Shown one piece after another: positions 1 through 64,000 of a DNA stretch of 64,000 nucleotides. The translations under genes were made by a program, and so were the position numbers. Each line of letters starts with the position of its first letter. The stretch's first letter is position 1. The notes beneath the pieces are model-generated. The model saw only the letters and a list, made by a program, of their open reading frames with translations, was not told where the DNA came from and did no database searches. Source of the stretch: Vulcanococcus sp. Clear-D1 (GTDB taxonomy: Bacteria > Cyanobacteriota > Cyanobacteriia > PCC-6307 > Cyanobiaceae); NCBI RefSeq assembly GCF_014654725.1, contig NZ_JACVZV010000015.1, positions 248,001 to 312,000 on the forward strand. The letters run 5' to 3'.

Positions 1-1
1 G

Positions 2-190
2 CTTAACGAGTTGCCCACCTTGCTGCTCGTGATCGTGGTGATGCTGGTGGTGTTCAAGAACCAGTTCCCCACCGGTGCAGCCACCTGGTTCATCGTGGCG
101 CTGGTGGTGTTCATGGCTGCTTCGATTCAGTTCTATGCGCGTTGGCGGCGCCTTCGGGCTGAACGCGAAGCGGCTGCCGGCGCCGCCTGA
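2..190 (+). CDS. HemJ/CopD-like membrane protein, C-terminal part only
   Basis: The window opens inside a reading frame that ends at TGA 188-190, leaving 62 residues. NELPTLLLVIVV resembles the segment near the end of the HemJ (UPF0093, CopD-like) protoporphyrinogen oxidase family, which oxidises protoporphyrinogen IX in haem and chlorophyll synthesis. A second hydrophobic stretch (WFIVALVVFMAA) and a basic tail (RWRRLRAER) follow. The start lies outside the window. The stop is 4 bases before the next gene, so the two are probably co-transcribed. The family assignment rests on the short tail only. Confidence 0.6.
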   Translation, partial: LNELPTLLLVIVVMLVVFKNQFPTGAATWFIVALVVFMAASIQFYARWRRLRAEREAAAGAA

Positions 191-194
191 TCCC

Positions 195-845
195 ATGGCC
201 AGCCATCCACTGCGTGCCGTTCTGGAGCAGGTGGAGGCCAGCAGCTGCCCGGGCCGGCTCAATTTCCACTGCCACACCATTCACAGCGATGGCAGCCTGC
301 GACCGGAGCAGTTGGGGCAGCAGGCTCTGGCCTTGGGGCTTGAACACCTGGCGGTGACTGATCACCACAGCGCCGTGGCCTTCGCTCCCCTTCAGCACTG
401 GTTTGAGCGTCAGGCCGAGCAGGGATCTGTTGTGCCTACCCTCTGGAGCGGCGTGGAGATCAGTTGTCTGCTGGAGAGCTGCCTGGTGCATGTGCTGGCC
501 CTGGGCTTTGAACCCGGCCATGAAGCTCTCGAGCCCTACCGGCAGGGACAGGCCCCGATTGGCGAAGCGCTGCAGGCCGCCGCGGTAGTGAACCGCATTC
601 ACGCTGCCGGCGGCCTCGCGCTGCTGGCCCACCCCGGTCGCTACCGCCTGAGCTTTCAGCGCCTGATCCCTGCGGCCGCCGCGCTCGGCTTCGATGGCGG
701 TGAGGCCTATTACGACTACGCCATGCAGCCTCGCTGGCAACCCACGCCGGTGGTGTGCGAGGCAATTGCCCGCCTGCTGGAGGATCACGCACTTCTGCGA
801 AGTTGCGGTACCGATACCCATGGCCTCGAGCTCTATGGCCGCTAG
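195..845 (+). CDS. PHP-domain metal-dependent phosphoesterase
   Basis: The 216-residue product begins with FHCHTIHSDGS, the first metal-binding motif of the PHP (polymerase and histidinol phosphatase) superfamily. VTDHH, LLAHPGR and CGTDTHG supply further His/Asp ligands in the usual order, and the length fits a single PHP domain. This branch (YciV/RNase AM-like) hydrolyses phosphate esters such as nucleotide or short RNA substrates with a metal centre; the substrate here cannot be read. ATG 195 is chosen because it lies 4 bases after the upstream stop; the frame stays open further upstream, but that part overlaps the previous gene. Confidence 0.85.
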   Translation: MASHPLRAVLEQVEASSCPGRLNFHCHTIHSDGSLRPEQLGQQALALGLEHLAVTDHHSAVAFAPLQHWFERQAEQGSVVPTLWSGVEISCLLESCLVHVLALGFEPGHEALEPYRQGQAPIGEALQAAAVVNRIHAAGGLALLAHPGRYRLSFQRLIPAAAALGFDGGEAYYDYAMQPRWQPTPVVCEAIARLLEDHALLRSCGTDTHGLELYGR

Positions 846-872
846 GGTTCCCGGAGCATTCATCCCCTGCCG

Positions 873-1388
873 ATGGGCCTGTTTGATCGTCTGCTCGGTG
901 GCAACAAGCCGGTGAGCGTTACCGGCGCAGCGAAGCCCGCCAAGAAGCAAGAGGAAGCCTTCTTCCTGGATGCCGATGCCTCCAGCAGCATGGGCAATGT
1001 CGACTTCATGCGTCGCTCGAACACCATCCGTCACACCTTCCCCGGCACCGCCAGCAGCCCCGGCGATAAAGAGCTGGTGGAGGAAGTGGCCTCGATGGAG
1101 ATGCGCCGTGAGAAGGCCACCCCCGGCCTCGGTGGTGTGGAAGAGAAGCAGGAGGAGATCAACCTCACCGGTGGGATTCCCAAGCCGGTGAAGAAAACCT
1201 TCGCCGAGCAAATGAGCAAGGCCGAGCTCGATCAGCGCATGAAGGGTTCTGCCGTGGGCGTGAACACCCCTGGCCAGGCCAACGCCAAGCTGCAGGCCCC
1301 CACTGAAGCGCAGCCCCAGATCACCACACAGCAGCCCAGCAAGCCAGGCGACATCGGCGCCTTCAAGGGCTGGGTGAAAGACCTCTGA
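873..1388 (+). CDS. conserved hypothetical protein of picocyanobacteria
   Basis: A 171-residue soluble protein that starts MGLFDRLLGG, has many Lys, Glu, Gln and Pro residues and ends in the motif GAFKGWVKDL. There is no signal peptide, membrane segment or known catalytic motif. Composition suggests a largely flexible protein with a short amphipathic N terminus. It lies 27 bases after the PHP gene on the same strand and converges on cobN, whose stop is 13 bases downstream. I recognise the style of a small conserved cyanobacterial protein but not a function. Confidence 0.75.
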   Translation: MGLFDRLLGGNKPVSVTGAAKPAKKQEEAFFLDADASSSMGNVDFMRRSNTIRHTFPGTASSPGDKELVEEVASMEMRREKATPGLGGVEEKQEEINLTGGIPKPVKKTFAEQMSKAELDQRMKGSAVGVNTPGQANAKLQAPTEAQPQITTQQPSKPGDIGAFKGWVKDL

Positions 1389-1401
1389 TGGATGAGGGGG
1401 A

Positions 1402-4400
1402 TCACCCCTCCACAAGCTGTTCGGCTTCAAGCACCAGCTGGCGCAAGCGCTCCAGCTGGTTGTTTTGTGCTCGGCTCCAGAGGCCGCGATTGTGGGCTTC
1501 CAACAATCGCTCCGCCATGTCGCGCAGGGCCCAGGGATTTGCCGTTTTGAGGAAGGCGAGCACCTGCTCATCACCCAGCCATTGTTCTGTGATGGCGCCA
1601 TAGCTCCAGTCGGGCACGCGGCCGGTGCTGGCGTCGTAGGCGAACAGATAGTCGAGGCTGGCGGCCATCTCAAAGCCACCCTTGTAGCCGTGTTGCTGCA
1701 TCCCCTGGATCCAGCGGGGATTGAGGACGCGTGAGCGCAACACCTTGTCGAACTCGCGCTCCAGCCGATGCACACGGGGGCGTTGCTGGCGCGAGTGATC
1801 GCCGAACCAGAGCTGCGGTGCCCGGCCCGACACAGCCTCCACGGCAGCAGCCAGTCCGCCCTGGAACTGGTAGTAGTCGTCGGAATCAAACAGGTCGTGC
1901 TCGCGGTTGTCCTGGTTGTGCAACACCACCTGCACCCCGCGGAGTCGTTCTTCCAACCCCTCTCGATCGGCCTGCACGTCCAGCCGGCCGCCCGAGCCAT
2001 CGCTGCCGCCAAGGCCCTCGTAACGCCAACTGCTCCAGTTCAGGTAGGCGGCTGCCAGATCGGCCCGTTCCTCCCATTCGCCGCTGTCGATCAAGCCCTG
2101 CAGGCCTGCTCCGTAGGCGCCCGGCGCCGATCCGTACACCCGCCAGGCATGGCCATCGCGCCGCGCCGCTGCCGCCAGCGGATTGTTGGCATCGCATTCA
2201 TCCGCCGCCGCCACCATGGCCGTGGCGCGGTTCACCCAGGCCACCAGCTGCGGGAAGGCATCCCGAAATAACCCGGAAATGCGCAGGGTCACATCCACCC
2301 GCGGCCGCCCCAGCTCCCGCAGTGGGATCAGCTCCAGGTCCACAAGGCGCCGGCTGGGGCCATCCCAGATCGGGCGCACCCCCAACAGCGCCAGGGCCTG
2401 GGCGATGTCTTCCCCGCCATTGCGCATGGTGCTGGTGCCCCACACCGAGAGGGCGAGCTGTAGCAGTGGCTCGCCTTGCTCCATCCAGTGCTGCTCCAGC
2501 AGCAGTTCGGCACTGCGCCGGCCGAGATCCCAGGCCGCTTCCGTGGGCAGCGCCCGCAGATCCACGCTGTAAAAATTGCGGCCCGTGGGCAGCAGGTCCG
2601 GACGGCCGCGCGTCGGCGCACCCGACGGACCAGCTGCAATGCGCCCACCCGCTACAGCGGTGAGAAACGCCTGGCGTTCCGCGCTGCCGCACTGCAGCAG
2701 GTTGGGCACCAGGCCCGAGGCGAGCCGCTTCAGCACCGCGCCGGTGTGCTCCCCGGCGGCCGGTATGGCTTGACGGTTGTCGAGCAGAGCCTGGCAGTGT
2801 TGCTCCGCTACCGCCTCGATCCAGGCCACCGCATCTCCCACCAGGCGCGGCTGCGCTGCGCCCAGCTCCAGCAACCGCTGTTGATCAGCGCGACTGAGGG
2901 CTTGCTCCTCTGGTTCGCACCAGGGATCCAGTTCGAGATCCAGGTCGCGCGCCAGGGCCTGGGTCAGACCGAGCCCCTGTTGCTGCGGTGGCCTCGCCAG
3001 GCAATTGAGCAGTTCGGCCAGGGCTGAACCCTCCGGCAGGCTGCCGAAACGGTGCAGACCGGTGCGCACCTGGGCTTCCTTCAGTTCGCACAGATAGCCA
3101 TCGGCCGCATCGAGGGGATCGCCATCAGCGCTGCCGCTGAGCAGATCAGGCAGCTCAAGCTCGGCCAGACGCTCCAACACGCTCCGGCGAAGTTGAGCAC
3201 TGCGTGCACTGCCGAGCTGAACGGCTTCCCAGTATTCGTCGATCAGGGCCTCAAGATCCCGTAGGTCGCCATGCAGTCCGGCCCGGCCGAGCGGTGGCGT
3301 GAGGTGATCGAGGATCACAGCCTGGGCGCGCCGTTTGGCCTGCGAGCCCTCCCCCGGGTCATTCACGATGAAGGGATAAATGTGAGGCATGGGCCCAAGA
3401 GCCCACTCCGGGTAACAGTTGTTGGAGAGCCCCAGGCCCTTGCCCGGTAGCCATTCGAGGTTGCCGTGCTTGCCCACATGGCAGATCAACTGCACGCCAG
3501 CCTCCTGGCGCAGCCAGAGGTACTGAGCCAGGTAGTGGTGCGGTGGCGGCAGATCCGGGCAGTGGTAGCTGAGGCTCGGGTCGCGGTCGTAGCCGCGTTC
3601 CGGCTGGATCAGCAGCGTCACCGTCCCGAATCGCAGGGCCTGGATCGGAAACCCCTGCGCTTCCAGGAGTGGATCCTGCTGCGGGCTGCCCCAGCGCTGC
3701 TCCAGCTTTTGACGCCCGGCGGGCGGCAATTGGGCGTACCAGGCTTCGTAGCTGGCCAGAGGCAAATGGGCGAGGGCCGGACGGTGCAGGCTCTCGGGGT
3801 CGTTGCTGCGGCCGGCCAGCAGCCGTTGAATCAAGGCATCGCCATCGGCGGGCAGCTCCTGCGAGCCGAGCTCATAGCCGGCCTCTGCAAGCCAATGCAG
3901 CATGGCGGCAGCGCTGGCCGGCGTGTCGAGCCCCACGCCATTAGCCAAGCGCGCGTTGCGGGTGGGGTAATTGGCCAACACCAGAGCCAGGCGGCGTTCG
4001 GCTACAGGGGTAGTGCGCAGCTCGCACCAACGGCGTAGCAACTCAGCCACCCAGGCCAGCCGCTCGGGTTGGGGCTGGTAGTGCTGCAGCGCTGTGGACA
4101 GGCGCGGATCAGCCACGTCCACCTCTTTGAAGGCGCCCACCCGAGTGGTGATGCGGCCGTCGAGTTCCGGCAGGGCGATTTGGAGTGTGAGATCCAAGGG
4201 TGCCAATCCCACGGAGCTCTCGCGCCAGCTGGCTTCGCTCTGGGTGCTGCAGAGCAGCTGCAGCACGGGCACGGCTAATTGATCCCAAAGGGGTGCGCCC
4301 AGGCCCGCCTCACTCATCTGCACGGAAGCAAAGGAGGTGGTGCAGAGCACCGCCTGCACCTGCTCACGCTCCAACAGATCGGCGACGCCCTGCTGCACCG

Positions 4401-5109
4401 CTGGATCCCGCAAGCTGCTCAGCCAGAGCGCGCGTGGCGCCAGGCCTGCGGCGCGCAGGGCCTGCAGCAAGCTCTCCGCCAGAGCGAGATCGCCTGCCTG
4501 GAGCAGGGCTCGGTAGAGCACCACCCCAACACGGGGGCCTGGCTCAGCGCGCCAGTCATGAGGTTGAGGGTCGGCCAGGGCCTGGAGTTCTGGCGGTGGC
4601 GGCTCGGTGCCATCCAGTAGCGCCGTCAGGCTGGTGAGCACGGCGTTCCAGTTGGCGGGCCCGCCTTCGCGCAGGCAGCGGCTGCAGGCCAGGGTCAGTG
4701 GCGCTGCAACCGTGCCCAGTTCCAGCAGGTTGTCGTCCTCGTCGGCGGTGCCGGCCATCACTAGGAGGTGGCGGTTGCTCTTGGCCTCCACCCACTCCCG
4801 CAGCTGCTCCAGGCCATAGCTCCAGTGGCCGCGTCCTCCGAGCAGGCGCACCACCACGAGCTCGGTGAGCTCAAGGCTGGTGCGGATGTAGTGATCGAGA
4901 ACCGCAGGGTGTTGAAGGGCAGCCAAGTTCAGGCCCCGGATGCTGCGCTCGGGCCCCAAAACCTGCGGGTTGCGATCGAGTTCAGCCGCGAGGGCGGTGA
5001 GATCGGTGTCGGCGCTGGTGAGCAGCACCACCGTGGCGGCTGGTTGTTGGATGAACAGCACCCCGTCGGCGGGGCTGCTGCTGCCCGGAACGGCGGCGAG
5101 GCGATGCAT
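1402..5109 (-). CDS. cobN: cobaltochelatase subunit CobN
   Basis: The 1235-residue product has the length and motifs of the CobN/ChlH chelatase family: YHCPDLPPPHHYLAQYLW, CHVGKHGNLEWLPGKG and WGTSTMRNGGEDIAQAL. CobN is the large subunit that inserts cobalt into the corrin ring, using ATPase subunits usually shared with magnesium chelatase in cyanobacteria. CobN rather than ChlH is preferred on length and on the cobalamin genes elsewhere in the window (cobU, hupE-cobW, metH). It starts at ATG 5109, close to and divergent from the aminotransferase gene. I see no cobalamin riboswitch in the short gap in front of it. Confidence 0.93.
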   Translation of the reverse strand: MHRLAAVPGSSSPADGVLFIQQPAATVVLLTSADTDLTALAAELDRNPQVLGPERSIRGLNLAALQHPAVLDHYIRTSLELTELVVVRLLGGRGHWSYGLEQLREWVEAKSNRHLLVMAGTADEDDNLLELGTVAAPLTLACSRCLREGGPANWNAVLTSLTALLDGTEPPPPELQALADPQPHDWRAEPGPRVGVVLYRALLQAGDLALAESLLQALRAAGLAPRALWLSSLRDPAVQQGVADLLEREQVQAVLCTTSFASVQMSEAGLGAPLWDQLAVPVLQLLCSTQSEASWRESSVGLAPLDLTLQIALPELDGRITTRVGAFKEVDVADPRLSTALQHYQPQPERLAWVAELLRRWCELRTTPVAERRLALVLANYPTRNARLANGVGLDTPASAAAMLHWLAEAGYELGSQELPADGDALIQRLLAGRSNDPESLHRPALAHLPLASYEAWYAQLPPAGRQKLEQRWGSPQQDPLLEAQGFPIQALRFGTVTLLIQPERGYDRDPSLSYHCPDLPPPHHYLAQYLWLRQEAGVQLICHVGKHGNLEWLPGKGLGLSNNCYPEWALGPMPHIYPFIVNDPGEGSQAKRRAQAVILDHLTPPLGRAGLHGDLRDLEALIDEYWEAVQLGSARSAQLRRSVLERLAELELPDLLSGSADGDPLDAADGYLCELKEAQVRTGLHRFGSLPEGSALAELLNCLARPPQQQGLGLTQALARDLDLELDPWCEPEEQALSRADQQRLLELGAAQPRLVGDAVAWIEAVAEQHCQALLDNRQAIPAAGEHTGAVLKRLASGLVPNLLQCGSAERQAFLTAVAGGRIAAGPSGAPTRGRPDLLPTGRNFYSVDLRALPTEAAWDLGRRSAELLLEQHWMEQGEPLLQLALSVWGTSTMRNGGEDIAQALALLGVRPIWDGPSRRLVDLELIPLRELGRPRVDVTLRISGLFRDAFPQLVAWVNRATAMVAAADECDANNPLAAAARRDGHAWRVYGSAPGAYGAGLQGLIDSGEWEERADLAAAYLNWSSWRYEGLGGSDGSGGRLDVQADREGLEERLRGVQVVLHNQDNREHDLFDSDDYYQFQGGLAAAVEAVSGRAPQLWFGDHSRQQRPRVHRLEREFDKVLRSRVLNPRWIQGMQQHGYKGGFEMAASLDYLFAYDASTGRVPDWSYGAITEQWLGDEQVLAFLKTANPWALRDMAERLLEAHNRGLWSRAQNNQLERLRQLVLEAEQLVEG

Positions 5110-5201
5110 GGCCCCATCTTGTCGGGCCCGTGTCGCCCGCAGTCAGGACCCTGCCGATGAGAAGATCACCGTCAGCAGTGGCCGCCCCGCCCCACCGACC
5201 C

Positions 5202-6119
5202 ATGCATCAGTTTTTGCCCTACGCCTGGTTCGGTGGCCAATGTGTTCCTTTCGCCGAAGCAACGCTCTCGGTGGCCACCCACGCCCTGCATTACGGCACC
5301 GGTGCCTTCGGCGGCATGCGGGCCCTGCCCAACCCTTCTGATCCGAACGAGATCCTGCTGTTCCGAGCTGATCGCCACGCCCGCCGCCTCAGCCAGAGCG
5401 CTCGCTTACTGCTCACCGAACTCAGCGAAGACACGATCCACAGCGCGATCCATCAGTTCCTGCAGGCCAACAAGCCCACCTGCCCGGTGTATCTGCGCCC
5501 GTTCGTTTACACGAGCGATCTGGGGATTGCCCCGCGCCTGCACAACATCGAGACCGACTTTTTGATCTATGGCCTCGAGCTCGGCGATTACCTCTCTCCT
5601 GAGGGTGTGAGCTGCCGCATCAGCTCCTGGACCCGCCAGGAAGATCGCTCCCTGCCCCTGCGCGGCAAGATCAGCGGCGCCTACATCACCAGCTCCCTGG
5701 CCAAAACTGAGGCGGTGAAGAGCGGCTTCGATGAGGCGCTGCTGCTCAACAGCCGCGGCAAGGTGAGCGAAGCCAGCGGCATGAACCTGTTCATCGTGCG
5801 CGATGGCGTGCTGATCACCCCCGGCGTCGATCAAGACATCCTCGAGGGCATCACCCGCGCGAGCGTGCTCGAACTGGCTAAGACCATGGGCATCCCCACC
5901 CTGGAGCGCCCGGTGGACAAGAGCGAGCTGTTCATCGCCGATGAGGTGTTCCTCAGCGGCACCGCCGCCAAAGTCACCCCGGTGCGCCGCGTGGAGACCA
6001 CCGATCTCAGCAGTGAGCGCCCTGTGATGGATGCCATCCGTGAGCGCCTTACCGCCATCACCGAAGGCCGCGATCCCGCCTTCGATCACTGGGTCACCCG
6101 CGTGCGTCTGAACGGTTGA
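5202..6119 (+). CDS. ilvE: branched-chain amino acid aminotransferase
   Basis: A 305-residue fold type IV PLP aminotransferase, catalysing the last step of valine, leucine and isoleucine synthesis with glutamate as amino donor. Visible marks are [15 protein letters not shown] near the N terminus, the PLP lysine in RGKISGAYI, and [10 protein letters not shown] and [12 protein letters not shown] in the second half. Start ATG 5202 ([12 protein letters not shown]) gives the family length; the frame is open from GTG 5130, but those extra 24 residues are Arg/Pro-rich and do not look conserved. Its TGA overlaps the ATG of metH, so the two are likely translated together. Confidence 0.93.
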
Positions 6120-9100
6120 TGCTGGCCACCCAACGGATCGGTTTCCTCGAACGCCTCCACAGCCCCGACCACCCGGTGCTGGTGTTCGACGGTGCCACGG
6201 GCACCTCGCTGCAGCAGATGAATCTCACCGCCGAGGATTTCGGCGGCGCGGCCCTGGAGGGCTGCAACGAGAACCTGGTGTTCACCCGCCCGGATGCGGT
6301 GCAGGACGTGCACCGTCAGTTCCTGGAGGTGGGCTGCGATGTGATCGAAACCGACACGTTTGGAGCCGCCTCCACCGTGTTGGCGGAATACGACCTGCAG
6401 GACCAGGCCTTCGCCATCAACAAGCGCGCCGCTGAGTTGGCCCGGGAGATGGCGGATGCCTACAGCACCCCCGACAAACCCCGCTTTGTGGCCGGCTCGA
6501 TGGGGCCCACCACCAAGCTGCCCACCCTTGGGCACATCGGCTTCGATGAGCTGCGCGATGCCTTCGCCGAACAGGCCGAGGGCCTGATCGCCGGCGATGT
6601 GGATCTGTTCATCGTCGAAACCTGTCAAGACGTGCTGCAGATCAAGGCAGCCCTGCAGGGGATCGAGCAGGCCTTCGCCAAAACCGGCCAGCGGCGGCCG
6701 CTGATGGTGAGCGTGACGATGGAAACCACCGGCACGATGCTGGTGGGCTCGGATATCGCCGCGGTGGTGGCCATCCTGGAGCCGTTCCCGATTGATGTGC
6801 TCGGCCTGAACTGCGCCACGGGCCCGGAGCAGATGAAGGAGCACGTGCGCTACCTCAGCGAGCACAGCCCCTTCGTCGTCAGCTGCATCCCGAACGCCGG
6901 TCTGCCGGAGAACATCGGCGGTGTGGCTCACTACCGGTTGACGCCGGTGGAGATGAAGATGCAGCTGATGCACTTCGTCGAGGACCTCGGCGTGCAGGTG
7001 ATCGGCGGCTGCTGCGGCACCACTCCCGCCCACATCGGTGCGTTGGCGGAACTGGCGGCAGAGCTCAAGCCCGCCGCGCGCCAGGTGCGCACCCCGGAAC
7101 TGCGTGCAAGCAAGCAGGATCCCCGCCCAGCCCTGGCCTATGAGCCGAGCGCCAGCTCGATCTATGGCACCACCCCTTATCTGCAGGACAACTCCTTCCT
7201 GATCATTGGCGAGCGGCTCAACGCCAGCGGCTCCAAGAAGGTGCGCGAGCTGCTGGCTGAAGAAGACTGGGATGGCCTGGTGGCCGTAGCCCGCGGCCAA
7301 GTGAAGGAGAACGCCCACGTGCTCGACGTGAACGTCGACTATGTGGGTCGCGATGGCGAGCGCGACATGCGCGAGTTGGTGAGCCGTTTGGTCACCAACG
7401 TGAACCTGCCGCTAATGCTCGATTCCACCGAGTGGCAAAAGATGGAATCCGGCCTGAAAGTGGCCGGGGGCAAGTGCATCCTCAACTCCACCAACTACGA
7501 AGACGGCGATGAGCGCTTCTTCAAGGTGCTGGAGCTGGCCCGTGATTACGGCGCCGCTGTGGTGGTGGGCACGATCGACGAAGAGGGAATGGCCCGCACG
7601 GCGGAGCGCAAATTCGCCATTGCTCAGCGCGCTTACCGCGATGCCCTGGAATTCGGCATCCCGGCCCACGAGATCTTCTACGACCCCCTAGCGCTGCCGA
7701 TCTCCACCGGCATCGAGGAAGACCGGGAGAACGGCCTGGCCACAGTGGAGGCGATCCGGATGATCCGCCAGAACCTGCCCGGCGTGCATGTGGTGCTTGG
7801 CGTGAGCAACGTGAGCTTCGGCCTATCGCCGGCGGCGCGGATCGTGCTCAATTCCGTGTTCCTGCACGACTGCTGCGAAGCCGGCATGGATGCTGCGATC
7901 GTGAGCCCGGCCAAGATCCTGCCGCTGGTGAAGATCAGCGATGAGCACCAGCAGGTGTGCCGTGACCTGATCAACGACAACCGCCGTTTCGACAACGGCG
8001 TGTGCATCTACGACCCGCTCACCGAGCTCACCAAGCTGTTTGAGGGGGTGAGCGCCAAGGAGGCCCGCGCCTCAGGGCCTCAGCTCAGCGATCTACCGAT
8101 CGAGGAGCGGCTGAAGCAACACATCATCGATGGCGAGCGGATCGGCCTGGAAGACGCCCTCAAGATCGCGCTCAACACCTACAAGCCGCTGGAGATCATC
8201 AACACCTTCCTGCTCGATGGCATGAAGGTGGTGGGGGAGCTATTTGGCTCCGGCCAGATGCAGCTGCCCTTCGTGCTGCAGAGCGCCGAAACGATGAAGT
8301 CGGCCGTGGCTTTCCTCGAACCGCTGATGGACAAGGTGGAAGGCGAAAGCTCCGCCAAAGCCAAGTTCCTGATCGCCACGGTGAAGGGCGATGTGCACGA
8401 CATCGGCAAGAACCTGGTCGACATCATCCTCACCAACAACGGCTACGAGGTGATCAACCTCGGCATCAAGCAGCCGGTGGAAGCGATCATCGAGGCCCAG
8501 CGGACCCACAACGCCGACTGCATCGCCATGAGCGGACTGCTGGTGAAGTCGACCGCCTTCATGAAGGACAACCTCGCCGCCTTCAACGAAGCCGGCATCG
8601 ACGTTCCCGTGATCCTCGGCGGCGCCGCGCTCACCCCGCGTTTCGTGAACAAGGACTGCCGCGAGGTGTACCGCGGTCAGGTGATCTACGGCCGCGATGC
8701 CTTCGCCGACCTGCGCTTCATGGACGCCTACGTGGCCGCGAAGCAGGCCGATCAGTGGGAGAACCAGCGCGGCTTCCTCGCCGGTGCTCCCGAGGGACTC
8801 GGACTCGAGACGGCACCGGACGCCGAAGCTGGGGGTGAACCGGCCGGTGAGACCGCCGGAACGGCTCCCGAGGCCGCCGCAACGGCTGACTCCGCTGCGT
8901 CACCGGCGACTGCAGCGCCCAACGAGCACCGCTCCGAGGCTGTGCCCGCCGAGCCGGCGCTCACGCCGCCCTTCTGGGGCAGCCAGGTGCTCACCGAAGC
9001 CGAGATCCCACTCGAGCAGGTGTTTGCTTATCTCGATCGCAACGCCCTGTTCGCCGGCCAGTGGCAGTTGCGCAAAGCCCAGGGCCAATCCCGCGAGGAC

Positions 9101-9763
9101 TACGAGGCGATGCTCGCCGAGAAGGCTGAGCCGGTGCTGCAGCAGTGGATGGCATGCTGCCTCGAGGAGCAGCTGCTCACCCCGCGGGTGGCCTACGGCT
9201 ACTTCCCCTGCGGTCGCGAAGGCAACAGCGTGGTGGTGTTTGATCCGGAGCAGCCCGAGCGGGAGCTCGGTCGCTTCGCTTTACCGCGTCAGCGCTCCGG
9301 CAACCGCTACTGCATCGCCGACTTCTACCAAGACCTCGCCGGCGGCCAGCCCAGCGATGTGTTGCCGATGCAGGCGGTGACCATGGGCGAGAAGGCCACG
9401 GCCTTCGCCCAGGAGCTGTTCAAGGGCGACCAGTACAGCGACTACCTCTATTTCCACGGCCTGGGTGTGCAGATGGCCGAGGCCCTGGCCGAATGGGTGC
9501 ATGCCCGCATCCGTGCTGAGCTCGGCTTCGCCGATCCCGCCGAGATGCCACTGCGCGATGTGCTCGCCCAGCGCTATCGCGGCAGCCGCTATTCCTTCGG
9601 CTACCCCGCCTGCCCGAACGTGGCGGACTCCCGTCAACAGTTGGCCTGGCTGCACACCGACCGGATCGGTCTGTCGATGGATGAAAGCGATCAGCTCGAG
9701 CCCGAGCAGAGCACCACAGCTCTGGTGGCGTTGCATAGCCAGGCGCGTTACTTCTCGGCCTGA
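6119..9763 (+). CDS. metH: cobalamin-dependent methionine synthase
   Basis: A 1214-residue, four-module MetH that methylates homocysteine using methyl-tetrahydrofolate. In order: homocysteine domain (about 1-325) with zinc cysteines in NCATGP and [10 protein letters not shown]; pterin-binding domain (about 350-610) with [11 protein letters not shown]; cobalamin cap and B12 domain (about 640-890) with GDVHDIGKN supplying the axial histidine near residue 760; and the AdoMet reactivation domain (about 950-1214). An Ala/Pro/Glu-rich linker joins the last two. ATG 6119 overlaps the ilvE stop. It is the direct consumer of the cobalamin made by the pathway to which cobN and cobU belong. Confidence 0.97.
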
Positions 9764-9820
9764 GAACCGTTCTGCAGGGGGCCGGCCCTAGGGTTGGCTG
9801 GCCCTGAACTCCTCCCCTGC

Positions 9821-10096
9821 ATGGCCATTGCCGGACCCGGCGGCGTTGATGACGCCATCGCTGCAGGCCTCGACCTCGATGGCACCCCGATCCCTGCGGA
9901 GATGATCAGCCTCTACAAGGAGGTGATGGATCTGGAGAGCCAGCGCGCCCGCAGCGGCGTGAAGAAATCGATGCGCAACCGCATCGTGAAGACCGGCTCG
10001 AAGCATTTCGACCAGCAAACCCTCGATGCGCGCCTCAAGGCCGCCGGCTGGGAGGGTCTGAAGGACAAGGAGATCGCCTTCTTCTACGGCGCCTGA
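9821..10096 (+). CDS. DUF4090 family protein
   Basis: A 91-residue protein (MAIAGPGGVDDAIAAGLDLD) that looks like the cyanobacterial DUF4090 family. It has a helical, charged middle (DLESQRARSGVKKSMRNRI) and ends EIAFFYGA. No membrane segment or enzyme motif is seen and the function is unknown. ATG 9821 gives the family-like N terminus; the frame is open from GTG 9794, but that extension lies in the spacer after metH. It sits 57 bases behind metH on the same strand. Confidence 0.8.
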   Translation: MAIAGPGGVDDAIAAGLDLDGTPIPAEMISLYKEVMDLESQRARSGVKKSMRNRIVKTGSKHFDQQTLDARLKAAGWEGLKDKEIAFFYGA

Positions 10097-10139
10097 TCCA
10101 CGTCAGCGGCAGGGGCTCGAGCCTCCGCCGCACACCGCC

Positions 10140-10367
10140 TCAGCTGCAGAGGTCTTCGAGGGTTTCGATCACTTCCTGTTGAAACTCCTCGAGATCGGTG
10201 GAGTCGGAGAGATCGATGCCTTCACCCGCAGCGTTCTGAGCCAGCTCCTGGAAGTGGAAGGCACCTTCACCGTTGGCCAGGAACTCGATCGCCGAGCTCT
10301 CGCCGCTTTCCTTGAAGGCATCGCACAGGGCCAGGAAGGCGCCGTCTTCGGTGAAGTCCCAGCTCAT
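10140..10367 (-). CDS. small acidic conserved hypothetical protein
   Basis: A 75-residue acidic protein beginning MSWDFTEDGAFLALCDAF and ending EETLEDLCS-like acidic helix (EEFQQEVIETLEDLCS). It has no signal peptide and no recognised motif. It converges with the DUF4090 gene 43 bases away. Codon use matches neighbours and the protein has a well-balanced helical composition, which supports a real gene. Function unknown. Confidence 0.7.
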   Translation of the reverse strand: MSWDFTEDGAFLALCDAFKESGESSAIEFLANGEGAFHFQELAQNAAGEGIDLSDSTDLEEFQQEVIETLEDLCS

Positions 10368-10485
10368 GTAGGGGGGTCTGCTGAATGACCTTTAACGCCT
10401 GCCCCCCAGGGTCCGTCAACTGTCTGATCGCGATTTGTGCCACTCCGTCGTCAGACTGCCGCTCACCAGAGCGTTGTTCGCCCCT

Positions 10486-10869
10486 GTGACCTCCCCTGAT
10501 TCAGTGGCCCTGAGCGTGTTGGGGCAACCATTGGAGCTGTGCGGTTGCCAGCCGATGACCGGTTGGTACCGCGATGGCTTCTGCCGCACCGATGGCGCAG
10601 ATCTGGGCCGACACACCGTGTGTTGTGTGGTGGATGAGCGCTTCCTCTCGTACACGCGCGCCCAGGGAAACGACCTCAGCACGCCGATGCCCCAGTACGG
10701 CTTCCCTGGGCTGAAACCCGGTGATCACTGGTGCGTCTGCGCCGGCCGCTGGCTCGAGGCCTATGAAGATGGCATGGCACCGCCGGTGCGGCTGGAGGCC
10801 TGCGAACAGAGTGCTCTGGAGGTGATTCCTCTCGAGCTGTTGCAGGAGCACGCCAGCGCTGCCGCATGA
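10486..10869 (+). CDS. DUF2237 family protein
   Basis: A 127-residue protein with the conserved DUF2237 pattern: LGQPLELCGCQPMTGWYRDG, GRHTVCCVVDERFL, QGNDLSTPMP and GFPGLKPGDHWCVCAGRW. The regularly spaced cysteines suggest metal or disulfide chemistry, but no reaction is established. The frame is open from TTG 10435. GTG 10486 (residues MTSPDSVALSVLG) is chosen because it begins just before the conserved core, where homologues usually start. It is followed after 7 bases by gpsA on the same strand. Confidence 0.85.
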   Translation: MTSPDSVALSVLGQPLELCGCQPMTGWYRDGFCRTDGADLGRHTVCCVVDERFLSYTRAQGNDLSTPMPQYGFPGLKPGDHWCVCAGRWLEAYEDGMAPPVRLEACEQSALEVIPLELLQEHASAAA

Positions 10870-10876
10870 TGGCGCG

Positions 10877-11803
10877 ATGAGCCTGCGCATCGCAGTCATT
10901 GGTCTGGGGGCCTGGGGCTCCACCCTGGCTGGCCTGTTCGAGGAGCAGGGCCACCGGGTTCAAGGCTGGAGCCGCCGCCAAGGTGGCGACCCCATCCATC
11001 TGTTGGCTGATGCCGAACTGGTGGTGATGGCCACCGCCCTCCAGGGCGTGCGCGAGCTGGCGCAGCACCTGGCCCCCCATTGGCCAGCAGGCGTGCCCTT
11101 GCTGAGTTGCAGCAAAGGGATCGACCTCGAACAGCAGTGCACCCCCAGCCAGCTCTGGCAGCAGCAGCTGAGCGCCATCCCCCTGGTCGTGCTCAGCGGT
11201 CCAAATCTCGCCACAGAACTGGCGGCGGGCCTGCCTGCCGCCAGCGTGCTGGCCAGCCACGATCAGGCGCTTGCGACGCAGCTGCAGCAGGCCCTGAGCA
11301 GTGAGCGTCTGCGGCTGTACACCAACAGCGACCCGGTGGGCACCGAGGTGGCCGGCGCCCTCAAGAACGTGATGGCGATCGCGGCCGGTGTGTGCGATGG
11401 CCTCAATCTGGGAGCCAATGCCAAGGCATCGCTGCTGTGTCGGGGCCTGGTGGAGATGGGTCTCGTGATCCAGGGGTTGGGCGGAGAGGCGCCCAGCCTG
11501 TATGGCCTGGCGGGTCTGGGGGATCTGCTCGCCACGGCGAACAGCAGCCTTAGCCGCAACTACCGCTTCGGGCTCGCGTTAGCCGAGGGGCTCGATCGTG
11601 ATGCAGCGCTCACCCGCGTGGGCGCCACCGTGGAAGGGGCTCAGACGGCCCTGGCCGTGCTCGCACTGGCGGAACGCCACAGCTGGCGGCTGCCCATCTG
11701 CGAACAGGTGGGAGCATTGATGGCTGGCACCGTCCAGCCCGAAGCAGCCGTGCGGCAGCTGATGGGCCGTGGCCTGCGGCCTGAGGAACTGGCCTTCGCC
11801 TGA
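10877..11803 (+). CDS. gpsA: NAD(P)-dependent glycerol-3-phosphate dehydrogenase
   Basis: A 308-residue GpsA, which reduces dihydroxyacetone phosphate to sn-glycerol 3-phosphate for membrane lipid synthesis. The N terminus holds the nucleotide-binding GLGAWGSTLAGLF. The catalytic lysine lies in the GALKNVMAIAAG motif, followed by a C-terminal helical domain with AGLGDLLATANSSLSRN. It starts 7 bases after the DUF2237 gene and its stop overlaps the next start (CTGATGA), so the three genes probably form one transcript. Confidence 0.96.
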   Translation: MSLRIAVIGLGAWGSTLAGLFEEQGHRVQGWSRRQGGDPIHLLADAELVVMATALQGVRELAQHLAPHWPAGVPLLSCSKGIDLEQQCTPSQLWQQQLSAIPLVVLSGPNLATELAAGLPAASVLASHDQALATQLQQALSSERLRLYTNSDPVGTEVAGALKNVMAIAAGVCDGLNLGANAKASLLCRGLVEMGLVIQGLGGEAPSLYGLAGLGDLLATANSSLSRNYRFGLALAEGLDRDAALTRVGATVEGAQTALAVLALAERHSWRLPICEQVGALMAGTVQPEAAVRQLMGRGLRPEELAFA

Positions 11804-12684
11804 TGACGACAAGCCCTGCACTGTTGGTGGAAGCCTTCACCGATCAGCCCCTTCAGGGCAATGGGGCGGCGGTTGTGCTGCTCGATCAGCCCGCCACAGC
11901 GGATTGGATGCAGCGTTTGGCCGGCAGCTTCAAGCAATCGGAAACCGCCTTTCTCCACCGCGATGCCGCTGGCCCCTGGCGCCTGCGTTGGTTCACACCC
12001 ACCTGCGAAGTGCCGCTCTGCGGCCACGCCACGTTGGCGGCCACCATCGGATTGGCCCATTGGGGCCTGCTGGACCCCGGCCAATCGCTGCCGTTGGCCA
12101 CCCGCAGTGGTGGACTGCAGGTGGGGTTGGATCGCTCCAAGGCCCACATTGCCCATCTGGTGCTGCCCAGTTCAGGTTTGATCCCGCTGGAGGTGCCGGA
12201 AACGTTGCAGACCACACTTGGCCAGAGGATCGAGCGCTACTGGGGTTCGCCTCTGGGGTATCGGGTGGCGTTGTTGGCGGCTGAAGCACCCTTGGCGACG
12301 ATGCAGAACCCATCGCCTCAGCTGCAGGGGGCCGATCGCATGGGTTTGGTGCTGATGCAGCCTCTGGCGGGCACGGCTCCCCCGCTGATGGGTGCCCCCT
12401 GCGATTACCAGCTGCGTTTCTTTGCTCCAGGGCTGGGCATTGATGAAGACCCGGTGACCGGATCAGCCCATGCTCTGGTGGCGCCCTGGTGGATGGAGCA
12501 GCTGCAACGAAGCCAGGTGCGCGGCTGGCAAGCCTCCGCCCGTCGTGGTGGAATGCTTTGCGAGTCAGTCGGTCCCGGCCAGGTCCGGCTCACAGGCGCC
12601 GCTCAGCTCCTATGGGACGGACAGATCAACAGTTCTGGAGCCGGCTGCGACCCCGGAGACTGGCTGCAAGCTGTGCGGCTGTGA
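11803..12684 (+). CDS. PhzF family isomerase-like protein
   Basis: A 293-residue protein of the PhzF/epimerase-like superfamily (two similar beta-barrel halves). Diagnostic pieces are VEAFTDQPLQGNGAAVVLL at the N terminus, SETAFL with the likely catalytic Glu, FTPTCEVPLCGHATLA, and DEDPVTGSAHALVAPWW in the second half. Most members outside phenazine operons have unknown substrates. The ATG overlaps the gpsA stop and its own stop overlaps the SpoIID gene start, which supports an operon. Confidence 0.9.
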   Translation: MTTSPALLVEAFTDQPLQGNGAAVVLLDQPATADWMQRLAGSFKQSETAFLHRDAAGPWRLRWFTPTCEVPLCGHATLAATIGLAHWGLLDPGQSLPLATRSGGLQVGLDRSKAHIAHLVLPSSGLIPLEVPETLQTTLGQRIERYWGSPLGYRVALLAAEAPLATMQNPSPQLQGADRMGLVLMQPLAGTAPPLMGAPCDYQLRFFAPGLGIDEDPVTGSAHALVAPWWMEQLQRSQVRGWQASARRGGMLCESVGPGQVRLTGAAQLLWDGQINSSGAGCDPGDWLQAVRL

Positions 12685-13640
12685 ACTGGCGCAGCTGGAT
12701 GCTGGGTGCTCCCATGGGTCTGGGTGCTCTGGGCCTTGGCTTCTGGGCTCAGGCGGTGTTACCGGGGAGCTCGGGGATCAACGGCCCACTGCTTGAGGCC
12801 ATGCTGGCCAGCCCGCCGCCCCATGCGGTGCCCAACGGGTCAGCCCGTGATGATCTCAAGGGTGTTGCCGCCGAGCGCACGGTCGCTGGCGGTGGCGGTT
12901 TTGCCCTGGCCGAACCCGCCAAGGGGACTCCGCTGGAGCTGGAAATCCGTGTGGCTGTGGTGCGCGAGGCCGATCAGCTGCAGCTCTCCGCCTCTGGCCC
13001 CTGGTGGTTGCGGAAAGCCGATGGCAGCGTGCTGAAGCAGGGATCGGCTGCAGAGACCATCAGCCTAAGCGCCTCGGAGAGCTTGCCGGCAGAGCTGTGG
13101 CTGGAGACTTCCGGGGGGCACGCTGTGCGGGTGAATGGCCAGGGCTATCACGGTCGCTTGCGGGTGCTGCGCGACACCGGTGGGTTGTTGGCGGTGAATC
13201 ATCTGCCACTTGAGGCATACGTGGCTTCGGTTGTTGGCGCTGAGATGCCGAGCTCCTGGAGCCTGGAGGCGTTGAAAGCCCAGGCGGTGGCCGCGCGCTC
13301 CTATGCCTTGGCCCACATGGCCCGCCCGGCCAACCGCCACTGGCATCTGGGCAACACCACCCGTTGGCAGGCCTACCGAGGGCTGGCCAGCAGCCACCAC
13401 CGCACGCGTCAGGCGGCCGCCGACACCCGTGGGCTGATCCTCAGTTACCAGGGCGGGATTGTGGAGAGTCTGTACGCGGCTACCAGCGAAATCAGCATGG
13501 AGGCCCATGGCCACCTGGGGGCGTCGATGAGCCAGCACGGTGCCCAGGCCTTGGCGAGCAGCGGCCAGCGCTACAACGAGATCCTTGGCCATTACTACCG
13601 CGGAGCCTCCTTGGCACGGCTGCGGCAGGGTTCCGGTTGA
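12681..13640 (+). CDS. SpoIID/LytB-domain protein
   Basis: A 319-residue protein with an N-terminal hydrophobic anchor or signal (GAPMGLGALGLGFWAQAVLPG) and a SpoIID/LytB domain: LAVNHLPLEAYVASVVGAEM, SWSLEALKAQAVAARSYAL and ATSEISMEAHGHLGASMSQH. Family members bind or cleave the glycan of denuded peptidoglycan, so a role in cell wall turnover in the periplasm is inferred. GTG 12681 overlaps the PhzF stop and gives a clean signal; the frame is open upstream, but that part lies within the PhzF gene. Confidence 0.88.
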   Translation: MNWRSWMLGAPMGLGALGLGFWAQAVLPGSSGINGPLLEAMLASPPPHAVPNGSARDDLKGVAAERTVAGGGGFALAEPAKGTPLELEIRVAVVREADQLQLSASGPWWLRKADGSVLKQGSAAETISLSASESLPAELWLETSGGHAVRVNGQGYHGRLRVLRDTGGLLAVNHLPLEAYVASVVGAEMPSSWSLEALKAQAVAARSYALAHMARPANRHWHLGNTTRWQAYRGLASSHHRTRQAAADTRGLILSYQGGIVESLYAATSEISMEAHGHLGASMSQHGAQALASSGQRYNEILGHYYRGASLARLRQGSG

Positions 13641-14485
13641 TGGCGAACGCTAAGGGGCGGCTGCTGGATGCAGCGTTGCTCCGCTCCCAGGAGGCCGAAC
13701 GCTGCGGCGCCTTGGTGCCCTTGGAAACGGAGATCGTTGCTGTCCCGGGCTGTGAGCCGTTCGTGCTGCGCCGCTTGCTGTCTGAAACGCCGAAGCATCT
13801 GCGCAGCGCCGGTCCGAAACCCAACCCATTTCTGCCCTGGGATCCGGCGCTTGAGGTGGAACGCCTCAGCGATGAGCACGTGCTCATCCTCAACAAATTC
13901 CCGGTGCAGCGCGGCCACGTGTTGCTGATTCCGCAGCGCTGGCAGCCGCAATCTGGTTGGCTCAGCCCGCTCGATTGGCAAACCCTGGCTGATGTGGAGG
14001 CCGATACGCCGGGGTTGTGGTTTTTCAACAGCTGCGCGGCGGCCGGTGCCAGCCAACCCCATCGCCATCTGCAGCTGCTCCCACGGGTGGATGGAGAGCC
14101 CAGCTGTCCGTTGGCCTCAGCCTGCACTGAGCAATTGGAGGGGAAGGCCCCCTTCTGGCCGTGGCATTACCGCCTGAGCCCCCGTGAACATTGCGGTGCT
14201 GAGCAGGCCGCCGCCGAATTACGCGAGTTGTACGAGCGCCATCAATGGGAGTTGGGGCTCGGTTCACCGCAGCAGCAGCCCCAGCCTCTGCACCCCTACA
14301 ACCTGGTGATCGAGCCCAACTGGTTCATGACTGTGGTGCGCAGCCAGGAGCACTGGGCTGGCTTGAGCATCAATGCCCTCGGTTTTGCCGGGTGCTTGTT
14401 GATCACCCCTGAATCCGATACAGCCTGGCTGCAGCGCCATGGCCCCCTGGCGTTGCTGGCGGCGGTGGCCCGCGAAGCCAGCTGA
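13640..14485 (+). CDS. ATP adenylyltransferase (Ap4A phosphorylase), HIT superfamily
   Basis: A 281-residue protein of the Ap4A phosphorylase family, which splits diadenosine tetraphosphate with phosphate into ATP and ADP. NPFLPWDPALEVERL and LNKFPVQRGHVLLIP match the family core, and SQPHRHLQLLP is the HIT-like catalytic triad motif. PYNLVIEPNWFMTVVRS follows in the C-terminal half. ATG 13640 shares bases with the SpoIID stop (TGATGG). Alternatives within the HIT superfamily are less likely given the length. Confidence 0.9.
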   Translation: MANAKGRLLDAALLRSQEAERCGALVPLETEIVAVPGCEPFVLRRLLSETPKHLRSAGPKPNPFLPWDPALEVERLSDEHVLILNKFPVQRGHVLLIPQRWQPQSGWLSPLDWQTLADVEADTPGLWFFNSCAAAGASQPHRHLQLLPRVDGEPSCPLASACTEQLEGKAPFWPWHYRLSPREHCGAEQAAAELRELYERHQWELGLGSPQQQPQPLHPYNLVIEPNWFMTVVRSQEHWAGLSINALGFAGCLLITPESDTAWLQRHGPLALLAAVAREAS

Positions 14486-14545
14486 TTGCGTGCTTTCCCG
14501 GATGCGCCTCAACGCTGCTGGCGGTTTGGCTGAGAGAGCCCAGCC

Positions 14546-15247
14546 GTGGACTGCATGCCGCACCCTTGCTCCGACCCCATCCAGCTGCGCAATCAGCGGG
14601 TCGCCGAACACCTGTCTCTGGTTCAGAGCGTGGCCAGGCACTATGCCGCCTGCACACGGGAGCGCCGCGAGGATCTGCAGCAGGTGGCAGCGCTCGGCTT
14701 GATTCGCGCCGCTGAGCGCTACGACAGCAGCACCCACGTGCCGTTTGCCGCCTTTGCTCGACCGCACGTCCGAGGCGCAGTGCTGCACTACTTGAGGGAT
14801 GTGGCGCCGTTACTCCGCATGTCGCGGCGGCTGCAGGAGCGGGCCCAACGGTTGAGCCGCCAATGCCGTGACGCGTTGGGACACCAGCAGGCATTGCCAT
14901 GGCCGGTCTTGGCGGAGCTGGAGACGCTCCAGAGGGAGCGATGCGTGGACTTGCTGCCGCCATGGCGTCTCCAGAACACCCACGCGCTGCGGCTGGATCA
15001 AGGCAGCCATGACGGGCTCGCCGAACGGGAGGCTGCCGAGGAACGTGACAACGCCATGGCTGCGCTCAGACGATTGAACCAACGCCAACGGCAGGTTGTG
15101 GAAGCGGTGGTGCTGCGGGGACAACCCCTGCGCACGGTGGGGAAACGCCTTGGCATCAGCGCCGCCACCGTGCATCGCGTGCTGCACCTGGCGCTAGAGG
15201 AGCTCAGGCGTCAGCTGAGTCCTGCATCTGACGCTCCAGGGTGTTGA
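14546..15247 (+). CDS. group 3 sigma-70 factor
   Basis: A 233-residue sigma factor with region 2 (NQRVAEHLSLVQSVARHY, EDLQQVAALGLIRAAERYD, FAAFARPHVRGAVLHYLRD) and region 4 (LNQRQRQVVEAVVLRG, then the helix-turn-helix LGISAATVHRVLHLALEEL). Region 1 is absent and region 3 is short, as in the alternative (SigF-like) factors of cyanobacteria. GTG 14546 or ATG 14555 (MPHPCSD) may be the start. The last 44 bases overlap the 3' end of a convergent small gene, an arrangement that could give antisense interference. Confidence 0.9.
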   Translation: MDCMPHPCSDPIQLRNQRVAEHLSLVQSVARHYAACTRERREDLQQVAALGLIRAAERYDSSTHVPFAAFARPHVRGAVLHYLRDVAPLLRMSRRLQERAQRLSRQCRDALGHQQALPWPVLAELETLQRERCVDLLPPWRLQNTHALRLDQGSHDGLAEREAAEERDNAMAALRRLNQRQRQVVEAVVLRGQPLRTVGKRLGISAATVHRVLHLALEELRRQLSPASDAPGC

Positions 15248-15386
15248 TCGCGGCATTGATTGCGGCCAGCTGCCGCTCCAGGCCATCACGCCAGAAGGTG
15301 AGGGTGTGCAGCTTGCGCTCCTGATGGCGCCGGCGGCACTCCTGGGGGGTGGAGCTGTCTCCGCAGCCAAAGAATGGCGGGAACAT
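15204..15386 (-). CDS. small conserved hypothetical protein
   Basis: A 60-residue protein starting MFPPFFGCGDSST, with a basic middle (CRRRHQERKLHTL) and an amphipathic helix (LERQLAAINAAINTLERQMQ) that could form a short coiled coil. Two cysteines at positions 8 and 17 might bind metal. It is antisense to the last 44 bases of the sigma factor gene. It looks like a small picocyanobacterial protein next to a sigma factor; an anti-sigma role is only speculation. Confidence 0.55.
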   Translation of the reverse strand: MFPPFFGCGDSSTPQECRRRHQERKLHTLTFWRDGLERQLAAINAAINTLERQMQDSADA

Positions 15387-15592
15387 GGGAAAATAGTCAC
15401 CAGTTGTTGTTCTAGCGGTCGACGACGGCCGACCGCGGGAATGGATCGACAGGGCTGCACCGCCTCATCCGTGAGGCCAGAACCCTTTGCCTTGACTGAT
15501 TTTTATGCCGAGAGAGCTAAAGCAATTCCGCACCCTCGGCCACCCCAGGCTGGTTTGATCGCAGGGTGAGAGCAGTGGGTCCCAGAGCATCG

Positions 15593-17218
15593 ATGAAAGC
15601 CACGCTCCTGGCGCTGCTCGGCAGCGTGATCGTCGCCCCCATGCCGTCTCAGGCCTATGTGGCGCTGATGGCCGGCCAGAGTGCCCGTCCCCTGGGCGGC
15701 ACGTTCAACAACGTGCCTGTGCTCCACTCCAACCAACCGGAGGAGGTGCTTGGTCCAGGAATCCTGGTGGATACGCGCCCTGGCTCCGCCATTGCGGCTG
15801 AAACGAATCAGCCCCTAGCCAATGCCACCTACACCTTCAATGGTGAATTCGGGCTGCACGTCCACCACAAGTACTACCCGGAAGACCGCAGCCGCATCCG
15901 TGGGACCAACGGCCGGCGTGGTGAGCTCACCCTCGCCACGATCCTGATCAATCCAGGTGCAACCCCTGTCCATATCCGCTTCAAGAAGGGTGCGGTGCGG
16001 AACAGCTTTGAAGCGCCTTACCTGGCCAACAACCTGATGGGGGTGAAACCGCTGGGCCCCCGTCCGTGGAACACCGGCCCTGGCGATGCCACCGCTGTTC
16101 AGATGCTGCGCGGTCAGCTCGATCGTCGCCTTGAGGATGAGATCACCATCCCGCCCTACAGCCGCATTGTGCTGTTCAGTACAGCCCTGCCGGCTCTGGG
16201 CATCGCCAATGGCTTGCTGCGCGGCCGCAGTGACGGCCCCTTCCAGATGGCCGTGGTCGCCGCCCGCGAACCTCAGAACGATTCCGACATCTTCCGGGTG
16301 CTCGATAGCAAGCGTCTTGCACCGGGCCGGATCTACCTGAGCCGAGTCCACCAGATCCAGGACGGCACGGTGTTTTCCCGGGTTGGAGGCGTAGCCCTGG
16401 GCGACACCTACACCGCCAGCCTCAGCCACGACCTCAGTCAAGGGGCCTTGCATGTGCCGTTGACCAGCACCAACCGCCACCATTTCGGCACCCGGGAAGT
16501 GCAGGTGAATCAGTTGGCGTCGAGGATGGTTGATTCCTCCCTCGACAACGTCGGCACCTACGGCGTTCGCTTCGATGTGCAACTCAATCTGAAGGGATCA
16601 GGCCCGCACCAGCTGGTGTTCAGCCACCCCACACCGAACGGCAAACATTTCACCGCCTTCCGCGGATCCATCGGCATTGAAACCGACGAGGGCTACCGGG
16701 AAGTTCATGTGGGCATGCGGTCAGGCCAGAGCCTTCCGATCGCTTCCCTCAACCTCAAGCCGGGCCAGAACAATCCCGTCAAAGTCAGCCTGGTCTATCC
16801 AGCCGATGCCACACCAGGCCACCTGCTCAGCGTGGTGCCCGACCAACAACTGGCTCAACTGCGCCAGCGGGAGGAACTGCTGGCTGCCGCGCAGGCCAGC
16901 AAGCCCAAGGTTGCGCCAGCCGCTCCGCCGTTAGCGGATGTGGCCACTGCCCCAGCTGCCGCTCCGGCGCCCAGGCCTGCGAAACCAGTTGCGGCTGCCA
17001 AACCAACGGCGACCAAACCAGCCTCCAAACCCAAGCCCACCGCGCCGGCGGTGGTGATGAATCCTGGCTGGATCCAACCGCTGCCGCCTGTCCCTGTGCT
17101 GCAGGGCATGCCACCCGCGGTGATCACGCCCACGCGCATGAGCCAGAGCCTGATGGAGCGCTATCAGCAAGCCGTTCAGGCCCAACAGCAGCTGATGAAT
17201 TCCCTGATGGGCCGATAA
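15593..17218 (+). CDS. DUF3370 family secreted protein
   Basis: A 541-residue protein with a signal peptide (MKATLLALLGSVIVAPMPSQA) and then a long beta-rich DUF3370 region that begins PVLHSNQPEEVLGPGILVD. After about residue 430 comes an Ala/Pro/Lys-rich flexible stretch (PRPAKPVAAAKPTATKPA), and the end carries Gln-rich helices. It probably acts in the periplasm or cell envelope; no enzyme motif is seen. ATG 15593 is chosen because the signal peptide starts there; the frame is open from GTG 15566. Confidence 0.82.
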   Translation: MKATLLALLGSVIVAPMPSQAYVALMAGQSARPLGGTFNNVPVLHSNQPEEVLGPGILVDTRPGSAIAAETNQPLANATYTFNGEFGLHVHHKYYPEDRSRIRGTNGRRGELTLATILINPGATPVHIRFKKGAVRNSFEAPYLANNLMGVKPLGPRPWNTGPGDATAVQMLRGQLDRRLEDEITIPPYSRIVLFSTALPALGIANGLLRGRSDGPFQMAVVAAREPQNDSDIFRVLDSKRLAPGRIYLSRVHQIQDGTVFSRVGGVALGDTYTASLSHDLSQGALHVPLTSTNRHHFGTREVQVNQLASRMVDSSLDNVGTYGVRFDVQLNLKGSGPHQLVFSHPTPNGKHFTAFRGSIGIETDEGYREVHVGMRSGQSLPIASLNLKPGQNNPVKVSLVYPADATPGHLLSVVPDQQLAQLRQREELLAAAQASKPKVAPAAPPLADVATAPAAAPAPRPAKPVAAAKPTATKPASKPKPTAPAVVMNPGWIQPLPPVPVLQGMPPAVITPTRMSQSLMERYQQAVQAQQQLMNSLMGR

Positions 17219-17243
17219 CCTCAGAGGGCATCAGCAGCGGGGC

Positions 17244-18401
17244 GTGGGGGAGAGCGGATCCGACAAACGGCGCATCACCCTGGAACTCAGCGAAGACCTG
17301 CTGCGCTGGATCGATGGTTTGAAGTCGCAGATGGGCTTCCGCAACCGCGGGCTCATCGTGGAGCAGCTGCTGCGCGAACTGGTCCCTGACCTCGACGATG
17401 AGCAGGCTGTTGAAGCCGAAGGGAGCGTCCAAGGGGCTTCCATCGTGGACGAGGTCAGCGGTCAGCCTCGGCCAAGCCGTGGGGCAGCCGACGCTCAGAG
17501 CGGTGAGACGCCTGCGCGTGGAGCAGAGACGCCAGCCCCAGTTCAGGAGCAGGCGAGCCCTTCTGAAGAAGACAGGCGCGTTGCACCCGGCGAGCTCGAC
17601 GACAACACAGCCATCGTTCTCATTGGATCCAGTGGGATCTCGAAGCGGGATCAGAAGCGCGTCTCAACTGAGGCCAGTGGAACGGGTTCTTCAAGGATGG
17701 GTGCTGCCATTGGCGTTGGCATCCAGCTGCCCGGGTTCGTGCGTCGTCAGGCCAGAGCGGTGAAACGCAGCCTGGCTGAACAGGCCACGCCAATCAGTGA
17801 TGAACGCAATGCAGGCCTGGCACTGATTCCAGCGGAGGCCCTGCAGGAGGCCTTGTTGCGGGCCCAGCAGCACTGGCTGGAGATTTACGGCACGCCGCCC
17901 AGTGATGCCGCCCAGGACGCGGCGCTCACCTGGCTCGCCCGGGATCTCTGGCCCCAGTCGGATCACAGTGATGGCCGGCCGTTCAGCTGGGGCTTAGCCC
18001 AGCAGGTCCTGCTCAGCTTTGCTCCAGGCTGGATAGTGGGGGATCCCACGTTGGAGCGCGTGATCACCGCCGCGGGAATCCTTGAAGATCCCTTTGGCGG
18101 CAGCAGCCTTGCTGTACGGGTACCGACGTTGATCACGCGTTTTGTGCAGCGCCAACGCAGCAAGCAGAAACGCAGCACTTCCTTTGAGGCCATTGATCAA
18201 TCGATGACCGTGCATGGTGCTCTGCGTTTATTGCAGCTGCCCACCATTGCTGATCGTCCGTACACCCTCAAGGAAATTCGCGAGGCTTACCGGGAGCAGG
18301 CCCAAAGCCACCACCCAGATGCAGGCGGCTCCGCCGATGCGATGCGCCGCTTGAACGAGGCCTACCAGTTTTTGAAAGAGCGCTATCGCCAAGCAGCATG
18401 A
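17244..18401 (+). CDS. J-domain protein with ribbon-helix-helix-like N terminus
   Basis: A 385-residue protein with an unusual build. Residues about 8-50 (RRITLELSEDLLRWIDGLKS, then NRGLIVEQLLREL) look like a ribbon-helix-helix DNA-binding unit. Residues 55-150 are low-complexity Glu/Ser/Pro. Residues 180-320 form an alpha-helical domain with WLARDLWPQ. The last 60 residues form a J-domain-like end: YTLKEIREAYREQA, the HPD motif in SHHPDAGG and MRRLNEAYQFLKERY. The J-domain suggests recruitment of a DnaK. GTG 17244 is the start, 25 bases behind the DUF3370 gene. Confidence 0.8.
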   Translation: MGESGSDKRRITLELSEDLLRWIDGLKSQMGFRNRGLIVEQLLRELVPDLDDEQAVEAEGSVQGASIVDEVSGQPRPSRGAADAQSGETPARGAETPAPVQEQASPSEEDRRVAPGELDDNTAIVLIGSSGISKRDQKRVSTEASGTGSSRMGAAIGVGIQLPGFVRRQARAVKRSLAEQATPISDERNAGLALIPAEALQEALLRAQQHWLEIYGTPPSDAAQDAALTWLARDLWPQSDHSDGRPFSWGLAQQVLLSFAPGWIVGDPTLERVITAAGILEDPFGGSSLAVRVPTLITRFVQRQRSKQKRSTSFEAIDQSMTVHGALRLLQLPTIADRPYTLKEIREAYREQAQSHHPDAGGSADAMRRLNEAYQFLKERYRQAA

Positions 18402-19316
18402 TCATGCGACCCGGATGAGACCCGTCCATGGTCTAGGTGTGAGACTGATACGGGAGCAACGGATGGGCCTACTCGCATTGAAGTCGGCCGAGTCGACTCA
18501 GGATTATTTCTGTTGAGCAGGCTCTTCCTCTTCGTAATCAAAACGTGCACCGAATTCTGTTCAGTCTGCCAATTCTCGTGAATTCTGTCCGCAACGGTGC
18601 TGTAGTTATCGTCCCCGATCTCAGGCATACAGTTTTTGGCACAACGGGCGCTCACCTGCTTCCAGGTCCTCCCTTTTGTCGCTGGGAGCTCTTTGATGCT
18701 TGAAGCGCGATGCGTCGTGTTGCACGAGGGCCAGGTTGTGACCTGCTCGACTGTCCACAGGCTTTGCAGCCATGTCCAGAATGGCTGGACTGCTTCAGAA
18801 TGCCTGTAACCACATGGTTCTTGCTAAGGCGTACCTGCTGTAGACACAGGTACGCCAATGAAACGGCGCTGTGAGTCTTGCCCTGCGGCGTGTTCGGGAC
18901 GGCGCGCAGGATGATCCCGTTGCGCGCCCTGGCTTCCAATTCGTCGGCGCTTGACGATCAGGTATGCCGGAGCGCAACACTGAGAAACAGCTCAATCAAA
19001 TAGTCCGGTGTGAGACGTGCTATTGGTCCCATTCCTAGAAGTGATCAAGATAGGCGAGCCATTGACTGAACCTAGGTGCCCGCGAAGGGCGGAGAATCGT
19101 TTTGCGCACGACCTGTCGTTCTGTTCTTGGTCCGAATGCGTGCTTCATCGCAACTCGCGTTGCGCGAACTCTGTCGAGCATGAACAACGCGGCACACCGA
19201 ACTTCGCGATCATCCAGATTGAGGCGCAGGGTAAGACCAGAAAGCATTCTGGTCTGATACACCTGGGACGCTGTGGGTGGCTTCCGGCTTCTTTGATCGA
19301 CAGGCAGGCACTGCAA
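18402..19316 (+). other. gene-poor anomalous stretch, possible decayed island
   Basis: About 0.9 kb between the J-domain gene and the apcD terminator. Base composition is more AT-rich and more even than in neighbours. No frame on either strand gives a recognisable protein; the longest frames are short and have odd Ser/Arg/Pro/Cys composition. On the minus strand near 18960-19020 a stretch reads LTPDYLIELFLSVALRHT before a stop, which could be a relic of a coding gene. A hairpin lies at 19234-19255. Best described as a decayed insertion or long intergenic region. Confidence 0.5.
19234..19255. repeat. perfect 9-bp inverted repeat (hairpin)
   Basis: AGACCAGAA and TTCTGGTCT form a perfect 9-bp stem around the loop AGCA. 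No T-run follows on the plus strand, so it is not a typical intrinsic terminator. It lies in the gene-poor stretch downstream of apcD and may be an RNA hairpin or a relic of a mobile element. Confidence 0.5.
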
Positions 19317-19345
19317 ATAAAAAAGCCGGCTGCTTGAGCCGGCTT
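19317..19345 (-). terminator. intrinsic terminator of apcD
   Basis: On the minus strand AGCCGGC and GCCGGCT form a 7-bp GC-rich stem with a 7-base loop, followed by a run of T (read as A 19319-19324 on the plus strand). It lies 25 bases beyond the apcD stop and in the right orientation. Confidence 0.85.
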
Positions 19346-19369
19346 CCACTGCGTCTTGTGATCGTGCGA

Positions 19370-19864
19370 TCAGGAGGGGGTTTGCATGCCCTGGATCAGG
19401 AAGTCGAAGTAGGGAGCCGCCAAAGCGGCATCGTCACCGCTGAGCAGCACAAGCGACGCTTCCTTGAGGCAGCGCATTGACTCGACCATGCCAGGCATGG
19501 GCACGCCCAGGCTGTTGTACATCTCGCGGGCACCTTCAAGGCCGATCTTCTGGATCATCTCGGTGCTGCCGGCCAGTACCCCGTAGGTCACCAGGCGCAG
19601 GTACCAGCCGAAATCGCGCAGACACTGGGCGCGCTGCTTCTGGCCGTAGGCATTGCCGCCCGGGGCGACGTATTCGGGTTTACGGCTGAACAACTGCTTC
19701 GCCGCTTCGTCGACGATCTTTTTCTCGTTCTCGGTGAGCGCCTTCACCACCACCATGCGGCTGGCGCCGGTGGAGAGAAAGTCCACCATCGAGCGCAGCT
19801 CACCGCCGGTGGGATAGCGCAGCTGATCGTCGGCCTGCAGGATCAGATCGCGTACGACGCTCAT
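19370..19864 (-). CDS. apcD: allophycocyanin-B alpha subunit (ApcD)
   Basis: A 164-residue phycobiliprotein. [39 protein letters not shown] (with the chromophore-binding Cys) and [19 protein letters not shown] are typical of the allophycocyanin alpha family, and [20 protein letters not shown] fits ApcD rather than ApcA. ApcD is a terminal emitter in the phycobilisome core that passes energy to photosystems. Start ATG 19864 is preferred to an upstream GTG that adds MVS. It is transcribed alone, with its own terminator, and is divergent from rlmD. Confidence 0.92.
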
Positions 19865-19974
19865 CGAAACCACCTGGTGCCTAGCGATCTTATCGAGACT
19901 GAAGGCCTGATCCTTGCTGCGAAGGCCAGGTGTTTACGCACCGATAGGGTCGAGAGAACAGACCGGCGCGTGCC

Positions 19975-21339
19975 ATGGCCACACCAACTGCACTGCGGCT
20001 GGGGCAAATCTTTGAACTCACGATCCAGGGCCTGGGCCATGAGGGCCAAGGCGTCGGGCGCTTTGACGACTTGGTGGTCTTTGTTCCCGGCGCCCTTCCG
20101 GGCGAACGGGTGGTGGCACGGCTGCGTCGTCAGGCCAAGCGGCATCTCGAGGCCGACCTGGTGGGGGTTGAGGATCCATCCCCCGATCGACGCAAGTCCC
20201 CCTGCATCCTTGCGGAGCGTTGTGGGGGATGCTCCCTGCAGCACTGCGCTGATGCCGCTCAGGCTGAACTGAAGACCGACCTGGTGCGTCAGGCGCTCCA
20301 GCGCGTTGGCCATCTCCAGGTGGAGGTGTTGCCGATCTTCAGCGCGGCCAGCCCACTGGGCTATCGCAACCGGGCCCTGATCCCATTGGAGCGCGGCCCG
20401 GAGGGCCAGTTGCGTGCGGGCTACTACCGACGCGGCAGCCACAAGATCGTGAACATGAATCGTTGTCCAGTTTTGGATCCGCGCATCGATGCTCTGATCG
20501 CTCCGCTCAAGGCCGACCTGGAAGCCACCCGCTGGCCGGTGGATGTGAATCTGAGCGGCGGGGGCGGCCTGCGCCACCTAGCGCTGCGGGTGGGCCACCA
20601 CAGCGGTGAGGTGCTGATCACTTTGGTGAGCAGCCACAACAACCTGCCGGGGCTGGAACAGCTCGCCAACGAGTGGATGCAGCGCTGGCCGGAGGTGGTG
20701 GGGGTGAACCTCAACATTCAGCCCATCGCGAGCAATGTGGTGCTCGGCCCGGAAACCCACCAGGTGGCAGGCCGCTCGTGGTTGCTCGAGCGTTTTGCGG
20801 GGCAGGAGCTGCGCATCGCGGCCGACACCTTCTTTCAGGTGAACACGGCCCAGGCCGAACGGGTGGTGCCGCTACTCACGGCTTTCTTCTCGGAAACCGC
20901 TGAGAGTCAGGTGCTGGAGGCCTACAGCGGCATCGGCACCTTCTCGTTGCCCCTGGCCGCCGCTGGCCTGGATGTGCTCGGCTTGGAGTTACATCCGGGA
21001 TCGGTGAAGCAGGCCCGCGCCAATGCGGAACGCAACCAGCTCCCCCGCGCACGCTTCGAGCAGGCGGATGTGGCGGCCTCGCTGGCGGAGCACCTCACAT
21101 GGGCCGCATCACTGTTGGTCGATCCACCCCGAAAAGGGCTCACAGCGGAGGTGATGGAGGCCATCCTGCAGGCACCGCCGAGCCGACTCGCCTACATCAG
21201 CTGCAACCCTGCCACCCTCGCGCGCGACCTCGGGCGCCTCACCAGCGAAGCCGGCTACCGGCTACGGCCGGTGCAACCGGTTGACTTCTTCCCCCAGACC
21301 AGCCACGTGGAATGTGTGGCCCTGCTGGAGCGGGACTGA
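19975..21339 (+). CDS. rlmD: 23S rRNA (uracil-5-)-methyltransferase, RlmD/RumA type
   Basis: A 454-residue class of RNA m5U methyltransferase that uses SAM. After an N-terminal TRAM domain, CILAERCGGCSLQHC supplies the four cysteines of a [4Fe-4S] cluster. The Rossmann part shows VLEAYSGIGTFSLPLAAAG and LLVDPPRKGL, and YISCNPATLARDL holds the catalytic cysteine and the family signature. The paralogues RlmC and TrmA lack one or other of these combinations; among RlmCD types the exact target uridine cannot be fixed from sequence. Confidence 0.92.
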   Translation: MATPTALRLGQIFELTIQGLGHEGQGVGRFDDLVVFVPGALPGERVVARLRRQAKRHLEADLVGVEDPSPDRRKSPCILAERCGGCSLQHCADAAQAELKTDLVRQALQRVGHLQVEVLPIFSAASPLGYRNRALIPLERGPEGQLRAGYYRRGSHKIVNMNRCPVLDPRIDALIAPLKADLEATRWPVDVNLSGGGGLRHLALRVGHHSGEVLITLVSSHNNLPGLEQLANEWMQRWPEVVGVNLNIQPIASNVVLGPETHQVAGRSWLLERFAGQELRIAADTFFQVNTAQAERVVPLLTAFFSETAESQVLEAYSGIGTFSLPLAAAGLDVLGLELHPGSVKQARANAERNQLPRARFEQADVAASLAEHLTWAASLLVDPPRKGLTAEVMEAILQAPPSRLAYISCNPATLARDLGRLTSEAGYRLRPVQPVDFFPQTSHVECVALLERD

Positions 21340-21350
21340 GGACAGCCGCC

Positions 21351-23813
21351 TCAGGCCCGCAGCTGCGCGCCGAACTGCTTCTCGAGGGCGGCGCGGATCC
21401 TGTCGTGAGCGCCGTCCACTTCCGCATCGGTGAGGGTGCGCTTGGGATCGCGGTAGCGCAGGCGGAAGGCCTGGCTGCAGCTGCCTGCTGCGACCTGCTC
21501 ACCCTCGTAGCGATCGACCAGTTCGGCCTGCTCGAGCAGGGGCTTGCCCGCCTTGCGGATCGCCTGCAACAACTGACCACTGGCCGTGCTGCTGGGCACC
21601 ACAAGGGCCAGATCGCGCTCGGAGGCGGGCACGGTGGCAAACGCCGTGAAGGCCGGCTGCCAGCGGTTGCGGCGGGTGGCTGCACCCAGCAACTGAGGCA
21701 CGTCCAGCTGGAAGAGGTAGGTGGCGGCGGGCAGGTCGTAGCGCTCCGCCAGTTCCGGGTGCACTTGGCCGAACCAGCCGGCAGGCCGGCCCTCGACAAC
21801 CACTTGGGCCGCGCGGCCGGGATGGAGCAGGGGCTCATCGCTGAGGCGGCGATCCTCCACCGGCAGCTTGAGGCTCTCGAGGGTCTGCTGCAGAACACCG
21901 CGGGCTTCGAAGTAATCCAGGGTGCGGGGTTTGCCGCTGCTGCTCCACAGCTCCGCTTGGCGGGCGCCGCAGATCACGCCAGCCAGCTGCAGCCGTTGGC
22001 CGCCGTCTTTGGCGGTGGCATCAAACACGTTGCCCAGCTCGAAGGCCCAGAAGCCGTTGCGCCCGGCCTGCAGGTTGCGTTGGGCGGCCTGGAGCAACTC
22101 GTCGACGAGGCTGTCACGCAGGTGGCTGTAATCCGCCAGAAGGGGATTGGCCAGGGCCACGCGCTTGGCGGGATCCGCTCCGGGACGCTCCGACTGCGCG
22201 GGGCCGAGCGAAAGGCTGCAGGTCTCCTGTAAACCTGCGGCCACGAGCATCCGGCGCAGACGCCGTTCGGCCTGCTGTTCATCGCTGAGGCCACCGGGTT
22301 CAATCGGATCGGGCAGGTGGCTGGCAAAGCGGTCGTAGCCCACCAGGCGAGCCACTTCTTCAATCAGATCGACTTCGCGCTGCAGGTCCATGGCGCGCGA
22401 TGGGGGCACCTGCACCTGCCAGCCGTCGTCGTCGGGGCTAAGGCTGCAGCCCAGGGCGCTGAGGATCTGTTCGATCTCGGTGTCGGGCAGGTCGGCCTCT
22501 TGGCCGTCGGCATCGACCACCGGGCCGAGCAGGTTGTGCAGCGCGTCGCTGCGCAGGCTCAGCGCCGGGCGCGCTGCTTCCTGGCGCTCATGGCACCAGC
22601 GCTCCTCGAGCTCGGCGCCGCAGAGTTCCTGCAGCAACTGCGCGGCTCGATCGGCGGCCGTGAGTGTCACCTCCCGCGGCAGACCCTTCTCAAAACGGCT
22701 GCTGGCATCGGTGCGAAGCCCCACGCTGCGGGCGCTGCGGCGCACGGTCTGGGGAGCAAACATCGCCGCCTCAAGCCAGATGCTGGTGGTGGAGTCATCC
22801 ACGCAGCTGTTGTCGCCACCGATCACGCCGGCCAGAGCGACGGCTTGGTCGGCGTAACTCACCACCCAGGCTTCCTCGCTGAGGCTGTGCTCACTGGCAT
22901 CGAGAGCCTTGAAGGCCTCGGCGGGGCGGCCGCTGCGCAGATCAAGCCGTGCCGGATCGGCTTGGCCGCCACTGAGGGCCGCCAGTTTTGCGGCATCAAA
23001 GGCATGCAGCGGCTGGCCGAACTCGAGCATCACCAAATTGGTGATGTCGACCACGTTGTTGATCGGACGCAGGCCGGCTCCCTCCAGCCGGCTCTGCAGC
23101 CACTGGGGCGATGGAGCCACCCTGAGGCCTTTGAAGGCGGTGAGACTGAACAAACCACCGGATTCGATGCGTTCCTGCACCGCCGCATCCACGGGCAGGG
23201 CCTTGGCCTCAATCGCAGGTGCTGCGGCGGGCAGGGTGAGTGCACCACCGCTGAGGGCCGCCACCTCACGGGCGATGCCCTGCATCGAGAGGCCATCGGG
23301 GCGATTGGCCGTGATCGCCAGTTCCAGTACCTGATCGTCGAGCCCGAACAGAGGCCCCACCGGCGCACCCAGCGCAGGCACACTCTTCAGGACCTCATCG
23401 AGGATCACGATCCCATCTGAGCTGTCGGCCAGGCCCAGCTCAGAGAGGGAGCAGATCATGCCGCTGCTGGCCACGCCACGCAGCTCGGCCGGTTTGATCG
23501 TGAGATCCACGGCGGGTAGATAGGAGCCAACCGTGGCCACGGCCACATGAATCCCTGCCCGCACATTCTTGGCGCCGCAGACAATCTGCAGCGGCTCGGC
23601 AACGCCGATCTCCACTGTGCAGACGCTCAGCTTGTCGGCATTGGGATGGGGTTCCCGGTTCTGAACATGGCCCACCACCACACCGGCGGCGCGGGCGGCG
23701 AGATCCTCGATCTCTTCCACTTCAAAGCCGGCCACCGACAGACGTTCGGCCAGCTCTTCGGCGGGCAGATCACAGGCCACCAGCTCCCGCAGCCATTGGA
23801 GCGAGACCCGCAT
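21351..23813 (-). CDS. pheT: phenylalanyl-tRNA synthetase beta subunit
   Basis: An 820-residue PheT. The N terminus MRVSLQWLRELVACDLPAEE and the tRNA-binding EMAP/OB domain (VVVGHVQNREPHPNADKLSV) are typical, followed by B3/B4 editing domains (NRPDGLSMQGIAREVAALSG), B5 and a C-terminal ferredoxin-like anticodon-binding domain (PASERDLALVV). With PheS it charges tRNA-Phe. PheS is not in the window. It is divergent from rpmG, 117 bases away, and its stop converges on rlmD. Confidence 0.96.
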   Translation of the reverse strand: MRVSLQWLRELVACDLPAEELAERLSVAGFEVEEIEDLAARAAGVVVGHVQNREPHPNADKLSVCTVEIGVAEPLQIVCGAKNVRAGIHVAVATVGSYLPAVDLTIKPAELRGVASSGMICSLSELGLADSSDGIVILDEVLKSVPALGAPVGPLFGLDDQVLELAITANRPDGLSMQGIAREVAALSGGALTLPAAAPAIEAKALPVDAAVQERIESGGLFSLTAFKGLRVAPSPQWLQSRLEGAGLRPINNVVDITNLVMLEFGQPLHAFDAAKLAALSGGQADPARLDLRSGRPAEAFKALDASEHSLSEEAWVVSYADQAVALAGVIGGDNSCVDDSTTSIWLEAAMFAPQTVRRSARSVGLRTDASSRFEKGLPREVTLTAADRAAQLLQELCGAELEERWCHERQEAARPALSLRSDALHNLLGPVVDADGQEADLPDTEIEQILSALGCSLSPDDDGWQVQVPPSRAMDLQREVDLIEEVARLVGYDRFASHLPDPIEPGGLSDEQQAERRLRRMLVAAGLQETCSLSLGPAQSERPGADPAKRVALANPLLADYSHLRDSLVDELLQAAQRNLQAGRNGFWAFELGNVFDATAKDGGQRLQLAGVICGARQAELWSSSGKPRTLDYFEARGVLQQTLESLKLPVEDRRLSDEPLLHPGRAAQVVVEGRPAGWFGQVHPELAERYDLPAATYLFQLDVPQLLGAATRRNRWQPAFTAFATVPASERDLALVVPSSTASGQLLQAIRKAGKPLLEQAELVDRYEGEQVAAGSCSQAFRLRYRDPKRTLTDAEVDGAHDRIRAALEKQFGAQLRA

Positions 23814-23930
23814 GTCAGAACCGTTCGCAATCGGCCGACTCTAAAGACCGGGCCTGGAGGGAGAGGTCAGGCGACACGGTATGGTTGATCGCTGTCCAAC
23901 ACGCATCGCCCAAGCGAGGCAACGTCCTTT

Positions 23931-24125
23931 ATGGCTAAGAACAAGGGCGTCCGGATCGTGATCACTCTCGAGTGCACCGAATGCCGGTCCAACCCCGCCA
24001 AGCGGTCTCCTGGTGTGTCCCGTTACACCACCCAGAAGAACCGCCGCAACACCACTGAACGGATCGAACTGAAGAAGTTCTGCCCGCACTGCAACAAGTC
24101 GACGGTCCACAAAGAGATCAAGTGA
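23931..24125 (+). CDS. rpmG: 50S ribosomal protein L33
   Basis: A 64-residue L33 ([20 protein letters not shown]) with two zinc-type CxxC pairs, CTEC and CPHC, marking it as the C+ form. [20 protein letters not shown] is not quoted in full but the [10 protein letters not shown] core is clear. It stands in front of rpsR, as in most cyanobacteria. Confidence 0.96.
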
Positions 24126-24190
24126 TCTCGGCGACATCAACGTCTGCTGTGTAGTCAGCGCCTTCTGCTTTTCTCCCCCTCCGTTCCCTC

Positions 24191-24412
24191 ATGGCCAGCT
24201 CCTTCTTCAAGAAGCGTCTTTCGCCGATCAAACCCGGTGATCCGATCGACTACAAAGATGTCGATCTGCTCAAGAAGTTCATCACCGAGCGCGGCAAGAT
24301 CCTCCCCCGCCGCCTCACCGGTCTCACCGCCAAGCAGCAGCGTGATCTCACCAATGCGGTGAAGCGCGCCCGCATCGTGGCTCTGCTGCCCTTCGTGAAT
24401 CCCGAGGGCTGA
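24191..24412 (+). CDS. rpsR: 30S ribosomal protein S18
   Basis: A 73-residue S18 ([20 protein letters not shown]) with the conserved core [20 protein letters not shown] and [20 protein letters not shown]. It binds S6 in the 30S platform. It follows rpmG by 65 bases and runs directly into the RNase II gene, so the three are probably one transcript. Confidence 0.97.
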
Positions 24413-24416
24413 TCTC

Positions 24417-26456
24417 CTGGCATCCGCGGCGTTCCATCCCGGCGACCTGGTCGGTGTTCAGGAATCCCGCGGAGCCCAGCTCGCGGTTGTCGAGGCGATC
24501 CAAGGCAGCAAAGCTCGCCTGCGGATCGGTTTCGACGCCAAACAATCCGTCTTGCCCCAGCGTCAGCTGGAGCTGATTTGCCCCCTGCCCTCCGGTGCTG
24601 ATGTACCGCAGCGGTTGGGGGCTTCGCCTTGGAATCTCAGGCCGGAAAGCCTCCGGCAAGTCAGTCTCAATCGTCGCGCTTGGGGCGAAGCCTGGCTCCT
24701 GCTTCTGGAATCAGATGAGACGACTGCGCTTGCTGAGTTTGCCGATCTCGTCTGCGGTGGAACCGAGCCAGCGCAGCTGGCGGTGTGCTGGCTTGAGTTA
24801 GTCGGACCGCAGCTCTGGTTCCGCTTCAAGCAGGGGGAGATCCAGCCCCGAAGCAGTGCCGATCTGAAGCCGCTGCGACGCGACCGGCGCCTCAAGCAGC
24901 TGACTGAGCAACGAGAACAGCAGTGGCAACAGCTGCTGCGCGCCCGTCAACCGGTGCAGACCGAAGCCCTACCGCCTGAGCAGCAACGCCGGCTGGAAGC
25001 GCTCAAGCAGCTGGCGGCCGGTGCGCTTGAGCTCGAGCAGCTGGATCCAGCCCTGCGCCAAAGCCTCACGGCCCTGCATCTCGGCCACGACCGCGGCGAT
25101 CTCCGCCATCTTCTGGTGGATCTAGGCCAATGGGACCGGCACCACCTGGTGTCGATGGGTGGAACCACCTGGAGCCTGGGCTTCAGCGCTGAGCTGGAGG
25201 AGGAAGCCGCACGGCTGCTGACGCTTCATGAGCAGGAGCTCCCCGGCGATGCGGAGCGCCTCGATCTCACCGGCCAGCGTTGCGTCACGATCGACGACGA
25301 CGACACCCGTGACATCGACGACGGCCTGGCGCTGGAGCGGCGCGCCGATGGTGGCCTGCGGCTCTGGATCCATGTGGCTGACCCGGGCCGTCTGGTGGAG
25401 CCGGAATCACCACTCGATCTGGAGGCGCGCCGGCGCGGCAGCAGCCTCTACCTGGCCAGCGGCAACCTGCCGATGTTCCCGTTGGAGCTCACCACAGGGC
25501 CCTTCAGCCTGCGGGCCGGCGTGCGCAGTGCTGCCTGGAGCACCTGGGTCGATCTCGACGCGGACGGCGACATCGCTGACTACGGCATCGTGCGCAGCTG
25601 GGTGAAGCCCACCTTCCGGCTGAGCTACAGCGATGCCGATGATCTGATCGATCTAGCTCCGCCCGAGGAGCCCGATCTGGCGGATGTGGATCAGCTGCTC
25701 AACCGCCGTCGGCAGTGGCGCGTTGGCCAGGGAGCGTTGTTGATGGATCTGCCGGAAGGCCGCATCCGCAGCCGAGATGGCGAACCGGTGCTGGAGGTGA
25801 GTGAGCCGAGCCCATCACGGGCAATGGTGGCTGAAGCGATGATCCTCGCTGGAGCGATCGCGGCTCGCTTTGGGGTGGAGCACAACCTGGCCCTGCCCTT
25901 CCGCAGCCAGTTGCCCGCCGAGCTTCCCCCCAAGGCTGAGCTCGACGCCCTGCCGGATGGTGCGGTGCGCTTTGCCGCGATCAAGCGCTGCCTCAGCCGG
26001 GGGTTGATGGGAACCCAGCCAGCTGCCCACTTCAGCCTGGGGCTGCCGGCCTACGCCCAGGCCACATCACCGATCCGCCGTTATGGCGATCTGGTGGTGC
26101 AACGCCAGATTCAGGCCCAGCTCAGCGGCAGCACCCCCCTGAGCGAAGACGGCCTTCAAGAGCTGCTGAACGGCTTTGATGGCGCCGTGCGCGAAGGGAT
26201 CGGGATCTCCCGCGAAGACCAGCGCCATTGGCAGCAGGTGTGGTTTGAGGTCCATAAGAGTGGTCAATGGCGTGCCGATTTCCTGCGCTGGCTTCGGCCC
26301 CAGGACCGCCTGGGCCTGGTGCGCATCGATGATCTGGCCATGGACCTGGCGGCTGAATGTCCCCAGAACGCTCAACCCGGTGAAGCGCTGCTGCTGCGGG
26401 TGCAGCAGGTGGATTCGCTGCGAGATCAGCTGAAACTGGTGGCTTCAGCCAGCTAG
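24417..26456 (+). CDS. RNase II/RNase R family exoribonuclease
   Basis: A 3'-5' exoribonuclease of the RNB family. The catalytic aspartates lie in CVTIDDDDTRDIDDGLALE, and AHFSLGLPAYAQATSPIRRY is the RNB signature near the C-terminal third. The first usual start is TTG 24552 (634 residues). The frame continues upstream without stops to 24399 and encodes a plausible N-terminal beta domain (PGDLVGVQESRGAQLAVVEA). The only likely initiator there is CTG 24417, with AGGG 8 bases upstream. I therefore place the start at CTG 24417 (679 residues), with TTG 24552 as the alternative. It is a few bases behind rpsR. Confidence 0.85.
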   Translation: MASAAFHPGDLVGVQESRGAQLAVVEAIQGSKARLRIGFDAKQSVLPQRQLELICPLPSGADVPQRLGASPWNLRPESLRQVSLNRRAWGEAWLLLLESDETTALAEFADLVCGGTEPAQLAVCWLELVGPQLWFRFKQGEIQPRSSADLKPLRRDRRLKQLTEQREQQWQQLLRARQPVQTEALPPEQQRRLEALKQLAAGALELEQLDPALRQSLTALHLGHDRGDLRHLLVDLGQWDRHHLVSMGGTTWSLGFSAELEEEAARLLTLHEQELPGDAERLDLTGQRCVTIDDDDTRDIDDGLALERRADGGLRLWIHVADPGRLVEPESPLDLEARRRGSSLYLASGNLPMFPLELTTGPFSLRAGVRSAAWSTWVDLDADGDIADYGIVRSWVKPTFRLSYSDADDLIDLAPPEEPDLADVDQLLNRRRQWRVGQGALLMDLPEGRIRSRDGEPVLEVSEPSPSRAMVAEAMILAGAIAARFGVEHNLALPFRSQLPAELPPKAELDALPDGAVRFAAIKRCLSRGLMGTQPAAHFSLGLPAYAQATSPIRRYGDLVVQRQIQAQLSGSTPLSEDGLQELLNGFDGAVREGIGISREDQRHWQQVWFEVHKSGQWRADFLRWLRPQDRLGLVRIDDLAMDLAAECPQNAQPGEALLLRVQQVDSLRDQLKLVASAS

Positions 26457-26754
26457 ACAGCAGTTCAGCAATAGCCCCTGACATTGCTGGAACCCGGCCC
26501 CACCTGACGTTCTCTGAGGGCGAACTGCTCGACCTGTTGGCGTTTGTGAGGGCTACACCCAGAGCTACGGGGTTGTGGACTAGCGCGCAGAAGTGGTTCA
26601 CCTGTTTGGAGGTGACGAGGCTGACGCTGCTGGAGGCGCCTGTGATCAACGGCGACACCAGCGCCAATCCCCGTGCCTTTGACGATCTGAGCAAGCGCCT
26701 GCCACTACGGCCTGCCCTCAACCAGAGCCCCCGCCGCGTCCAGCAAGCCGTGTC
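26457..26754. other. intergenic stretch without a recognisable gene
   Basis: About 300 bases between the RNase gene and the PIN toxin gene. A plus-strand frame is open through most of it and reads FSEGELLDLLAFVRATPRAT, but it has no good start or family resemblance. It may be the edge of the insertion that brought the toxin-antitoxin pair. Confidence 0.5.
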
Positions 26755-27180
26755 TCACGCCAAAACCTCCAACTCAAGAAGCTGTGCAGACTGGTTGAGT
26801 CGCCGGTCGTAGCACGCGAAGGTCACAGGCTGGCCAGCGTTGACCTGCAGTTCATGAGCAGCGGCGAGCTGCACGCTGTCGTAAGCCCGCAGGGCAAAGG
26901 CGTCGGCAAAGCGACCAGCCTTCTCCACCAATGGCTGGCTGACCTCAACAATGGCGAAGGATATCCAGGCCTGGATCAGGTGCTGCCGTGCCTGTTCGAG
27001 ATCGTCGTTGCTGATTGGGTCTTCCCTCTGGCGGCGGGCCAGGGCTGCCATCGCTTCGGCCCATGAAATTCGGCAGACCCCGATGACATCGGCCGTGTTG
27101 CTGATCTGACGCATCTGCTCGGACTGAGCTTCGGCAACGAGCAACTTGAGCAGGGCGCTCGTGTCGCAGAAGAGGATCAT
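26755..27180 (-). CDS. vapC: PIN-domain toxin, VapC family
   Basis: A 141-residue PIN-domain RNase. FCDTSALLKLLVAE carries the first acidic residue; the middle SWAEAMAALARR and the end AFALRAYDSVQLAAAHEL and FACYDRRL supply the remaining conserved acidic positions. VapC toxins cut specific tRNA or rRNA. It starts 4 bases after the stop of the antitoxin gene, the usual VapBC arrangement with antitoxin first. The system is probably autoregulated by the antitoxin complex. Confidence 0.88.
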   Translation of the reverse strand: MILFCDTSALLKLLVAEAQSEQMRQISNTADVIGVCRISWAEAMAALARRQREDPISNDDLEQARQHLIQAWISFAIVEVSQPLVEKAGRFADAFALRAYDSVQLAAAHELQVNAGQPVTFACYDRRLNQSAQLLELEVLA

Positions 27181-27184
27181 CCGG

Positions 27185-27478
27185 TCAGCCCCGATCCTCC
27201 ATCACGATGTTGCTGAGCGGGGTGCCCTTCCCCCGCAAAGGTACGGGAGGAGGCAGGTTGGGTTTCTGACCGTTCCAGCTGATCAGCCCCGCATGGATCG
27301 CCCTCTGCAGCGGGTTGTCTGGTGCACGCTCCTCTGGCATCACGGCCGTGATGCGAGCGATCGGTTTGCGATGGGAGGTGACTTCCACCACTTCGCCGCT
27401 CTGGGCGCGGGCCAGCCAGACGGAGAGATGAGTCTTGAGATCTCGCACCGATACCCGACTTGCGACCACATCTGACAT
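27185..27478 (-). CDS. type II antitoxin, Phd/YefM (VapB-like)
   Basis: A 97-residue antitoxin. VVASRVSVRDLKTHLSVWLA and GEVVEVTSHRKPIARITAV form the Phd/YefM DNA-binding fold; the remaining Pro-rich C terminus (PNLPPPVPLRGKG) would wrap the toxin. Start ATG 27478 (MSDVVAS) is chosen over upstream TTG/GTG codons because it begins the family fold. It directly precedes the PIN toxin. Confidence 0.85.
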   Translation of the reverse strand: MSDVVASRVSVRDLKTHLSVWLARAQSGEVVEVTSHRKPIARITAVMPEERAPDNPLQRAIHAGLISWNGQKPNLPPPVPLRGKGTPLSNIVMEDRG

Positions 27479-27676
27479 CACCGACTCCAGCAATGCGACC
27501 ACAATAGGCTGGATTGCAGGACATGCAGCAGCAGCTTCAGGTTGTGGCTGGCCGCCATACCGTCATGCAGGAGCTGGGTAGCCAAGGGTGGAAGGCAAGG
27601 CACGGCCCGCAAACCGCCGCGGCAGAGGGCAGAGCGCGTCAGCGGCTTTGAGGCCCATGCCGATGACCTGGTGGGA

Positions 27677-29488
27677 CTACACCGCTAAACGCGAGATTCG
27701 CAGCCAGGGGCCCCAAGGGTTGGCGTGGCCGATCAGTGCCACCGGTCTGGACTCACTCTGTTGGCTTAGCCATTCATGCATGGATGGTTCCAGCGTGATT
27801 ACAGGCCAGACCTCCCCCGAGCTGCTGGTGAAGCTGTAGTCGCCATTGCTAGTCGCCTTAACCCTGCCTGACCACAGCTGCTCATGGCGGTCGATCGGAA
27901 TAGACGCCTGAGCGGCTGAACCGGCGGCTGCATGTCCTTGCTCGAATGGCTGGGGATTGGCCAACACAGCTTCCTGCCGCTCACGCCACTGAGGGTGATG
28001 CCAGGGGGTGTCCCACAGCGGAGCCACGGCGGAGGGCGCCAGGGGATCAGCGATTAGAACGTTCTGCAGGTCCCGCACTGCGAGCTGAGCGGGGGGTACG
28101 CCCACACGCACCGCCAGCGCCGCCGCCGCTCCTGCCGCCTGCCCAACGTTCAGGATCAACGGCTGCAGGCGCGTGGCACCGTTCGCCATGTGGCTCGTGC
28201 TGAAGGCCTTATCGGCCGCCAGGAGGTTGTCGAAAGCCTCACTCACCAGAGCGCCATAGGGAATGCAGAACGGAGTCCCGCTCCAGCGGCCACCCCAGCG
28301 GCAGCTTTTCGGCGCCAAGGGCCAGTCGGGCCCGGGGTAGTGATGGTCGTTGGCATAGTTACCCACCGCGATCGACTGAAGCTCTCCGGCGTCATCGAGC
28401 GGCAGGGCTGCCACGGACGCCCCACTGGCTTGCGGCAGCAAGTCCTGCTCGATCACCGTTTGGCGACCGATCAGGCGCCGTCCTTCGCGCCAGTAGGGCA
28501 TGGCGGCCAGCCAGGGGGCTGGGCTGCCCGCCTCCTTTGGAAAGGCTTCGCCGAGCTGCAGCCAGCCCCCACTGGCCTCTTGCAGCACCTCGGCAAAGCG
28601 CAGGCTGTGGGCCTGCATCTCGCCATAGAGCGCTGCTTCTTGGCTCGGATCACCAGCGAAGGCGCGCTCCAGCCCCCAGTGCCAATCGTTGCCGTGCAAG
28701 GGCCAGTTGAGCATCACCAGACCACCGGGCAGGCGGCCATAGGTGAGGGTTCGCTCCAACCCGAATGCTTCACAGGCTCGCTCGAAGGGCGCTGGCAATG
28801 GGGTTGTGAGGGCTGGGTCGATACCTCGCACCGGATCGGCCGCCAGCCGATCGCTCTGCAGCTGGCCCATCACCACCCAGGTGGGCGATTGCACCGGTTG
28901 CTCACGGAAGAAGGCCTCGCTATCGAGACGGTGTTGGCTCGGTGCACTCGGTTCATCCCATTGCTCCTGAGGCTCCCAGCCCAGTCGGAAGGGCGCCTCT
29001 GCAAGGGGCAGCAGATCGCCGCGGTCGCTGCCATCGATTACCACCCGGCAGCGCACCCGGCGCTGTTCACCCTCGATTTCAAGCCGAACCGCTGCAATCA
29101 GCGACCCCAGACGCTCCACCGCCACCAGCCGGCAGCCTGGCCACCAGAGCAGCTTCGGCTCGGCGTGCACCCAGTCCTGCAGGATCGCCTCGGCGGTGGT
29201 GGGCCGGTAGCCGAAGCAGCTCACCCAGTTGTGGTCGAGCCCCTCGGGTTCACGCCGCTCCAGTTCCCGCAGGAAGGCACCCCACAACCCCGTCTGCCAG
29301 GGGGTGAGTTCATTGCCATCGGGGCAGCAGACCCCCGCAGCGCTCACCATCCCCCCCAGCCAGGCCCCAGGCGTGAGCAGCAGCGTGGTGGCGCCGCCTC
29401 GGGCCGCCTGGATCGCTGCTGCGATGCCACCGGTGCCGCCGCCCCACACCAGCACATCCACCGCGTCGATCGCTGGGGTCATCGGCAT
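27677..29488 (-). CDS. FAD-dependent oxidoreductase
   Basis: A 603-residue flavoprotein of the FAD_oxidored family. The N terminus VDVLVWGGGTGGIAAAIQAA is the dinucleotide-binding loop, CRVVIDGSDRGDLLPLA lies in the FAD domain, and MANGATRLQPLILNVGQAAG is the C-terminal FAD-binding element. The substrate is unknown; relatives are annotated only as oxidoreductases. ATG 29488 or 29482 is the start. The frame continues upstream to 30358, but that part lies opposite metG and is not protein-like. It is divergent from metG by 72 bases. Confidence 0.88.
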   Translation of the reverse strand: MPMTPAIDAVDVLVWGGGTGGIAAAIQAARGGATTLLLTPGAWLGGMVSAAGVCCPDGNELTPWQTGLWGAFLRELERREPEGLDHNWVSCFGYRPTTAEAILQDWVHAEPKLLWWPGCRLVAVERLGSLIAAVRLEIEGEQRRVRCRVVIDGSDRGDLLPLAEAPFRLGWEPQEQWDEPSAPSQHRLDSEAFFREQPVQSPTWVVMGQLQSDRLAADPVRGIDPALTTPLPAPFERACEAFGLERTLTYGRLPGGLVMLNWPLHGNDWHWGLERAFAGDPSQEAALYGEMQAHSLRFAEVLQEASGGWLQLGEAFPKEAGSPAPWLAAMPYWREGRRLIGRQTVIEQDLLPQASGASVAALPLDDAGELQSIAVGNYANDHHYPGPDWPLAPKSCRWGGRWSGTPFCIPYGALVSEAFDNLLAADKAFSTSHMANGATRLQPLILNVGQAAGAAAALAVRVGVPPAQLAVRDLQNVLIADPLAPSAVAPLWDTPWHHPQWRERQEAVLANPQPFEQGHAAAGSAAQASIPIDRHEQLWSGRVKATSNGDYSFTSSSGEVWPVITLEPSMHEWLSQQSESRPVALIGHANPWGPWLRISRLAV

Positions 29489-29560
29489 CGCGAGTGCAAG
29501 TGCAAAGAGCCTCGCAGGACTGCGCTGAAAGCCACGGCCCTGATCCGTAGGATCCGCCCG

Positions 29561-31129
29561 ATGACTTACACCCTCACCACCCCGCTCTATTACGTCAACG
29601 ACAAGCCGCACCTGGGCAGCGCCTACACGACGCTGGCCTGTGATGCCCTGGCGCGGTTTCAGCGGCTTAAAGGTGAGCGGGTGCTGTTCATCACCGGCTG
29701 CGATGAGCACGGGCAGAAGATTCAACGCACCGCTGAGGCCGCTGGCCTCAGCCCCCAGGCGCACTGCGATGGCGTGAGTGCCCAATACCGGGAGCTGTGG
29801 GATCGCTGGCAGATCAGCAACAACCGCCTGATCCGCACGACCGACCCGCGCCACCGCCAGATCGTGGAGCAGTTCTTCGCGCGGGTGGAGGCCAGTGGCG
29901 ACATCGTGGAAGGCCGCCAGCAGGGCTGGTACTGCGTGGCCTGCGAGGAGTTCAAGGACGATCCCCACGAGGCCCAGGACCCGGAGTGCCCCACCCACCG
30001 GCGTCCTCTGGAGTGGCGCGATGAGGTCAATCTGTTCTTCCGCTTGTCGCGCTATCAAGAGCAGATCGAGGCGCTGATCGCCCAGCCGGGCTTTATCCAG
30101 CCCGCCAGCCGCCGCAATGAGGTGGAGAACTTCGTGAAGCAGGGGCTGCGCGATTTTTCGATCTCGCGCGTGAACCTGCCCTGGGGTATCCCCGTGCCCG
30201 GCCATGAAGGCCACACGTTCTATGTGTGGTTTGACGCCCTGCTCGGATACATCACCGCCCTGCTCGAAGAGGGCGACGCCCCGGATCTCGATCAGGCCCT
30301 CAGCCGCGGCTGGCCGGCCTCGGTGCATGTGATCGGGAAGGACATCCTCCGCTTCCACGCCGTGTACTGGCCGGCGATGCTGCTCTCAGCCGGCCTGCCG
30401 CTCCCGGCGAAGGTGTTTGGCCATGGCTTCCTCACCCGCGAGGGCCAGAAGATGGGCAAATCCCTGGGCAACGTGCTCGATCCCGCGCAACTGCTCGAGC
30501 GTTGCGGCCGCGATGCGGTGCGCTGGTATCTGTTGCGCGATATCCCCTTCGGTGACGACGGGGATTTTCAGCAGCAACGCTTCAGCGATCTGGTGAACAA
30601 CGACCTGGCCAACACCATCGGCAACATGCTCAACCGCACCAGCTCGATGGCGCGGCGATGGTTTGAGAACGCTGTGCCGCCGGCCTCGGTGGCCATGGGC
30701 AGTGATCACCAGCTCGCCCAGGCGGCTGCCCAGGCCCGGACGGTGGTGCTGGACGGTCTGGAACAGCTGGAGTTCCGCAGCGCCGCAGAAGCCGCCCTAC
30801 AGCTGGCCATTGCTGCCAATGGCTTTCTCAATGAACAGGCCCCCTGGAGCCGCATGAAGCAGGAGGGCACCCGGGATCAGGTGGCAGATGACCTTTACGC
30901 CGTGCTCGAAGCGGCCCGTATCACCGCCCTGCTGATGGCGCCCCTCTTGCCCGATCTGAGTGAACGGATGCTCTTGCAGCTCGGCCAGAGCGTTCCCGAT
31001 TCCTCGGCTACAGCTCAGCCCGATGGCACCTGGCTCAGGCAGCTGGAGTGGGGTGCACTGCAGAGTGGGGCGCCGCTGCCGGAGCCCTCGCCGGTGATGG
31101 CCCGCCTTGAACTCAGCGAGCCCCTTTGA
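29561..31129 (+). CDS. metG: methionyl-tRNA synthetase
   Basis: A 522-residue class I synthetase. TTPLYYVNDKPHLGSAYTTL carries the HIGH-type motif (PHLG), KMGKSLGNVLDP the KMSKS-type motif, and the zinc knuckle keeps cysteines in WYCVACEEF and PECPTHRR. The length shows that the C-terminal EMAP-like dimerisation domain of some bacterial enzymes is absent. ATG 29561 is chosen by the conserved start MTYTLTTPLYYVND; the long open frame upstream is antisense to the oxidoreductase gene. lptC follows after 10 bases. Confidence 0.96.
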   Translation: MTYTLTTPLYYVNDKPHLGSAYTTLACDALARFQRLKGERVLFITGCDEHGQKIQRTAEAAGLSPQAHCDGVSAQYRELWDRWQISNNRLIRTTDPRHRQIVEQFFARVEASGDIVEGRQQGWYCVACEEFKDDPHEAQDPECPTHRRPLEWRDEVNLFFRLSRYQEQIEALIAQPGFIQPASRRNEVENFVKQGLRDFSISRVNLPWGIPVPGHEGHTFYVWFDALLGYITALLEEGDAPDLDQALSRGWPASVHVIGKDILRFHAVYWPAMLLSAGLPLPAKVFGHGFLTREGQKMGKSLGNVLDPAQLLERCGRDAVRWYLLRDIPFGDDGDFQQQRFSDLVNNDLANTIGNMLNRTSSMARRWFENAVPPASVAMGSDHQLAQAAAQARTVVLDGLEQLEFRSAAEAALQLAIAANGFLNEQAPWSRMKQEGTRDQVADDLYAVLEAARITALLMAPLLPDLSERMLLQLGQSVPDSSATAQPDGTWLRQLEWGALQSGAPLPEPSPVMARLELSEPL

Positions 31130-31139
31130 GCCAGTTGCC

Positions 31140-32312
31140 GTGAAACGTCTCACTGGGGTTGCCATGGCCCTGTTGGTCAGCGGCTGCGTCAGCAGCAAGC
31201 CGAAGGTGCCGCCGCCCTCAGAGCCGTTTGTGTTCAAGTCGTTGGATCTGGAACAACAGGATCCCAAGGGGCGGCCCGCCTGGAATCTGAAGAGTCCCGA
31301 AGCCCGCTATGACATCACTCGTCAGGTGGCCCAAGCCCGGCAACCCCGCGGGATGGTGTTCAAACGCGGCAAGGCCAACATCAGCATCAGCGCCAGCAGC
31401 GCCACGGTGATCGGCGACGGTCAGGCCATCCAGCTCGAAGGCGCTGTGGTGATCACCCTGCTTGGCAAAAACCCTGTGCGGATTACGGGCGAACAGGCCC
31501 GCTGGATTCCCTCGCAGTCGTTGATGCTGATCGATCGCAAGCCAGCGGCGCTGGATCGTCAGTCGCGCATCACCGCCCAGCTGGCCACCTACTACCTCGA
31601 TCGAGACCTGATCGAGCTGCGCGGCTCGCCGGTGCTCGAGCAGTGGGATCCCAAGGCCAAGGGCACTGCCAAGGCGAAGACCAAGCCAGCCCCGCTGCGC
31701 GTGCAGACGGCCCAGGTGGATTGGAAGCCTGAACAGGGCGACCTCAAAGCCCCACAGCAGGTGCGCGGCCTGCGCCGCGACAAGGACGGCCAGCTCAACC
31801 TCACCGCCTCTGCCCTCAACGGCAATCTGCGCGAGGGGTTTGTCGATCTGATCGCTCCGGTTCAGGTGCGTGATCCCAAGCGCAAGGGATGGCTCAACGC
31901 TCAGCAGACCCGCTGGCTGATCAACGACCAGCAACTGAGCAGCGATCAACCGTTCCAGGGGGCCTTTAACAAGCTGCAGGGTGAGGGTCAGCAGTTCAAG
32001 GTGAATCTCGCCACCAGCACCGTGTTCATCCCGGTTGGCTGCAATCTGCGCCAGCCCGGAGAAGAGCTCACGGCCCAGCGCTGTCAGTGGAACTGGCCCA
32101 CGGGCCGTTTCCAGGCCCAAGGCGATGTGGTGCTACGGCGCCAGGCCTACAAGCAGATCACCCGATCCAGCGAACTGCGGGGCTCCATCGGAAAGGACGG
32201 CACGGCCGTGTTCAGTTCACCGGGAGCCAAGGTGAACTCCCAGTTCACTCTCCCGCCGGCTCAGAAGGTGGCGAAACCACAGGCCCGTTCAGCTCCTGCA
32301 GTGCGCTTCTGA
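31140..32312 (+). CDS. LptC-like LPS-export lipoprotein
   Basis: A 390-residue protein with a lipoprotein signal (MKRLTGVAMALLVSGCVSS; lipobox LVSGC). Two similar beta-jellyroll parts follow, with LKSPEARYDITRQVAQARQ and WLNAQQTRWLINDQQLSSD resembling LptC/OstA-like repeats. In the cyanobacterial family this long form carries lipopolysaccharide from the inner-membrane ABC transporter across the periplasm. GTG 31140 is the start. Its last 68 bases overlap the 3' end of the convergent CCB2/CCB4 gene. Confidence 0.82.
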   Translation: MKRLTGVAMALLVSGCVSSKPKVPPPSEPFVFKSLDLEQQDPKGRPAWNLKSPEARYDITRQVAQARQPRGMVFKRGKANISISASSATVIGDGQAIQLEGAVVITLLGKNPVRITGEQARWIPSQSLMLIDRKPAALDRQSRITAQLATYYLDRDLIELRGSPVLEQWDPKAKGTAKAKTKPAPLRVQTAQVDWKPEQGDLKAPQQVRGLRRDKDGQLNLTASALNGNLREGFVDLIAPVQVRDPKRKGWLNAQQTRWLINDQQLSSDQPFQGAFNKLQGEGQQFKVNLATSTVFIPVGCNLRQPGEELTAQRCQWNWPTGRFQAQGDVVLRRQAYKQITRSSELRGSIGKDGTAVFSSPGAKVNSQFTLPPAQKVAKPQARSAPAVRF

Positions 32313-32907
32313 GCTTGAGGCTCCAGCCCTCCAGCCAGGTTTCATCGCTGCGGCTGAAGCAACGGGGCGACCATCCCGCCAGCAGCAACACGCCTTGATC
32401 GCCGATCGGTTGCACGATCACTGCGGGGATGCCGCTCGGTAGCCCCTGAAATTCTTCCCGGCCGGGGTAAAGCTTGAGGTTCACCAGCCCAATCGCCTTG
32501 CCAGTGCTCCAGGCCCGCTGACAGATGGCACCCGGTGCAAACCCACCAACCCCGAGCACGCCACGCTCCAGCAGCGTGCGCCCCTGCCAGTGCAGGAGCA
32601 CCGTGGCAGCCGGTGTGGCAGTGAGCAGCATCTGGCTTCCCCAGGCCAGCTCCTGGCGCAAGGGCTCGGGCAGATCGCCTGCAAGCCGCAACCCCTGCTC
32701 ACCCTCGAGGTCCACACGCTCCGGCGCCACGGGAACCGCTCGCGTCCACAGGATGGAGACCAACATCAGCCCCACCGCCAGGAAGCTGGCCAGCACTCCC
32801 GCCCGCTCCAGTGCAGGGCTGAGCTGCGGTGCCGTGAGCTGGTTCACCACGCACAGGGCAAGGCCGGCGACACCGGCGCTGAGACAAAGGCGGGCGGCGA
32901 GGCCCAT
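32245..32907 (-). CDS. cofactor assembly of complex C subunit B (CCB2/CCB4 family)
   Basis: A 220-residue membrane protein. Two N-terminal hydrophobic segments (AGVAGLALCVVNQL and AGVLASFLAVGLMLVSILW) are followed by a soluble domain with GTLLERGVLG-like text (RTLLERGVLGVGGFAPGAIC) and IPAVIVQPIGDQGVLLLAGW. This matches the CCB2/CCB4 (DUF2930) family needed for covalent haem ci attachment to cytochrome b6. It is divergent from the TerB-like gene and convergent with the lptC gene. Confidence 0.82.
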   Translation of the reverse strand: MGLAARLCLSAGVAGLALCVVNQLTAPQLSPALERAGVLASFLAVGLMLVSILWTRAVPVAPERVDLEGEQGLRLAGDLPEPLRQELAWGSQMLLTATPAATVLLHWQGRTLLERGVLGVGGFAPGAICQRAWSTGKAIGLVNLKLYPGREEFQGLPSGIPAVIVQPIGDQGVLLLAGWSPRCFSRSDETWLEGWSLKLRSALQELNGPVVSPPSEPAGE

Positions 32908-33024
32908 CGCAGCGAAGTTGGCAGAGATCGCCGTGGCACCCTCTCACAACTGGTGACAAAGCGATTGGCAGGCCAGGGCCGGGGGCGTTCCAATGCAGGC
33001 ATTGCCCCTGGATTGGCACCAGCG

Positions 33025-33459
33025 ATGGTCAACCTGAGCGCTTCCCCCATCAGCACCGCAGCTGAGGCCTTTGCCGCCGTGGCCCTGGCGGCCGTGGCCT
33101 GCGATGGCGAGCTGGCGAATCTTGAGGCCAGGAGTCTGCGCCAACAGCTTGAATTTCGAGAGCCCTATTGCCATCTCAGTGATCAGGCGATGGGCGAGCT
33201 GCTCGATCGCCTGTTGCGGCTTTTGCGTGAACAGGGTTGGCAGGCCCTGGTGACCATGGCGGCACCTCTATTGCCGCCTGAGGCCGCGGAAACGGCCCTG
33301 GCTGTGGCAGCGGCCCTCACCCAGGCCGATCACGTGGAATCCTCGGCTGAGCAAACCTTCCTCGCCACCCTCAGCCAGGCTCTGGCGGTGGACAGCGAGC
33401 GCGCCCGCGTGATTGTTGATGTGGTGGCCATCCTCAACCGCGACAGCCTGGCAGGCTGA
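33025..33459 (+). CDS. TerB-like helical protein
   Basis: A 144-residue all-helical protein. FAAVALAAVACDGELANLEA, LLPPEAAETALAVAAALTQA and a final AVDSERARVIVDVVAILNRD have the pattern of the TerB (tellurite resistance/DjlA-type) helical bundle, which often has an acidic DGE metal site. No membrane segment is seen. ATG 33025 is chosen; the frame is open far upstream, but that is opposite the CCB gene. It leads directly into the Psb32-like gene (9-base gap). Confidence 0.75.
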   Translation: MVNLSASPISTAAEAFAAVALAAVACDGELANLEARSLRQQLEFREPYCHLSDQAMGELLDRLLRLLREQGWQALVTMAAPLLPPEAAETALAVAAALTQADHVESSAEQTFLATLSQALAVDSERARVIVDVVAILNRDSLAG

Positions 33460-33468
33460 CGGCAGACT

Positions 33469-34176
33469 GTGGCGAACCATCCGACTGCATCCGTGGGGCA
33501 CGTGATTCGCGCGCGTCTGTCGGCAGCACTGCTCAGTGCAGCGCTGCTGTTGGCCGCTCTTGCACTTCCAGCAGCGGCCTGGGCCACCGGCGTTGCCGAC
33601 TTCCCGCCCCAGCCACCAGCCAGCCACGTGCTCGATCAGGCCGACCTGCTCAGCCGCGCTGCGGACACTGAGCTGGATCGACGGTTGCAGGAGTTCGGCG
33701 GCGATCACGTGGATGCCCGACTGCTGACGCTGCGCCGCCTGGATTACGGCCTGAGCCTCGATGCCCTGGGTGAGCAGCTCGTGGAGCGCTGGAGCGCGGG
33801 CGAACCTGATCGCTCCCTGTTGCTGCTGTTGATCGAGTCGCAGAACAACAGTGCCGCCGTGGTGGCCTCCTCCGATCTCGAGGGCCAGCTGCCCAGCGAA
33901 CTGCTCTCGAGCACAGCAATCAGCACCATGGGTCTGCCCCTGCGCGAGGGAGCCCGCTACCGCCAGGCCAGTGTCGATGCTCTGGATCGTCTGGCTGTTG
34001 TGCTCAACGGCGGAGAGGATCCCGGCCCGCCGCAACTGGTGGAGCGCATGCCGATCGAAACCAACATTCCCACCCGTGAGGAAACGCAGTCGAGCAATGC
34101 GTTCCTTTGGGTTGTCGTGCTGCTGGTGGTTGGCACACTGGTGCCGATGATCACTTGGTGGGTCTTCTCCCGCTGA
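33469..34176 (+). CDS. TPM-domain protein, Psb32-like
   Basis: A 235-residue protein with a signal peptide (LLSAALLLAALALPAAAWA), a lumenal or periplasmic TPM domain beginning HVLDQADLLSRAADTELDRR, and one C-terminal membrane segment (LWVVVLLVVGTLVPMITWWV). This build matches Psb32-type TPM proteins that protect photosystem II and speed its repair. GTG 33469 or GTG 33499 could be the start. pxcA follows 7 bases later. Confidence 0.82.
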   Translation: MANHPTASVGHVIRARLSAALLSAALLLAALALPAAAWATGVADFPPQPPASHVLDQADLLSRAADTELDRRLQEFGGDHVDARLLTLRRLDYGLSLDALGEQLVERWSAGEPDRSLLLLLIESQNNSAAVVASSDLEGQLPSELLSSTAISTMGLPLREGARYRQASVDALDRLAVVLNGGEDPGPPQLVERMPIETNIPTREETQSSNAFLWVVVLLVVGTLVPMITWWVFSR

Positions 34177-34183
34177 ACCAGCC

Positions 34184-35323
34184 ATGGGGTTGACCGACTG
34201 GATGGGTGCGTTTGATCGCGCCAGCAACAGTGATCTGAGCCTGAATCTGGAGCGGGCCTATGAGGCCGCACTGCTGATTCAAAGCCTCGAGCTCGAGTAC
34301 TACAACGACCGCCCGGTCCGCCCGGAATTGCCCCTGAGCATTCCCAAGCAGGCCCAGGCCCAGATGTTGCGCCGCTTTCGCGCTGCACTTGAGGTGTGCC
34401 AGGAGATCCTGCCCACCCTGCAGAGCCACCGCGGTGAGCTCGACAGCCAGGAGCTGCGCCAGCTGCAACTGATCCAGTCGGTGGCGGCCCGCTACCAGCG
34501 CCGCAGCGGTGCCCCCAGCCTCTCGCGCACGCCTGAGTTGCTGCCCCGCAGCCTGCTCGGTGTGTTCGACGGCGTGCGCCGGCAATTGGACCCTGAGGCG
34601 GAAACGGCCCTGCTGGAGGGGTTTCGCCGTCGCCGCAGCTCCACGCTGGTGTCGCTGCGGATCTTCCTGCTGATGATCCTGGTGCCGTTGATCGTGCAGC
34701 AGACCAGCCGAACGCTGGTGATCTCACCGGTGCTGGATCGCTTTGCACCTGAGATTCCCTTCCTCAGCTACACGAAGCCGCACCTGCAGGAAAAGGCGGT
34801 GAACAAGCTGCGGATCTATCAGCAGGAACTCGAATTTGAAGCCCTGCTGGAGGGCAAAGCCCCTCCTTCGCCGGAGGAAATCCAAACGGCGCTGATGGCC
34901 CGCGCTAATCAGCTCAAGCAGGACGCGGACGACGAAAGCCTTGAAGCCACGAAAAACGTATTGGCCGATCTGGCAGCCCTGGTCGGTTTCACGTTGGTGT
35001 GTGTGCTTGGACGGCGTGATCTGCAGGTGCTGCGGGGCTTCCTCGATGAAGCGGTGTACGGGTTGAGCGACAGCGCCAAAGCCTTCGCAATCATCCTCTT
35101 CACCGACATCTTTGTGGGCTTCCACAGCCCGGAGGGTTGGACCGTGCTGCTGGATGGCATTGCCCACCACCTGGGCTTGCCAGCGGAGGAGAACTTCATC
35201 CTGTTGTTCATCGCCACCTTCCCGGTGGTGCTCGCCACGATCTTCAAGTACTGGATCTTCCGCTACCTCAACCGCGTGTCTCCCTCCGCCGTCGCCACCC
35301 TGCGCGGCATGGATGGTGGTTGA
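34184..35323 (+). CDS. pxcA: proton extrusion protein PxcA (CemA family)
   Basis: A 379-residue membrane protein. The N-terminal half is helical and charged (LERAYEAALLIQSLELEYYN). The C-terminal half has four membrane segments, including LRIFLLMILVPLIVQQTS, AFAIILFTDIFVGFHSPEGW and FILLFIATFPVVLATIFKYW; the last two are strongly conserved in PxcA/CemA. It supports light-dependent proton extrusion and inorganic carbon or sodium balance at the plasma membrane. The stop overlaps the cobU start region. Confidence 0.92.
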   Translation: MGLTDWMGAFDRASNSDLSLNLERAYEAALLIQSLELEYYNDRPVRPELPLSIPKQAQAQMLRRFRAALEVCQEILPTLQSHRGELDSQELRQLQLIQSVAARYQRRSGAPSLSRTPELLPRSLLGVFDGVRRQLDPEAETALLEGFRRRRSSTLVSLRIFLLMILVPLIVQQTSRTLVISPVLDRFAPEIPFLSYTKPHLQEKAVNKLRIYQQELEFEALLEGKAPPSPEEIQTALMARANQLKQDADDESLEATKNVLADLAALVGFTLVCVLGRRDLQVLRGFLDEAVYGLSDSAKAFAIILFTDIFVGFHSPEGWTVLLDGIAHHLGLPAEENFILLFIATFPVVLATIFKYWIFRYLNRVSPSAVATLRGMDGG

Positions 35324-35936
35324 GCCCGCTGATGTTCGGCCCAGTGAGCCCCTGCCCCAACGCGGCCTGATCCTGATCAGCGGGCCCAGCCGCGGGGGCA
35401 AGAGCGGTTGGGCGGAACACCTGGCGCAGGCTTGGCCCGGTGCTGTGGAGTATCTGGCGACGGGGCCAGCCGCTGGAAGCGATCCGAGCTGGACTGAGCG
35501 GGTGGTGGCCCATCAGCGCAGGCGCCCGCAGCACTGGTGCTGCCGCGAGGTGGGCGGCGGGCTTGTGGAGGATCTGCTCGCCCGTGCCCCAGGCTTCACG
35601 CCCGACCCTGGGGCGGAGTCCGTTCCCTCCCTGCTCCTGATTGATTCGCTTGGCACCTGGGTGGCCTGGCATCTCGAGGAATCGACGCCGCAGTGGGAGA
35701 ACCGCTGTGATCAACTGCTGGAGGCGCTCGCGCAGCAGTTGGGACCGGTGCTCCTGGTGGTCGAAGAAACCGGCTGGGGCGTCGTGCCAGCCACAGCCAT
35801 CGGCGGCTTGTTCCGCGATCGACTTGGAGCTCTCCAGCAAACCCTGATGCAGCACTGCCACACCGCCTGGCTCGTGGTGGCAGGGCGCGCACTCAATCTG
35901 AGCCACTTGGGGCACCCCGTACCGCAGAGCCACTGA
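35313..35936 (+). CDS. cobU: cobinamide kinase/cobinamide phosphate guanylyltransferase
   Basis: A 207-residue CobU/CobP. ILISGPSRGGKSGWAEHLAQ contains the P-loop, the family motif ATGPAAGSDPSWTERVVAHQ follows with the guanylylated histidine region (AHQRRRP), and VVEETGWGVVPATAIGGLFR is the second signature. It phosphorylates and then GMP-activates adenosylcobinamide in nucleotide loop assembly. ATG 35313 overlaps pxcA by 11 bases; GTG 35316 is an alternative. No later in-frame ATG precedes the P-loop. Confidence 0.9.
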   Translation: MVVEPADVRPSEPLPQRGLILISGPSRGGKSGWAEHLAQAWPGAVEYLATGPAAGSDPSWTERVVAHQRRRPQHWCCREVGGGLVEDLLARAPGFTPDPGAESVPSLLLIDSLGTWVAWHLEESTPQWENRCDQLLEALAQQLGPVLLVVEETGWGVVPATAIGGLFRDRLGALQQTLMQHCHTAWLVVAGRALNLSHLGHPVPQSH

Positions 35937-36424
35937 TGCCACGCCTGGTGCTGTTTCAGCCTGAAATCCCGCCCAACACGGGCAATGTGGCGCGGACCTG
36001 CGCCGCCACCTGCACGGAGCTGCACCTGATTGAGCCCCTCGGCTTTGAGATCAGCGACCGCACCCTGAAACGCGCCGGCCTGGATTACTGGCCCTGGGTG
36101 GATCTCCATCGCCATGCCGATTGGAGCGCCTTTCGCGAGCAGCAGCAGCGGCGGGGAGGCCGGCTGTTGGCCTTGAGCCGGCATGGCAGCCAGCCCTACA
36201 CGCAGCTCCGCTACCAAAGCGACGATTGGTTGTTGTTCGGGCGCGAGACCAGCGGCTTGCCCCCTGAGGTGGTGGCCGAGGCGGATGCCTGCCTCGCGAT
36301 TCCGATGCCTGGAGCGATCGAACACGGTGGCGGCGTGCGCAGCCTCAACCTGGCGACCGCCGCAGGGGTGGTGCTGTTCGAGGCGATCCGTCAGCTGGAG
36401 CTGACGGCCAAGGGATCAGCCTGA
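35936..36424 (+). CDS. trmL: tRNA (cytidine/uridine(34)-2'-O)-methyltransferase
   Basis: A 162-residue SPOUT methyltransferase with its knot motifs: FQPEIPPNTGNVARTCAAT, then LFGRETSGLPPEVV and SLNLATAAGVVLFEAIRQ. TrmL modifies the wobble nucleotide of tRNA-Leu. The ATG overlaps the cobU stop (TGATG), so it is translationally coupled. Confidence 0.93.
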   Translation: MPRLVLFQPEIPPNTGNVARTCAATCTELHLIEPLGFEISDRTLKRAGLDYWPWVDLHRHADWSAFREQQQRRGGRLLALSRHGSQPYTQLRYQSDDWLLFGRETSGLPPEVVAEADACLAIPMPGAIEHGGGVRSLNLATAAGVVLFEAIRQLELTAKGSA

Positions 36425-36460
36425 AACGCCGAGATCGCCTCGTAGCACGGGCTTTTTTCG

Positions 36461-36474
36461 TTTGGTCAACCAAA
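36461..36474. promoter_or_regulatory. 14-bp palindrome upstream of M23 peptidase gene
   Basis: TTTGGTCAACCAAA is a self-complementary 14-mer directly after a T-run (36453-36458) behind trmL, and 104 bases before the peptidase start. It may be an operator or part of a weak terminator. Nothing else supports either reading. Confidence 0.3.
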
Positions 36475-36578
36475 AGAGTGACCACGAACACTTGCAGCGG
36501 TGTGTTCAAGCCGTTACTCTCAGCGCGGCTCACGGATGCTGGCTTCTCCGCTGGGCTTTGACCTCTGGCCAATGGTGC

Positions 36579-37625
36579 ATGAAGCCTTATCAATTCTTAT
36601 TCACGACACTGGTGAGTACGAGCGCGATCGGCGCCGTTGCCACTATTGTCGGTCCCTCAATTGCTGATTCGCGTCCTCAATATCCCGTTCCACTCCCTGC
36701 CCCTCCAGCTGCCAGCGAGCAGCTGATCGCGGCACTGCCCACCAGCGATCGCCTTTGGGTGAAGGTGCGCAGCGCCATTTCCATCGAGGAGCTCGCTGAC
36801 AAGCTCGCCCAGGACGAGAGCAAGCTCGCCAAGCTCAACGACGTCAACGAAGACCATTCCTTCAGCAGCGGCGACTGGCTGGTGCTGCCCAGTCAGAGCA
36901 GCAAGAAGGTCAAACAACTCGCTGCGATCGACACCAGTGAGCTGCGCCGCACCCCACCGCTGGCAGCCCCTCCTGAACCACAGGAGCCCGCTCGGATCCG
37001 CCTGGGCGACAGCCTGGCCAAAATCGCCAGCCGTTACAACCTGAGCATCAGCGAACTGTTGCGCCTCAATCCAGGCCTGCAGGCGGCTCGGCTCGTGGCT
37101 GGCACCCAGATCCGCGTCGCCCATTCCACTCCGGGGCGGAGCCGAATGATCCTGGGTCTGAAGCCCACCGCCTCGGGTGGTTTGAGCTGGCCCGATCAGC
37201 CCGATTTCGGCTTCGGCAATGATCCGGCAGCTGAACTCACCGACACCGGCTGGATCTGGCCCACCAAAGGCATCTTCACCTCCGGCTACGGCTGGCGCTG
37301 GGGCCGCATGCACAAGGGCATCGATGTGGCCAACAACGTGGGAACCCCGATCGTGGCTGCCCGTAGCGGCGAAGTGGTGGTCGCCGGCTGGGCTGACGGC
37401 GGCTACGGCTACCTTGTGGAGTTGCGTCATCCCGACGGGTCCCGGAGTCGCTACGCCCACAACAGCCGCATCCTGGTGCGGGTTGGCCAAGCGGTGAGTC
37501 AAGGCACCGTGATCTCCCAGATGGGCAGCACGGGCCGCAGCACAGGCCCCCACCTCCACTTCGAAATCCTGCCTCCCGGCCGGGGTGCTGTGAACCCGCT
37601 TCAGTTCCTGCCGGCTCGGGCCTGA
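36579..37625 (+). CDS. LysM-containing M23 metallopeptidase
   Basis: A 348-residue exported protein. The N terminus has a signal (FLFTTLVSTSAIGAVATIVG). Two LysM-like units bind peptidoglycan (SIEELADKLAQDESKLAKLN and LAKIASRYNLSISELLRLNP). The C-terminal M23/LytM domain shows the zinc ligands in MHKGIDVAN, and GPHLHFEIL near the end. It is probably an endopeptidase or EnvC/NlpD-like activator of cell-wall cleavage. ATG 36579 is chosen by the signal peptide. Confidence 0.92.
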   Translation: MKPYQFLFTTLVSTSAIGAVATIVGPSIADSRPQYPVPLPAPPAASEQLIAALPTSDRLWVKVRSAISIEELADKLAQDESKLAKLNDVNEDHSFSSGDWLVLPSQSSKKVKQLAAIDTSELRRTPPLAAPPEPQEPARIRLGDSLAKIASRYNLSISELLRLNPGLQAARLVAGTQIRVAHSTPGRSRMILGLKPTASGGLSWPDQPDFGFGNDPAAELTDTGWIWPTKGIFTSGYGWRWGRMHKGIDVANNVGTPIVAARSGEVVVAGWADGGYGYLVELRHPDGSRSRYAHNSRILVRVGQAVSQGTVISQMGSTGRSTGPHLHFEILPPGRGAVNPLQFLPARA

Positions 37626-37679
37626 AGCCCCGGCGCCACAGGGATTCGAGCAGACGATCCTCTACAATCCAAACACCGC

Positions 37680-37753
37680 GGCTCGGTAGCTCAGCTGGTT
37701 AGAGCGTGGGATTCATAACCCCAAGGTCGGGAGTTCAAGTCTCCCCCGAGCCA
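37680..37753 (+). tRNA. tRNA-Met (CAT), elongator type
   Basis: The acceptor stem GGCTCGG pairs fully with CCGAGCC, followed by discriminator A; the D arm is GCTC...GAGC, the anticodon loop TTCATAA has CAT at its centre, and GTTCAAG fills the T loop. The 3' CCA is not encoded. Complete pairing of the first acceptor pair argues for elongator Met rather than initiator; a lysidine-modified Ile (CAT) tRNA is the other possibility. Confidence 0.93.
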
Positions 37754-37762
37754 TAGCTTTTT

Positions 37763-37785
37763 GCCCTGCTTCGGCGGGGCTTTTT
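37763..37785 (+). terminator. intrinsic terminator behind tRNA-Met
   Basis: GCCCTGC, loop TTCG, GCGGGGC and TTTTT form a compact stem-loop 9 bases behind the tRNA, in the correct orientation. Confidence 0.9.
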
Positions 37786-37868
37786 GCTGTCTGGGACTTG
37801 GTTTTCGGGGATTCCTTAACTGGGACCAATCTGAGCTACTTGGTACCAGTAGAGGCCACTTGTATCCC

Positions 37869-37894
37869 AAACGTGCAAAGCACTTTGCACGTTT
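37869..37894. repeat. perfect 12-bp inverted repeat
   Basis: AAACGTGCAAAG and CTTTGCACGTTT are exact inverted copies separated by CA. Three outer bases on each side (CCC and GGG) can also pair across two extra T. The T-run after the right arm is short. It lies between the tRNA-Met terminator and a small orphan ORF, which suggests an operator for that ORF, a terminator or a recombination site. Confidence 0.6.
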
Positions 37895-37933
37895 TTGGGG
37901 AACACTCACTGGGTGCCGTCGCTCTCGGATCCC

Positions 37934-38263
37934 ATGCTTGAGACAGCTTCTCCAAGCCTTCCGTTCTGGGATCAGTGCGTACAGGAGCTCAAGGTGCGGC
38001 GGTCGCGCTTCCGCATTCGGCGGCACCCCGGCAGCCCGTTCATCTACGTGCGGGAGATGGTGGCTGGACGCAAGCTCGGCGAGTTCTCGCTTAAGCCGAA
38101 GCGCTGGTGCATCCGAGACGACATCGAGGAAGCCCGCGATCTCTGCATCCAGGGCCACACAGTCGAAGGTCGCCCCGCGGGAAACGCCAAAGATCTCTTC
38201 GATCAACGGTCGTTTTGGCGCAGGGGCCTGGCGACTTGCGAGGCGAGCCAGCCAGGCGGATGA
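37934..38263 (+). CDS. orphan hypothetical protein next to tRNA-Met
   Basis: A 109-residue basic protein from ATG 37934 (ATG 37895 would add 13). LKVRRSRFRIRRHPGSPFIY and VAGRKLGEFSLKPKRWCIRD are Arg/Lys-rich with beta-strand-like spacing. The text and its place beside a tRNA gene recall the N-terminal arm-binding part of tyrosine integrases, but no catalytic domain follows, so it could be a truncated remnant. I do not recognise the family. Confidence 0.45.
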   Translation: MLETASPSLPFWDQCVQELKVRRSRFRIRRHPGSPFIYVREMVAGRKLGEFSLKPKRWCIRDDIEEARDLCIQGHTVEGRPAGNAKDLFDQRSFWRRGLATCEASQPGG

Positions 38264-38314
38264 ACCCAAAAGATCCCTGCTGACCCATGGCCTCAACCAT
38301 TGGCGACACGAGGG

Positions 38315-38329
38315 CGAGAACCATTATCA
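38315..38329 (-). promoter_or_regulatory. Zur-like box
   Basis: Read on the minus strand, TGATAATGGTTCTCG has a 7-1-7 layout close to the cyanobacterial Zur consensus (TGATAAT-N-ATTATCA): the left half is exact and three positions in the right half differ by transitions or one change. It lies 25 bases upstream of the chosen start of a zinc-binding protein gene, where a repressor would block transcription. Confidence 0.6.
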
Positions 38330-38353
38330 TTCGCAGCAGCTTGTTTCTGGGTC

Positions 38354-39235
38354 ATGGGTTCCGCTGCCCTGGTTGGGCTTGTGCTTGCCGCGGCGCCGCC
38401 GCCATCGGTGGTTTCTGTGGATGGCGTGCTGTGCGATATCACGCGGTCACTCGTGCAGAGCGACGCTCGGGTGACGTGCCTGGTTCCACCCGGAGCTGAT
38501 CCCCATGGCATGGCTCTGCGCGGTTCAGATCGTCAGGCGCTGAGCACCGCTCGCCTGGTGTTGGTGAATGGCTACAACCTCACGCCGGCGATGAACCGGA
38601 TTCGTGTCAGTGCTCCTGTGGTGGCCGTTGCTGAACGCGCTACCCCAGGTAACCCAGCCAAGGATCCACACGTGTGGCACGACCCAGGGCTCACCAGTGC
38701 CATGGTCCGCGAGAGCGCGACTGCACTGAGGCCTCTCCTTGGAGCAGCAAAAGCTGGAGCACTGCAGCGACGCAGCCAGGCCATGCAGGCCGTGTTGAAC
38801 CAACTGGGGAGTTGGAGCGCGGCGCAGCTGCAGACGGTTCCCTCTACTCAGCGTGTTCTGGTCACTGAGCACCGAGCGTTTTCAGCTTTTGCCCGTCGCT
38901 ATGGCATCCGTGAACTGCCGGTGATCGATGAGTTTGCGTCGGGGGGGACCCTGAGACCCTCGAGCCTGGGGGCCATCAGCCGGGCCATCCGCCAATCAGG
39001 CACAAAAGCAATCTTCGCTGAGGCGTTGCCACCGTCCAAAACGCTTCGGCGCATCAGTTCTTTCAGCGGTGTCTCCATCGCCAAGCAACCGCTCTACGCC
39101 GATGGGCTGGCACCCGGGAAATCGCTGATTCAAACAGCTACGGCCAATGTCTGCACCTTTGTGACCGCGCAAGGAGGCCGATGTGATCAACGCACAGCCT
39201 CTGCGCTGCAACAACAATGGGCTGCGATCCGATGA
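38354..39235 (+). CDS. ZnuA-like zinc-binding lipoprotein/solute-binding protein
   Basis: A 293-residue metal-binding protein of cluster A-I. The N terminus GSAALVGLVLAAAPPPSVVS is the signal. The metal site is visible as PPGADPHGMALRGSD, DPHVWHDPGLTSAMV and TEHRAFSAFARRYGI, with a fourth acidic ligand probably near the end. It lacks the long His-rich loop common in ZnuA. ATG 38354 is placed downstream of the Zur-like box; TTG 38300 would put the box inside the gene. No znuB or znuC is adjacent. Confidence 0.85.
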   Translation: MGSAALVGLVLAAAPPPSVVSVDGVLCDITRSLVQSDARVTCLVPPGADPHGMALRGSDRQALSTARLVLVNGYNLTPAMNRIRVSAPVVAVAERATPGNPAKDPHVWHDPGLTSAMVRESATALRPLLGAAKAGALQRRSQAMQAVLNQLGSWSAAQLQTVPSTQRVLVTEHRAFSAFARRYGIRELPVIDEFASGGTLRPSSLGAISRAIRQSGTKAIFAEALPPSKTLRRISSFSGVSIAKQPLYADGLAPGKSLIQTATANVCTFVTAQGGRCDQRTASALQQQWAAIR

Positions 39236-40257
39236 AGACACGCCACACAATCGTCTCGATCCTTTCTGCTTTGGCTGCTGCCGGCTCACCCAGTGCAGCC
39301 TTGGCCCATGGAGCTGCAGGTGGTGATGATCAGGTGCCGGGTCAATTTCGGATCCGACCAGTTGTGACACTGGAGGGCCATGCAGGCTTGGAGAACAACC
39401 TGGAGGGCCAGCCCCGCCATTACGCCGTCGACGGGTTGTTCGGAGCCGTCTTTGAGTGGGGTTTAGACAAAGGCGGCAGTTTCGCCATCGAAGCTCAGAT
39501 CGGTCCTGCTTTGGTGTGGGGCGAGGCTGAACATTTCTATGGGCGTGTTCATGTTGACGGTCATGGCGGCAGCGCTCATGACGATGACCATGAGGACTCG
39601 GACGACGAGCACGGGGATGATCACGACGACGAGCATGAGGACGACCATGGTGCCCACCACAGCGAAAGTCATTCCGCTGGTCATGATCTCGCCCATGGGG
39701 AGGGAAGCCCCTATCGCCGCACCGATGTCAAGGGCTATCTTAAGGCGCGCTATCAACCGAACGATCGTTTTGAGCTCTCGCTGACGTGGTGGCCGTATTA
39801 CGTCACCGGCAATCAAGGTGATGATGTCATTGGCCTGAAAAATGAGGTTGGTGTTCAGGCCATCTGGGCACTGGGGGATGGGGATGTGAACTTCGCACTT
39901 GGCGATGGCCTGGAAACCATCGTCGACGGTGTATTTGTTTCGCTCGAAAACAGAACAGGTTGGGAAAGTGAAGGAACCTATCTGGGCAACTACACCGACC
40001 CATGGCTTGGGCTGGGCTTCAACATCGATCTTCTGAACATCACGCTCTCTGCCGGGCCACGTTTCTATAGCCCTGGGTCCTATTCGGGCCTGCCCTTTCG
40101 AACCGACTGGGGAGGTGAGATCGAACTGGAGTATCCCCTGGCTGAGTCTGTCGTTGTGTTCGCACACTGGAAGCCGATCTACAGCAGCCAAGGAGGAGAT
40201 GGCTGGGGTGTGGGCTGGCAGCACCACATCGGTACTGGAGTCAGCTTGAGCTTCTGA
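39232..40257 (+). CDS. His/Asp-rich outer-membrane barrel-like protein
   Basis: A 341-residue exported protein with a signal peptide ending SAALAHG. Residues about 101-156 are packed with His, Asp and Glu (DDDHEDSDDEHGDDHDDEHE), a likely zinc-binding loop. The remainder is rich in alternating hydrophobic and aromatic residues (GLGFNIDLLNITLSAGPRFY) and ends in GVSLSF, the terminal Phe typical of outer-membrane beta-barrels. Its ATG overlaps the ZnuA-like stop (ATGA), so both are expected under the same Zur-like control. A role as zinc-capturing porin is inferred. Confidence 0.75.
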   Translation: MKTRHTIVSILSALAAAGSPSAALAHGAAGGDDQVPGQFRIRPVVTLEGHAGLENNLEGQPRHYAVDGLFGAVFEWGLDKGGSFAIEAQIGPALVWGEAEHFYGRVHVDGHGGSAHDDDHEDSDDEHGDDHDDEHEDDHGAHHSESHSAGHDLAHGEGSPYRRTDVKGYLKARYQPNDRFELSLTWWPYYVTGNQGDDVIGLKNEVGVQAIWALGDGDVNFALGDGLETIVDGVFVSLENRTGWESEGTYLGNYTDPWLGLGFNIDLLNITLSAGPRFYSPGSYSGLPFRTDWGGEIELEYPLAESVVVFAHWKPIYSSQGGDGWGVGWQHHIGTGVSLSF

Positions 40258-40297
40258 GCAATGGAGCACACGGGGCCCCTGCTCCAAGCGCGACGAG

Positions 40298-40803
40298 ATG
40301 GCCCTTGTGGAGCATCTAGCTGATGAGGTGTTGCGTCGCTCAGCGGAGCAGCGCCTGGACCTGGCCTTACGAGGTAGCGATGAGCAGGACTCCGGGTTAA
40401 TACCCACTGGCTTTGCGGCCGTTGAGCCCTTTGACGCGTCAGCCCGCAGGCGCGCTGAACACCGAGCCTTGCGGCTGTTCGTGCATGCACCTGAGTTTCG
40501 TGAGCTGCTGCAGTGCCTCGCGTTTCACGACCCCGCCTGCCGGGCGGCGATGGAGTGGTTGAGCAGCCTGACGCTGGTGGCATCGACGCCCCAAAGCAGC
40601 AATGGCGCTTGAGCTGTCCTCGCGGGTTCCAGGTCCCGTGGGGGTTGAGCTAGACCAGGCTGTACCACCGAGCCCTGATGTGAGCACTGTTTTGCAGCGG
40701 GAGCCGCAATCTGAATTGCAAGCCCTATTGGATCTGCTCGAGCCTGTCGCCATGACGCCAGCGGAACCGATGATGGCCCCTCCTCCTGTCGCACCAGCTT
40801 CCA
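40298..40803 (+). pseudogene. fragment resembling the DnaG primase C-terminal region, frameshifted
   Basis: The frame 40298-40612 reads ARRRAEHRALRLFVHAPEFR and AFHDPACRAAMEWLSSL, which resembles the helical region behind the catalytic core of cyanobacterial DnaG. The next frame (from 40602) continues with REPQSELQALLDLLEPV. The two would join through a shift near 40602-40612. No primase catalytic core is present. A relic of a partial duplication is the favoured reading; the match is from memory of the family and remains tentative. Confidence 0.4.
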
Positions 40804-41205
40804 GTGTTACGCCATCTGAGCCCTCTGTTGCTTCTGGCTGCTCTGAGCGGAGCAGCGCAAGCCGCGCCCTTCAGCTACGACCCAGTGTCGTTTGCGGGCT
40901 ACGCCAACCAGGTGTTCAAGAACAAGGGGGAGAAGATCTTTGTGCGCAACCTTGGAACCTGCCTGCGGGAAGGAAAGGACCGCAGCGGCTATCGCTGCCT
41001 GAGCGGTGAGCTATTGCAGGATTTACCCGCACAGAAGGGGCGAAACTTCTGCAAACTCGATGCGCTTTGGTACGTGCCTCTGAGCAAGACCGTTCAGTAC
41101 CGCACGGCAAGCTGTCAGTTTAAAGGTGACCAGCAGCGGATGATCGAGGGTGGTCAGCAGTTGCTGCGCAAAGGGCTGGAGCAACTGGAGAACTACGGCC
41201 GATAA
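40804..41205 (+). CDS. secreted hypothetical protein
   Basis: A 133-residue protein with a clear signal peptide (LSPLLLLAALSGAAQA) and a mature part with three cysteines (NLGTCLREGKDRSGYRCLSG, RNFCKLDALW). It probably folds with disulfides in the periplasm. GTG 40804 is the start. It lies just behind the primase-like fragment. Function not recognised. Confidence 0.7.
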   Translation: MLRHLSPLLLLAALSGAAQAAPFSYDPVSFAGYANQVFKNKGEKIFVRNLGTCLREGKDRSGYRCLSGELLQDLPAQKGRNFCKLDALWYVPLSKTVQYRTASCQFKGDQQRMIEGGQQLLRKGLEQLENYGR

Positions 41206-41519
41206 GTTCGTGATGGGAGCTCCTCCCTCGCGATCAGGGGAAGAGAGAACATGGACTGATTCTCAAGCTTGAACTTCCGCATGCTCCAGGCCATAGATCT
41301 TTAGGTCAGTCCGATATTGGAAATAAATTAGGTGATCTGGTGTCTCTCTATTGGCACTAGCCCTGAATAGCTTTGGCGTTCTAATTCAATCTCCAATCGA
41401 GCTTGCATGATCAGTGGCGAAGGGGTGGGACTCTCTTATTGTTCGTACGCAAGGACTGCGGCCATTCTTCATTGAAAAGGTCCAGCTCATCGCTAACGCA
41501 TTGCACCCTTCAAGTAATG
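41206..41519. other. intergenic stretch without a recognisable gene
   Basis: About 310 bases between convergent genes, with lower G+C than the surroundings. I see no supported ORF, RNA or clear terminator. It probably belongs to the same foreign segment as the kinase-like gene. Confidence 0.5.
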
Positions 41520-42401
41520 TCAAGATGTGATTCCGCTGCATCCCAAGGAGTTTGTTGCTGCCGTGGTCTTGCCGCGAGCGAATAAGCCTGACTTTGCGTA
41601 GATTCGATAGCATTTGCGGATAACGCTCAGCATCCAACCTGGAATTCGGAGGTTCAGAGGTGAAATGAATGGAAGATATAGGCGGTAGTAAGCCTTTCTG
41701 ATGTCGACCCAGGCCCTGCATGGCTGGGGGTTTAAAAAATCTGAGATGTCAACGATAAATCCACGCCCCTGATGCATGAGGATGTTGCGGCCGTGGAGAT
41801 CATGTCCGTGAAGGCCGCGACCAATCGCGTACTTAATTGCCTCGTCCACGTCTTTGATAACCTGTGGTGGAATTCTGATTCCATGGCGAAGACAGTCGTA
41901 AAGCGTCACTCCCTCTAGTCGGTTCAGAACTAGGTAGGCATCGCTTGCGTGGTGGCAGACGGAATAAGCTTGATGTACGCCGATTCGTCTATAGACCTCT
42001 CTTTCTTCTTGTAACCCTGGGCGTCCCGGTGCGTAAACCTTGACAACATGGTTGGGATGATCTGGGTGAGCGAATACTGCTGCGTAGTTGCCGCATCCGA
42101 GTACGGTCCATGGCGAAGGATGCCTATTGACAACAACGGGGTCGTGGGGATGAATACTCCGGACCACCAGATTGGGAAGTAGATCCCCCTCGATGATCTG
42201 TCGGATTTCGTCAATTTGGAAGCTTTCGTTGGCTGAATCCACGGGAACAAGGAAGGGTGACCGCTGAGGATGCCTGCAGTTTGATCCTAGCGGTGATTCC
42301 CGAGAATGCTTGTATTGTTCAAGTTTAACTAAAGTCTGTTCGATCAGATGGCTCAATTCATACTGCGAATCGTTCTGCGCAAGCCCGAGATGTGTCGCCA
42401 A
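41520..42401 (-). CDS. protein kinase-like protein of divergent composition
   Basis: A 293-residue protein with a kinase fold core. The glycine-rich part is WTVLGCGNYAAVFAHP (about 98-113); VVKVYAP holds the ATP lysine (121); the Glu helix is LQEEREVYRRIG; the catalytic loop is GHDLHGRNIL (Asp201, Asn206); and VDIS (Asp218) takes the DFG place. About 80 N-terminal residues are of unknown fold. The catalytic loop form DLHGxN is typical of atypical RIO/Kdo or aminoglycoside-like kinases. The start is TTG 42401. Base use is clearly more AT-rich than in neighbours, which suggests transfer. Confidence 0.72.
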   Translation of the reverse strand: MATHLGLAQNDSQYELSHLIEQTLVKLEQYKHSRESPLGSNCRHPQRSPFLVPVDSANESFQIDEIRQIIEGDLLPNLVVRSIHPHDPVVVNRHPSPWTVLGCGNYAAVFAHPDHPNHVVKVYAPGRPGLQEEREVYRRIGVHQAYSVCHHASDAYLVLNRLEGVTLYDCLRHGIRIPPQVIKDVDEAIKYAIGRGLHGHDLHGRNILMHQGRGFIVDISDFLNPQPCRAWVDIRKAYYRLYLPFISPLNLRIPGWMLSVIRKCYRIYAKSGLFARGKTTAATNSLGCSGITS

Positions 42402-42623
42402 CAGCGCGCCGCATGAATGGTTTGCAGAAAGGTTTCAGACATTAGTCATCTAGTTATGATTGCCACTCGGCGGTGGGAATTGCGGCTGTCACACGGCGCC
42501 AGGGCTGCGCGAGCTGGCATCGCCGATGCGCGTACGACGTCCGACGGTGACGCTCGCCGTTCTTGCGGCAGTGAATTTGCATGATCAACCAGACGCGCTC
42601 TCCACCGCTGCGGAGTGTGAAGG
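42402..42623. other. intergenic stretch without a recognisable gene
   Basis: About 220 bases ahead of the kinase-like gene; this would hold its promoter. Short AT-rich text near 42440-42460 changes to GC-rich text that has no supported ORF. Confidence 0.4.
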
Positions 42624-42812
42624 CTAAGTTTCTGGATGGTGATTCCTGCGCGCTCCTAACAACCGTCGCGTAGAACCAGCAGCCACTTCACCGACCAGAA
42701 CGGCGGTGATGATCATCAGCAGAACTCGGACGTCAGAAGTCATCATGTGCAGGGCGATCTCCTGGGTGCTCAACACCTCATGGCTGGCCTCTGGCGCAGT
42801 GGTGTGGCTCAT
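42624..42812 (-). CDS. small single-span membrane protein
   Basis: A 62-residue protein (MSHTTAPEASHEVLSTQEIA) with one hydrophobic segment (VRVLLMIITAVLVGEVAAG) and a basic C-terminal tail (STRRLLGARRNHH), which predicts an N-out orientation. ATG 42812 is the start. No family is recognised. It is similar in layout only to the small membrane protein at 47582. Confidence 0.45.
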   Translation of the reverse strand: MSHTTAPEASHEVLSTQEIALHMMTSDVRVLLMIITAVLVGEVAAGSTRRLLGARRNHHPET

Positions 42813-42958
42813 AGCATTCTCTCCACTGCTCAGCTCAAAGAGGTGCCCGCACCGCTTGAATTGTCAAGCATTGGGGCTATTGCGGGATTCCTGCGAATCG
42901 CCAGGAGCCCTTGGCGATGCCCCCGCATGCATGCATGGATCGTGATTCCTTGCCCGCG

Positions 42959-43222
42959 ATGACATCCGAAACCGCCGCTTGCGTTCTGGAGGGGCTACTC
43001 CTGCTGCATGAGGAGCTGTCGGTGGATCCGGAGGCACCCTGATACGTAAGGACACCGGATCAGACGCAGGTGTTGCAGGACGAGATCTGGTTGCTGGCCG
43101 GGGAGCTCACGCCCAGCTCCAGCGCGGCACTGGTTCAGGCTTAGTACAGCTCCGGCCGATCTGCCTTGCTGCCCGTTGAATGCATTGGAGAGCTGGTGAG
43201 CAACCGCCATCACGCGGCTTGA
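42959..43222 (+). pseudogene. small gene interrupted by in-frame TGA and TAG
   Basis: One frame reads MTSETAACVLEGLLLLHEEL, stops at TGA 43040, continues as TPDQTQVLQDEIWLLAGEL, stops at TAG 43142 and continues to TGA 43220. The parts have protein-like helical composition with matching Leu/Glu spacing, as expected for a short decayed gene. A 27-residue true peptide from ATG 42959 is the alternative. No family is recognised. Confidence 0.4.
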
Positions 43223-43230
43223 ACGGAGGG

Positions 43231-43443
43231 TTACTGGGCCGGGCGTGCAGCGGCTGAGAACGGCGGGGGCGTGAGGCGCATCAGCTGGGCGGCGTAGTCC
43301 TCCGTGAAGGACGCCTGCATCTGCCAGGCGCGCAGCAGTGTTTTGGCAACGGAGCGGAGTTGCTCGATGTCGTCGCAGCTTTCGATCGCCCGCTCCTGCA
43401 TGGTGATCGTGAATTCGCGGCTGAGGGAGCGATCGTTCATCAT
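43231..43443 (-). CDS. small conserved hypothetical protein
   Basis: A 70-residue helical protein (MMNDRSLSREFTITMQERAI) with ESCDDIEQLRSVAKTLLRAW and SFTEDYAAQLMRL. It has two helices and no membrane segment, and it looks like a small protein conserved in cyanobacteria. Start ATG 43443 is chosen over upstream TTG 43464. Function unknown. Confidence 0.7.
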   Translation of the reverse strand: MMNDRSLSREFTITMQERAIESCDDIEQLRSVAKTLLRAWQMQASFTEDYAAQLMRLTPPPFSAAARPAQ

Positions 43444-43498
43444 TGCAAGGCGTCGTAACAACACGTTACGAACCCTGGCCTCCTGGCTGCGGCGTCGC

Positions 43499-43582
43499 TC
43501 AGGCGGCGTTCGCCATGGCGAGCTTCAGCATCAGAAAACCGATCAAGGCCGAGGCGCTGAGCAGGGAAAGGGTGGGGAGCAC
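43499..43582 (-). CDS. possible 27-residue membrane peptide
   Basis: From GTG 43582 a short frame encodes one hydrophobic segment (LSLLSASALIGFLMLKLAMA). Size and build are those of small thylakoid or membrane peptides, but I cannot match it to a known photosystem or cytochrome subunit. Low confidence because it is short and has a GTG start. Confidence 0.3.
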   Translation of the reverse strand: MLPTLSLLSASALIGFLMLKLAMANAA

Positions 43583-43650
43583 GGAGCCGGCCGGAAGTCT
43601 CAAACCTAAAGCAAATCAGTATGGAGCCCGCGCATGGCTGGCATCGCCGA

Positions 43651-44265
43651 TCAAGGCTTGGCCGCCGGGGGCTTCTTGCTGCTCGGCGTTGCCGTCGGCT
43701 TGGCAGCCGCTGGCTTCGCGGTTGGGTTGACCGCTGGTGGAGCGGCGGGCTGGGGTTTGGGGATCGGTTTGGCATTGGCGCAGAGGGACGCCACCATCCG
43801 GTCTTCTCCGCCCCGCTCTTTGGATTCAGCGGCTGAATAAGGCAGTCGCCAGGCACTCCAGGCCTGGTCGCCGCTTCTGAGGCTCAGCTTGAGGCTGTCG
43901 CAATGCACCGCCACCTGTTGACTGGCCGCGGGGGCGCTGGTGTCAGGACCGCAGGCCACAGCGGTGGTGCGTACCCCATCGCCCATCAGCTTCCAGCCGG
44001 CCCAGTCGTAACGGCAGGCTCCAAAGCTGCGCCAGCGCGGTGCCTTAAGGGCGTTGATCTTCTGCAGCAGCTCTTTTTCCTTCTCACTCAGCTCCATGCC
44101 CGGTTTTGCTGGAACCTCGGCTGGGCTTGACGATGCCGGTTGGCTGACGGCTGGTGACTCAGCCTGCGGTGTGGGCTGCGCCTGGAGCGGGCTGACGATG
44201 GTCTGGCTCAAGACGGCTGCCGCCAGACAGGGCCACCACGCCTGATGCAAAACAACACCGCGCAT
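43651..44265 (-). CDS. secreted conserved hypothetical protein
   Basis: A 204-residue exported protein. After a signal peptide (MRGVVLHQAWWPCLAAAVLS) comes a Pro/Gln/Ala stretch. A core domain follows (KELLQKINALKAPRWRSFGA, CRYDWAGWKLMGDGVRTTAV) with cysteines in CRYDW, VACGPD, HCDSLK and SLCANA that could form disulfides. A Lys/Pro/Ala-rich tail ends it (KPAAAKPTATPSSKKPPAAK). ATG 44265 is chosen by the signal. It is 53 bases downstream of the DUF4912 gene on the same strand. Function unknown. Confidence 0.72.
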   Translation of the reverse strand: MRGVVLHQAWWPCLAAAVLSQTIVSPLQAQPTPQAESPAVSQPASSSPAEVPAKPGMELSEKEKELLQKINALKAPRWRSFGACRYDWAGWKLMGDGVRTTAVACGPDTSAPAASQQVAVHCDSLKLSLRSGDQAWSAWRLPYSAAESKERGGEDRMVASLCANAKPIPKPQPAAPPAVNPTAKPAAAKPTATPSSKKPPAAKP

Positions 44266-44318
44266 CGCCTTGGATCCAACTGGGGGACAGTCTGAGACAG
44301 CCTTTGGCCGCCCTTGCC

Positions 44319-45422
44319 TCAGAACCACTCCAGAACCGCATCCTCTTTGCGGTTCACCCGCGCCTGGGGCGTGCGGCGCTCGAACTCCAGGCGAATCGAG
44401 CGCTCCTGTTCGCCATCGGCGGCCACGGCCTTGATCGGATACAGCTGCTCGCCATCGCGGAAGGGCACATGCACCCGGAAGGTGCCATCGGCTTCCAGCG
44501 GAATCTCTTGCTCACCGATCGAGAGGCGGGCGTTGGGTTCAGTGGCGCCGTAGACGATCAGCTCCGCATCAGCCACCAGCCAGAAGGAGCGCGGCCGCAC
44601 GATGCCGCTGCCTGATTCGCTGCGGCCGCTGGCCCAGAGGCCGGCGCCGGAATCGTTGAGGGCACCGCTGCGCGCGGAATTCTGGTCCCACCCATGGAGG
44701 ACTTCCGATCCCACGCGGCGGCTGCGCAGGCTGCCTGCGGTGGCCAGTTGATAGATCCGCTCGTGCTCCACCCCACCGCTCACGACGGGTTGAGCGGCGG
44801 CCATCACCGGTGCATCCAGGGAGAAGGGCACAAAGGCATCGGCCACCACGGATGCAGGCTCAAGCGCTGGCATCCGCGCCACCGAGGAGGTGGCCAAGGA
44901 GAACCAGCCGCCGCTCTTGGTGCGGTAGCCGAGTTCCACGCGGTAATCGCGGTCGCTCACGGGCATCGGCAGATGCCATTCCCGCGCGCCTTTGCTCACC
45001 ACCAGCTCCTGCAGGGTGTGGGGATGGGCAGCGCCCAAAGGCAAGCCGGTCACATCCGCTACCCGCAGTGCCAATTGCGTGGCACCGGCGGCCTTGGCGC
45101 GCTCCTGATCGCTGCTGCTGATCTCCCAGAACACATAGGCCCACTGGGGATCACGCGGCAGGAAGGTGATGTGGCTCGCGAGCTCTGGAACGGCTGCACG
45201 TGGCTGTTGCGCTGGAGCGCTGGCGTCCGTGGCCAGCTCTTGCTGCGCTGAGGGCGCGGCTTTGGGCAGGGCCTGGCTCACGGCATCGAGCAGAGCACTC
45301 TTGTCCATACGGCTGTAGCCACCCAAGCCGATGCGTTGAGCCAGATCACGCAGTTGAGCGATGGTCCAGCCGCCGAGGCTCGCGAGACCGCCGTTTCCCA
45401 TGTCCATACCGGAAGCCGCCAT
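44319..45422 (-). CDS. DUF4912 domain protein
   Basis: A 367-residue protein. The N-terminal part has a short SAP/Rho-N-like helix pair (WTIAQLRDLAQRIGLGGYSR, DKSALLDAVSQAL). The DUF4912 domain begins SHITFLPRDPQWAYVFWEIS and includes VSDRDYRVELGYRTKSGGWF. It ends in a basic part (LEFERRTPQARVNRKEDAV). DUF4912 has an immunoglobulin-like fold of unknown role, and the SAP-like part hints at nucleic acid contact. ATG 45422 is chosen; TTG/ATG codons upstream give a Trp/Gly leader without conservation. Confidence 0.8.
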   Translation of the reverse strand: MAASGMDMGNGGLASLGGWTIAQLRDLAQRIGLGGYSRMDKSALLDAVSQALPKAAPSAQQELATDASAPAQQPRAAVPELASHITFLPRDPQWAYVFWEISSSDQERAKAAGATQLALRVADVTGLPLGAAHPHTLQELVVSKGAREWHLPMPVSDRDYRVELGYRTKSGGWFSLATSSVARMPALEPASVVADAFVPFSLDAPVMAAAQPVVSGGVEHERIYQLATAGSLRSRRVGSEVLHGWDQNSARSGALNDSGAGLWASGRSESGSGIVRPRSFWLVADAELIVYGATEPNARLSIGEQEIPLEADGTFRVHVPFRDGEQLYPIKAVAADGEQERSIRLEFERRTPQARVNRKEDAVLEWF

Positions 45423-45657
45423 CTCAAACCCGCGCTGTGTGGATTGATCGTCGCCGGCCCAAAGCTCACATCCGAGCAAATGTCAGGGCATGGGGATCAC
45501 TGCAGCGACAGCGATCTGGCTGGCTTTCGCTGCTGACAGGCGGGACGCTTCTCGTCCGCTGCTGGGCCAGGCGCTTCCAAGAGAGTGGAGGTGCCTCGCA
45601 GGTCGCGCTGAGGCTCTGAACCAGCCGCCACCCCCAGCGAGGTCTTTGGGCAGCAGC

Positions 45658-45903
45658 TCAACGGACAGCCGCGTCCGGTTTACGGAACAGGCCATCAAGG
45701 TAGTGACGCACCACCGGTCTGTCCTGACAGCCCTGCTGAAACAGGAAGCCCGCCAGCGCTGATTGCATCAGCCGGTACTGATCCCATTGGGGGTGTTGTT
45801 CGATGAAACCCACCATCGAATCGAACAAATCTGCCGGGAATTGGTTTTCCACACTGACGTGCGGAGCCAACGCATCAGGAACCTCTGCCAACCAACACCT
45901 CAT
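45658..45903 (-). CDS. DUF2811 family protein, copy 1
   Basis: An 81-residue protein whose core HVSVENQFPADLFDSMVGFI, EQHPQWDQYRLMQSALAGFL and FQQGCQDRPVVRHYLDGLF matches DUF2811, a small cyanobacterial family of unknown function. The core differs from copy 2 (54545-54778) at four positions only, three of them conservative, while the DNA has many silent changes. So the copies are old but under protein-level selection. ATG 45903 is the start; TTG 45915 would add four residues. A conserved upstream block lies at about 46040-46200. Confidence 0.85.
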   Translation of the reverse strand: MRCWLAEVPDALAPHVSVENQFPADLFDSMVGFIEQHPQWDQYRLMQSALAGFLFQQGCQDRPVVRHYLDGLFRKPDAAVR

Positions 45904-45915
45904 CCGATCACCCAA

Positions 45916-46272
45916 CCATCAGCGCATAGAGGCGGCCACGGCGTCAAAGAATGGTCTTAAAGCGCGATCGCAGGTGTCTCGCATCAGGAGTAACTGCACC
46001 GCAATGGCTTTGGCGCCTTGATGCACAGATCGCCTCCTCCCCTCGGCGAGGTGCAGCGCGTCTGTCAAGAGGAGAACTCTTTTCCGGAGCGAATTCGGTT
46101 GAACCGCTTGACAGCTTGAGTCTGTCGCTGGACCCATGGGGAAAACCTGTGGAAAAGTGTGGCTTGCTTGGGGGGTGAGCCGTGCTTCAGGGGTACTGAT
46201 CAATCGCGGCCGCCCCTCAAGCAACCTTGATCAGCGGCATCAACGATCCAGCTACCCCCTGGACAGATGGGC
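45916..46272. promoter_or_regulatory. upstream region of DUF2811 copy 1, shared with copy 2
   Basis: No gene is seen. The part 46060-46200 is clearly related to 54945-55110 upstream of the second DUF2811 gene: both hold CTGTCAAG, TTTTCCGGA, TTGAGTCTGT and the element with a DnaA box. On the minus strand a TTGACAG hexamer lies in front of the gene at both places and may be a -35 box. The matched order suggests common control or one ancient duplicated unit. Confidence 0.6.
46136..46156. promoter_or_regulatory. 21-bp DnaA-box element, copy 1
   Basis: Contains TGTGGAAAA (46148-46156), the exact complement of the DnaA box TTTTCCACA, preceded 11 bases earlier by the near match TGGGGAAAA. The same 21 bases recur at 55023-55043 and 56588-56608. 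It lies about 230 bases upstream of DUF2811 copy 1. Confidence 0.7.
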
Positions 46273-46614
46273 TCAGCGCAGCGCGCGCAGCGGTGCGGTG
46301 GTGACGCAGTTCAACTGTTCATGCAGCGTCAGTCGGCCGGAATCACGCCACCAACGAAAACGCTGCAGCGCGCCGTTTTGCCACAGCCAGCCCTTCGCGT
46401 GCCCCTGCCGTGCATCCCAACGCCAATCCACCAGGCTGCTGCCGTCCAGGCCGCTCTGCTCCAGGCTCTCCATCAGTTCCCGTTGGATCTGATTCGGGCG
46501 AAGCCGATCGCAGCACTGCCCCTCCAATGCCGGCACGAGGGGCTGATCGAGCACCCAGGCACCGATCCGATCCAAAGCGGCCTTGAGGCGTGGAGCGGGA
46601 CGCTGCTGCTGCAT
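46273..46614 (-). CDS. conserved hypothetical protein
   Basis: A 113-residue protein (MQQQRPAPRLKAALDRIGAW) with many Trp and Arg residues (LVDWRWDARQGHAKGWLWQN, QRFRWWRDSGRLTLHEQL). It has no signal peptide or membrane segment. It is last in a probable three-gene set with the next two genes on the minus strand. The family is not recognised; the Trp-rich sheet-like end hints at nucleotide or protein binding but nothing specific. Confidence 0.6.
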   Translation of the reverse strand: MQQQRPAPRLKAALDRIGAWVLDQPLVPALEGQCCDRLRPNQIQRELMESLEQSGLDGSSLVDWRWDARQGHAKGWLWQNGALQRFRWWRDSGRLTLHEQLNCVTTAPLRALR

Positions 46615-46682
46615 GGCGCCTAGGCAACTACCCCACCTTGGATGCGCTGCTTGCCGAAAAGCAGTGTGTCAGTTGTGCAACG

Positions 46683-47081
46683 TCACAACTGCTGCTCATA
46701 CGCCCGCGCAGACCAGCTCGTGCGGGAGGTTGCGATCGGCTCCAAGGGGCCATCTCGATCGGAGCGGTACTGCAACACGCTCTCGGGCAGCAGTTGTGCG
46801 AGGCGTTGCAGGATCTGTTCATGCACCCTGCGGCTCAGGGGCGCACCCGTGCCCATGCCTTCCCGGCTGGTGACCAGAACCAGCAGTTCACCGCGGCCCC
46901 TCAGTTCCAACAGCACTTGCACGGGCACTGCAGCACTTCCAGGGAGCAGCGCCAAGGAGGCATTGCGCTGATCCAGCCAGGTGAAGGTTCCGCGATCTGG
47001 GCCTGGATCCAGCTGCTCGAGCACCAACCTCAGTTCTCGCTCCTCCGGCATGCCTGTGAGCAGTGCTTCCAGCCGCGCCAA
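46683..47081 (-). CDS. conserved hypothetical protein
   Basis: A 132-residue protein. RELRLVLEQLDPGPDRGTFT and VPVQVLLELRGRGELLVLVT look like alternating beta strands, followed by a helix (SRRVHEQILQRLAQLLPESV). TTG 47081 or ATG 47051 (MPEEREL) could be the start. It lies 37 bases behind the SepF-like gene and 68 before the next gene on the same strand, which points to co-transcription. Function unknown. Confidence 0.6.
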   Translation of the reverse strand: MARLEALLTGMPEERELRLVLEQLDPGPDRGTFTWLDQRNASLALLPGSAAVPVQVLLELRGRGELLVLVTSREGMGTGAPLSRRVHEQILQRLAQLLPESVLQYRSDRDGPLEPIATSRTSWSARAYEQQL

Positions 47082-47118
47082 TCTGTTGCCGTGAACGGCC
47101 TTTGATTGTGCATGGCCT

Positions 47119-47379
47119 TCAGCTGTGGCTGACGGTCACTCCAGCTGGTGCAAACAAAAAGGTCGCGTCAGAGATGCGCTCCACCTGTCCATCGAGCGCG
47201 CTGACCGCCCCGGCGATGAAATCGATGATGCGCTGCGCTTCCTCCGGTGCGGCGTCATCCAGTTGGAGCAGCACGCAATGGCGTTGGCGGATGGCCTCCA
47301 CAGCGGCCTGGGCATCACTGAGCCTGCGACTGCGCAGGATCGTGACCTGCGGGAACCAGATCCCGAAAGGGGAGTCCAT
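47119..47379 (-). CDS. short SepF-like protein
   Basis: An 86-residue protein that is almost only a SepF domain: VTILRSRRLSDAQAAVEAIR, QRHCVLLQLDDAAPEEAQRI, IDFIAGAVSALDGQVERISD and ATFLFAPAGVTVSHS. SepF polymerises and links FtsZ to the membrane. The N-terminal amphipathic membrane anchor and the long linker of normal cyanobacterial SepF (about 190 residues) are missing. ATG 47379 (MDSPFGIW) is chosen; upstream in-frame codons encode a poor Gln/Ala leader. It may be a paralogue with a changed role. Confidence 0.78.
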   Translation of the reverse strand: MDSPFGIWFPQVTILRSRRLSDAQAAVEAIRQRHCVLLQLDDAAPEEAQRIIDFIAGAVSALDGQVERISDATFLFAPAGVTVSHS

Positions 47380-47581
47380 GACGACATTCTCCTGACTCAC
47401 CTGGAACTGTTCTCGACCAGCACTCGCGTGGTCGCAAACCCTTGAGGCTGGTTGCGCAGCTGGTTGTTGCACGAGGCGCCCGTTGGGGCGCCGGATGAGG
47501 GTTATCTGCAGGCTGTGACGCCGTTGGTGTGAACCCGCGGCAGCACACGGGCTGCAGTGATTCCCGGATCAGCCTGGTGGC

Positions 47582-47728
47582 ATGGCTGACCCCATCGCTG
47601 CCCTTTCTGCACAGTTGGCCAGCCGTGCGTCTCTCGCCGCGGCATTGGCGATTGGAATGTCGGTGATCATGGCGATGGTGATCGGGGATGTGCTCGATCG
47701 CGAGAAGCGTCGCCATCACCAGGAGTGA
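47582..47728 (+). CDS. small single-span membrane protein
   Basis: From ATG 47582 a 48-residue protein (MADPIAALSAQLASRASLAA) has one hydrophobic segment (LAIGMSVIMAMVIGDVL) and a charged end (DREKRRHHQE). It is divergent from the SepF-like gene. Composition and codon use look coding; no family is recognised. Confidence 0.5.
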   Translation: MADPIAALSAQLASRASLAAALAIGMSVIMAMVIGDVLDREKRRHHQE

Positions 47729-47989
47729 GCGGATCCTCGCGGGTTACCCGTGTCTCCAGATCGCTGGCCTGGATGCCCTGGAGGCCGAGTCAGACGCGAT
47801 GAAACGGGATAAAGCAAAGCACTGAGTTCTTTGCCTATAGCTTCAAGTTGATCTGATCCCCAACGATTCCTTGATCAGAACTGTTGTGGTTCTTGTGTCA
47901 ACTGTTGATGTGGAAGGTTGGTGGCGATCACAACGGCACTATGGAGGGTTCGGGGATCTCTTGCGCCATCTCCATGGGAGCAATTGAAG

Positions 47990-49303
47990 TCAGTTGATCG
48001 GGCAACCACTGCGGATCGGCTTGCCGTTGAAGCGATCGTCCATCCAGGCGAGATAGAACGGCTCGGCTGCTGCTGGTGTTGAGAAGTGTGTGTTGTTTCC
48101 CGGTAACTCAATTCGGCTCATTACAGCGCCCTGTCGACAGGCAGCCTCAAAGTAAAGCTTGTGCATCACAGGTGGCACAACATCATCTTCATTTCCCCAA
48201 TAGATGACCACCGGCGCCATCGGTTTGAGGCCCGGTGCTTGGCTCTGGATTGCCTTGACCCAGGCCAGGCTATTGATGGGTGATGCCTTGAGCATCTGCT
48301 TGTAGGTGTTGCCGTAGCTGTAGCTGAAGGAGGCGCTCAGCTCATGGATGCACTTGCGCCTCATGATGTCGTTGATCTGGGCAGTGGCCTGGGGCGTCAG
48401 CAGATCCCCGAGATTCAGCCCCGGTTGGGCGGCGGCCAGACCCCAGTACATCATCACCAGGTGGGTGAAGTTGAAGATGTTGTTGGAGAACTGGTGATTG
48501 AGGGCTTGGATCAACGTCGCAGCATCAGCCTCGGTGGTGATGCTGCTGGGAATCTGAATCCCGGTGTCCTGCGGCGCCATGGCAATGAAGCCAAGGAGAT
48601 CAATGGGCGCTACGGCACCTTTGGCCTTGACATAGGCGCCCTGGCCAGCGGCGCCGATGGTGGCTCCTCCCCCTTGGCTCCATCCATACACGATCGCCTT
48701 TTCACCAGCCTGGGCTGGTTTGAAGTTGCGGGCAGCCCGCAGCGCGTTGATCACGTCACGGCCGTTGGAAACGTTCTGGGCGTATTGGTGATCACCAGGC
48801 CCCCCAAGCCCCTGGTAGTCGGTGGCGACAATCACGTAGCCCTTTTGGATCAGCGCTTCCATGGCAGGCAGGCCAAAGTCGTTGTAGCTGGTGCCACTCG
48901 GTAGCAGGATCTGGTTGAGGGGCTGGGCCGGCTGATCCATTTGGCTGGGTCCGCAGCGGCGCGCCGTGCCAGTGGTTCCGTGGGCCCACGCCACGAGGCG
49001 CCGACCCCCTACCGGAGCTGGAGCGTCGGGTACGGCGATCATGGCCGTCACGACCGTCGGGCGATCAGCGCCATCGCTGGAGACGTAGACGATGCGCCAG
49101 GCCTTGCTGCCCGGAACCGTGCTCACGGCAGGTTCGGAGGCGAGCACCTTTCCGAGTGGCTGGCCTTGAGGATTGAATTTGGAGGTGTTGGCGTAGAAGG
49201 GCGCCAGATAAACCTGGGGTTCGGCCTGCGACGGCATGACCGATCCACCGACCCCCACAACCAGTGACGCGAGTGCAGCGAACGTTCGTGCTTGGGCGTG
49301 CAT
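47990..49303 (-). CDS. secreted lipase-like alpha/beta hydrolase
   Basis: A 437-residue exported hydrolase. A signal peptide (TFAALASLVVGVGGSVMPSQ) is followed by an alpha/beta hydrolase fold: GRRLVAWAHGTTGTARRCG is the oxyanion strand region, IVYGWSQGGGATIGAAGQ the nucleophile elbow (GWSQG), VVIYWGNEDDVVPPVMHKLY holds the probable Asp and GNNTHFST the His. This order matches the secretory lipase (LIP) family. ATG 49303 is chosen over 49333 because the signal begins there. The substrate is unknown. Confidence 0.87.
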   Translation of the reverse strand: MHAQARTFAALASLVVGVGGSVMPSQAEPQVYLAPFYANTSKFNPQGQPLGKVLASEPAVSTVPGSKAWRIVYVSSDGADRPTVVTAMIAVPDAPAPVGGRRLVAWAHGTTGTARRCGPSQMDQPAQPLNQILLPSGTSYNDFGLPAMEALIQKGYVIVATDYQGLGGPGDHQYAQNVSNGRDVINALRAARNFKPAQAGEKAIVYGWSQGGGATIGAAGQGAYVKAKGAVAPIDLLGFIAMAPQDTGIQIPSSITTEADAATLIQALNHQFSNNIFNFTHLVMMYWGLAAAQPGLNLGDLLTPQATAQINDIMRRKCIHELSASFSYSYGNTYKQMLKASPINSLAWVKAIQSQAPGLKPMAPVVIYWGNEDDVVPPVMHKLYFEAACRQGAVMSRIELPGNNTHFSTPAAAEPFYLAWMDDRFNGKPIRSGCPIN

Positions 49304-49348
49304 GAAGCTGATTCCTTTTATGAGCAAGGGCATGGCTGGGAAAAGATT

Positions 49349-50647
49349 TTAGTACACCGCGGATGTCTCTAGGCGTCCGTCGGCAATCGCTTGCAGCAGT
49401 GCCTTGTGATCCTGCACTGCTAAATCCGCATGCTCGATGGCCTGCTCATAGATCGTTCTGGCAAACAACTTTGCATCATGGATGACAGCATGAATCTTTT
49501 TCCGGTCACCACTGCGGGCATGGGCTTTGGCCAAGGTCCAGGCGCAAAGCTTGCCGTAATCCTTTAACCCGTCCACATCAAGTTCGTTTACATCCACGGA
49601 ACCCTTCCAGTCACGGAAATGGCGCCAGTAGAGGTGCGTTCCTTCTGGAGTCGTGGTCCACCCCAGGAAAGCGTCGCTGGCGGTTTGCATCAGGCGTTGT
49701 CCTTCCACAACCCGTTGACCCTGGTGAGCTGGTACTTGGTCGACCCCATGGATATAGGGAGCGAGCACTGATGGTTCCGCCTGCTTGCTCTGGATCACCA
49801 GCACGTCGTCCGGCTGTTCACCAACAAACACACCAATGGCGCACCGCGTACCCACAGATCCCACGCCCACAGCCTTGAAGGCCGCATCGCTCATCCGGAA
49901 CTCGCTGAGCAACCGACGCATGTCCGGTCGAAGGCTGTCTAGATACTCGGCATACATCAAATCGATTCGATGTCGCCAGTCCATACCCGATAGGTTTTCA
50001 CTTGGCAGGAGCGAATACCGCCAGATCAAGGGTGGTTGATGCCGGAAAAGCAGCGTTCCGTTGTTGTCAACCTCGCAGAGCTTACGAACGGCCTGGCGGC
50101 TGTTGCGTTGCAGCGCCATTGCCGTCACTTGCTTGAGATGCGACCTCAAAGAGCCCTTCGCGCGCTCGTTAATCAAGTCCTGTAGCGGCAACCTGGAGAC
50201 CCACATCTTCAGAACGGGCATCGCCGCTAAATCAGCGATGGCCTCTGCATACGCCTGTACACCTCTACGGCACACCTTTTCTTGCTGCTTATCGCTCAAA
50301 CCAAGGCTCTGCCCAGCCAGTAGCAAGCTGGTGGCCAGTCGAATCACATCCCACTCAAATGGACCAGGATGGGTTTCATCGAAGTCATTGATATCAAACA
50401 GCAGTTGGCGTTCAGGAGAGCCATAGAACCCAAAGTTGAGCAAATGGGCGTCGCCACATAGCTGCACCATCAGCCCCGAGTGGGGCTTGCGTGCCAGATC
50501 AGCCGCCATGACGACCGCCGCGCCCCGGAAGAAGGCGAAGGCGTTTTCAGCCATGCGGCTGTGCCGCACAGGAACAAGCCACGCCAAGCGACCTGCCTCC
50601 TGTCGGCACAGCAGTTCGGTTGGGTCCTGTCGTGCCCCTTGATCCAC
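49349..50647 (-). CDS. DUF2252 family protein
   Basis: A 432-residue protein of the DUF2252 family, with FRGAAVVMAADLARKP, VQLCGDAHLLNFGFYGSPE, FDINDFDETHPGPFEWDV and VGSVGTRCAIGVFVG. The order resembles an atypical kinase or phosphotransferase fold, with the GDAHLxNFG part as a catalytic loop, but no reaction is known. GTG 50647 is the start. It lies 45 bases upstream of the lipase gene on the same strand. Confidence 0.87.
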   Translation of the reverse strand: MDQGARQDPTELLCRQEAGRLAWLVPVRHSRMAENAFAFFRGAAVVMAADLARKPHSGLMVQLCGDAHLLNFGFYGSPERQLLFDINDFDETHPGPFEWDVIRLATSLLLAGQSLGLSDKQQEKVCRRGVQAYAEAIADLAAMPVLKMWVSRLPLQDLINERAKGSLRSHLKQVTAMALQRNSRQAVRKLCEVDNNGTLLFRHQPPLIWRYSLLPSENLSGMDWRHRIDLMYAEYLDSLRPDMRRLLSEFRMSDAAFKAVGVGSVGTRCAIGVFVGEQPDDVLVIQSKQAEPSVLAPYIHGVDQVPAHQGQRVVEGQRLMQTASDAFLGWTTTPEGTHLYWRHFRDWKGSVDVNELDVDGLKDYGKLCAWTLAKAHARSGDRKKIHAVIHDAKLFARTIYEQAIEHADLAVQDHKALLQAIADGRLETSAVY

Positions 50648-50846
50648 GGAGCCGGCCTCTTGCTAGCCGAGTTCTAGGTGTGGATGGATGAGGTGCCAAC
50701 GCACCCGTGTGAGGACAACACCGATCGTCCTGCCATGGTCCTCGTGCCGGACGGCTTCAGGTGCGGGCACTCGACAACTGGCCGGTGGCGCTTCCATGGC
50801 CTTCAGCCAAACACCATCTGACTGCTGCACGAGCCAGGATCAACCG

Positions 50847-51053
50847 ATGACTGACCCTTCCCACGACCTCAGCCCTGGTGACTGGCGCCGTATCTGCGAT
50901 GCCCTTCGCTACCTCGGCCGTGATCTGCACCACCGCTCCTTTGCGGTAACGGCCGAGCGCCGAGAACTGCTCTGGGAGGAGATGGACCACTGCCTCGAGC
51001 TAGCGGATCGGCTGAGCCGTTCTCAGCTGGCCCATCCTGATCAGGCGGATTGA
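50847..51053 (+). CDS. small conserved hypothetical protein
   Basis: A 68-residue helical acidic protein (MTDPSHDLSPGDWRRICDAL) with RYLGRDLHHRSFAVTAERRE and MDHCLELADRLSRSQL. ATG 50847 is chosen; upstream the frame is open to 50688 but not protein-like. Its 3' end overlaps the tail of the broken VapC gene on the other strand. Function unknown. Confidence 0.65.
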   Translation: MTDPSHDLSPGDWRRICDALRYLGRDLHHRSFAVTAERRELLWEEMDHCLELADRLSRSQLAHPDQAD

Positions 51054-51250
51054 AGCCAGTTCTCCAGCGCCAGTCCTGGCACCCTGGAACATTCACGCGT
51101 GTTGTTGGTCACCAGCGTGCTCTGCTGACTGAGTGCATGGGCCCAATCATCGTGTCCACCGCTCCGATCGGCGTGCCCGTGCGTTCCAGCTCGGCCCTCA
51201 GGTGGCCTACAGCACAGAGCGGCGCTCAACGAAGGGAAGATCTCATGGCA
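51041..51250 (-). pseudogene. VapC-type PIN toxin remnant with frameshift
   Basis: The minus strand encodes the second half of a VapC toxin in two frames. VGHLRAELERTGTPIGAVDT lies in one frame; AHALSQQSTLVTNNTRECSR and VPGLALENWLQS lie in the next. These are the typical PIN core and C-terminal signature (TLVTNN). The frame break falls near 51138, within the conserved D..IAAHAL part. The N-terminal half is absent. It is a dead gene. Confidence 0.8.
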
Positions 51251-51289
51251 CAACCACGACCAGCTCCAGGGCTGCCCATATCGCTTCTA

Positions 51290-51323
51290 AACCCCCTGTG
51301 ATCTGCCATTGACCACAGGGGTT
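51290..51323. repeat. inverted repeat, possible bidirectional terminator
   Basis: CCCCTGTG (51293-51300) and CACAGGGG (51314-51321) form an 8-bp perfect stem, extended by AA/TT at the ends. It lies between the broken VapC gene and a small minus-strand gene. A T-run is missing, so terminator strength is doubtful. Confidence 0.4.
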
Positions 51324-51357
51324 CTGAGACTGGGATCAAGCAGGATCACGAGGCTGC

Positions 51358-51618
51358 TCAGCCCCTCGCGGCGGCATCCGCATCCAGGGCACGCTTCGTC
51401 ATGCCGTAGTGGAGCAGTGGATCGCGGTACTGGCGCGGCATGCGTTCGTGCAGCATCACCAGGCGATGCCAACAGAGCGTGCGTTGAATCTGGGGCAGCG
51501 TTTTCCCCTCTCGGATCAGGATCCTCAGCGCCTTGCAGTAAGCCGGATAACTGCCTTCGAGCTGCCCAAGGGTGAGCGATGGTTCATCCCCCCGGGCCGA
51601 GCCATTGCGTTCGGCCAT
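51358..51618 (-). CDS. small conserved hypothetical protein
   Basis: An 86-residue basic helical protein: SLTLGQLEGSYPAYCKALRI, REGKTLPQIQRTLCWHRLVM and LHERMPRQYRDPLLHY. The pattern of short helices looks like a cyanobacterial small protein. No signal or membrane segment is seen. ATG 51618 is the start. Function unknown. Confidence 0.6.
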   Translation of the reverse strand: MAERNGSARGDEPSLTLGQLEGSYPAYCKALRILIREGKTLPQIQRTLCWHRLVMLHERMPRQYRDPLLHYGMTKRALDADAAARG

Positions 51619-51920
51619 CCATGCCCCCAGGGGTGTTCCTTCAAACCTACGCCGGCATCGTCAGCGCCGTGGCTATGAAGGGGGTGGAGCGTGCCGTGAT
51701 GAGGACACGCTCTGGGGACATGCAGCTCCCAGGGGTTTTGAACATTCACCCTGGGGGTTTCCCCATATCCTCAACAGGGGTGCAGTAGGGTGGCAGAGAT
51801 TCAACGATCACTCTCCAGCAGGTTTCGACTCCAGGCGGCGGGTTCCCAAGATTTCTCCACCCGGCCAGCAACTTTCTTCAGGGCCTTCAACGAATCGGGT
51901 TCATACCTTTAACGCATTTC

Positions 51921-52202
51921 ATGACAATTTATGTAGGCAACCTCTCCTTCGATGCCGAAGTGGAGGACCTTCAGAGCCTGTTCGCCGAGTACGGCGCTGT
52001 ACGCAAATGCAGCCTGCCCCTCGATCGCGACACCGGCCGTAAGCGTGGCTTTGCCTTCGTCGAGATGGCCAACAACGCTGATGAGCAGAAAGCCATCGAC
52101 GATCTCCAGAACGTGGAGTGGATGGGCCGGATGATCCGGGTCAACCTGGCCGAACCCCGCACAGGCGGTGGTGGCGGTGGTGGTGGCGGAAACCGCTGGT
52201 GA
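51921..52202 (+). CDS. RNA-binding protein with one RRM domain
   Basis: A 93-residue cyanobacterial Rbp. RNP2 is IYVGNL at the N terminus and RNP1 is RGFAFVEM; both carry the aromatic residues that stack on RNA bases. A glycine run (GGGGGGGGGNRW) ends it. These proteins are often cold-regulated and bind thylakoid mRNAs. The upstream 5' region of over 100 bases has no gene and could hold a long leader. An intrinsic terminator follows. Confidence 0.95.
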   Translation: MTIYVGNLSFDAEVEDLQSLFAEYGAVRKCSLPLDRDTGRKRGFAFVEMANNADEQKAIDDLQNVEWMGRMIRVNLAEPRTGGGGGGGGGNRW

Positions 52203-52228
52203 TGCGTTGATCGAGCGATCACCCTTGA

Positions 52229-52253
52229 GCCGCCCATCCCGGGCGGCTTTTTT
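52229..52253 (+). terminator. intrinsic terminator of the RRM gene
   Basis: GCCGCCC, loop ATCCC, GGGCGGC and TTTTTT, 26 bases behind the stop. On the other strand it also lies behind the frp gene. Confidence 0.92.
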
Positions 52254-52273
52254 GTGGCGAGATCGGCGCTGAT

Positions 52274-52603
52274 TTAGAAGCGGGCCATCGCGGCAACCTT
52301 GGCGAGTTTCTCCGCATCAAGCCCATCGAGCTCCTGCAGGTGCAGCAGGTTCTCCTTCACCAAACTGGCAAAGACGAACAGGATCCCTTCCAACCGGAAG
52401 TCAAATCGACCTTCCATCGTGTGGCGCTCGATGCTGAGAAAGTCGTGCAGGGCCCAGATCGACTCCACAGTGCTCAGGGCTGAAGCCTGAGCTTGCACTG
52501 CAGCAGCCAGCTGAGCCACCGCGCGCTCGTAAGCCTTCTGGAAGGCGGAGCGGGCGATCGCCTGTTCGCTGTCGCTCCAGGTGTCCACAATCGCTTGATT
52601 CAT
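52274..52603 (-). CDS. frp: fluorescence recovery protein
   Basis: A 109-residue helical protein. AFQKAYERAVAQLAAAVQAQ, IWALHDFLSIERHTMEGRFD and FRLEGILFVFASLVKENLLH match FRP, the dimeric protein that binds the C-terminal domain of activated OCP and speeds return to the orange form, which removes it from phycobilisomes. It is the third gene of the ocp-crtW-frp set, 25 bases after crtW. Confidence 0.92.
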   Translation of the reverse strand: MNQAIVDTWSDSEQAIARSAFQKAYERAVAQLAAAVQAQASALSTVESIWALHDFLSIERHTMEGRFDFRLEGILFVFASLVKENLLHLQELDGLDAEKLAKVAAMARF

Positions 52604-52628
52604 TGGCGTGACACCGCTGTGCTCGACG

Positions 52629-53369
52629 CTACCGGAGCTGTTCCGGCACCGCGAGCGCGAGGCTCAGGGCCCGGGCAGAGGGCAATTGGTACCAGTTGAG
52701 GCCTGGGTTGTCGTGATGTTCGCGGTGATAGCCAAAGTGAAAACAGGCCAGCAGCGACAGCCAGGGCGGCAGATTCAGGCTGATCGGATGGGCGTTCAGC
52801 TCCGGCAAACGCTGACCGCGATGCGGCAGATAGGTGCCCACCAGGAACAGCTGCCATGAACTGAGCAGCAGTGGAAGGGTGACCACCAGCAGAACGCGCA
52901 CCGCTGCACCCCCTGGGCCAAGAGTTGTTCCGGTCATGGTCAGAAGCAGCAACACCCCCCACCCGCCGAGCAAGCGCAGCATCTGCCCTGCACTGAGATA
53001 GCGCAGCAGAAACTGCCAGTACCACTGCAACACTCCTCGGCGCTGGTCAGAGGGAAAGTCAGGATCGTCAGCTGTGCCTGGTTGGCCGTGATGGCGCTGA
53101 TGCTGCCGGTGGCAAGCCGCATACGGAACACCGGCATAGACCATCAGCGCCAAGGCGCCGATGGCGTTGTTGATCTTGATGCGATCAGGGCAGATCAACC
53201 CATGCATGGCGTCGTGGGCCACGATGAATAACCCTGTCTGCATCTGGGTGCGGAGCAGCACCATGGCCACCAGCAGCCAGACTGAAGAGTGGGTGATCGA
53301 GCTGCCGAGGGCCAGGGCCAGGGAGCAACCCCAGCCCAGGATCAAGGCACCGTTGAGCAGCAGGCTCAA
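52629..53369 (-). CDS. crtW: beta-carotene ketolase CrtW
   Basis: A 246-residue membrane di-iron oxygenase. The histidine boxes are FIVAHDAMHG, CHRQHQRHHG and FGYHREHHDNPGLNWYQLP. CrtW adds 4-keto groups to beta-carotene and gives echinenone or canthaxanthin, the carotenoid bound by OCP. The start is TTG 53369, whose bases overlap the ocp stop (TTGA). It is translationally coupled to ocp. Confidence 0.92.
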   Translation of the reverse strand: MSLLLNGALILGWGCSLALALGSSITHSSVWLLVAMVLLRTQMQTGLFIVAHDAMHGLICPDRIKINNAIGALALMVYAGVPYAACHRQHQRHHGQPGTADDPDFPSDQRRGVLQWYWQFLLRYLSAGQMLRLLGGWGVLLLLTMTGTTLGPGGAAVRVLLVVTLPLLLSSWQLFLVGTYLPHRGQRLPELNAHPISLNLPPWLSLLACFHFGYHREHHDNPGLNWYQLPSARALSLALAVPEQLR

Positions 53370-54319
53370 CGGGCGAACTTGAGCAGTTCAGCCGGGGAAG
53401 CCAGCAGATCAATCGCCACGAAGTAGATCTTGCCCTCTGGATTGAGCAAGAAGCGCCAGGCCACATTCATCCCGATCCCGGCACCGAACCACGGGGTCTG
53501 AACCTTGCCGGTCACCTTGATTTGGGTGAAACCGTCGTTGGTGGGTTCGGCGTAACCGCGTTCCGGCAGGAGCCTCAGGTTTTGGCAGTCTTCGCGGAAA
53601 AAGCGCAGGATGGCGTCGCTGCCCACGATCGGCTTTTGAAACGGCGGCTGGAGGGCGCCGTCCGGCAGAAACAGCTGGATCAGGTTCTCAAAGTCGTTGG
53701 CGTTGAGAAGATCCATGTAGTTGTTCACCGTGGGGTTGATCACGCCCTCGATAAACACTTTCTTGCGCTGCTCCTCAGGGGTGGGTGGTGTGACCGGTTC
53801 CATCACCCGCTGACCCTCTCCTTTGGCGGGATCAAACCCCATATCCACCACAAAGTTGCGCAGCAGCGTGATCTGCTGCCCCTGCTCCACGGCCTTCAAC
53901 GACGACAGCACGGCGGAAGCGTTGGCGGAGAGTTGATAGCCCTCGGGGATCGGCGCCACGCTGCCGGCAGCCATCCACTCACCGAGCTGGTACCAGAAAC
54001 CGAGTTTGATGTTCACTGACCAGGTGGCGTACACGCGGCTGATCGGTGTATCCGCGCTGTTGGCCAGATCGCACATCACCTGGCTCTGCTCCTCAAACGA
54101 CATCGCCTTGATCTCGTTGAGGGTGCGCTCAGCAAATTGCATGCGCGCGGCAGCTGGAGCGGCCACCGTGATCGTGCTTCCCATCTCGAGGTAGGCGTAC
54201 CAGATCAGAGCGAGCTGATCCTCGGCACTCAGCAGTTGAAAGCGAGCTGTGATCGCCGGCACGACATCAGCCGTGCGTGTTTCTGGAAAGATCTGGGCAG
54301 CCCTTTCAAGCGTGAACAT
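53366..54319 (-). CDS. ocp: orange carotenoid protein
   Basis: A 317-residue photoactive carotenoid protein. The N-terminal helical domain (residues about 1-165) reads LALIWYAYLEMGSTITVAAP and QVMCDLANSADTPISRVYAT. A linker follows, and the C-terminal NTF2-like domain begins INPTVNNYMDLLNANDFENL and has PQ-like text VAWRFLLNPEGKIYFVAIDL. In strong blue-green light it quenches phycobilisome excitation. It is first of ocp-crtW-frp on this strand. Confidence 0.96.
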   Translation of the reverse strand: MFTLERAAQIFPETRTADVVPAITARFQLLSAEDQLALIWYAYLEMGSTITVAAPAAARMQFAERTLNEIKAMSFEEQSQVMCDLANSADTPISRVYATWSVNIKLGFWYQLGEWMAAGSVAPIPEGYQLSANASAVLSSLKAVEQGQQITLLRNFVVDMGFDPAKGEGQRVMEPVTPPTPEEQRKKVFIEGVINPTVNNYMDLLNANDFENLIQLFLPDGALQPPFQKPIVGSDAILRFFREDCQNLRLLPERGYAEPTNDGFTQIKVTGKVQTPWFGAGIGMNVAWRFLLNPEGKIYFVAIDLLASPAELLKFAR

Positions 54320-54544
54320 GCAGGACGATCCAGATGTGAAGGATTATTTCAGACTCTAACCCTTCGCTCGCGCCACTGGGTTTTCTTAGGGTAATCCGGA
54401 GCAAATTCGCGGTGACCCTGCTGCTGGCATGCGATAACTCCAAAATCGCTGTTGATCACGAGCCGGCGCGCAACCGATCACGCATCCCGTCGAAATAGCG
54501 ATGGAGCGCTGCCCTCGAGGCAGCAACCAGGCACTGTTGCCTGC
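54320..54544 (-). promoter_or_regulatory. ocp upstream region
   Basis: About 225 bases without a gene. On the minus strand GAAATAATCC lies within 50 bases of the ocp start and may hold a -10-like TAAT part; no convincing -35 partner is seen. Confidence 0.35.
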
Positions 54545-54778
54545 TCAGCGCTGGGCTGCTTCAGGCTTACGAAAGAGCCCATCGAGGTAGTGGCGAACTA
54601 CCGGCTTGTCCTGGCATCCCTGCTGGAACAGAAACCCAGCCAGGGCGGATTGCATCAAGCGGTACTGGTCCCACTGCGGATGCTGCTCAATAAACCCAAC
54701 CATCGATTCGAACAGATCAGCCGGGAACTGGTTTTCCACACTCACGTGTTCCGGCATGTGGTCGGGAATCGCCTGCAT
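54545..54778 (-). CDS. DUF2811 family protein, copy 2
   Basis: A 77-residue DUF2811 protein (MQAIPDHMPEHVSVENQFPA) with FESMVGFIEQHPQWDQYRLM and QQGCQDKPVVRHYLDGLFRK. It is the close paralogue of copy 1 at 45658-45903. Start ATG 54778 is chosen; GTG 54802 would add eight residues. It lies downstream of a 400-base region that shares several blocks with that upstream of copy 1. Confidence 0.85.
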   Translation of the reverse strand: MQAIPDHMPEHVSVENQFPADLFESMVGFIEQHPQWDQYRLMQSALAGFLFQQGCQDKPVVRHYLDGLFRKPEAAQR

Positions 54779-54802
54779 CGCACCTCGCTCGCTCTGACCC
54801 AC

Positions 54803-55196
54803 CCATCAGCGCACGGAGAGCCACCCGCCGTCAAAACCGCTCGAATCAGACTGCTGGATCCTGTCGCAAACCTAGAAGCGTTGCGCCGCAGCGGCTTTGC
54901 CGCCTCACGCCAGGTGCTTCAGCCCACTGCTGGTGCCCGCTCTGACGGCTGTCAAGGGGAGAAGCGTTTTCCGGACGGATACAGCGAGCGCCTGACGCTC
55001 ACTTGAGTCTGTGCTGCGACCGATGGGGAAAACCTGTGGAAAAGCGTGCCGGGGCTGTGGGTAGGTTCGCTCTTCAGTGCTGCTGATCGGTCGCAGCGGC
55101 TGGGCAAGCAATCGCGATCTGAGGTGGATCCGGTGCTGACTGGTACTTGACCGATCACGCTTTGCCGCCGCTCAACCCAGCGCACCAACGGGCATC
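54803..55196. promoter_or_regulatory. upstream region of DUF2811 copy 2
   Basis: No gene is seen. Blocks shared with 46040-46200 are CTGTCAAG, GAGAAGCGTTTTCCGGA-like text, TTGAGTCTGT and the DnaA-box element. On the minus strand TTGACAG again precedes the gene. The order and spacing match copy 1. Confidence 0.6.
55023..55043. promoter_or_regulatory. 21-bp DnaA-box element, copy 2
   Basis: Identical over 21 bases to 46136-46156. TGTGGAAAA lies at 55035-55043 and the near match TGGGGAAAA 11 bases earlier. About 245 bases upstream of DUF2811 copy 2. Confidence 0.7.
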
Positions 55197-55229
55197 GTGA
55201 TTAGAAGGAGGTCACTGCGCTATCCCGTC

Positions 55230-56228
55230 GTGTCGATCACTGTCTGGCAGGCCCTGGAGGCTGGCGGTCGCCTCGAGCCCGCCACGCGCCCCATGCTCGA
55301 GCCCGCGGCCGATGAGCTTGTGCTGGAGGTGCTGCACTGCGGCCTCTGCCACAGCGATCTCTCCATGCTCGACAACCAGTGGGGTATGAGCAACTACCCC
55401 TTGGTTCCAGGCCATGAGGTGGTGGGCCGTGTGGTGCAGGTTGGAACGGGTGTGAACCCCGATCTGATCGGTCAGCTGCGCGGCCTCGGCTGGATCAGCG
55501 GCAGCTGCAGCCACTGCCCGCAGTGCCTGGGAGGGTCGGGCAACCTCTGCGCCTCGCTCGAGGCCACGATCGTGGGCCGACAGGGAGGCTTTTCCAGCCA
55601 TGTCACCGCCCGCCAGGACTGGGCCATCCCGTTGCCCGCTGGCATGGACCCTGCCGCTGCCGGCCCCCTGTTCTGCGGTGGCATCACGGTCTTTGCACCA
55701 CTGGTGGATGAGGCGGTGTCTCCCACCGCCCATGTGGCCGTGATCGGCATCGGCGGCCTTGGACACATGGCGCTTCAATTCGCCAGGGCCTGGGGCTGTG
55801 AGGTCACCGCACTCACCACCAATCTGTCGAAGGCGGAGGAGGCCCGTCGCTTTGGGGCGCACCATGTGGAAGCGCTCGAGCGGCTGGCTCACCTGCCGGG
55901 CCGGTTTGATCTGGTGATCAACACGGTGAACCACCCGCTCCAGTGGGGGGACGTGATGGCTTCACTGGCTCCCCGCGGCCGCCTGCATCAATTGGGCGCC
56001 GTTCTCGATCCAATCCAGGTGGGCGCCTTTGACTTGATCATGGGCCGCCGCTCGATCACCGGCAGCCCAACGTCCTCGCCCGCCAGCCTGCTGAAGATGG
56101 TGGACTTCTGCGTGCGCCACAACATTCGCCCCGAAGTGGAGCACCTGCCCATGGATCGCATCAATGACGCGATCGCCAGGCTGCGCCAAGGCGATGTGCG
56201 TTATCGGTTCGTTCTGGATCAAACCTGA
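55230..56228 (+). CDS. zinc-dependent alcohol dehydrogenase
   Basis: A medium-chain dehydrogenase (332 residues from GTG 55230). Catalytic zinc ligands lie in HCGLCHSDLSML and VPGHEVVG, the structural zinc cysteines in SGSCSHCPQCLGGSGNLC, and NAD(P)-binding in GIGGLGHMALQFARAWG. It resembles YahK/cinnamyl alcohol dehydrogenase-like enzymes that reduce aldehydes with NADPH. The frame is open from GTG 55197, with AGAAGGAGG at 55203-55211 but no start codon at the ideal distance; GTG 55230 is the best N terminus. Confidence 0.9.
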   Translation: MSITVWQALEAGGRLEPATRPMLEPAADELVLEVLHCGLCHSDLSMLDNQWGMSNYPLVPGHEVVGRVVQVGTGVNPDLIGQLRGLGWISGSCSHCPQCLGGSGNLCASLEATIVGRQGGFSSHVTARQDWAIPLPAGMDPAAAGPLFCGGITVFAPLVDEAVSPTAHVAVIGIGGLGHMALQFARAWGCEVTALTTNLSKAEEARRFGAHHVEALERLAHLPGRFDLVINTVNHPLQWGDVMASLAPRGRLHQLGAVLDPIQVGAFDLIMGRRSITGSPTSSPASLLKMVDFCVRHNIRPEVEHLPMDRINDAIARLRQGDVRYRFVLDQT

Positions 56229-56412
56229 GGCCTTCGCGCGGCCAAGGGCCAAGCCCGCAGCAGCGACCGCAAGGCGATCGCAGCAGGCCGCTTGGATAAG
56301 GCGGCGTTTTCCACACCATGCCATTCCGGCAGCTGATCGATCACACTGAACACCAGCTGAGACGTGCGACCGGGGCGTAGCTTCAGAGCAATCCTGGCGC
56401 ACTCAGCAGATC
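56225..56412 (-). pseudogene. possible degenerate DUF2811-like remnant
   Basis: A minus-strand frame reads QLVFSVIDQLPEWHGVENAA and LSKRPAAIALRSLLRAW before its stop. PEWHGVEN recalls PEHVSVEN at the start of the DUF2811 proteins, and the DNA there again contains TTTTCCACA (56307-56315), 293 bases from element copy 3. The rest of the family core is missing. A different short real gene is equally possible. Confidence 0.3.
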
Positions 56413-56639
56413 ACTGACCGCCGTTTCGATCTCAATCGGCTCGTTCCGCGACAGGTTGGCTTGCAGCGGGTTTGATCCTGCTGCCTCTTGAGTCAGCGCC
56501 GCTGCAGGCGCATCGGCTGCTGAACCCGAAGGCGTTGCGACATCCAGAGGGATCCTCCGTTGACAACATGAGACGGGCGCCGGACCCATGGGGAAAACCT
56601 GTGGAAAACGTCCCAGCGAGCGGCGCCGATGGCAGTGCC
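56229..56639. other. 410-base region with DnaA-box element, no clear gene
   Basis: Apart from the possible remnant at 56225-56412 and a short Glu/Leu-rich frame on the minus strand (NEPIEIETAVSDLLSAPGLL at its end), no supported gene is seen. Element copy 3 lies at its right end. Confidence 0.5.
56588..56608. promoter_or_regulatory. 21-bp DnaA-box element, copy 3
   Basis: Identical over 21 bases to 46136-46156 and 55023-55043. TGTGGAAAA lies at 56600-56608. A TTGACA hexamer lies 36 bases to the left. It is downstream of the small secreted protein gene that follows. Confidence 0.7.
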
Positions 56640-56942
56640 TCAGAAGCCCTTGGCGCTGCAACGAGCCACGCTGCCCTGCAGTGAGGTCTGCAGATCGCTC
56701 CAGTCATTGGCGGGGAACACCGCTGCAAAGGCCTGGAGGTTGTTGTTCAAAATGGTGAGCGCCTGGCCGCGCAGCGAACACGCCTGGGCTTCGTTTTTGG
56801 CACGCACCGCCACGATCGCGTCGTCGAGCAGGCTCTGCAGTTGCTGCTGCTGGGCAACCACCTCCTGCGGAGGAGCGTCTTGAGCCAGAACCGGAGTCAG
56901 AGCCGAAGCGCTGATGGCCAAGGCGGCAAGCAGACGACGCAT
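56640..56942 (-). CDS. small secreted hypothetical protein
   Basis: A 100-residue exported protein: signal MRRLLAALAISASALTPVLA, then a helical Gln-rich part (EVVAQQQQLQSLLDDAIVAV) and two cysteines in QACSLRG and VARCSAKGF that could form a disulfide. ATG 56942 is chosen by the signal. Function unknown. Confidence 0.7.
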   Translation of the reverse strand: MRRLLAALAISASALTPVLAQDAPPQEVVAQQQQLQSLLDDAIVAVRAKNEAQACSLRGQALTILNNNLQAFAAVFPANDWSDLQTSLQGSVARCSAKGF

Positions 56943-57011
56943 CGTTGTCGAGCGGATCACGGCACCATCATCTGTTGCGGGATCCGCCCTCACCCGAAGC
57001 TCTTGCCGGTC

Positions 57012-57233
57012 TCACCACATCCACTCGTCCGGCGAGGGAATGCCGTTCTCCCGGCGCACCCGGGCAAGCCTGGCCTCCTGCTTGGCCTCCTCCTCCGTTC
57101 GGCTCAGCCATGGCCTCCGGCGTTCACCCGAGCGGGCCAGATCGAGGGCGGACGGCAGCCGCACCACCTTCCATTCCGCCTGATCAAGAGGAGGTGCTGA
57201 GGAAGGAGAACGCAACGTTGATGGCCGCACCAC
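57012..57233 (-). CDS. small basic hypothetical protein
   Basis: A frame of up to 73 residues from GTG 57233. Its second half, RRPWLSRTEEEAKQEARLAR followed by VRRENGIPSPDEWMW, looks like a real helical protein; the first half is Ser/Pro-rich. An internal GTG (at KVVRLPSAL) would give about 50 residues. Function unknown and start uncertain. Confidence 0.45.
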   Translation of the reverse strand: MVRPSTLRSPSSAPPLDQAEWKVVRLPSALDLARSGERRRPWLSRTEEEAKQEARLARVRRENGIPSPDEWMW

Positions 57234-57372
57234 AACTGGGAAGGGATCCGGGTAGCCAGGCCTGAGCCAATGGCGCCGTTGTCATCCACGTCCATCAGCT
57301 CACAGCGCCAGGCCGTCCGTCAAGCGCAACCTTTTAGAAGGCGGCATGCTGTGGCTCAGCTGCAACTGATGG

Positions 57373-57798
57373 ATGTCCGCCCGGCATGCCCTCCTGCTCA
57401 GCGCCGTTGCGCTGGTGTCGCCCGCTGCTTTTGCCGAACCGTCTGCCCCCCAACCCGTGCTGATGGATTGCGCCGGGAAGGGCGTGAGCCGTCCCACAGC
57501 GATTCAGATCTCCTGCGCCGATGGCGGCATCATGGTGAGTGGCATCCGTTGGAGCCGCTGGGACATGAACGGTGCCAAGGGCACCGGCAACCTTGTGGTG
57601 AACAGCTGCATCTACAAGGGTGGCCCCAGCTGCGTGGAGGGCCAAACGATGAGCTACCCGGCAACGCTCAGCCTGGGCCGTCCGGCCAGTGGCGAGGGCA
57701 TCACCGCCCTCACCGAACTGAAGCTCCGCTTTACCGATCAAGGACCGGCTGGGCTCAGCAGTGGCAGCTATCGGATCGACAACCCGCGGCGCCCCTGA
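57373..57798 (+). CDS. secreted hypothetical protein
   Basis: A 141-residue exported protein with signal ALLLSAVALVSPAAFA and a mature part that begins PVLMDCAGKGVSRPTAIQIS. It has four cysteines (DCAGKG, ISCADGG, NSCIYKG, SCVEGQ), a likely pair of disulfides, and IMVSGIRWSRWDMNGAKGTG. It is of the type found in bacteria as small secreted proteins with unknown roles. ATG 57373 is the start. Confidence 0.75.
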   Translation: MSARHALLLSAVALVSPAAFAEPSAPQPVLMDCAGKGVSRPTAIQISCADGGIMVSGIRWSRWDMNGAKGTGNLVVNSCIYKGGPSCVEGQTMSYPATLSLGRPASGEGITALTELKLRFTDQGPAGLSSGSYRIDNPRRP

Positions 57799-57830
57799 GG
57801 CCAGCATGATGGGCCTTTCACGGGTAGACC

Positions 57831-58109
57831 ATGCACGCCAGCTGGAACGGAGCGGTGATCGCCAGCAGCGATGACATCGTCAAAGTGGAAGGCAATGCCT
57901 ATTTCCCGGCTGAGAGCCTGGTGATGGAGCACCTGCAGCCTTCGAATCACCGCACCACTTGCGGCTGGAAGGGTGAGGCTCACTACTACGACGTCGTCGT
58001 GAACGGCCAGGTCAATAGCAATGCCGCCTGGTTCTACCCGGAACCCAAATCAGCCGCCGCCGAGATCAAAGGGCGTGTCGCCTTCTGGCGCGGCGTGACG
58101 GTGTCTTAA
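57831..58109 (+). CDS. DUF427 domain protein
   Basis: A 92-residue DUF427 protein (MHASWNGAVIASSDDIVKVE) with GNAYFPAESLVMEHLQPSNH, TTCGWKGEAHYYDVVVNG and AAWFYPEPKSAAAEIKGRVA. The family is a small beta-barrel of unknown function. It lies 32 bases after the secreted protein gene. Confidence 0.9.
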   Translation: MHASWNGAVIASSDDIVKVEGNAYFPAESLVMEHLQPSNHRTTCGWKGEAHYYDVVVNGQVNSNAAWFYPEPKSAAAEIKGRVAFWRGVTVS

Positions 58110-58133
58110 ATGGTGTCCTGAACCCGGGCCGAT

Positions 58134-58427
58134 TCACTCAAACGGCGCGATCAGCACCGGCACCGTGACGAAGGGATCAAAGCTATTGGCCGGGGTCGAC
58201 TGCATCGGCGTTGCTTGGGGCACAGGTGCCGGTACGGAGCGGCGGCGTGTGCCACCACTACCACTGCTGCTACTGCTTCCGCTACCCGCTGAACTGCTGC
58301 GACGTGAGCTTCCGCCGCTCGAGCGCTGGATCGGCTGCTCCTTGAGATCGCTGCGCACCTGATTGAGCAGCTTGTAGTGGTTCGTGCTGCTGTATTTCCG
58401 CAGCAGGGCAGGATCCCAGCTCATCAA
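58134..58427 (-). CDS. conserved hypothetical protein with Ser-rich middle
   Basis: A 97-residue protein. The N terminus MSWDPALLRKYSSTNHYKLL and NQVRSDLKEQPIQR is helical and looks conserved in picocyanobacteria. The middle is a Ser/Gly run, and the end PANSFDPFVTVPVLIAPFE is short and hydrophobic. ATG 58424 or 58427 is the start. Function unknown. Confidence 0.7.
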   Translation of the reverse strand: MMSWDPALLRKYSSTNHYKLLNQVRSDLKEQPIQRSSGGSSRRSSSAGSGSSSSSGSGGTRRRSVPAPVPQATPMQSTPANSFDPFVTVPVLIAPFE

Positions 58428-58575
58428 GACACGCTCTCACTCGTTGGATCACCCTAGGCGGCCCCAGCCACGCCAGAAAGCGTGATAACTTGTCACAGCG
58501 ACAACTGGAAGTCGATCCGCTTACGGGTTTCCTCGAGTGGTCCTTCCCGCGTCCAACCCACACTCTTGCGTACCT

Positions 58576-59166
58576 ATGTCCAGGCTCGTCGGTCTGCAGG
58601 CTCCCGATTTCACCGCCACCGCTGTGGTGGATCAGGAATTCAAGGAGGTCACCCTCTCCTCCTACCGCGGCAAGTACGTGGTGCTGTTCTTCTATCCCCT
58701 CGATTTCACCTTCGTCTGCCCGACGGAGATCACCGCCTTCTCTGATCGCTACAGCGAGTTCTCCAGCCGCAACTGCGAAGTGCTGGGCGTGTCGGTGGAC
58801 AGCCAGTTCTCCCACCTGGCCTGGATCCAGACCGACCGCAAAAACGGCGGTATCGGTGACATCGCCTACCCGCTGGTGGCCGACCTCAAGAAGGACATCG
58901 CCCGTGCCTACGAGGTGCTCGACGAGGAAGCTGGCGTGGCCCTGCGCGGTCTGTTCATCATCGATCCCGATGGTGTGATCATGCAGAGCACCATCAACAA
59001 CCTGCCCGTGGGCCGCAGCGTCGACGAGACCCTGCGTCTGCTCCAGGCCTTCCAGCACATCCGCAACAACCCCGACGAGGTGTGCCCCGCCAACTGGACC
59101 CCCGGCGAGAAGACCATGAACCCCGACCCCGTGAAGAGCAAAGAGTTCTTCGCTGCCGTCAACTGA
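58576..59166 (+). CDS. 2-Cys peroxiredoxin
   Basis: A 196-residue typical 2-Cys Prx. [37 protein letters not shown] (peroxidatic Cys) and [15 protein letters not shown] (resolving Cys) are present. It reduces hydrogen peroxide and organic peroxides using thioredoxin and is important under light stress. ATG 58576 is chosen over GTG 58537. A strong terminator follows. Confidence 0.96.
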
Positions 59167-59184
59167 GTCCAACTCAGGCAGTCA

Positions 59185-59208
59185 GGGGCCCTTCGGGGCC
59201 CCTTTTTT
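59185..59208 (+). terminator. intrinsic terminator of peroxiredoxin gene
   Basis: GGGGCCC, loop TTCG, GGGCCCC and TTTTTT, 18 bases behind the stop. Confidence 0.94.
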
Positions 59209-59217
59209 GTGTCTGGA

Positions 59218-60177
59218 TCAGGCGCTGAGCAGCCGCAGTTGGCCGGAGCGACCATCCAGCTCAGCCTGAGGGCCCAACGGCAAGGCCAGATTGGGGCGTC
59301 CATGGCCAACGGGAAGGTTGCGGACCAGCGGCACCCCCAGGGGTGCCAGCCGCTCCAGCAGGATCTCCTCCATCGAGAAGTCGCCTGTCAGCACGTCGTC
59401 CTCCGCCCAGCTGAAACGGCCCAGCCCGATCCCCGCCACCCCATCCAGCAGACCACTGCTGCGCCACTGGGTGAGCTGGCGATCGATGCGATAGGGAGCC
59501 TCACCGGTGTCTTCCAGCACCAGAATCGCCCCCTTCAATGGAGGCAACCAAGGCGTGCCGATCAGGCTGGTCGCGATGGTGAGGTTGCTCACCACCAGCG
59601 GGCCGCGAGCCACTCCGCCCTGCACCGGGAAGCCCTGCAGTGGGGCCACAGGCCGGTGTTGCAGCAGGGCCACCAGCCGCTGCCACCCCGCTGCGTCACG
59701 GCCAAACCAGCCGTGGACGCCGCCAACACTGCCTGCAGCCCACTGCGCTAACAGCAGCGCAGAACAATCCGAAAAGCCCAGGCACCAACGCGGCGAGGCC
59801 GGACATCTCCAGCCCGCCTCCAGAACACGCGCACTGCCCCAACCAGCGCCCACGTAGAACAGCGCATCCACGCGAGGATCGAGCCACGCCTGCTGCAATG
59901 CCGCATGGCGGTGAGCATCGGTTCCAGCGAACCAGTGCCAGCGCTGGTGGAGTCCGGGCGGACGCAACAGCTCCCATCCTTCTGCGGCGCAACGCTGGCT
60001 GAGCTGATCCAGCAACGGATCGGCCGGATCCAGCCACGTGCCGGGCGCCAGGGCCGCGATGCGGCTGCCACGAGTCAGTGCAGGTGGTTGCGGGGCTGTG
60101 AATTGAGCACCGCCAGCCGCCCCAAAGGCGCTGCCAGCGACGGCAAGGCCAGCCTGCAACAGCCGGCGCCGCCTCAT
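59218..60177 (-). CDS. LD-carboxypeptidase, S66 family
   Basis: A 319-residue exported protein. The N terminus MRRRRLLQAGLAVAGSAFGA has an Arg-rich start followed by a hydrophobic part, possibly Tat-like. The S66 fold shows ALAPGTWLDPADPLLDQLSQ and the nucleophile serine in LGFSDCSALLLAQW. AILVLEDTGEAPYRIDRQLT and PVGHGRPNLALPLGPQ hold the Glu and His. It removes D-amino acids from LD-linked peptidoglycan peptides in recycling. It lies 7 bases behind purQ. Confidence 0.88.
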   Translation of the reverse strand: MRRRRLLQAGLAVAGSAFGAAGGAQFTAPQPPALTRGSRIAALAPGTWLDPADPLLDQLSQRCAAEGWELLRPPGLHQRWHWFAGTDAHRHAALQQAWLDPRVDALFYVGAGWGSARVLEAGWRCPASPRWCLGFSDCSALLLAQWAAGSVGGVHGWFGRDAAGWQRLVALLQHRPVAPLQGFPVQGGVARGPLVVSNLTIATSLIGTPWLPPLKGAILVLEDTGEAPYRIDRQLTQWRSSGLLDGVAGIGLGRFSWAEDDVLTGDFSMEEILLERLAPLGVPLVRNLPVGHGRPNLALPLGPQAELDGRSGQLRLLSA

Positions 60178-60184
60178 GGCTGGC

Positions 60185-60838
60185 TCAACCGATCAGGCTG
60201 GCCAGCAAGCGACGCCCATCCACACCGCCAGTGGTTGGATCACAGGCGCGCTCGGGATGGGGCATCAGGCCCAGCACATTGCCCTGGGTGTTGCTCAGAC
60301 CAGCCACATCGCCCACCGAGCCGTTGGGGTTGTTGCAGTAGCGCAGCACCACCTGGCCGGAATCGCCCAGCTGCTTGAGCAGCTCGGGATCCGCCTGGTA
60401 GCGCCCTTCGCCATGGGCGATCGGGAAATTCACCACCTCACCGCTGGTGTAGCCCTGCAGCCAGGAGCACGGGCCAGGTTCCACTCGCAGATCGGTGGGC
60501 TCACAAATGAAGTGCAGCTTTTGGTTGCGCGTGAGCGCTCCAGGCAGAAGCCCCATCTCCGTCAGCACTTGGAAGCCGTTGCAGATGCCGAGCACCCGCC
60601 CACCGCGCTCGGCGAAGGCGGCCACCTCCTGGAGCACCGGAGCGAAACGAGCGATGGCGCCGCAGCGCAGGTAATCCCCATAGCTGAAGCCACCCGGGAT
60701 CACCACGGCATCGAGGCCGCTCAGATCACGCTCCTCATGCCAGAGAAAACGGGTCTTGATACCAAGGCAGCCCTCAGCGGCCCATTGCACGTCCCGGTCG
60801 CAGTTCGAACCGGGGAACACCACCACACCAAGGCTCAT
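60185..60838 (-). CDS. purQ: phosphoribosylformylglycinamidine synthase, glutaminase subunit
   Basis: A 217-residue class I amidotransferase. [18 protein letters not shown] starts it, GICNGFQVL carries the nucleophile cysteine, and [11 protein letters not shown] has the catalytic His and Glu. With PurL and PurS it makes FGAM in purine synthesis. The ATG is 2 bases after the purS stop. Confidence 0.96.
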
Positions 60839-60840
60839 GC

Positions 60841-61110
60841 TCAGGCTCCTGCGCTGCTGTCGTCCTTGAGTTCGAGGGTCCAGTTCTCGATCACAGGGTT
60901 GGCGAGCAGCCGATCGCTGAGCAGCTCGAGTTGGGCGCGAGCTGACTGTTCGTCCGGAGCGTCCAGTTCCACCTCCACGGCCTTGCCGATGCGGAGCTTG
61001 CTCACACCGTCCACGCCTAAACGCGCTGCGGCAGCCCGGGTGGCCTCCCCGGCGGGATCCAGCACCGACGGCCTGAGGGACACCAACACGCGGGCGGAGA
61101 AGAGCGGCAC
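60841..61110 (-). CDS. purS: phosphoribosylformylglycinamidine synthase subunit PurS
   Basis: An 89-residue Pur[41 protein letters not shown] and [11 protein letters not shown] match the family. It bridges PurQ and PurL in the FGAR amidotransferase complex. GTG 61110 gives the right N terminus (MPLFSARV); the frame is open from 61155. Confidence 0.93.
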
Positions 61111-61204
61111 CTGAGCTCCACGAGGATTGTTAAATCTTGGCAGGCCGGCTGCCACACCCCCTTGTGCATGGTCACGGTGGAGGTAGAAGCCGCAACGCCG
61201 GCCA

Positions 61205-61549
61205 GTGGCCCTTCACCGTCTGCCAAGCCATCTGCTGCACGCGGCCTTGCTCATGGTGCCGCTGCTGTCGATGCCGACGGCGCGCGCCCAGCCAGCCCTG
61301 AGCCTGCCGCTGGAATGCCAGCTCAATCAGGGGGCATGGCAACCCTGCACCCTCACCATCGAGCAGATGGGTGAGCGCTGGTGGTTGCAGATCGGTAAGC
61401 AGCGCCTTGTGTTCCACAGCAATGGACGCGGCACCATCACCTTGAGCGACCCAACTGGGGTGAGCCGCACGGTTCAACCGATGTGGACCGCCCAACGGGA
61501 ACTCTGTTGGGACGGGGTGTGCACGAAGGGCGACTTTCCCCTCGATTAA
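61205..61549 (+). CDS. small secreted hypothetical protein
   Basis: A 114-residue protein with signal LHAALLMVPLLSMPTARA. The mature part has four cysteines (LECQLNQGAWQPCTLTI, ELCWDGVCTKGDF), which suggests disulfides, and WWLQIGKQRLVFHSNGRGTI beta-strand text. GTG 61205 is the start. Divergent from purS. Function unknown. Confidence 0.72.
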   Translation: MALHRLPSHLLHAALLMVPLLSMPTARAQPALSLPLECQLNQGAWQPCTLTIEQMGERWWLQIGKQRLVFHSNGRGTITLSDPTGVSRTVQPMWTAQRELCWDGVCTKGDFPLD

Positions 61550-61580
61550 CCCCGCCGATGGGCCGTACCGCCAAGAGATC

Positions 61581-62642
61581 TCAGGCGTTCTGAATCGCGT
61601 GCTCCAGGGCCGCTCCATCCACCGCCAGACCCAGCGCCACCAGTTCCAGCCCATCCTCTGCAGGCCTCTCACCGGGTGACTGGCTATCGAACCAGCACTC
61701 CAATCGGGGACCGACCGCCTGAATCTGCAGGGGATGGCGTTTGCCGGGGAGCCAGGCGCGCCCCTTCAGGCGCAGCAGGGTTTGAGTCCGGATCTGGCTT
61801 TCCAGTGCAGCCTCGAGCCGGCTGCGATCCAAGGACCCGTTCCAGCGCACCACAGCGGACTGCATCGCCACATGGCTGTGGTCGTGATGGTCGTGATCGT
61901 GATGATCGTCGTGGTCGTGGTCGTGGTTGTGGTGAGCCCCATGCTCCTCTCGCTCCAGGCCCAACAGCAGCGCCGCCGGCACCTCCCCCCGTTGCATCGG
62001 CACCACTGACACGCCCGAACGAACCAGAGCGGTGATCTGCGTCTGCAGCTTGGCAATCTGCTCGCTTTCCAGCCGGTCGGCGCGGCTGAGCAACACCAGG
62101 TCAGCCGCGTCTAATTGATCGTCAAACAGCTCTTGGATGCTGCTGAGGTGATCGAGGTTGGGATCAGCCAAGCGCTGGGCTTCCAGGGCGGCGGGATCTC
62201 CCACCACGCTGCCGGCCGCGAGCGCCTCACCATCCACCACCGTCACCACACCACTCACACGGGTGCGGGTGCGGATCTCGGGCCAACCAAAGGCCTGCAC
62301 CAACGGCACCGGCAAAGCCAGGCCACTGGTTTCCACGACAATGCCGTCGAGCTGATCAGCCCGCTCCAGCAGCGTTTGCATCGTGGGCAGGAATTCATCC
62401 TGCACGGTGCAGCAGAGGCAGCCATTGGCGAGTTCCACCACACGACCGTCGAGCTCGTCTTCGGGGCAGAAGCCGCAGCTGCGGATCAAATCACCATCGA
62501 TGCCCACTTCGCCGAATTCGTTGACCAGCACCGCAAGGCGAAGGCCGCTGCTCAACAGCAATTGACGCAGCAGGGTGGATTTACCGGCACCCAAAAACCC
62601 CGTCAGCACGGTGACGGGCAAACGCCTGGTCGCTGATGTCAT
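61581..62642 (-). CDS. CobW-type metallochaperone GTPase
   Basis: A 353-residue GTPase of the COG0523 family. TVLTGFLGAGKSTLLRQLLL is the P-loop, NGCLCCTVQDEFLPTM the CxCC metal site, GIVVETSGLALPVPLV the switch region, and LLSRADRL the guanine-specificity position. A run of His/Asp follows (HHNHDHDHDDHHDHDHHDHS), and the C-terminal CobW domain ends it. ATG 62642 is one base after the hupE stop. The cobalamin riboswitch in front of hupE argues that it delivers cobalt for B12, not zinc. Confidence 0.92.
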   Translation of the reverse strand: MTSATRRLPVTVLTGFLGAGKSTLLRQLLLSSGLRLAVLVNEFGEVGIDGDLIRSCGFCPEDELDGRVVELANGCLCCTVQDEFLPTMQTLLERADQLDGIVVETSGLALPVPLVQAFGWPEIRTRTRVSGVVTVVDGEALAAGSVVGDPAALEAQRLADPNLDHLSSIQELFDDQLDAADLVLLSRADRLESEQIAKLQTQITALVRSGVSVVPMQRGEVPAALLLGLEREEHGAHHNHDHDHDDHHDHDHHDHSHVAMQSAVVRWNGSLDRSRLEAALESQIRTQTLLRLKGRAWLPGKRHPLQIQAVGPRLECWFDSQSPGERPAEDGLELVALGLAVDGAALEHAIQNA

Positions 62643-62643
62643 C

Positions 62644-63234
62644 TCAACCCACCAGGGCTGTCCAGCTGAACGCGGCACCAATGCCGATCAGGCTGCCGGC
62701 AAGCAAGGTGCGGCCTTGACCCTCAAGGCGTTGAGCAGCTCCACGCAGGCTGACCAGAGCAAGAAGCAGCAGGGCACCCTGGCTAAGCAGAAGGCCCAAC
62801 AGGTAGGTGGCGATCGGGGTGTTCTCCCAGCCGATCACGGTGCTGCTGAGCACATAGCCATGCAGGGCAAAGGCCGGCAGCAGAAGGATCTGAGGCAGGC
62901 GGCGCAGCACCACAAGCCCTTCCACCACCAGCGTCAGCGACACCAGCAGCTCAGCCACAGGCAGACCAGGCCAAACCAGGCCCAGGGCGGTGCCTGCCAG
63001 GCCAACGGTCAGCAGTGTGAGCATCCAACGAACCGAGCGCTGCAGGCCCACAAGGGCCAGGGCAATCAGAAAAAGCAGATGATCAGGACCGAGCAGGGGG
63101 TGGGCCAGACCGCTCAACAGACCGGTGAAGGCGTTTGGCACCAGGTGCATAGCCTCCATCGGGTGATGGGCCAGGGCGGGCCCGGCCATCAGCAGGGCCA
63201 GAGCGCCGGCAACCGGCATGAGGCGTTGAATCAT
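62644..63234 (-). CDS. hupE: HupE/UreJ-type cobalt or nickel transporter
   Basis: A 196-residue membrane protein with a cleavable signal (LMPVAGALALLMAGPALAHH) and about six segments. The family motif HPLLGPDHLLFLIALAL holds the metal-binding His and Asp, and HGYVLSSTVIGWENT is the second conserved part. HupE proteins carry nickel or cobalt; control by a cobalamin riboswitch indicates cobalt. ATG 63234 is chosen because the signal begins there. It is co-transcribed with the CobW-like gene. Confidence 0.9.
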   Translation of the reverse strand: MIQRLMPVAGALALLMAGPALAHHPMEAMHLVPNAFTGLLSGLAHPLLGPDHLLFLIALALVGLQRSVRWMLTLLTVGLAGTALGLVWPGLPVAELLVSLTLVVEGLVVLRRLPQILLLPAFALHGYVLSSTVIGWENTPIATYLLGLLLSQGALLLLALVSLRGAAQRLEGQGRTLLAGSLIGIGAAFSWTALVG

Positions 63235-63264
63235 GTCTTGGCCTGGTCCGCGCCAGGGGTGAGG

Positions 63265-63405
63265 GAGCAACGACCGGCGGGCGTTCTGACTGCGAACGCG
63301 GCCTCAGCCCCGTTCGATCACAGCTGCGGGACAGCGCCGGATTCGCACCGGACTTTCCCCGTTTCCTCTTCGGGCTGATCCCCCGAAGAACCGACGCCAT
63401 CAATG
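63265..63405 (-). promoter_or_regulatory. cobalamin riboswitch
   Basis: On the minus strand the leader of hupE has the hallmark pieces in order: GGGAAAGTCCGGTGCGAATC (near 63339-63358), GGCGCTGTCCCGCAGCTGTGA (63318-63338, the B12-box core), and AGTCAGAACGCCCGCCGG (63274-63291). The AdoCbl aptamer ends about 30 bases before the hupE ATG, so binding of cobalamin would mask the ribosome site or stop transcription of hupE-cobW. Boundaries are approximate. Confidence 0.95.
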
Positions 63406-63439
63406 TAGTGGGTCTTCGCGGTTGGGTTGCTCTGGCCGA

Positions 63440-63988
63440 TCAGCGGCAGTTGAGGCTGTCGCGGGTGGCGACACCCGTGCGTGCGTTGGTGCCGCTGGCG
63501 CGGCTGCAGAGTTCCTTCTGTTGCGGCAGATCCAGCACCGCATCGGTGAAATCCGCGCCCGCAATCTCGGCACCGGCGAATTTGCTGTTCATCAACATCG
63601 CGTTACGCAGCACGGCATCGCTGAGGTTGGCGTTGTCGAAGCGGCTGGCAAACGCCACAGCGTCTTCCAGGTCGGCGCCGCGCAGATTGGCGCCTTGCAG
63701 ATTGGCGGTGTTGAACACGGCGCCGCGCAAATCGCTCTCGCTGAGGTCGAAGCCCTCCAGGTTGGCCTTGAGGAATTCCTGCTGCTGCAGGTTGCGGCCG
63801 TGCATATCGGGCTGCAGGTCTTGCAGGCTGCGTTGGCTCCGCAGCTCCGGAGCTGTGATCGCGGCAGCGCTCTGGCCCCAGAGCACCAGTGGCAGCAACA
63901 GCACCACTGCCGCCCGCAGCGTGGCCTGCAGGGCGCTGGCCAGGAAGCGTGGGAGCGGCAACACGGCAGCACTACGTTGGGCAGCCAA
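63440..63988 (-). CDS. pentapeptide-repeat protein with signal peptide
   Basis: A 182-residue exported protein. After an N-terminal hydrophobic segment (AAVVLLLPLVLWGQSAAA) come pentapeptide repeats of the A(N/D)LXX type: FLKANLEGFDLSESDLRGAV, FNTANLQGANLRGADLEDAV and NANLSDAVLRNAML. These form a right-handed beta-helix. The end carries two cysteines (LCSRASG, LNCR). It resembles lumenal pentapeptide proteins of plants and cyanobacteria. ATG 63988 is the start. Confidence 0.88.
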   Translation of the reverse strand: MAAQRSAAVLPLPRFLASALQATLRAAVVLLLPLVLWGQSAAAITAPELRSQRSLQDLQPDMHGRNLQQQEFLKANLEGFDLSESDLRGAVFNTANLQGANLRGADLEDAVAFASRFDNANLSDAVLRNAMLMNSKFAGAEIAGADFTDAVLDLPQQKELCSRASGTNARTGVATRDSLNCR

Positions 63989-64000
63989 GTTATTGCAGGC

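What the first reader, a model, noticed from the sequence alone, without database searches (positions are those of the whole stretch)
46136..56608. One 21-bp element with a perfect DnaA box occurs identically three times
The same 21 bases stand at 46136-46156, 55023-55043 and 56588-56608. Each has TGTGGAAAA (complement of the DnaA box TTTTCCACA) and, one helical turn (11 bp) before it, the near box TGGGGAAAA. A chance match of this length three times in 10 kb is not credible. The tandem layout suggests binding sites for DnaA: control of nearby genes by DnaA or a titration/initiation-control locus (like datA or DARS). I did not find such a pair elsewhere in the window, but I did not scan it exhaustively.
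Basis: partly seen in the sequence, partly recalled or inferred. Interest (0 to 1): 0.65.

Follow-up and report, generated by a model that had tools for sequence, protein, structure and literature searches.

The report
DnaA-box arrays guarding a cyanobacterial gene
The repeated 21-base element is a pair of binding sites for the replication-starting protein DnaA; across cyanobacteria such pairs stand mainly at the replication origin and in front of one small gene of unknown function (DUF2811), pointing to a DnaA-controlled circuit that looks undescribed.

Summary
The 21-mer occurs three times and nowhere else in the 2.96-Mb genome. Two copies lie upstream of DUF2811 (PF10929) genes, whose first domain codons hold the inverted box; the third is a relic.

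The sites are very probably DnaA boxes. Of 62 tandem pairs in 60 genomes, 24 lie near dnaN, 24 are linked to DUF2811 and 14 lie elsewhere. Where one lineage's oriC uses TTATCCACA, its DUF2811 boxes do too. The exact 21-mer also lies between dnaA and dnaN of a spirochaete MAG.

The DUF2811 link is class-wide: 117 of 135 DUF2811 genes have a same-strand box within 750 bp upstream (14.9 expected from shuffles), against 11 of 135 downstream. Boxes keep helical phase.

Best reading: DnaA-controlled expression of a small conserved gene, comparable with Bacillus sda; stand-alone copies may titrate DnaA. DnaA binding, regulation and the function of DUF2811 are untested. No held paper mentions DUF2811 or PF10929.

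The parts
46136..46156 (-). Tandem DnaA-box pair, copy 1: TTTTCCACA (46148-46156) and TTTTCCCCA (46137-46145), 11-bp register
45845..45853 (+). Inverted perfect DnaA box of copy 1, inside the 5' end of the DUF2811 gene (codons S-V-E-N), 303 bp from the pair
45658..45915 (-). DUF2811 (PF10929) gene, copy 1; ORF as listed, the likely start by alignment is the ATG at 45903
   Evidence: Pfam E 2.3e-25; start judged from the alignment
46063..46068 (-). Conserved TTGACA motif between the pair and the gene (promoter-like)
   Evidence: conserved in 14 of 14 aligned upstream regions; function inferred
55023..55043 (-). Tandem DnaA-box pair, copy 2
54732..54740 (+). Inverted perfect DnaA box of copy 2, inside the DUF2811 gene, 303 bp from the pair
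54545..54802 (-). DUF2811 gene, copy 2; likely start the ATG at 54778
   Evidence: Pfam E 7.3e-25
54950..54955 (-). Conserved TTGACA motif of copy 2
   Evidence: function inferred
56588..56608 (-). Tandem DnaA-box pair, copy 3
56307..56315 (+). Inverted perfect DnaA box of copy 3, 293 bp from the pair
56229..56345 (-). Relic of a DUF2811 gene start (an N-terminal stretch resembling the intact copies); approximate limits
   Evidence: no PF10929 match here; translation; read by eye, so weak

Best explanation
The 21-mer is a DnaA-binding tandem pair in the control region of a DUF2811 gene. Across cyanobacteria DUF2811 genes carry one to several same-strand DnaA boxes in helical phase a few hundred bp upstream. 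I propose that DnaA binds the array cooperatively, probably according to its level or nucleotide state, and sets transcription of DUF2811, so that a small protein is expressed in step with replication initiation or with light-dependent DnaA activity. In the own genus an inverted box in the first domain codons, about 29 helical turns from the pair, would let DnaA bridge the two ends and loop out the promoter region. Shown: sequence, position, orientation, phase, conservation, codon constraint, covariation with the oriC box in one lineage. Inferred: DnaA binding, looping, sign of regulation, what DUF2811 does.
For: (1) All 141 DUF2811 genes listed (70 genomes) were examined, 6 dropped for under 620 bp upstream: 117 of 135 have a same-strand box (at most 1 mismatch) within 750 bp upstream, 94 a perfect one (expected 14.9 and 0.8 from Markov shuffles); downstream 11 and 1. 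(2) The 28 DUF2811 genes of 24 other families: 24 have at least two same-strand boxes upstream, 1 downstream; 103 same-strand against 11 opposite and 7.2 expected. (3) Distances fall at 11, 21-22, 32-33, 43-44, 54, 65 bp; R 0.886 at 10.8 bp. (4) Of 62 tandem pairs in 60 genomes (backwards control 2), 24 lie 156-830 bp upstream of dnaN and 22 lie 252-475 bp upstream of DUF2811. (5) In genus g52 the DUF2811 boxes are TTATCCACA/TTATCCCCA (2 of 2 genomes) and the oriC of the one genome examined uses TTATCCACA. (6) The exact 21-mer lies between dnaA and dnaN in a Spirochaetaceae MAG. (7) In 17 genes whose SVEN codons hold the inverted box, those 4 codons are invariant, against 3 of 31 other amino-acid-invariant codons. 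(8) A conserved TTGACA promoter-like block follows the array. (9) The genome encodes DnaA.
Against: 18 of 135 DUF2811 genes lack any same-strand box; 11 of these are one divergent paralogue type, and one genome of another family (G067) has only a lone near box 723 bp upstream. Several paralogues have one box, not a pair. Ten copies of the bipartite layout have no DUF2811 at the inverted box, so the element cannot serve only that gene. The array lies 100-300 bp from the promoter-like block, far for a simple promoter site. A DUF2811 pseudogene (L194) kept the in-gene box but lost the pair. Of 23 VEN/IEN-type genes, 4 lack the in-gene box, two of them in the own genus. Sampled genomes are related, so counts are not independent events. 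No binding or expression data exist here.
Confidence: 0.72

Rival explanations
1. Titration or DnaA-state site: the arrays are datA/DARS/DnaA-box-cluster-like DNA sites that hold DnaA or change its nucleotide state; DUF2811 merely neighbours them.
For: Ten of 25 measured tandem-plus-inverted layouts lack DUF2811 coding sequence at the inverted box, with spacing 301-304 in 8 and 293 and 282 in the other two. Six, in genus g34, lie between convergent genes in 6 of 6 cases, although the spacers are only 61-94% alike. In the own genome 11 of 16 perfect boxes are here and none within the 7 kb read around dnaN. In 12 single-contig genomes none of 27 DUF2811 genes lies within 0.139 of the chromosome length from the origin marker.
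Against: The array stays with DUF2811, in the gene's orientation, across 24 families; a free titration site would not need that. Only 6 of the 23 g34 genomes searched match the exact bipartite pattern. DUF2811 positions scatter from 0.139 to 0.499. The g34 element could belong to an unseen RNA gene.
Confidence: 0.35
2. The sites bind another protein (for example an OmpR-type response regulator, which also uses direct repeats about 10-11 bp apart; recalled), and the likeness to DnaA boxes is chance.
For: Direct repeats in helical phase are not unique to DnaA. HLR1-like sites (RpaB; consensus read in PMC11633204 passages) lie upstream in 7 of 23 families, 0.1 expected.
Against: The sequence is the cyanobacterial DnaA box (PMC4674748 passages); it recurs at oriC; box covariation in g52; the exact 21-mer in a spirochaete dnaA-dnaN interval.
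Confidence: 0.06
3. Non-functional paralogous repeats: the copies are alike only because DUF2811 loci were duplicated.
For: Copies 1 and 2 are 69.5% identical over 581 alignment columns, so they are paralogous, and copy 3 is probably a relic.
Against: The 21 bases are identical while their flanks diverged; conservation across 24 families; helical phase.
Confidence: 0.03

Closest known systems
Bacillus subtilis sda (small gene whose promoter is bound by DnaA)
   Same: A small protein gene with DnaA boxes upstream, conserved in its clade (Sda: PMC8203912, passages only)
   Different: DUF2811 is unrelated in name and size class and its function is unknown; its array is a phased same-strand series far from the promoter-like block, sometimes with an in-gene inverted box; DnaA dependence not shown
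datA, DARS1/2 (E. coli) and B. subtilis DnaA-box clusters
   Same: Several DnaA boxes outside oriC, some in non-coding sequence between convergent genes
   Different: Tied to one gene family in 24 families; no test of IHF-type sites, ATP hydrolysis or nucleotide exchange was possible
Cyanobacterial oriC beside dnaN
   Same: Same box sequence and 11-bp pairs
   Different: oriC has boxes on both strands with same-strand offsets of about 0, 11, 65, 74; DUF2811 arrays are nearly all on one strand and lie away from dnaN

Membership tests
Cyanobacterial DnaA box | 9-mer TTTTCCACA | tested here: met
   consensus from PMC4674748 passages
Cyanobacterial DnaA box | Same motif and spacing as in the lineage's oriC, changing with it | tested here: met
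   g52: oriC of one genome; second genome, DUF2811 side only
Cyanobacterial DnaA box | Bound by DnaA | not testable with these tools
   needs EMSA, footprinting or ChIP
DnaA-regulated gene (Sda-like) | Conserved DnaA boxes upstream of the gene | tested here: met
   117 of 135 genes
DnaA-regulated gene (Sda-like) | Boxes at or near the promoter | tested here: inconclusive
   a TTGACA block is conserved downstream of the array; start sites unknown
DnaA-regulated gene (Sda-like) | Expression depends on DnaA | not testable with these tools
   no expression data
datA / DARS | Non-coding cluster acting on DnaA nucleotide state | not testable with these tools
   biochemical property
datA / DARS | Conserved chromosomal position | tested here: inconclusive
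   27 DUF2811 genes in 12 genomes lie at 0.139-0.499 of chromosome length from the origin marker: never near the origin, otherwise scattered
oriC | Adjacent to dnaN, boxes on both strands | tested here: not met
   own dnaN is on contig C18, the element on C15
Dispersed or mobile repeat | Many copies in unrelated contexts | tested here: not met
   3 copies of the 19-base core in the genome, all in 10.5 kb
Ribbon-helix-helix protein (for DUF2811) | Strand-helix-helix dimer fold | tested here: inconclusive
   two models with mean pLDDT 64 and 68, helices only; no significant structure match; no Pfam RHH match listed up to E 10

The most novel reading that the evidence does not exclude
DUF2811 is a cyanobacterial replication-control protein, a feedback partner or checkpoint effector of DnaA, and its control region is a dual element: DnaA-phased promoter switch and DnaA-holding site. 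This would be what DnaA still does in cyanobacteria that no longer need it to start replication.
Probability: 0.3. Interest if true: 0.87.

Novelty: new variant of a known kind. Interest (0 to 1): 0.72.

Why it matters
DnaA is dispensable for replication in some cyanobacteria, and authors suggested it acts there on transcription of unnamed genes (PMC7198777, passages); unknown factors are said to tune DnaA in S. elongatus (PMC6478999, passages). A class-wide, phased DnaA-box array in front of one small uncharacterised gene names a specific target and makes both questions directly testable in laboratory strains. The bipartite form, with a second box built into codons about 29 helical turns away, would be an unusual long-range DnaA arrangement.

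Tried and rejected
Chance or a simple repeat: rejected. An oriC in the window: rejected, dnaN and dnaA lie on other contigs. Other Rfam RNAs at the element: only a tRNA and a cobalamin riboswitch elsewhere in the window. DUF2811 as a ribbon-helix-helix protein: suggested by eye only; the models are weak and searches gave nothing significant, so not claimed; absence from those lists does not exclude it. DUF2811 in print: none found for 'DUF2811' or 'PF10929' in the held library; other paper searches showed no DnaA target gene for cyanobacteria in their listings. RpaB/HLR1 co-control: seen in 7 of 23 families only, so a side observation. A first count over 114 loci mixed in loci fetched because they had boxes; I therefore fetched the remaining DUF2811 genes and recounted without that bias, which lowered 104 of 114 to 117 of 135. 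The in-gene box was first counted 17 of 17 in genes matching a narrow pattern; the wider recount is 19 of 23. The 44-bp inverted-box figure still rests on the mixed set of 114. Spacing control: shifting the gap range to 289-319 gave 0 matches in 300 genomes, against 26 in 18 of 300. Not resolved: 7 of the 62 tandem pairs (G061 three, G066 one, G067 three).
Full report
What is there. The 21-mer is exact at the three places named, and its 19-base core is found nowhere else in the genome even with one mismatch. On the - strand it is a perfect cyanobacterial DnaA box and a near box 11 bp apart. Each copy has an inverted perfect box to its left, at 303, 303 and 293 bp. Copies 1 and 2 lie upstream of DUF2811 genes (PF10929, E 2.3e-25 and 7.3e-25). 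The inverted box lies in the codons for S-V-E-N at the start of that domain. Copy 3 keeps the layout but no PF10929 match; its remnant is judged by eye. The genome has six DUF2811 genes. A fourth locus, C24:229172-229484, has two perfect boxes 11 bp apart and the inverted box. Of 16 TTTTCCACA in the genome 11 lie at DUF2811 loci or the relic; the backwards pattern occurs 8 times.

Class-wide link. One search found 141 DUF2811 genes in 67 of 70 genomes. I examined all; 6 had under 620 bp upstream and were dropped. Of 135, 117 have a same-strand box with at most one mismatch within 750 bp upstream (shuffles 14.9), 94 a perfect box (0.8) and 76 at least two; downstream the figures are 11, 1 and 2. 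Of the 18 without, 11 are one divergent paralogue type, an internal contrast. In the 28 genes of 24 other families, 24 have at least two same-strand boxes; 103 are same-strand, 11 opposite, 7.2 expected. Distances cluster at 11, 21-22, 32-33, 43-44, 54 and 65 bp (R 0.886 at 10.8 bp over 138 related distances). In the mixed set of 114 loci an inverted box, where one follows within 120 bp, lies 43-46 bp after the last same-strand box in 22 of 30 cases.

Why DnaA. The published cyanobacterial box is TTTTCCACA at oriC beside dnaN (PMC4674748, passages). In 60 genomes all 62 tandem pairs were listed (backwards control 2). From 47 DUF2811 and 19 dnaN coordinates typed in, 24 lie 156-830 bp upstream of dnaN, 22 lie 252-475 bp upstream of DUF2811, 2 lie near a DUF2811 gene as relic-like copies 1.8-2.1 kb away, and 14 lie elsewhere. 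Of these 14, three have the oriC signature, one is a DUF2811 gene cut by a contig end and three are bipartite copies without DUF2811; seven are unexplained. In genus g52 the oriC of the genome examined has nine TTATCCACA and no TTTTCCACA, and its DUF2811 array is TTATCCACA/TTATCCCCA; a second g52 genome has the same DUF2811 array. The exact 21-mer was found in 5 stretches of the genome collection; in the Spirochaetaceae MAG it lies between dnaA and dnaN; the Clostridia one was not resolved.

The bipartite form. Tandem pair, gap, inverted box: 26 matches in 18 of 300 genomes of the family (11 of 25 own-genus genomes, 6 of 23 of genus g34, 1 of g30), and 0 with the next gap range. Of 25 measured, 22 have spacing 301-304 bp and the others 297, 293 and 282; these steps are near 10.5 bp, suggestive only. 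Fifteen have DUF2811 at the inverted box, ten do not. The six g34 cases lie between convergent genes (6 of 6), with spacers 61-94% identical. In 17 genes with the in-gene box the four SVEN codons are invariant, against 3 of 31 other amino-acid-invariant codons. Counting every VEN/IEN-type gene of the full set, 19 of 23 have the box; the four without use other codons for the same or similar residues, two of them in the own genus. So the protein does not force the box.

How it probably works. Array, then a conserved TTGACA block and gene start (11 aligned loci; 14 loci). DnaA on the phased boxes would act on the promoter from upstream, and in the own genus bridge to the in-gene box. A published proposal that DnaA domain I dimers make long-distance contacts fits (PMC5448010, passages). 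HLR1-like RpaB sites (consensus in PMC11633204, passages) occur in 7 of 23 families, 0.1 expected: perhaps a light input. All of this mechanism is inference.

Rivals and limits. Stand-alone copies, and the fact that none of 27 DUF2811 genes in 12 single-contig genomes lies within 0.139 of chromosome length from the origin marker, keep a titration or DARS-like role open; positions are otherwise scattered. Genomes are related, so counts are not independent. Downstream controls may be more coding and so G+C-richer; shuffles address composition. The function of DUF2811 is unknown: models were weak and searches empty.

What is known. Sda is the closest known kind (PMC8203912, passages). DnaA's non-origin targets in cyanobacteria are an open question (PMC7198777, passages; PMC6478999, passages). 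No paper held mentions DUF2811 or PF10929; subscription papers are not searched. PMC5295017 and PMC4447404 were seen as listings only.

Noticed in passing
52629-54319 (-): DUF2811 copy 2 lies directly upstream of an orange carotenoid protein gene (Carot_N, E 1e-63) and a CrtW-like ketolase (below NCBIfam cut-off): photoprotection next to a DnaA-box gene.
   Followed up: no
63259-63410 (-): Cobalamin riboswitch (Rfam RF00174, 53.7 bits).
   Followed up: no
44319-45479 (-): DUF4912 protein with a weak Rho_N match downstream of DUF2811 copy 1.
   Followed up: no
L164 1416-1514 (G061:C278:89415-89513): Compact cluster of six perfect DnaA boxes beside guaA, neither dnaN nor DUF2811.
   Followed up: partly
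L161 (own genome, dnaN at 2547-3665): The dnaN/oriC region of the own genome has only one-mismatch boxes and no perfect one in 7 kb; the perfect boxes are at DUF2811.
   Followed up: partly
L201 600-821: A high-light-inducible-type protein gene lies near the g34 stand-alone element, across a GNAT gene.
   Followed up: no
upstream of DUF2811 in L090, L031, L038: Perfect HLR1 (RpaB) consensus between the DnaA-box array and the gene.
   Followed up: partly
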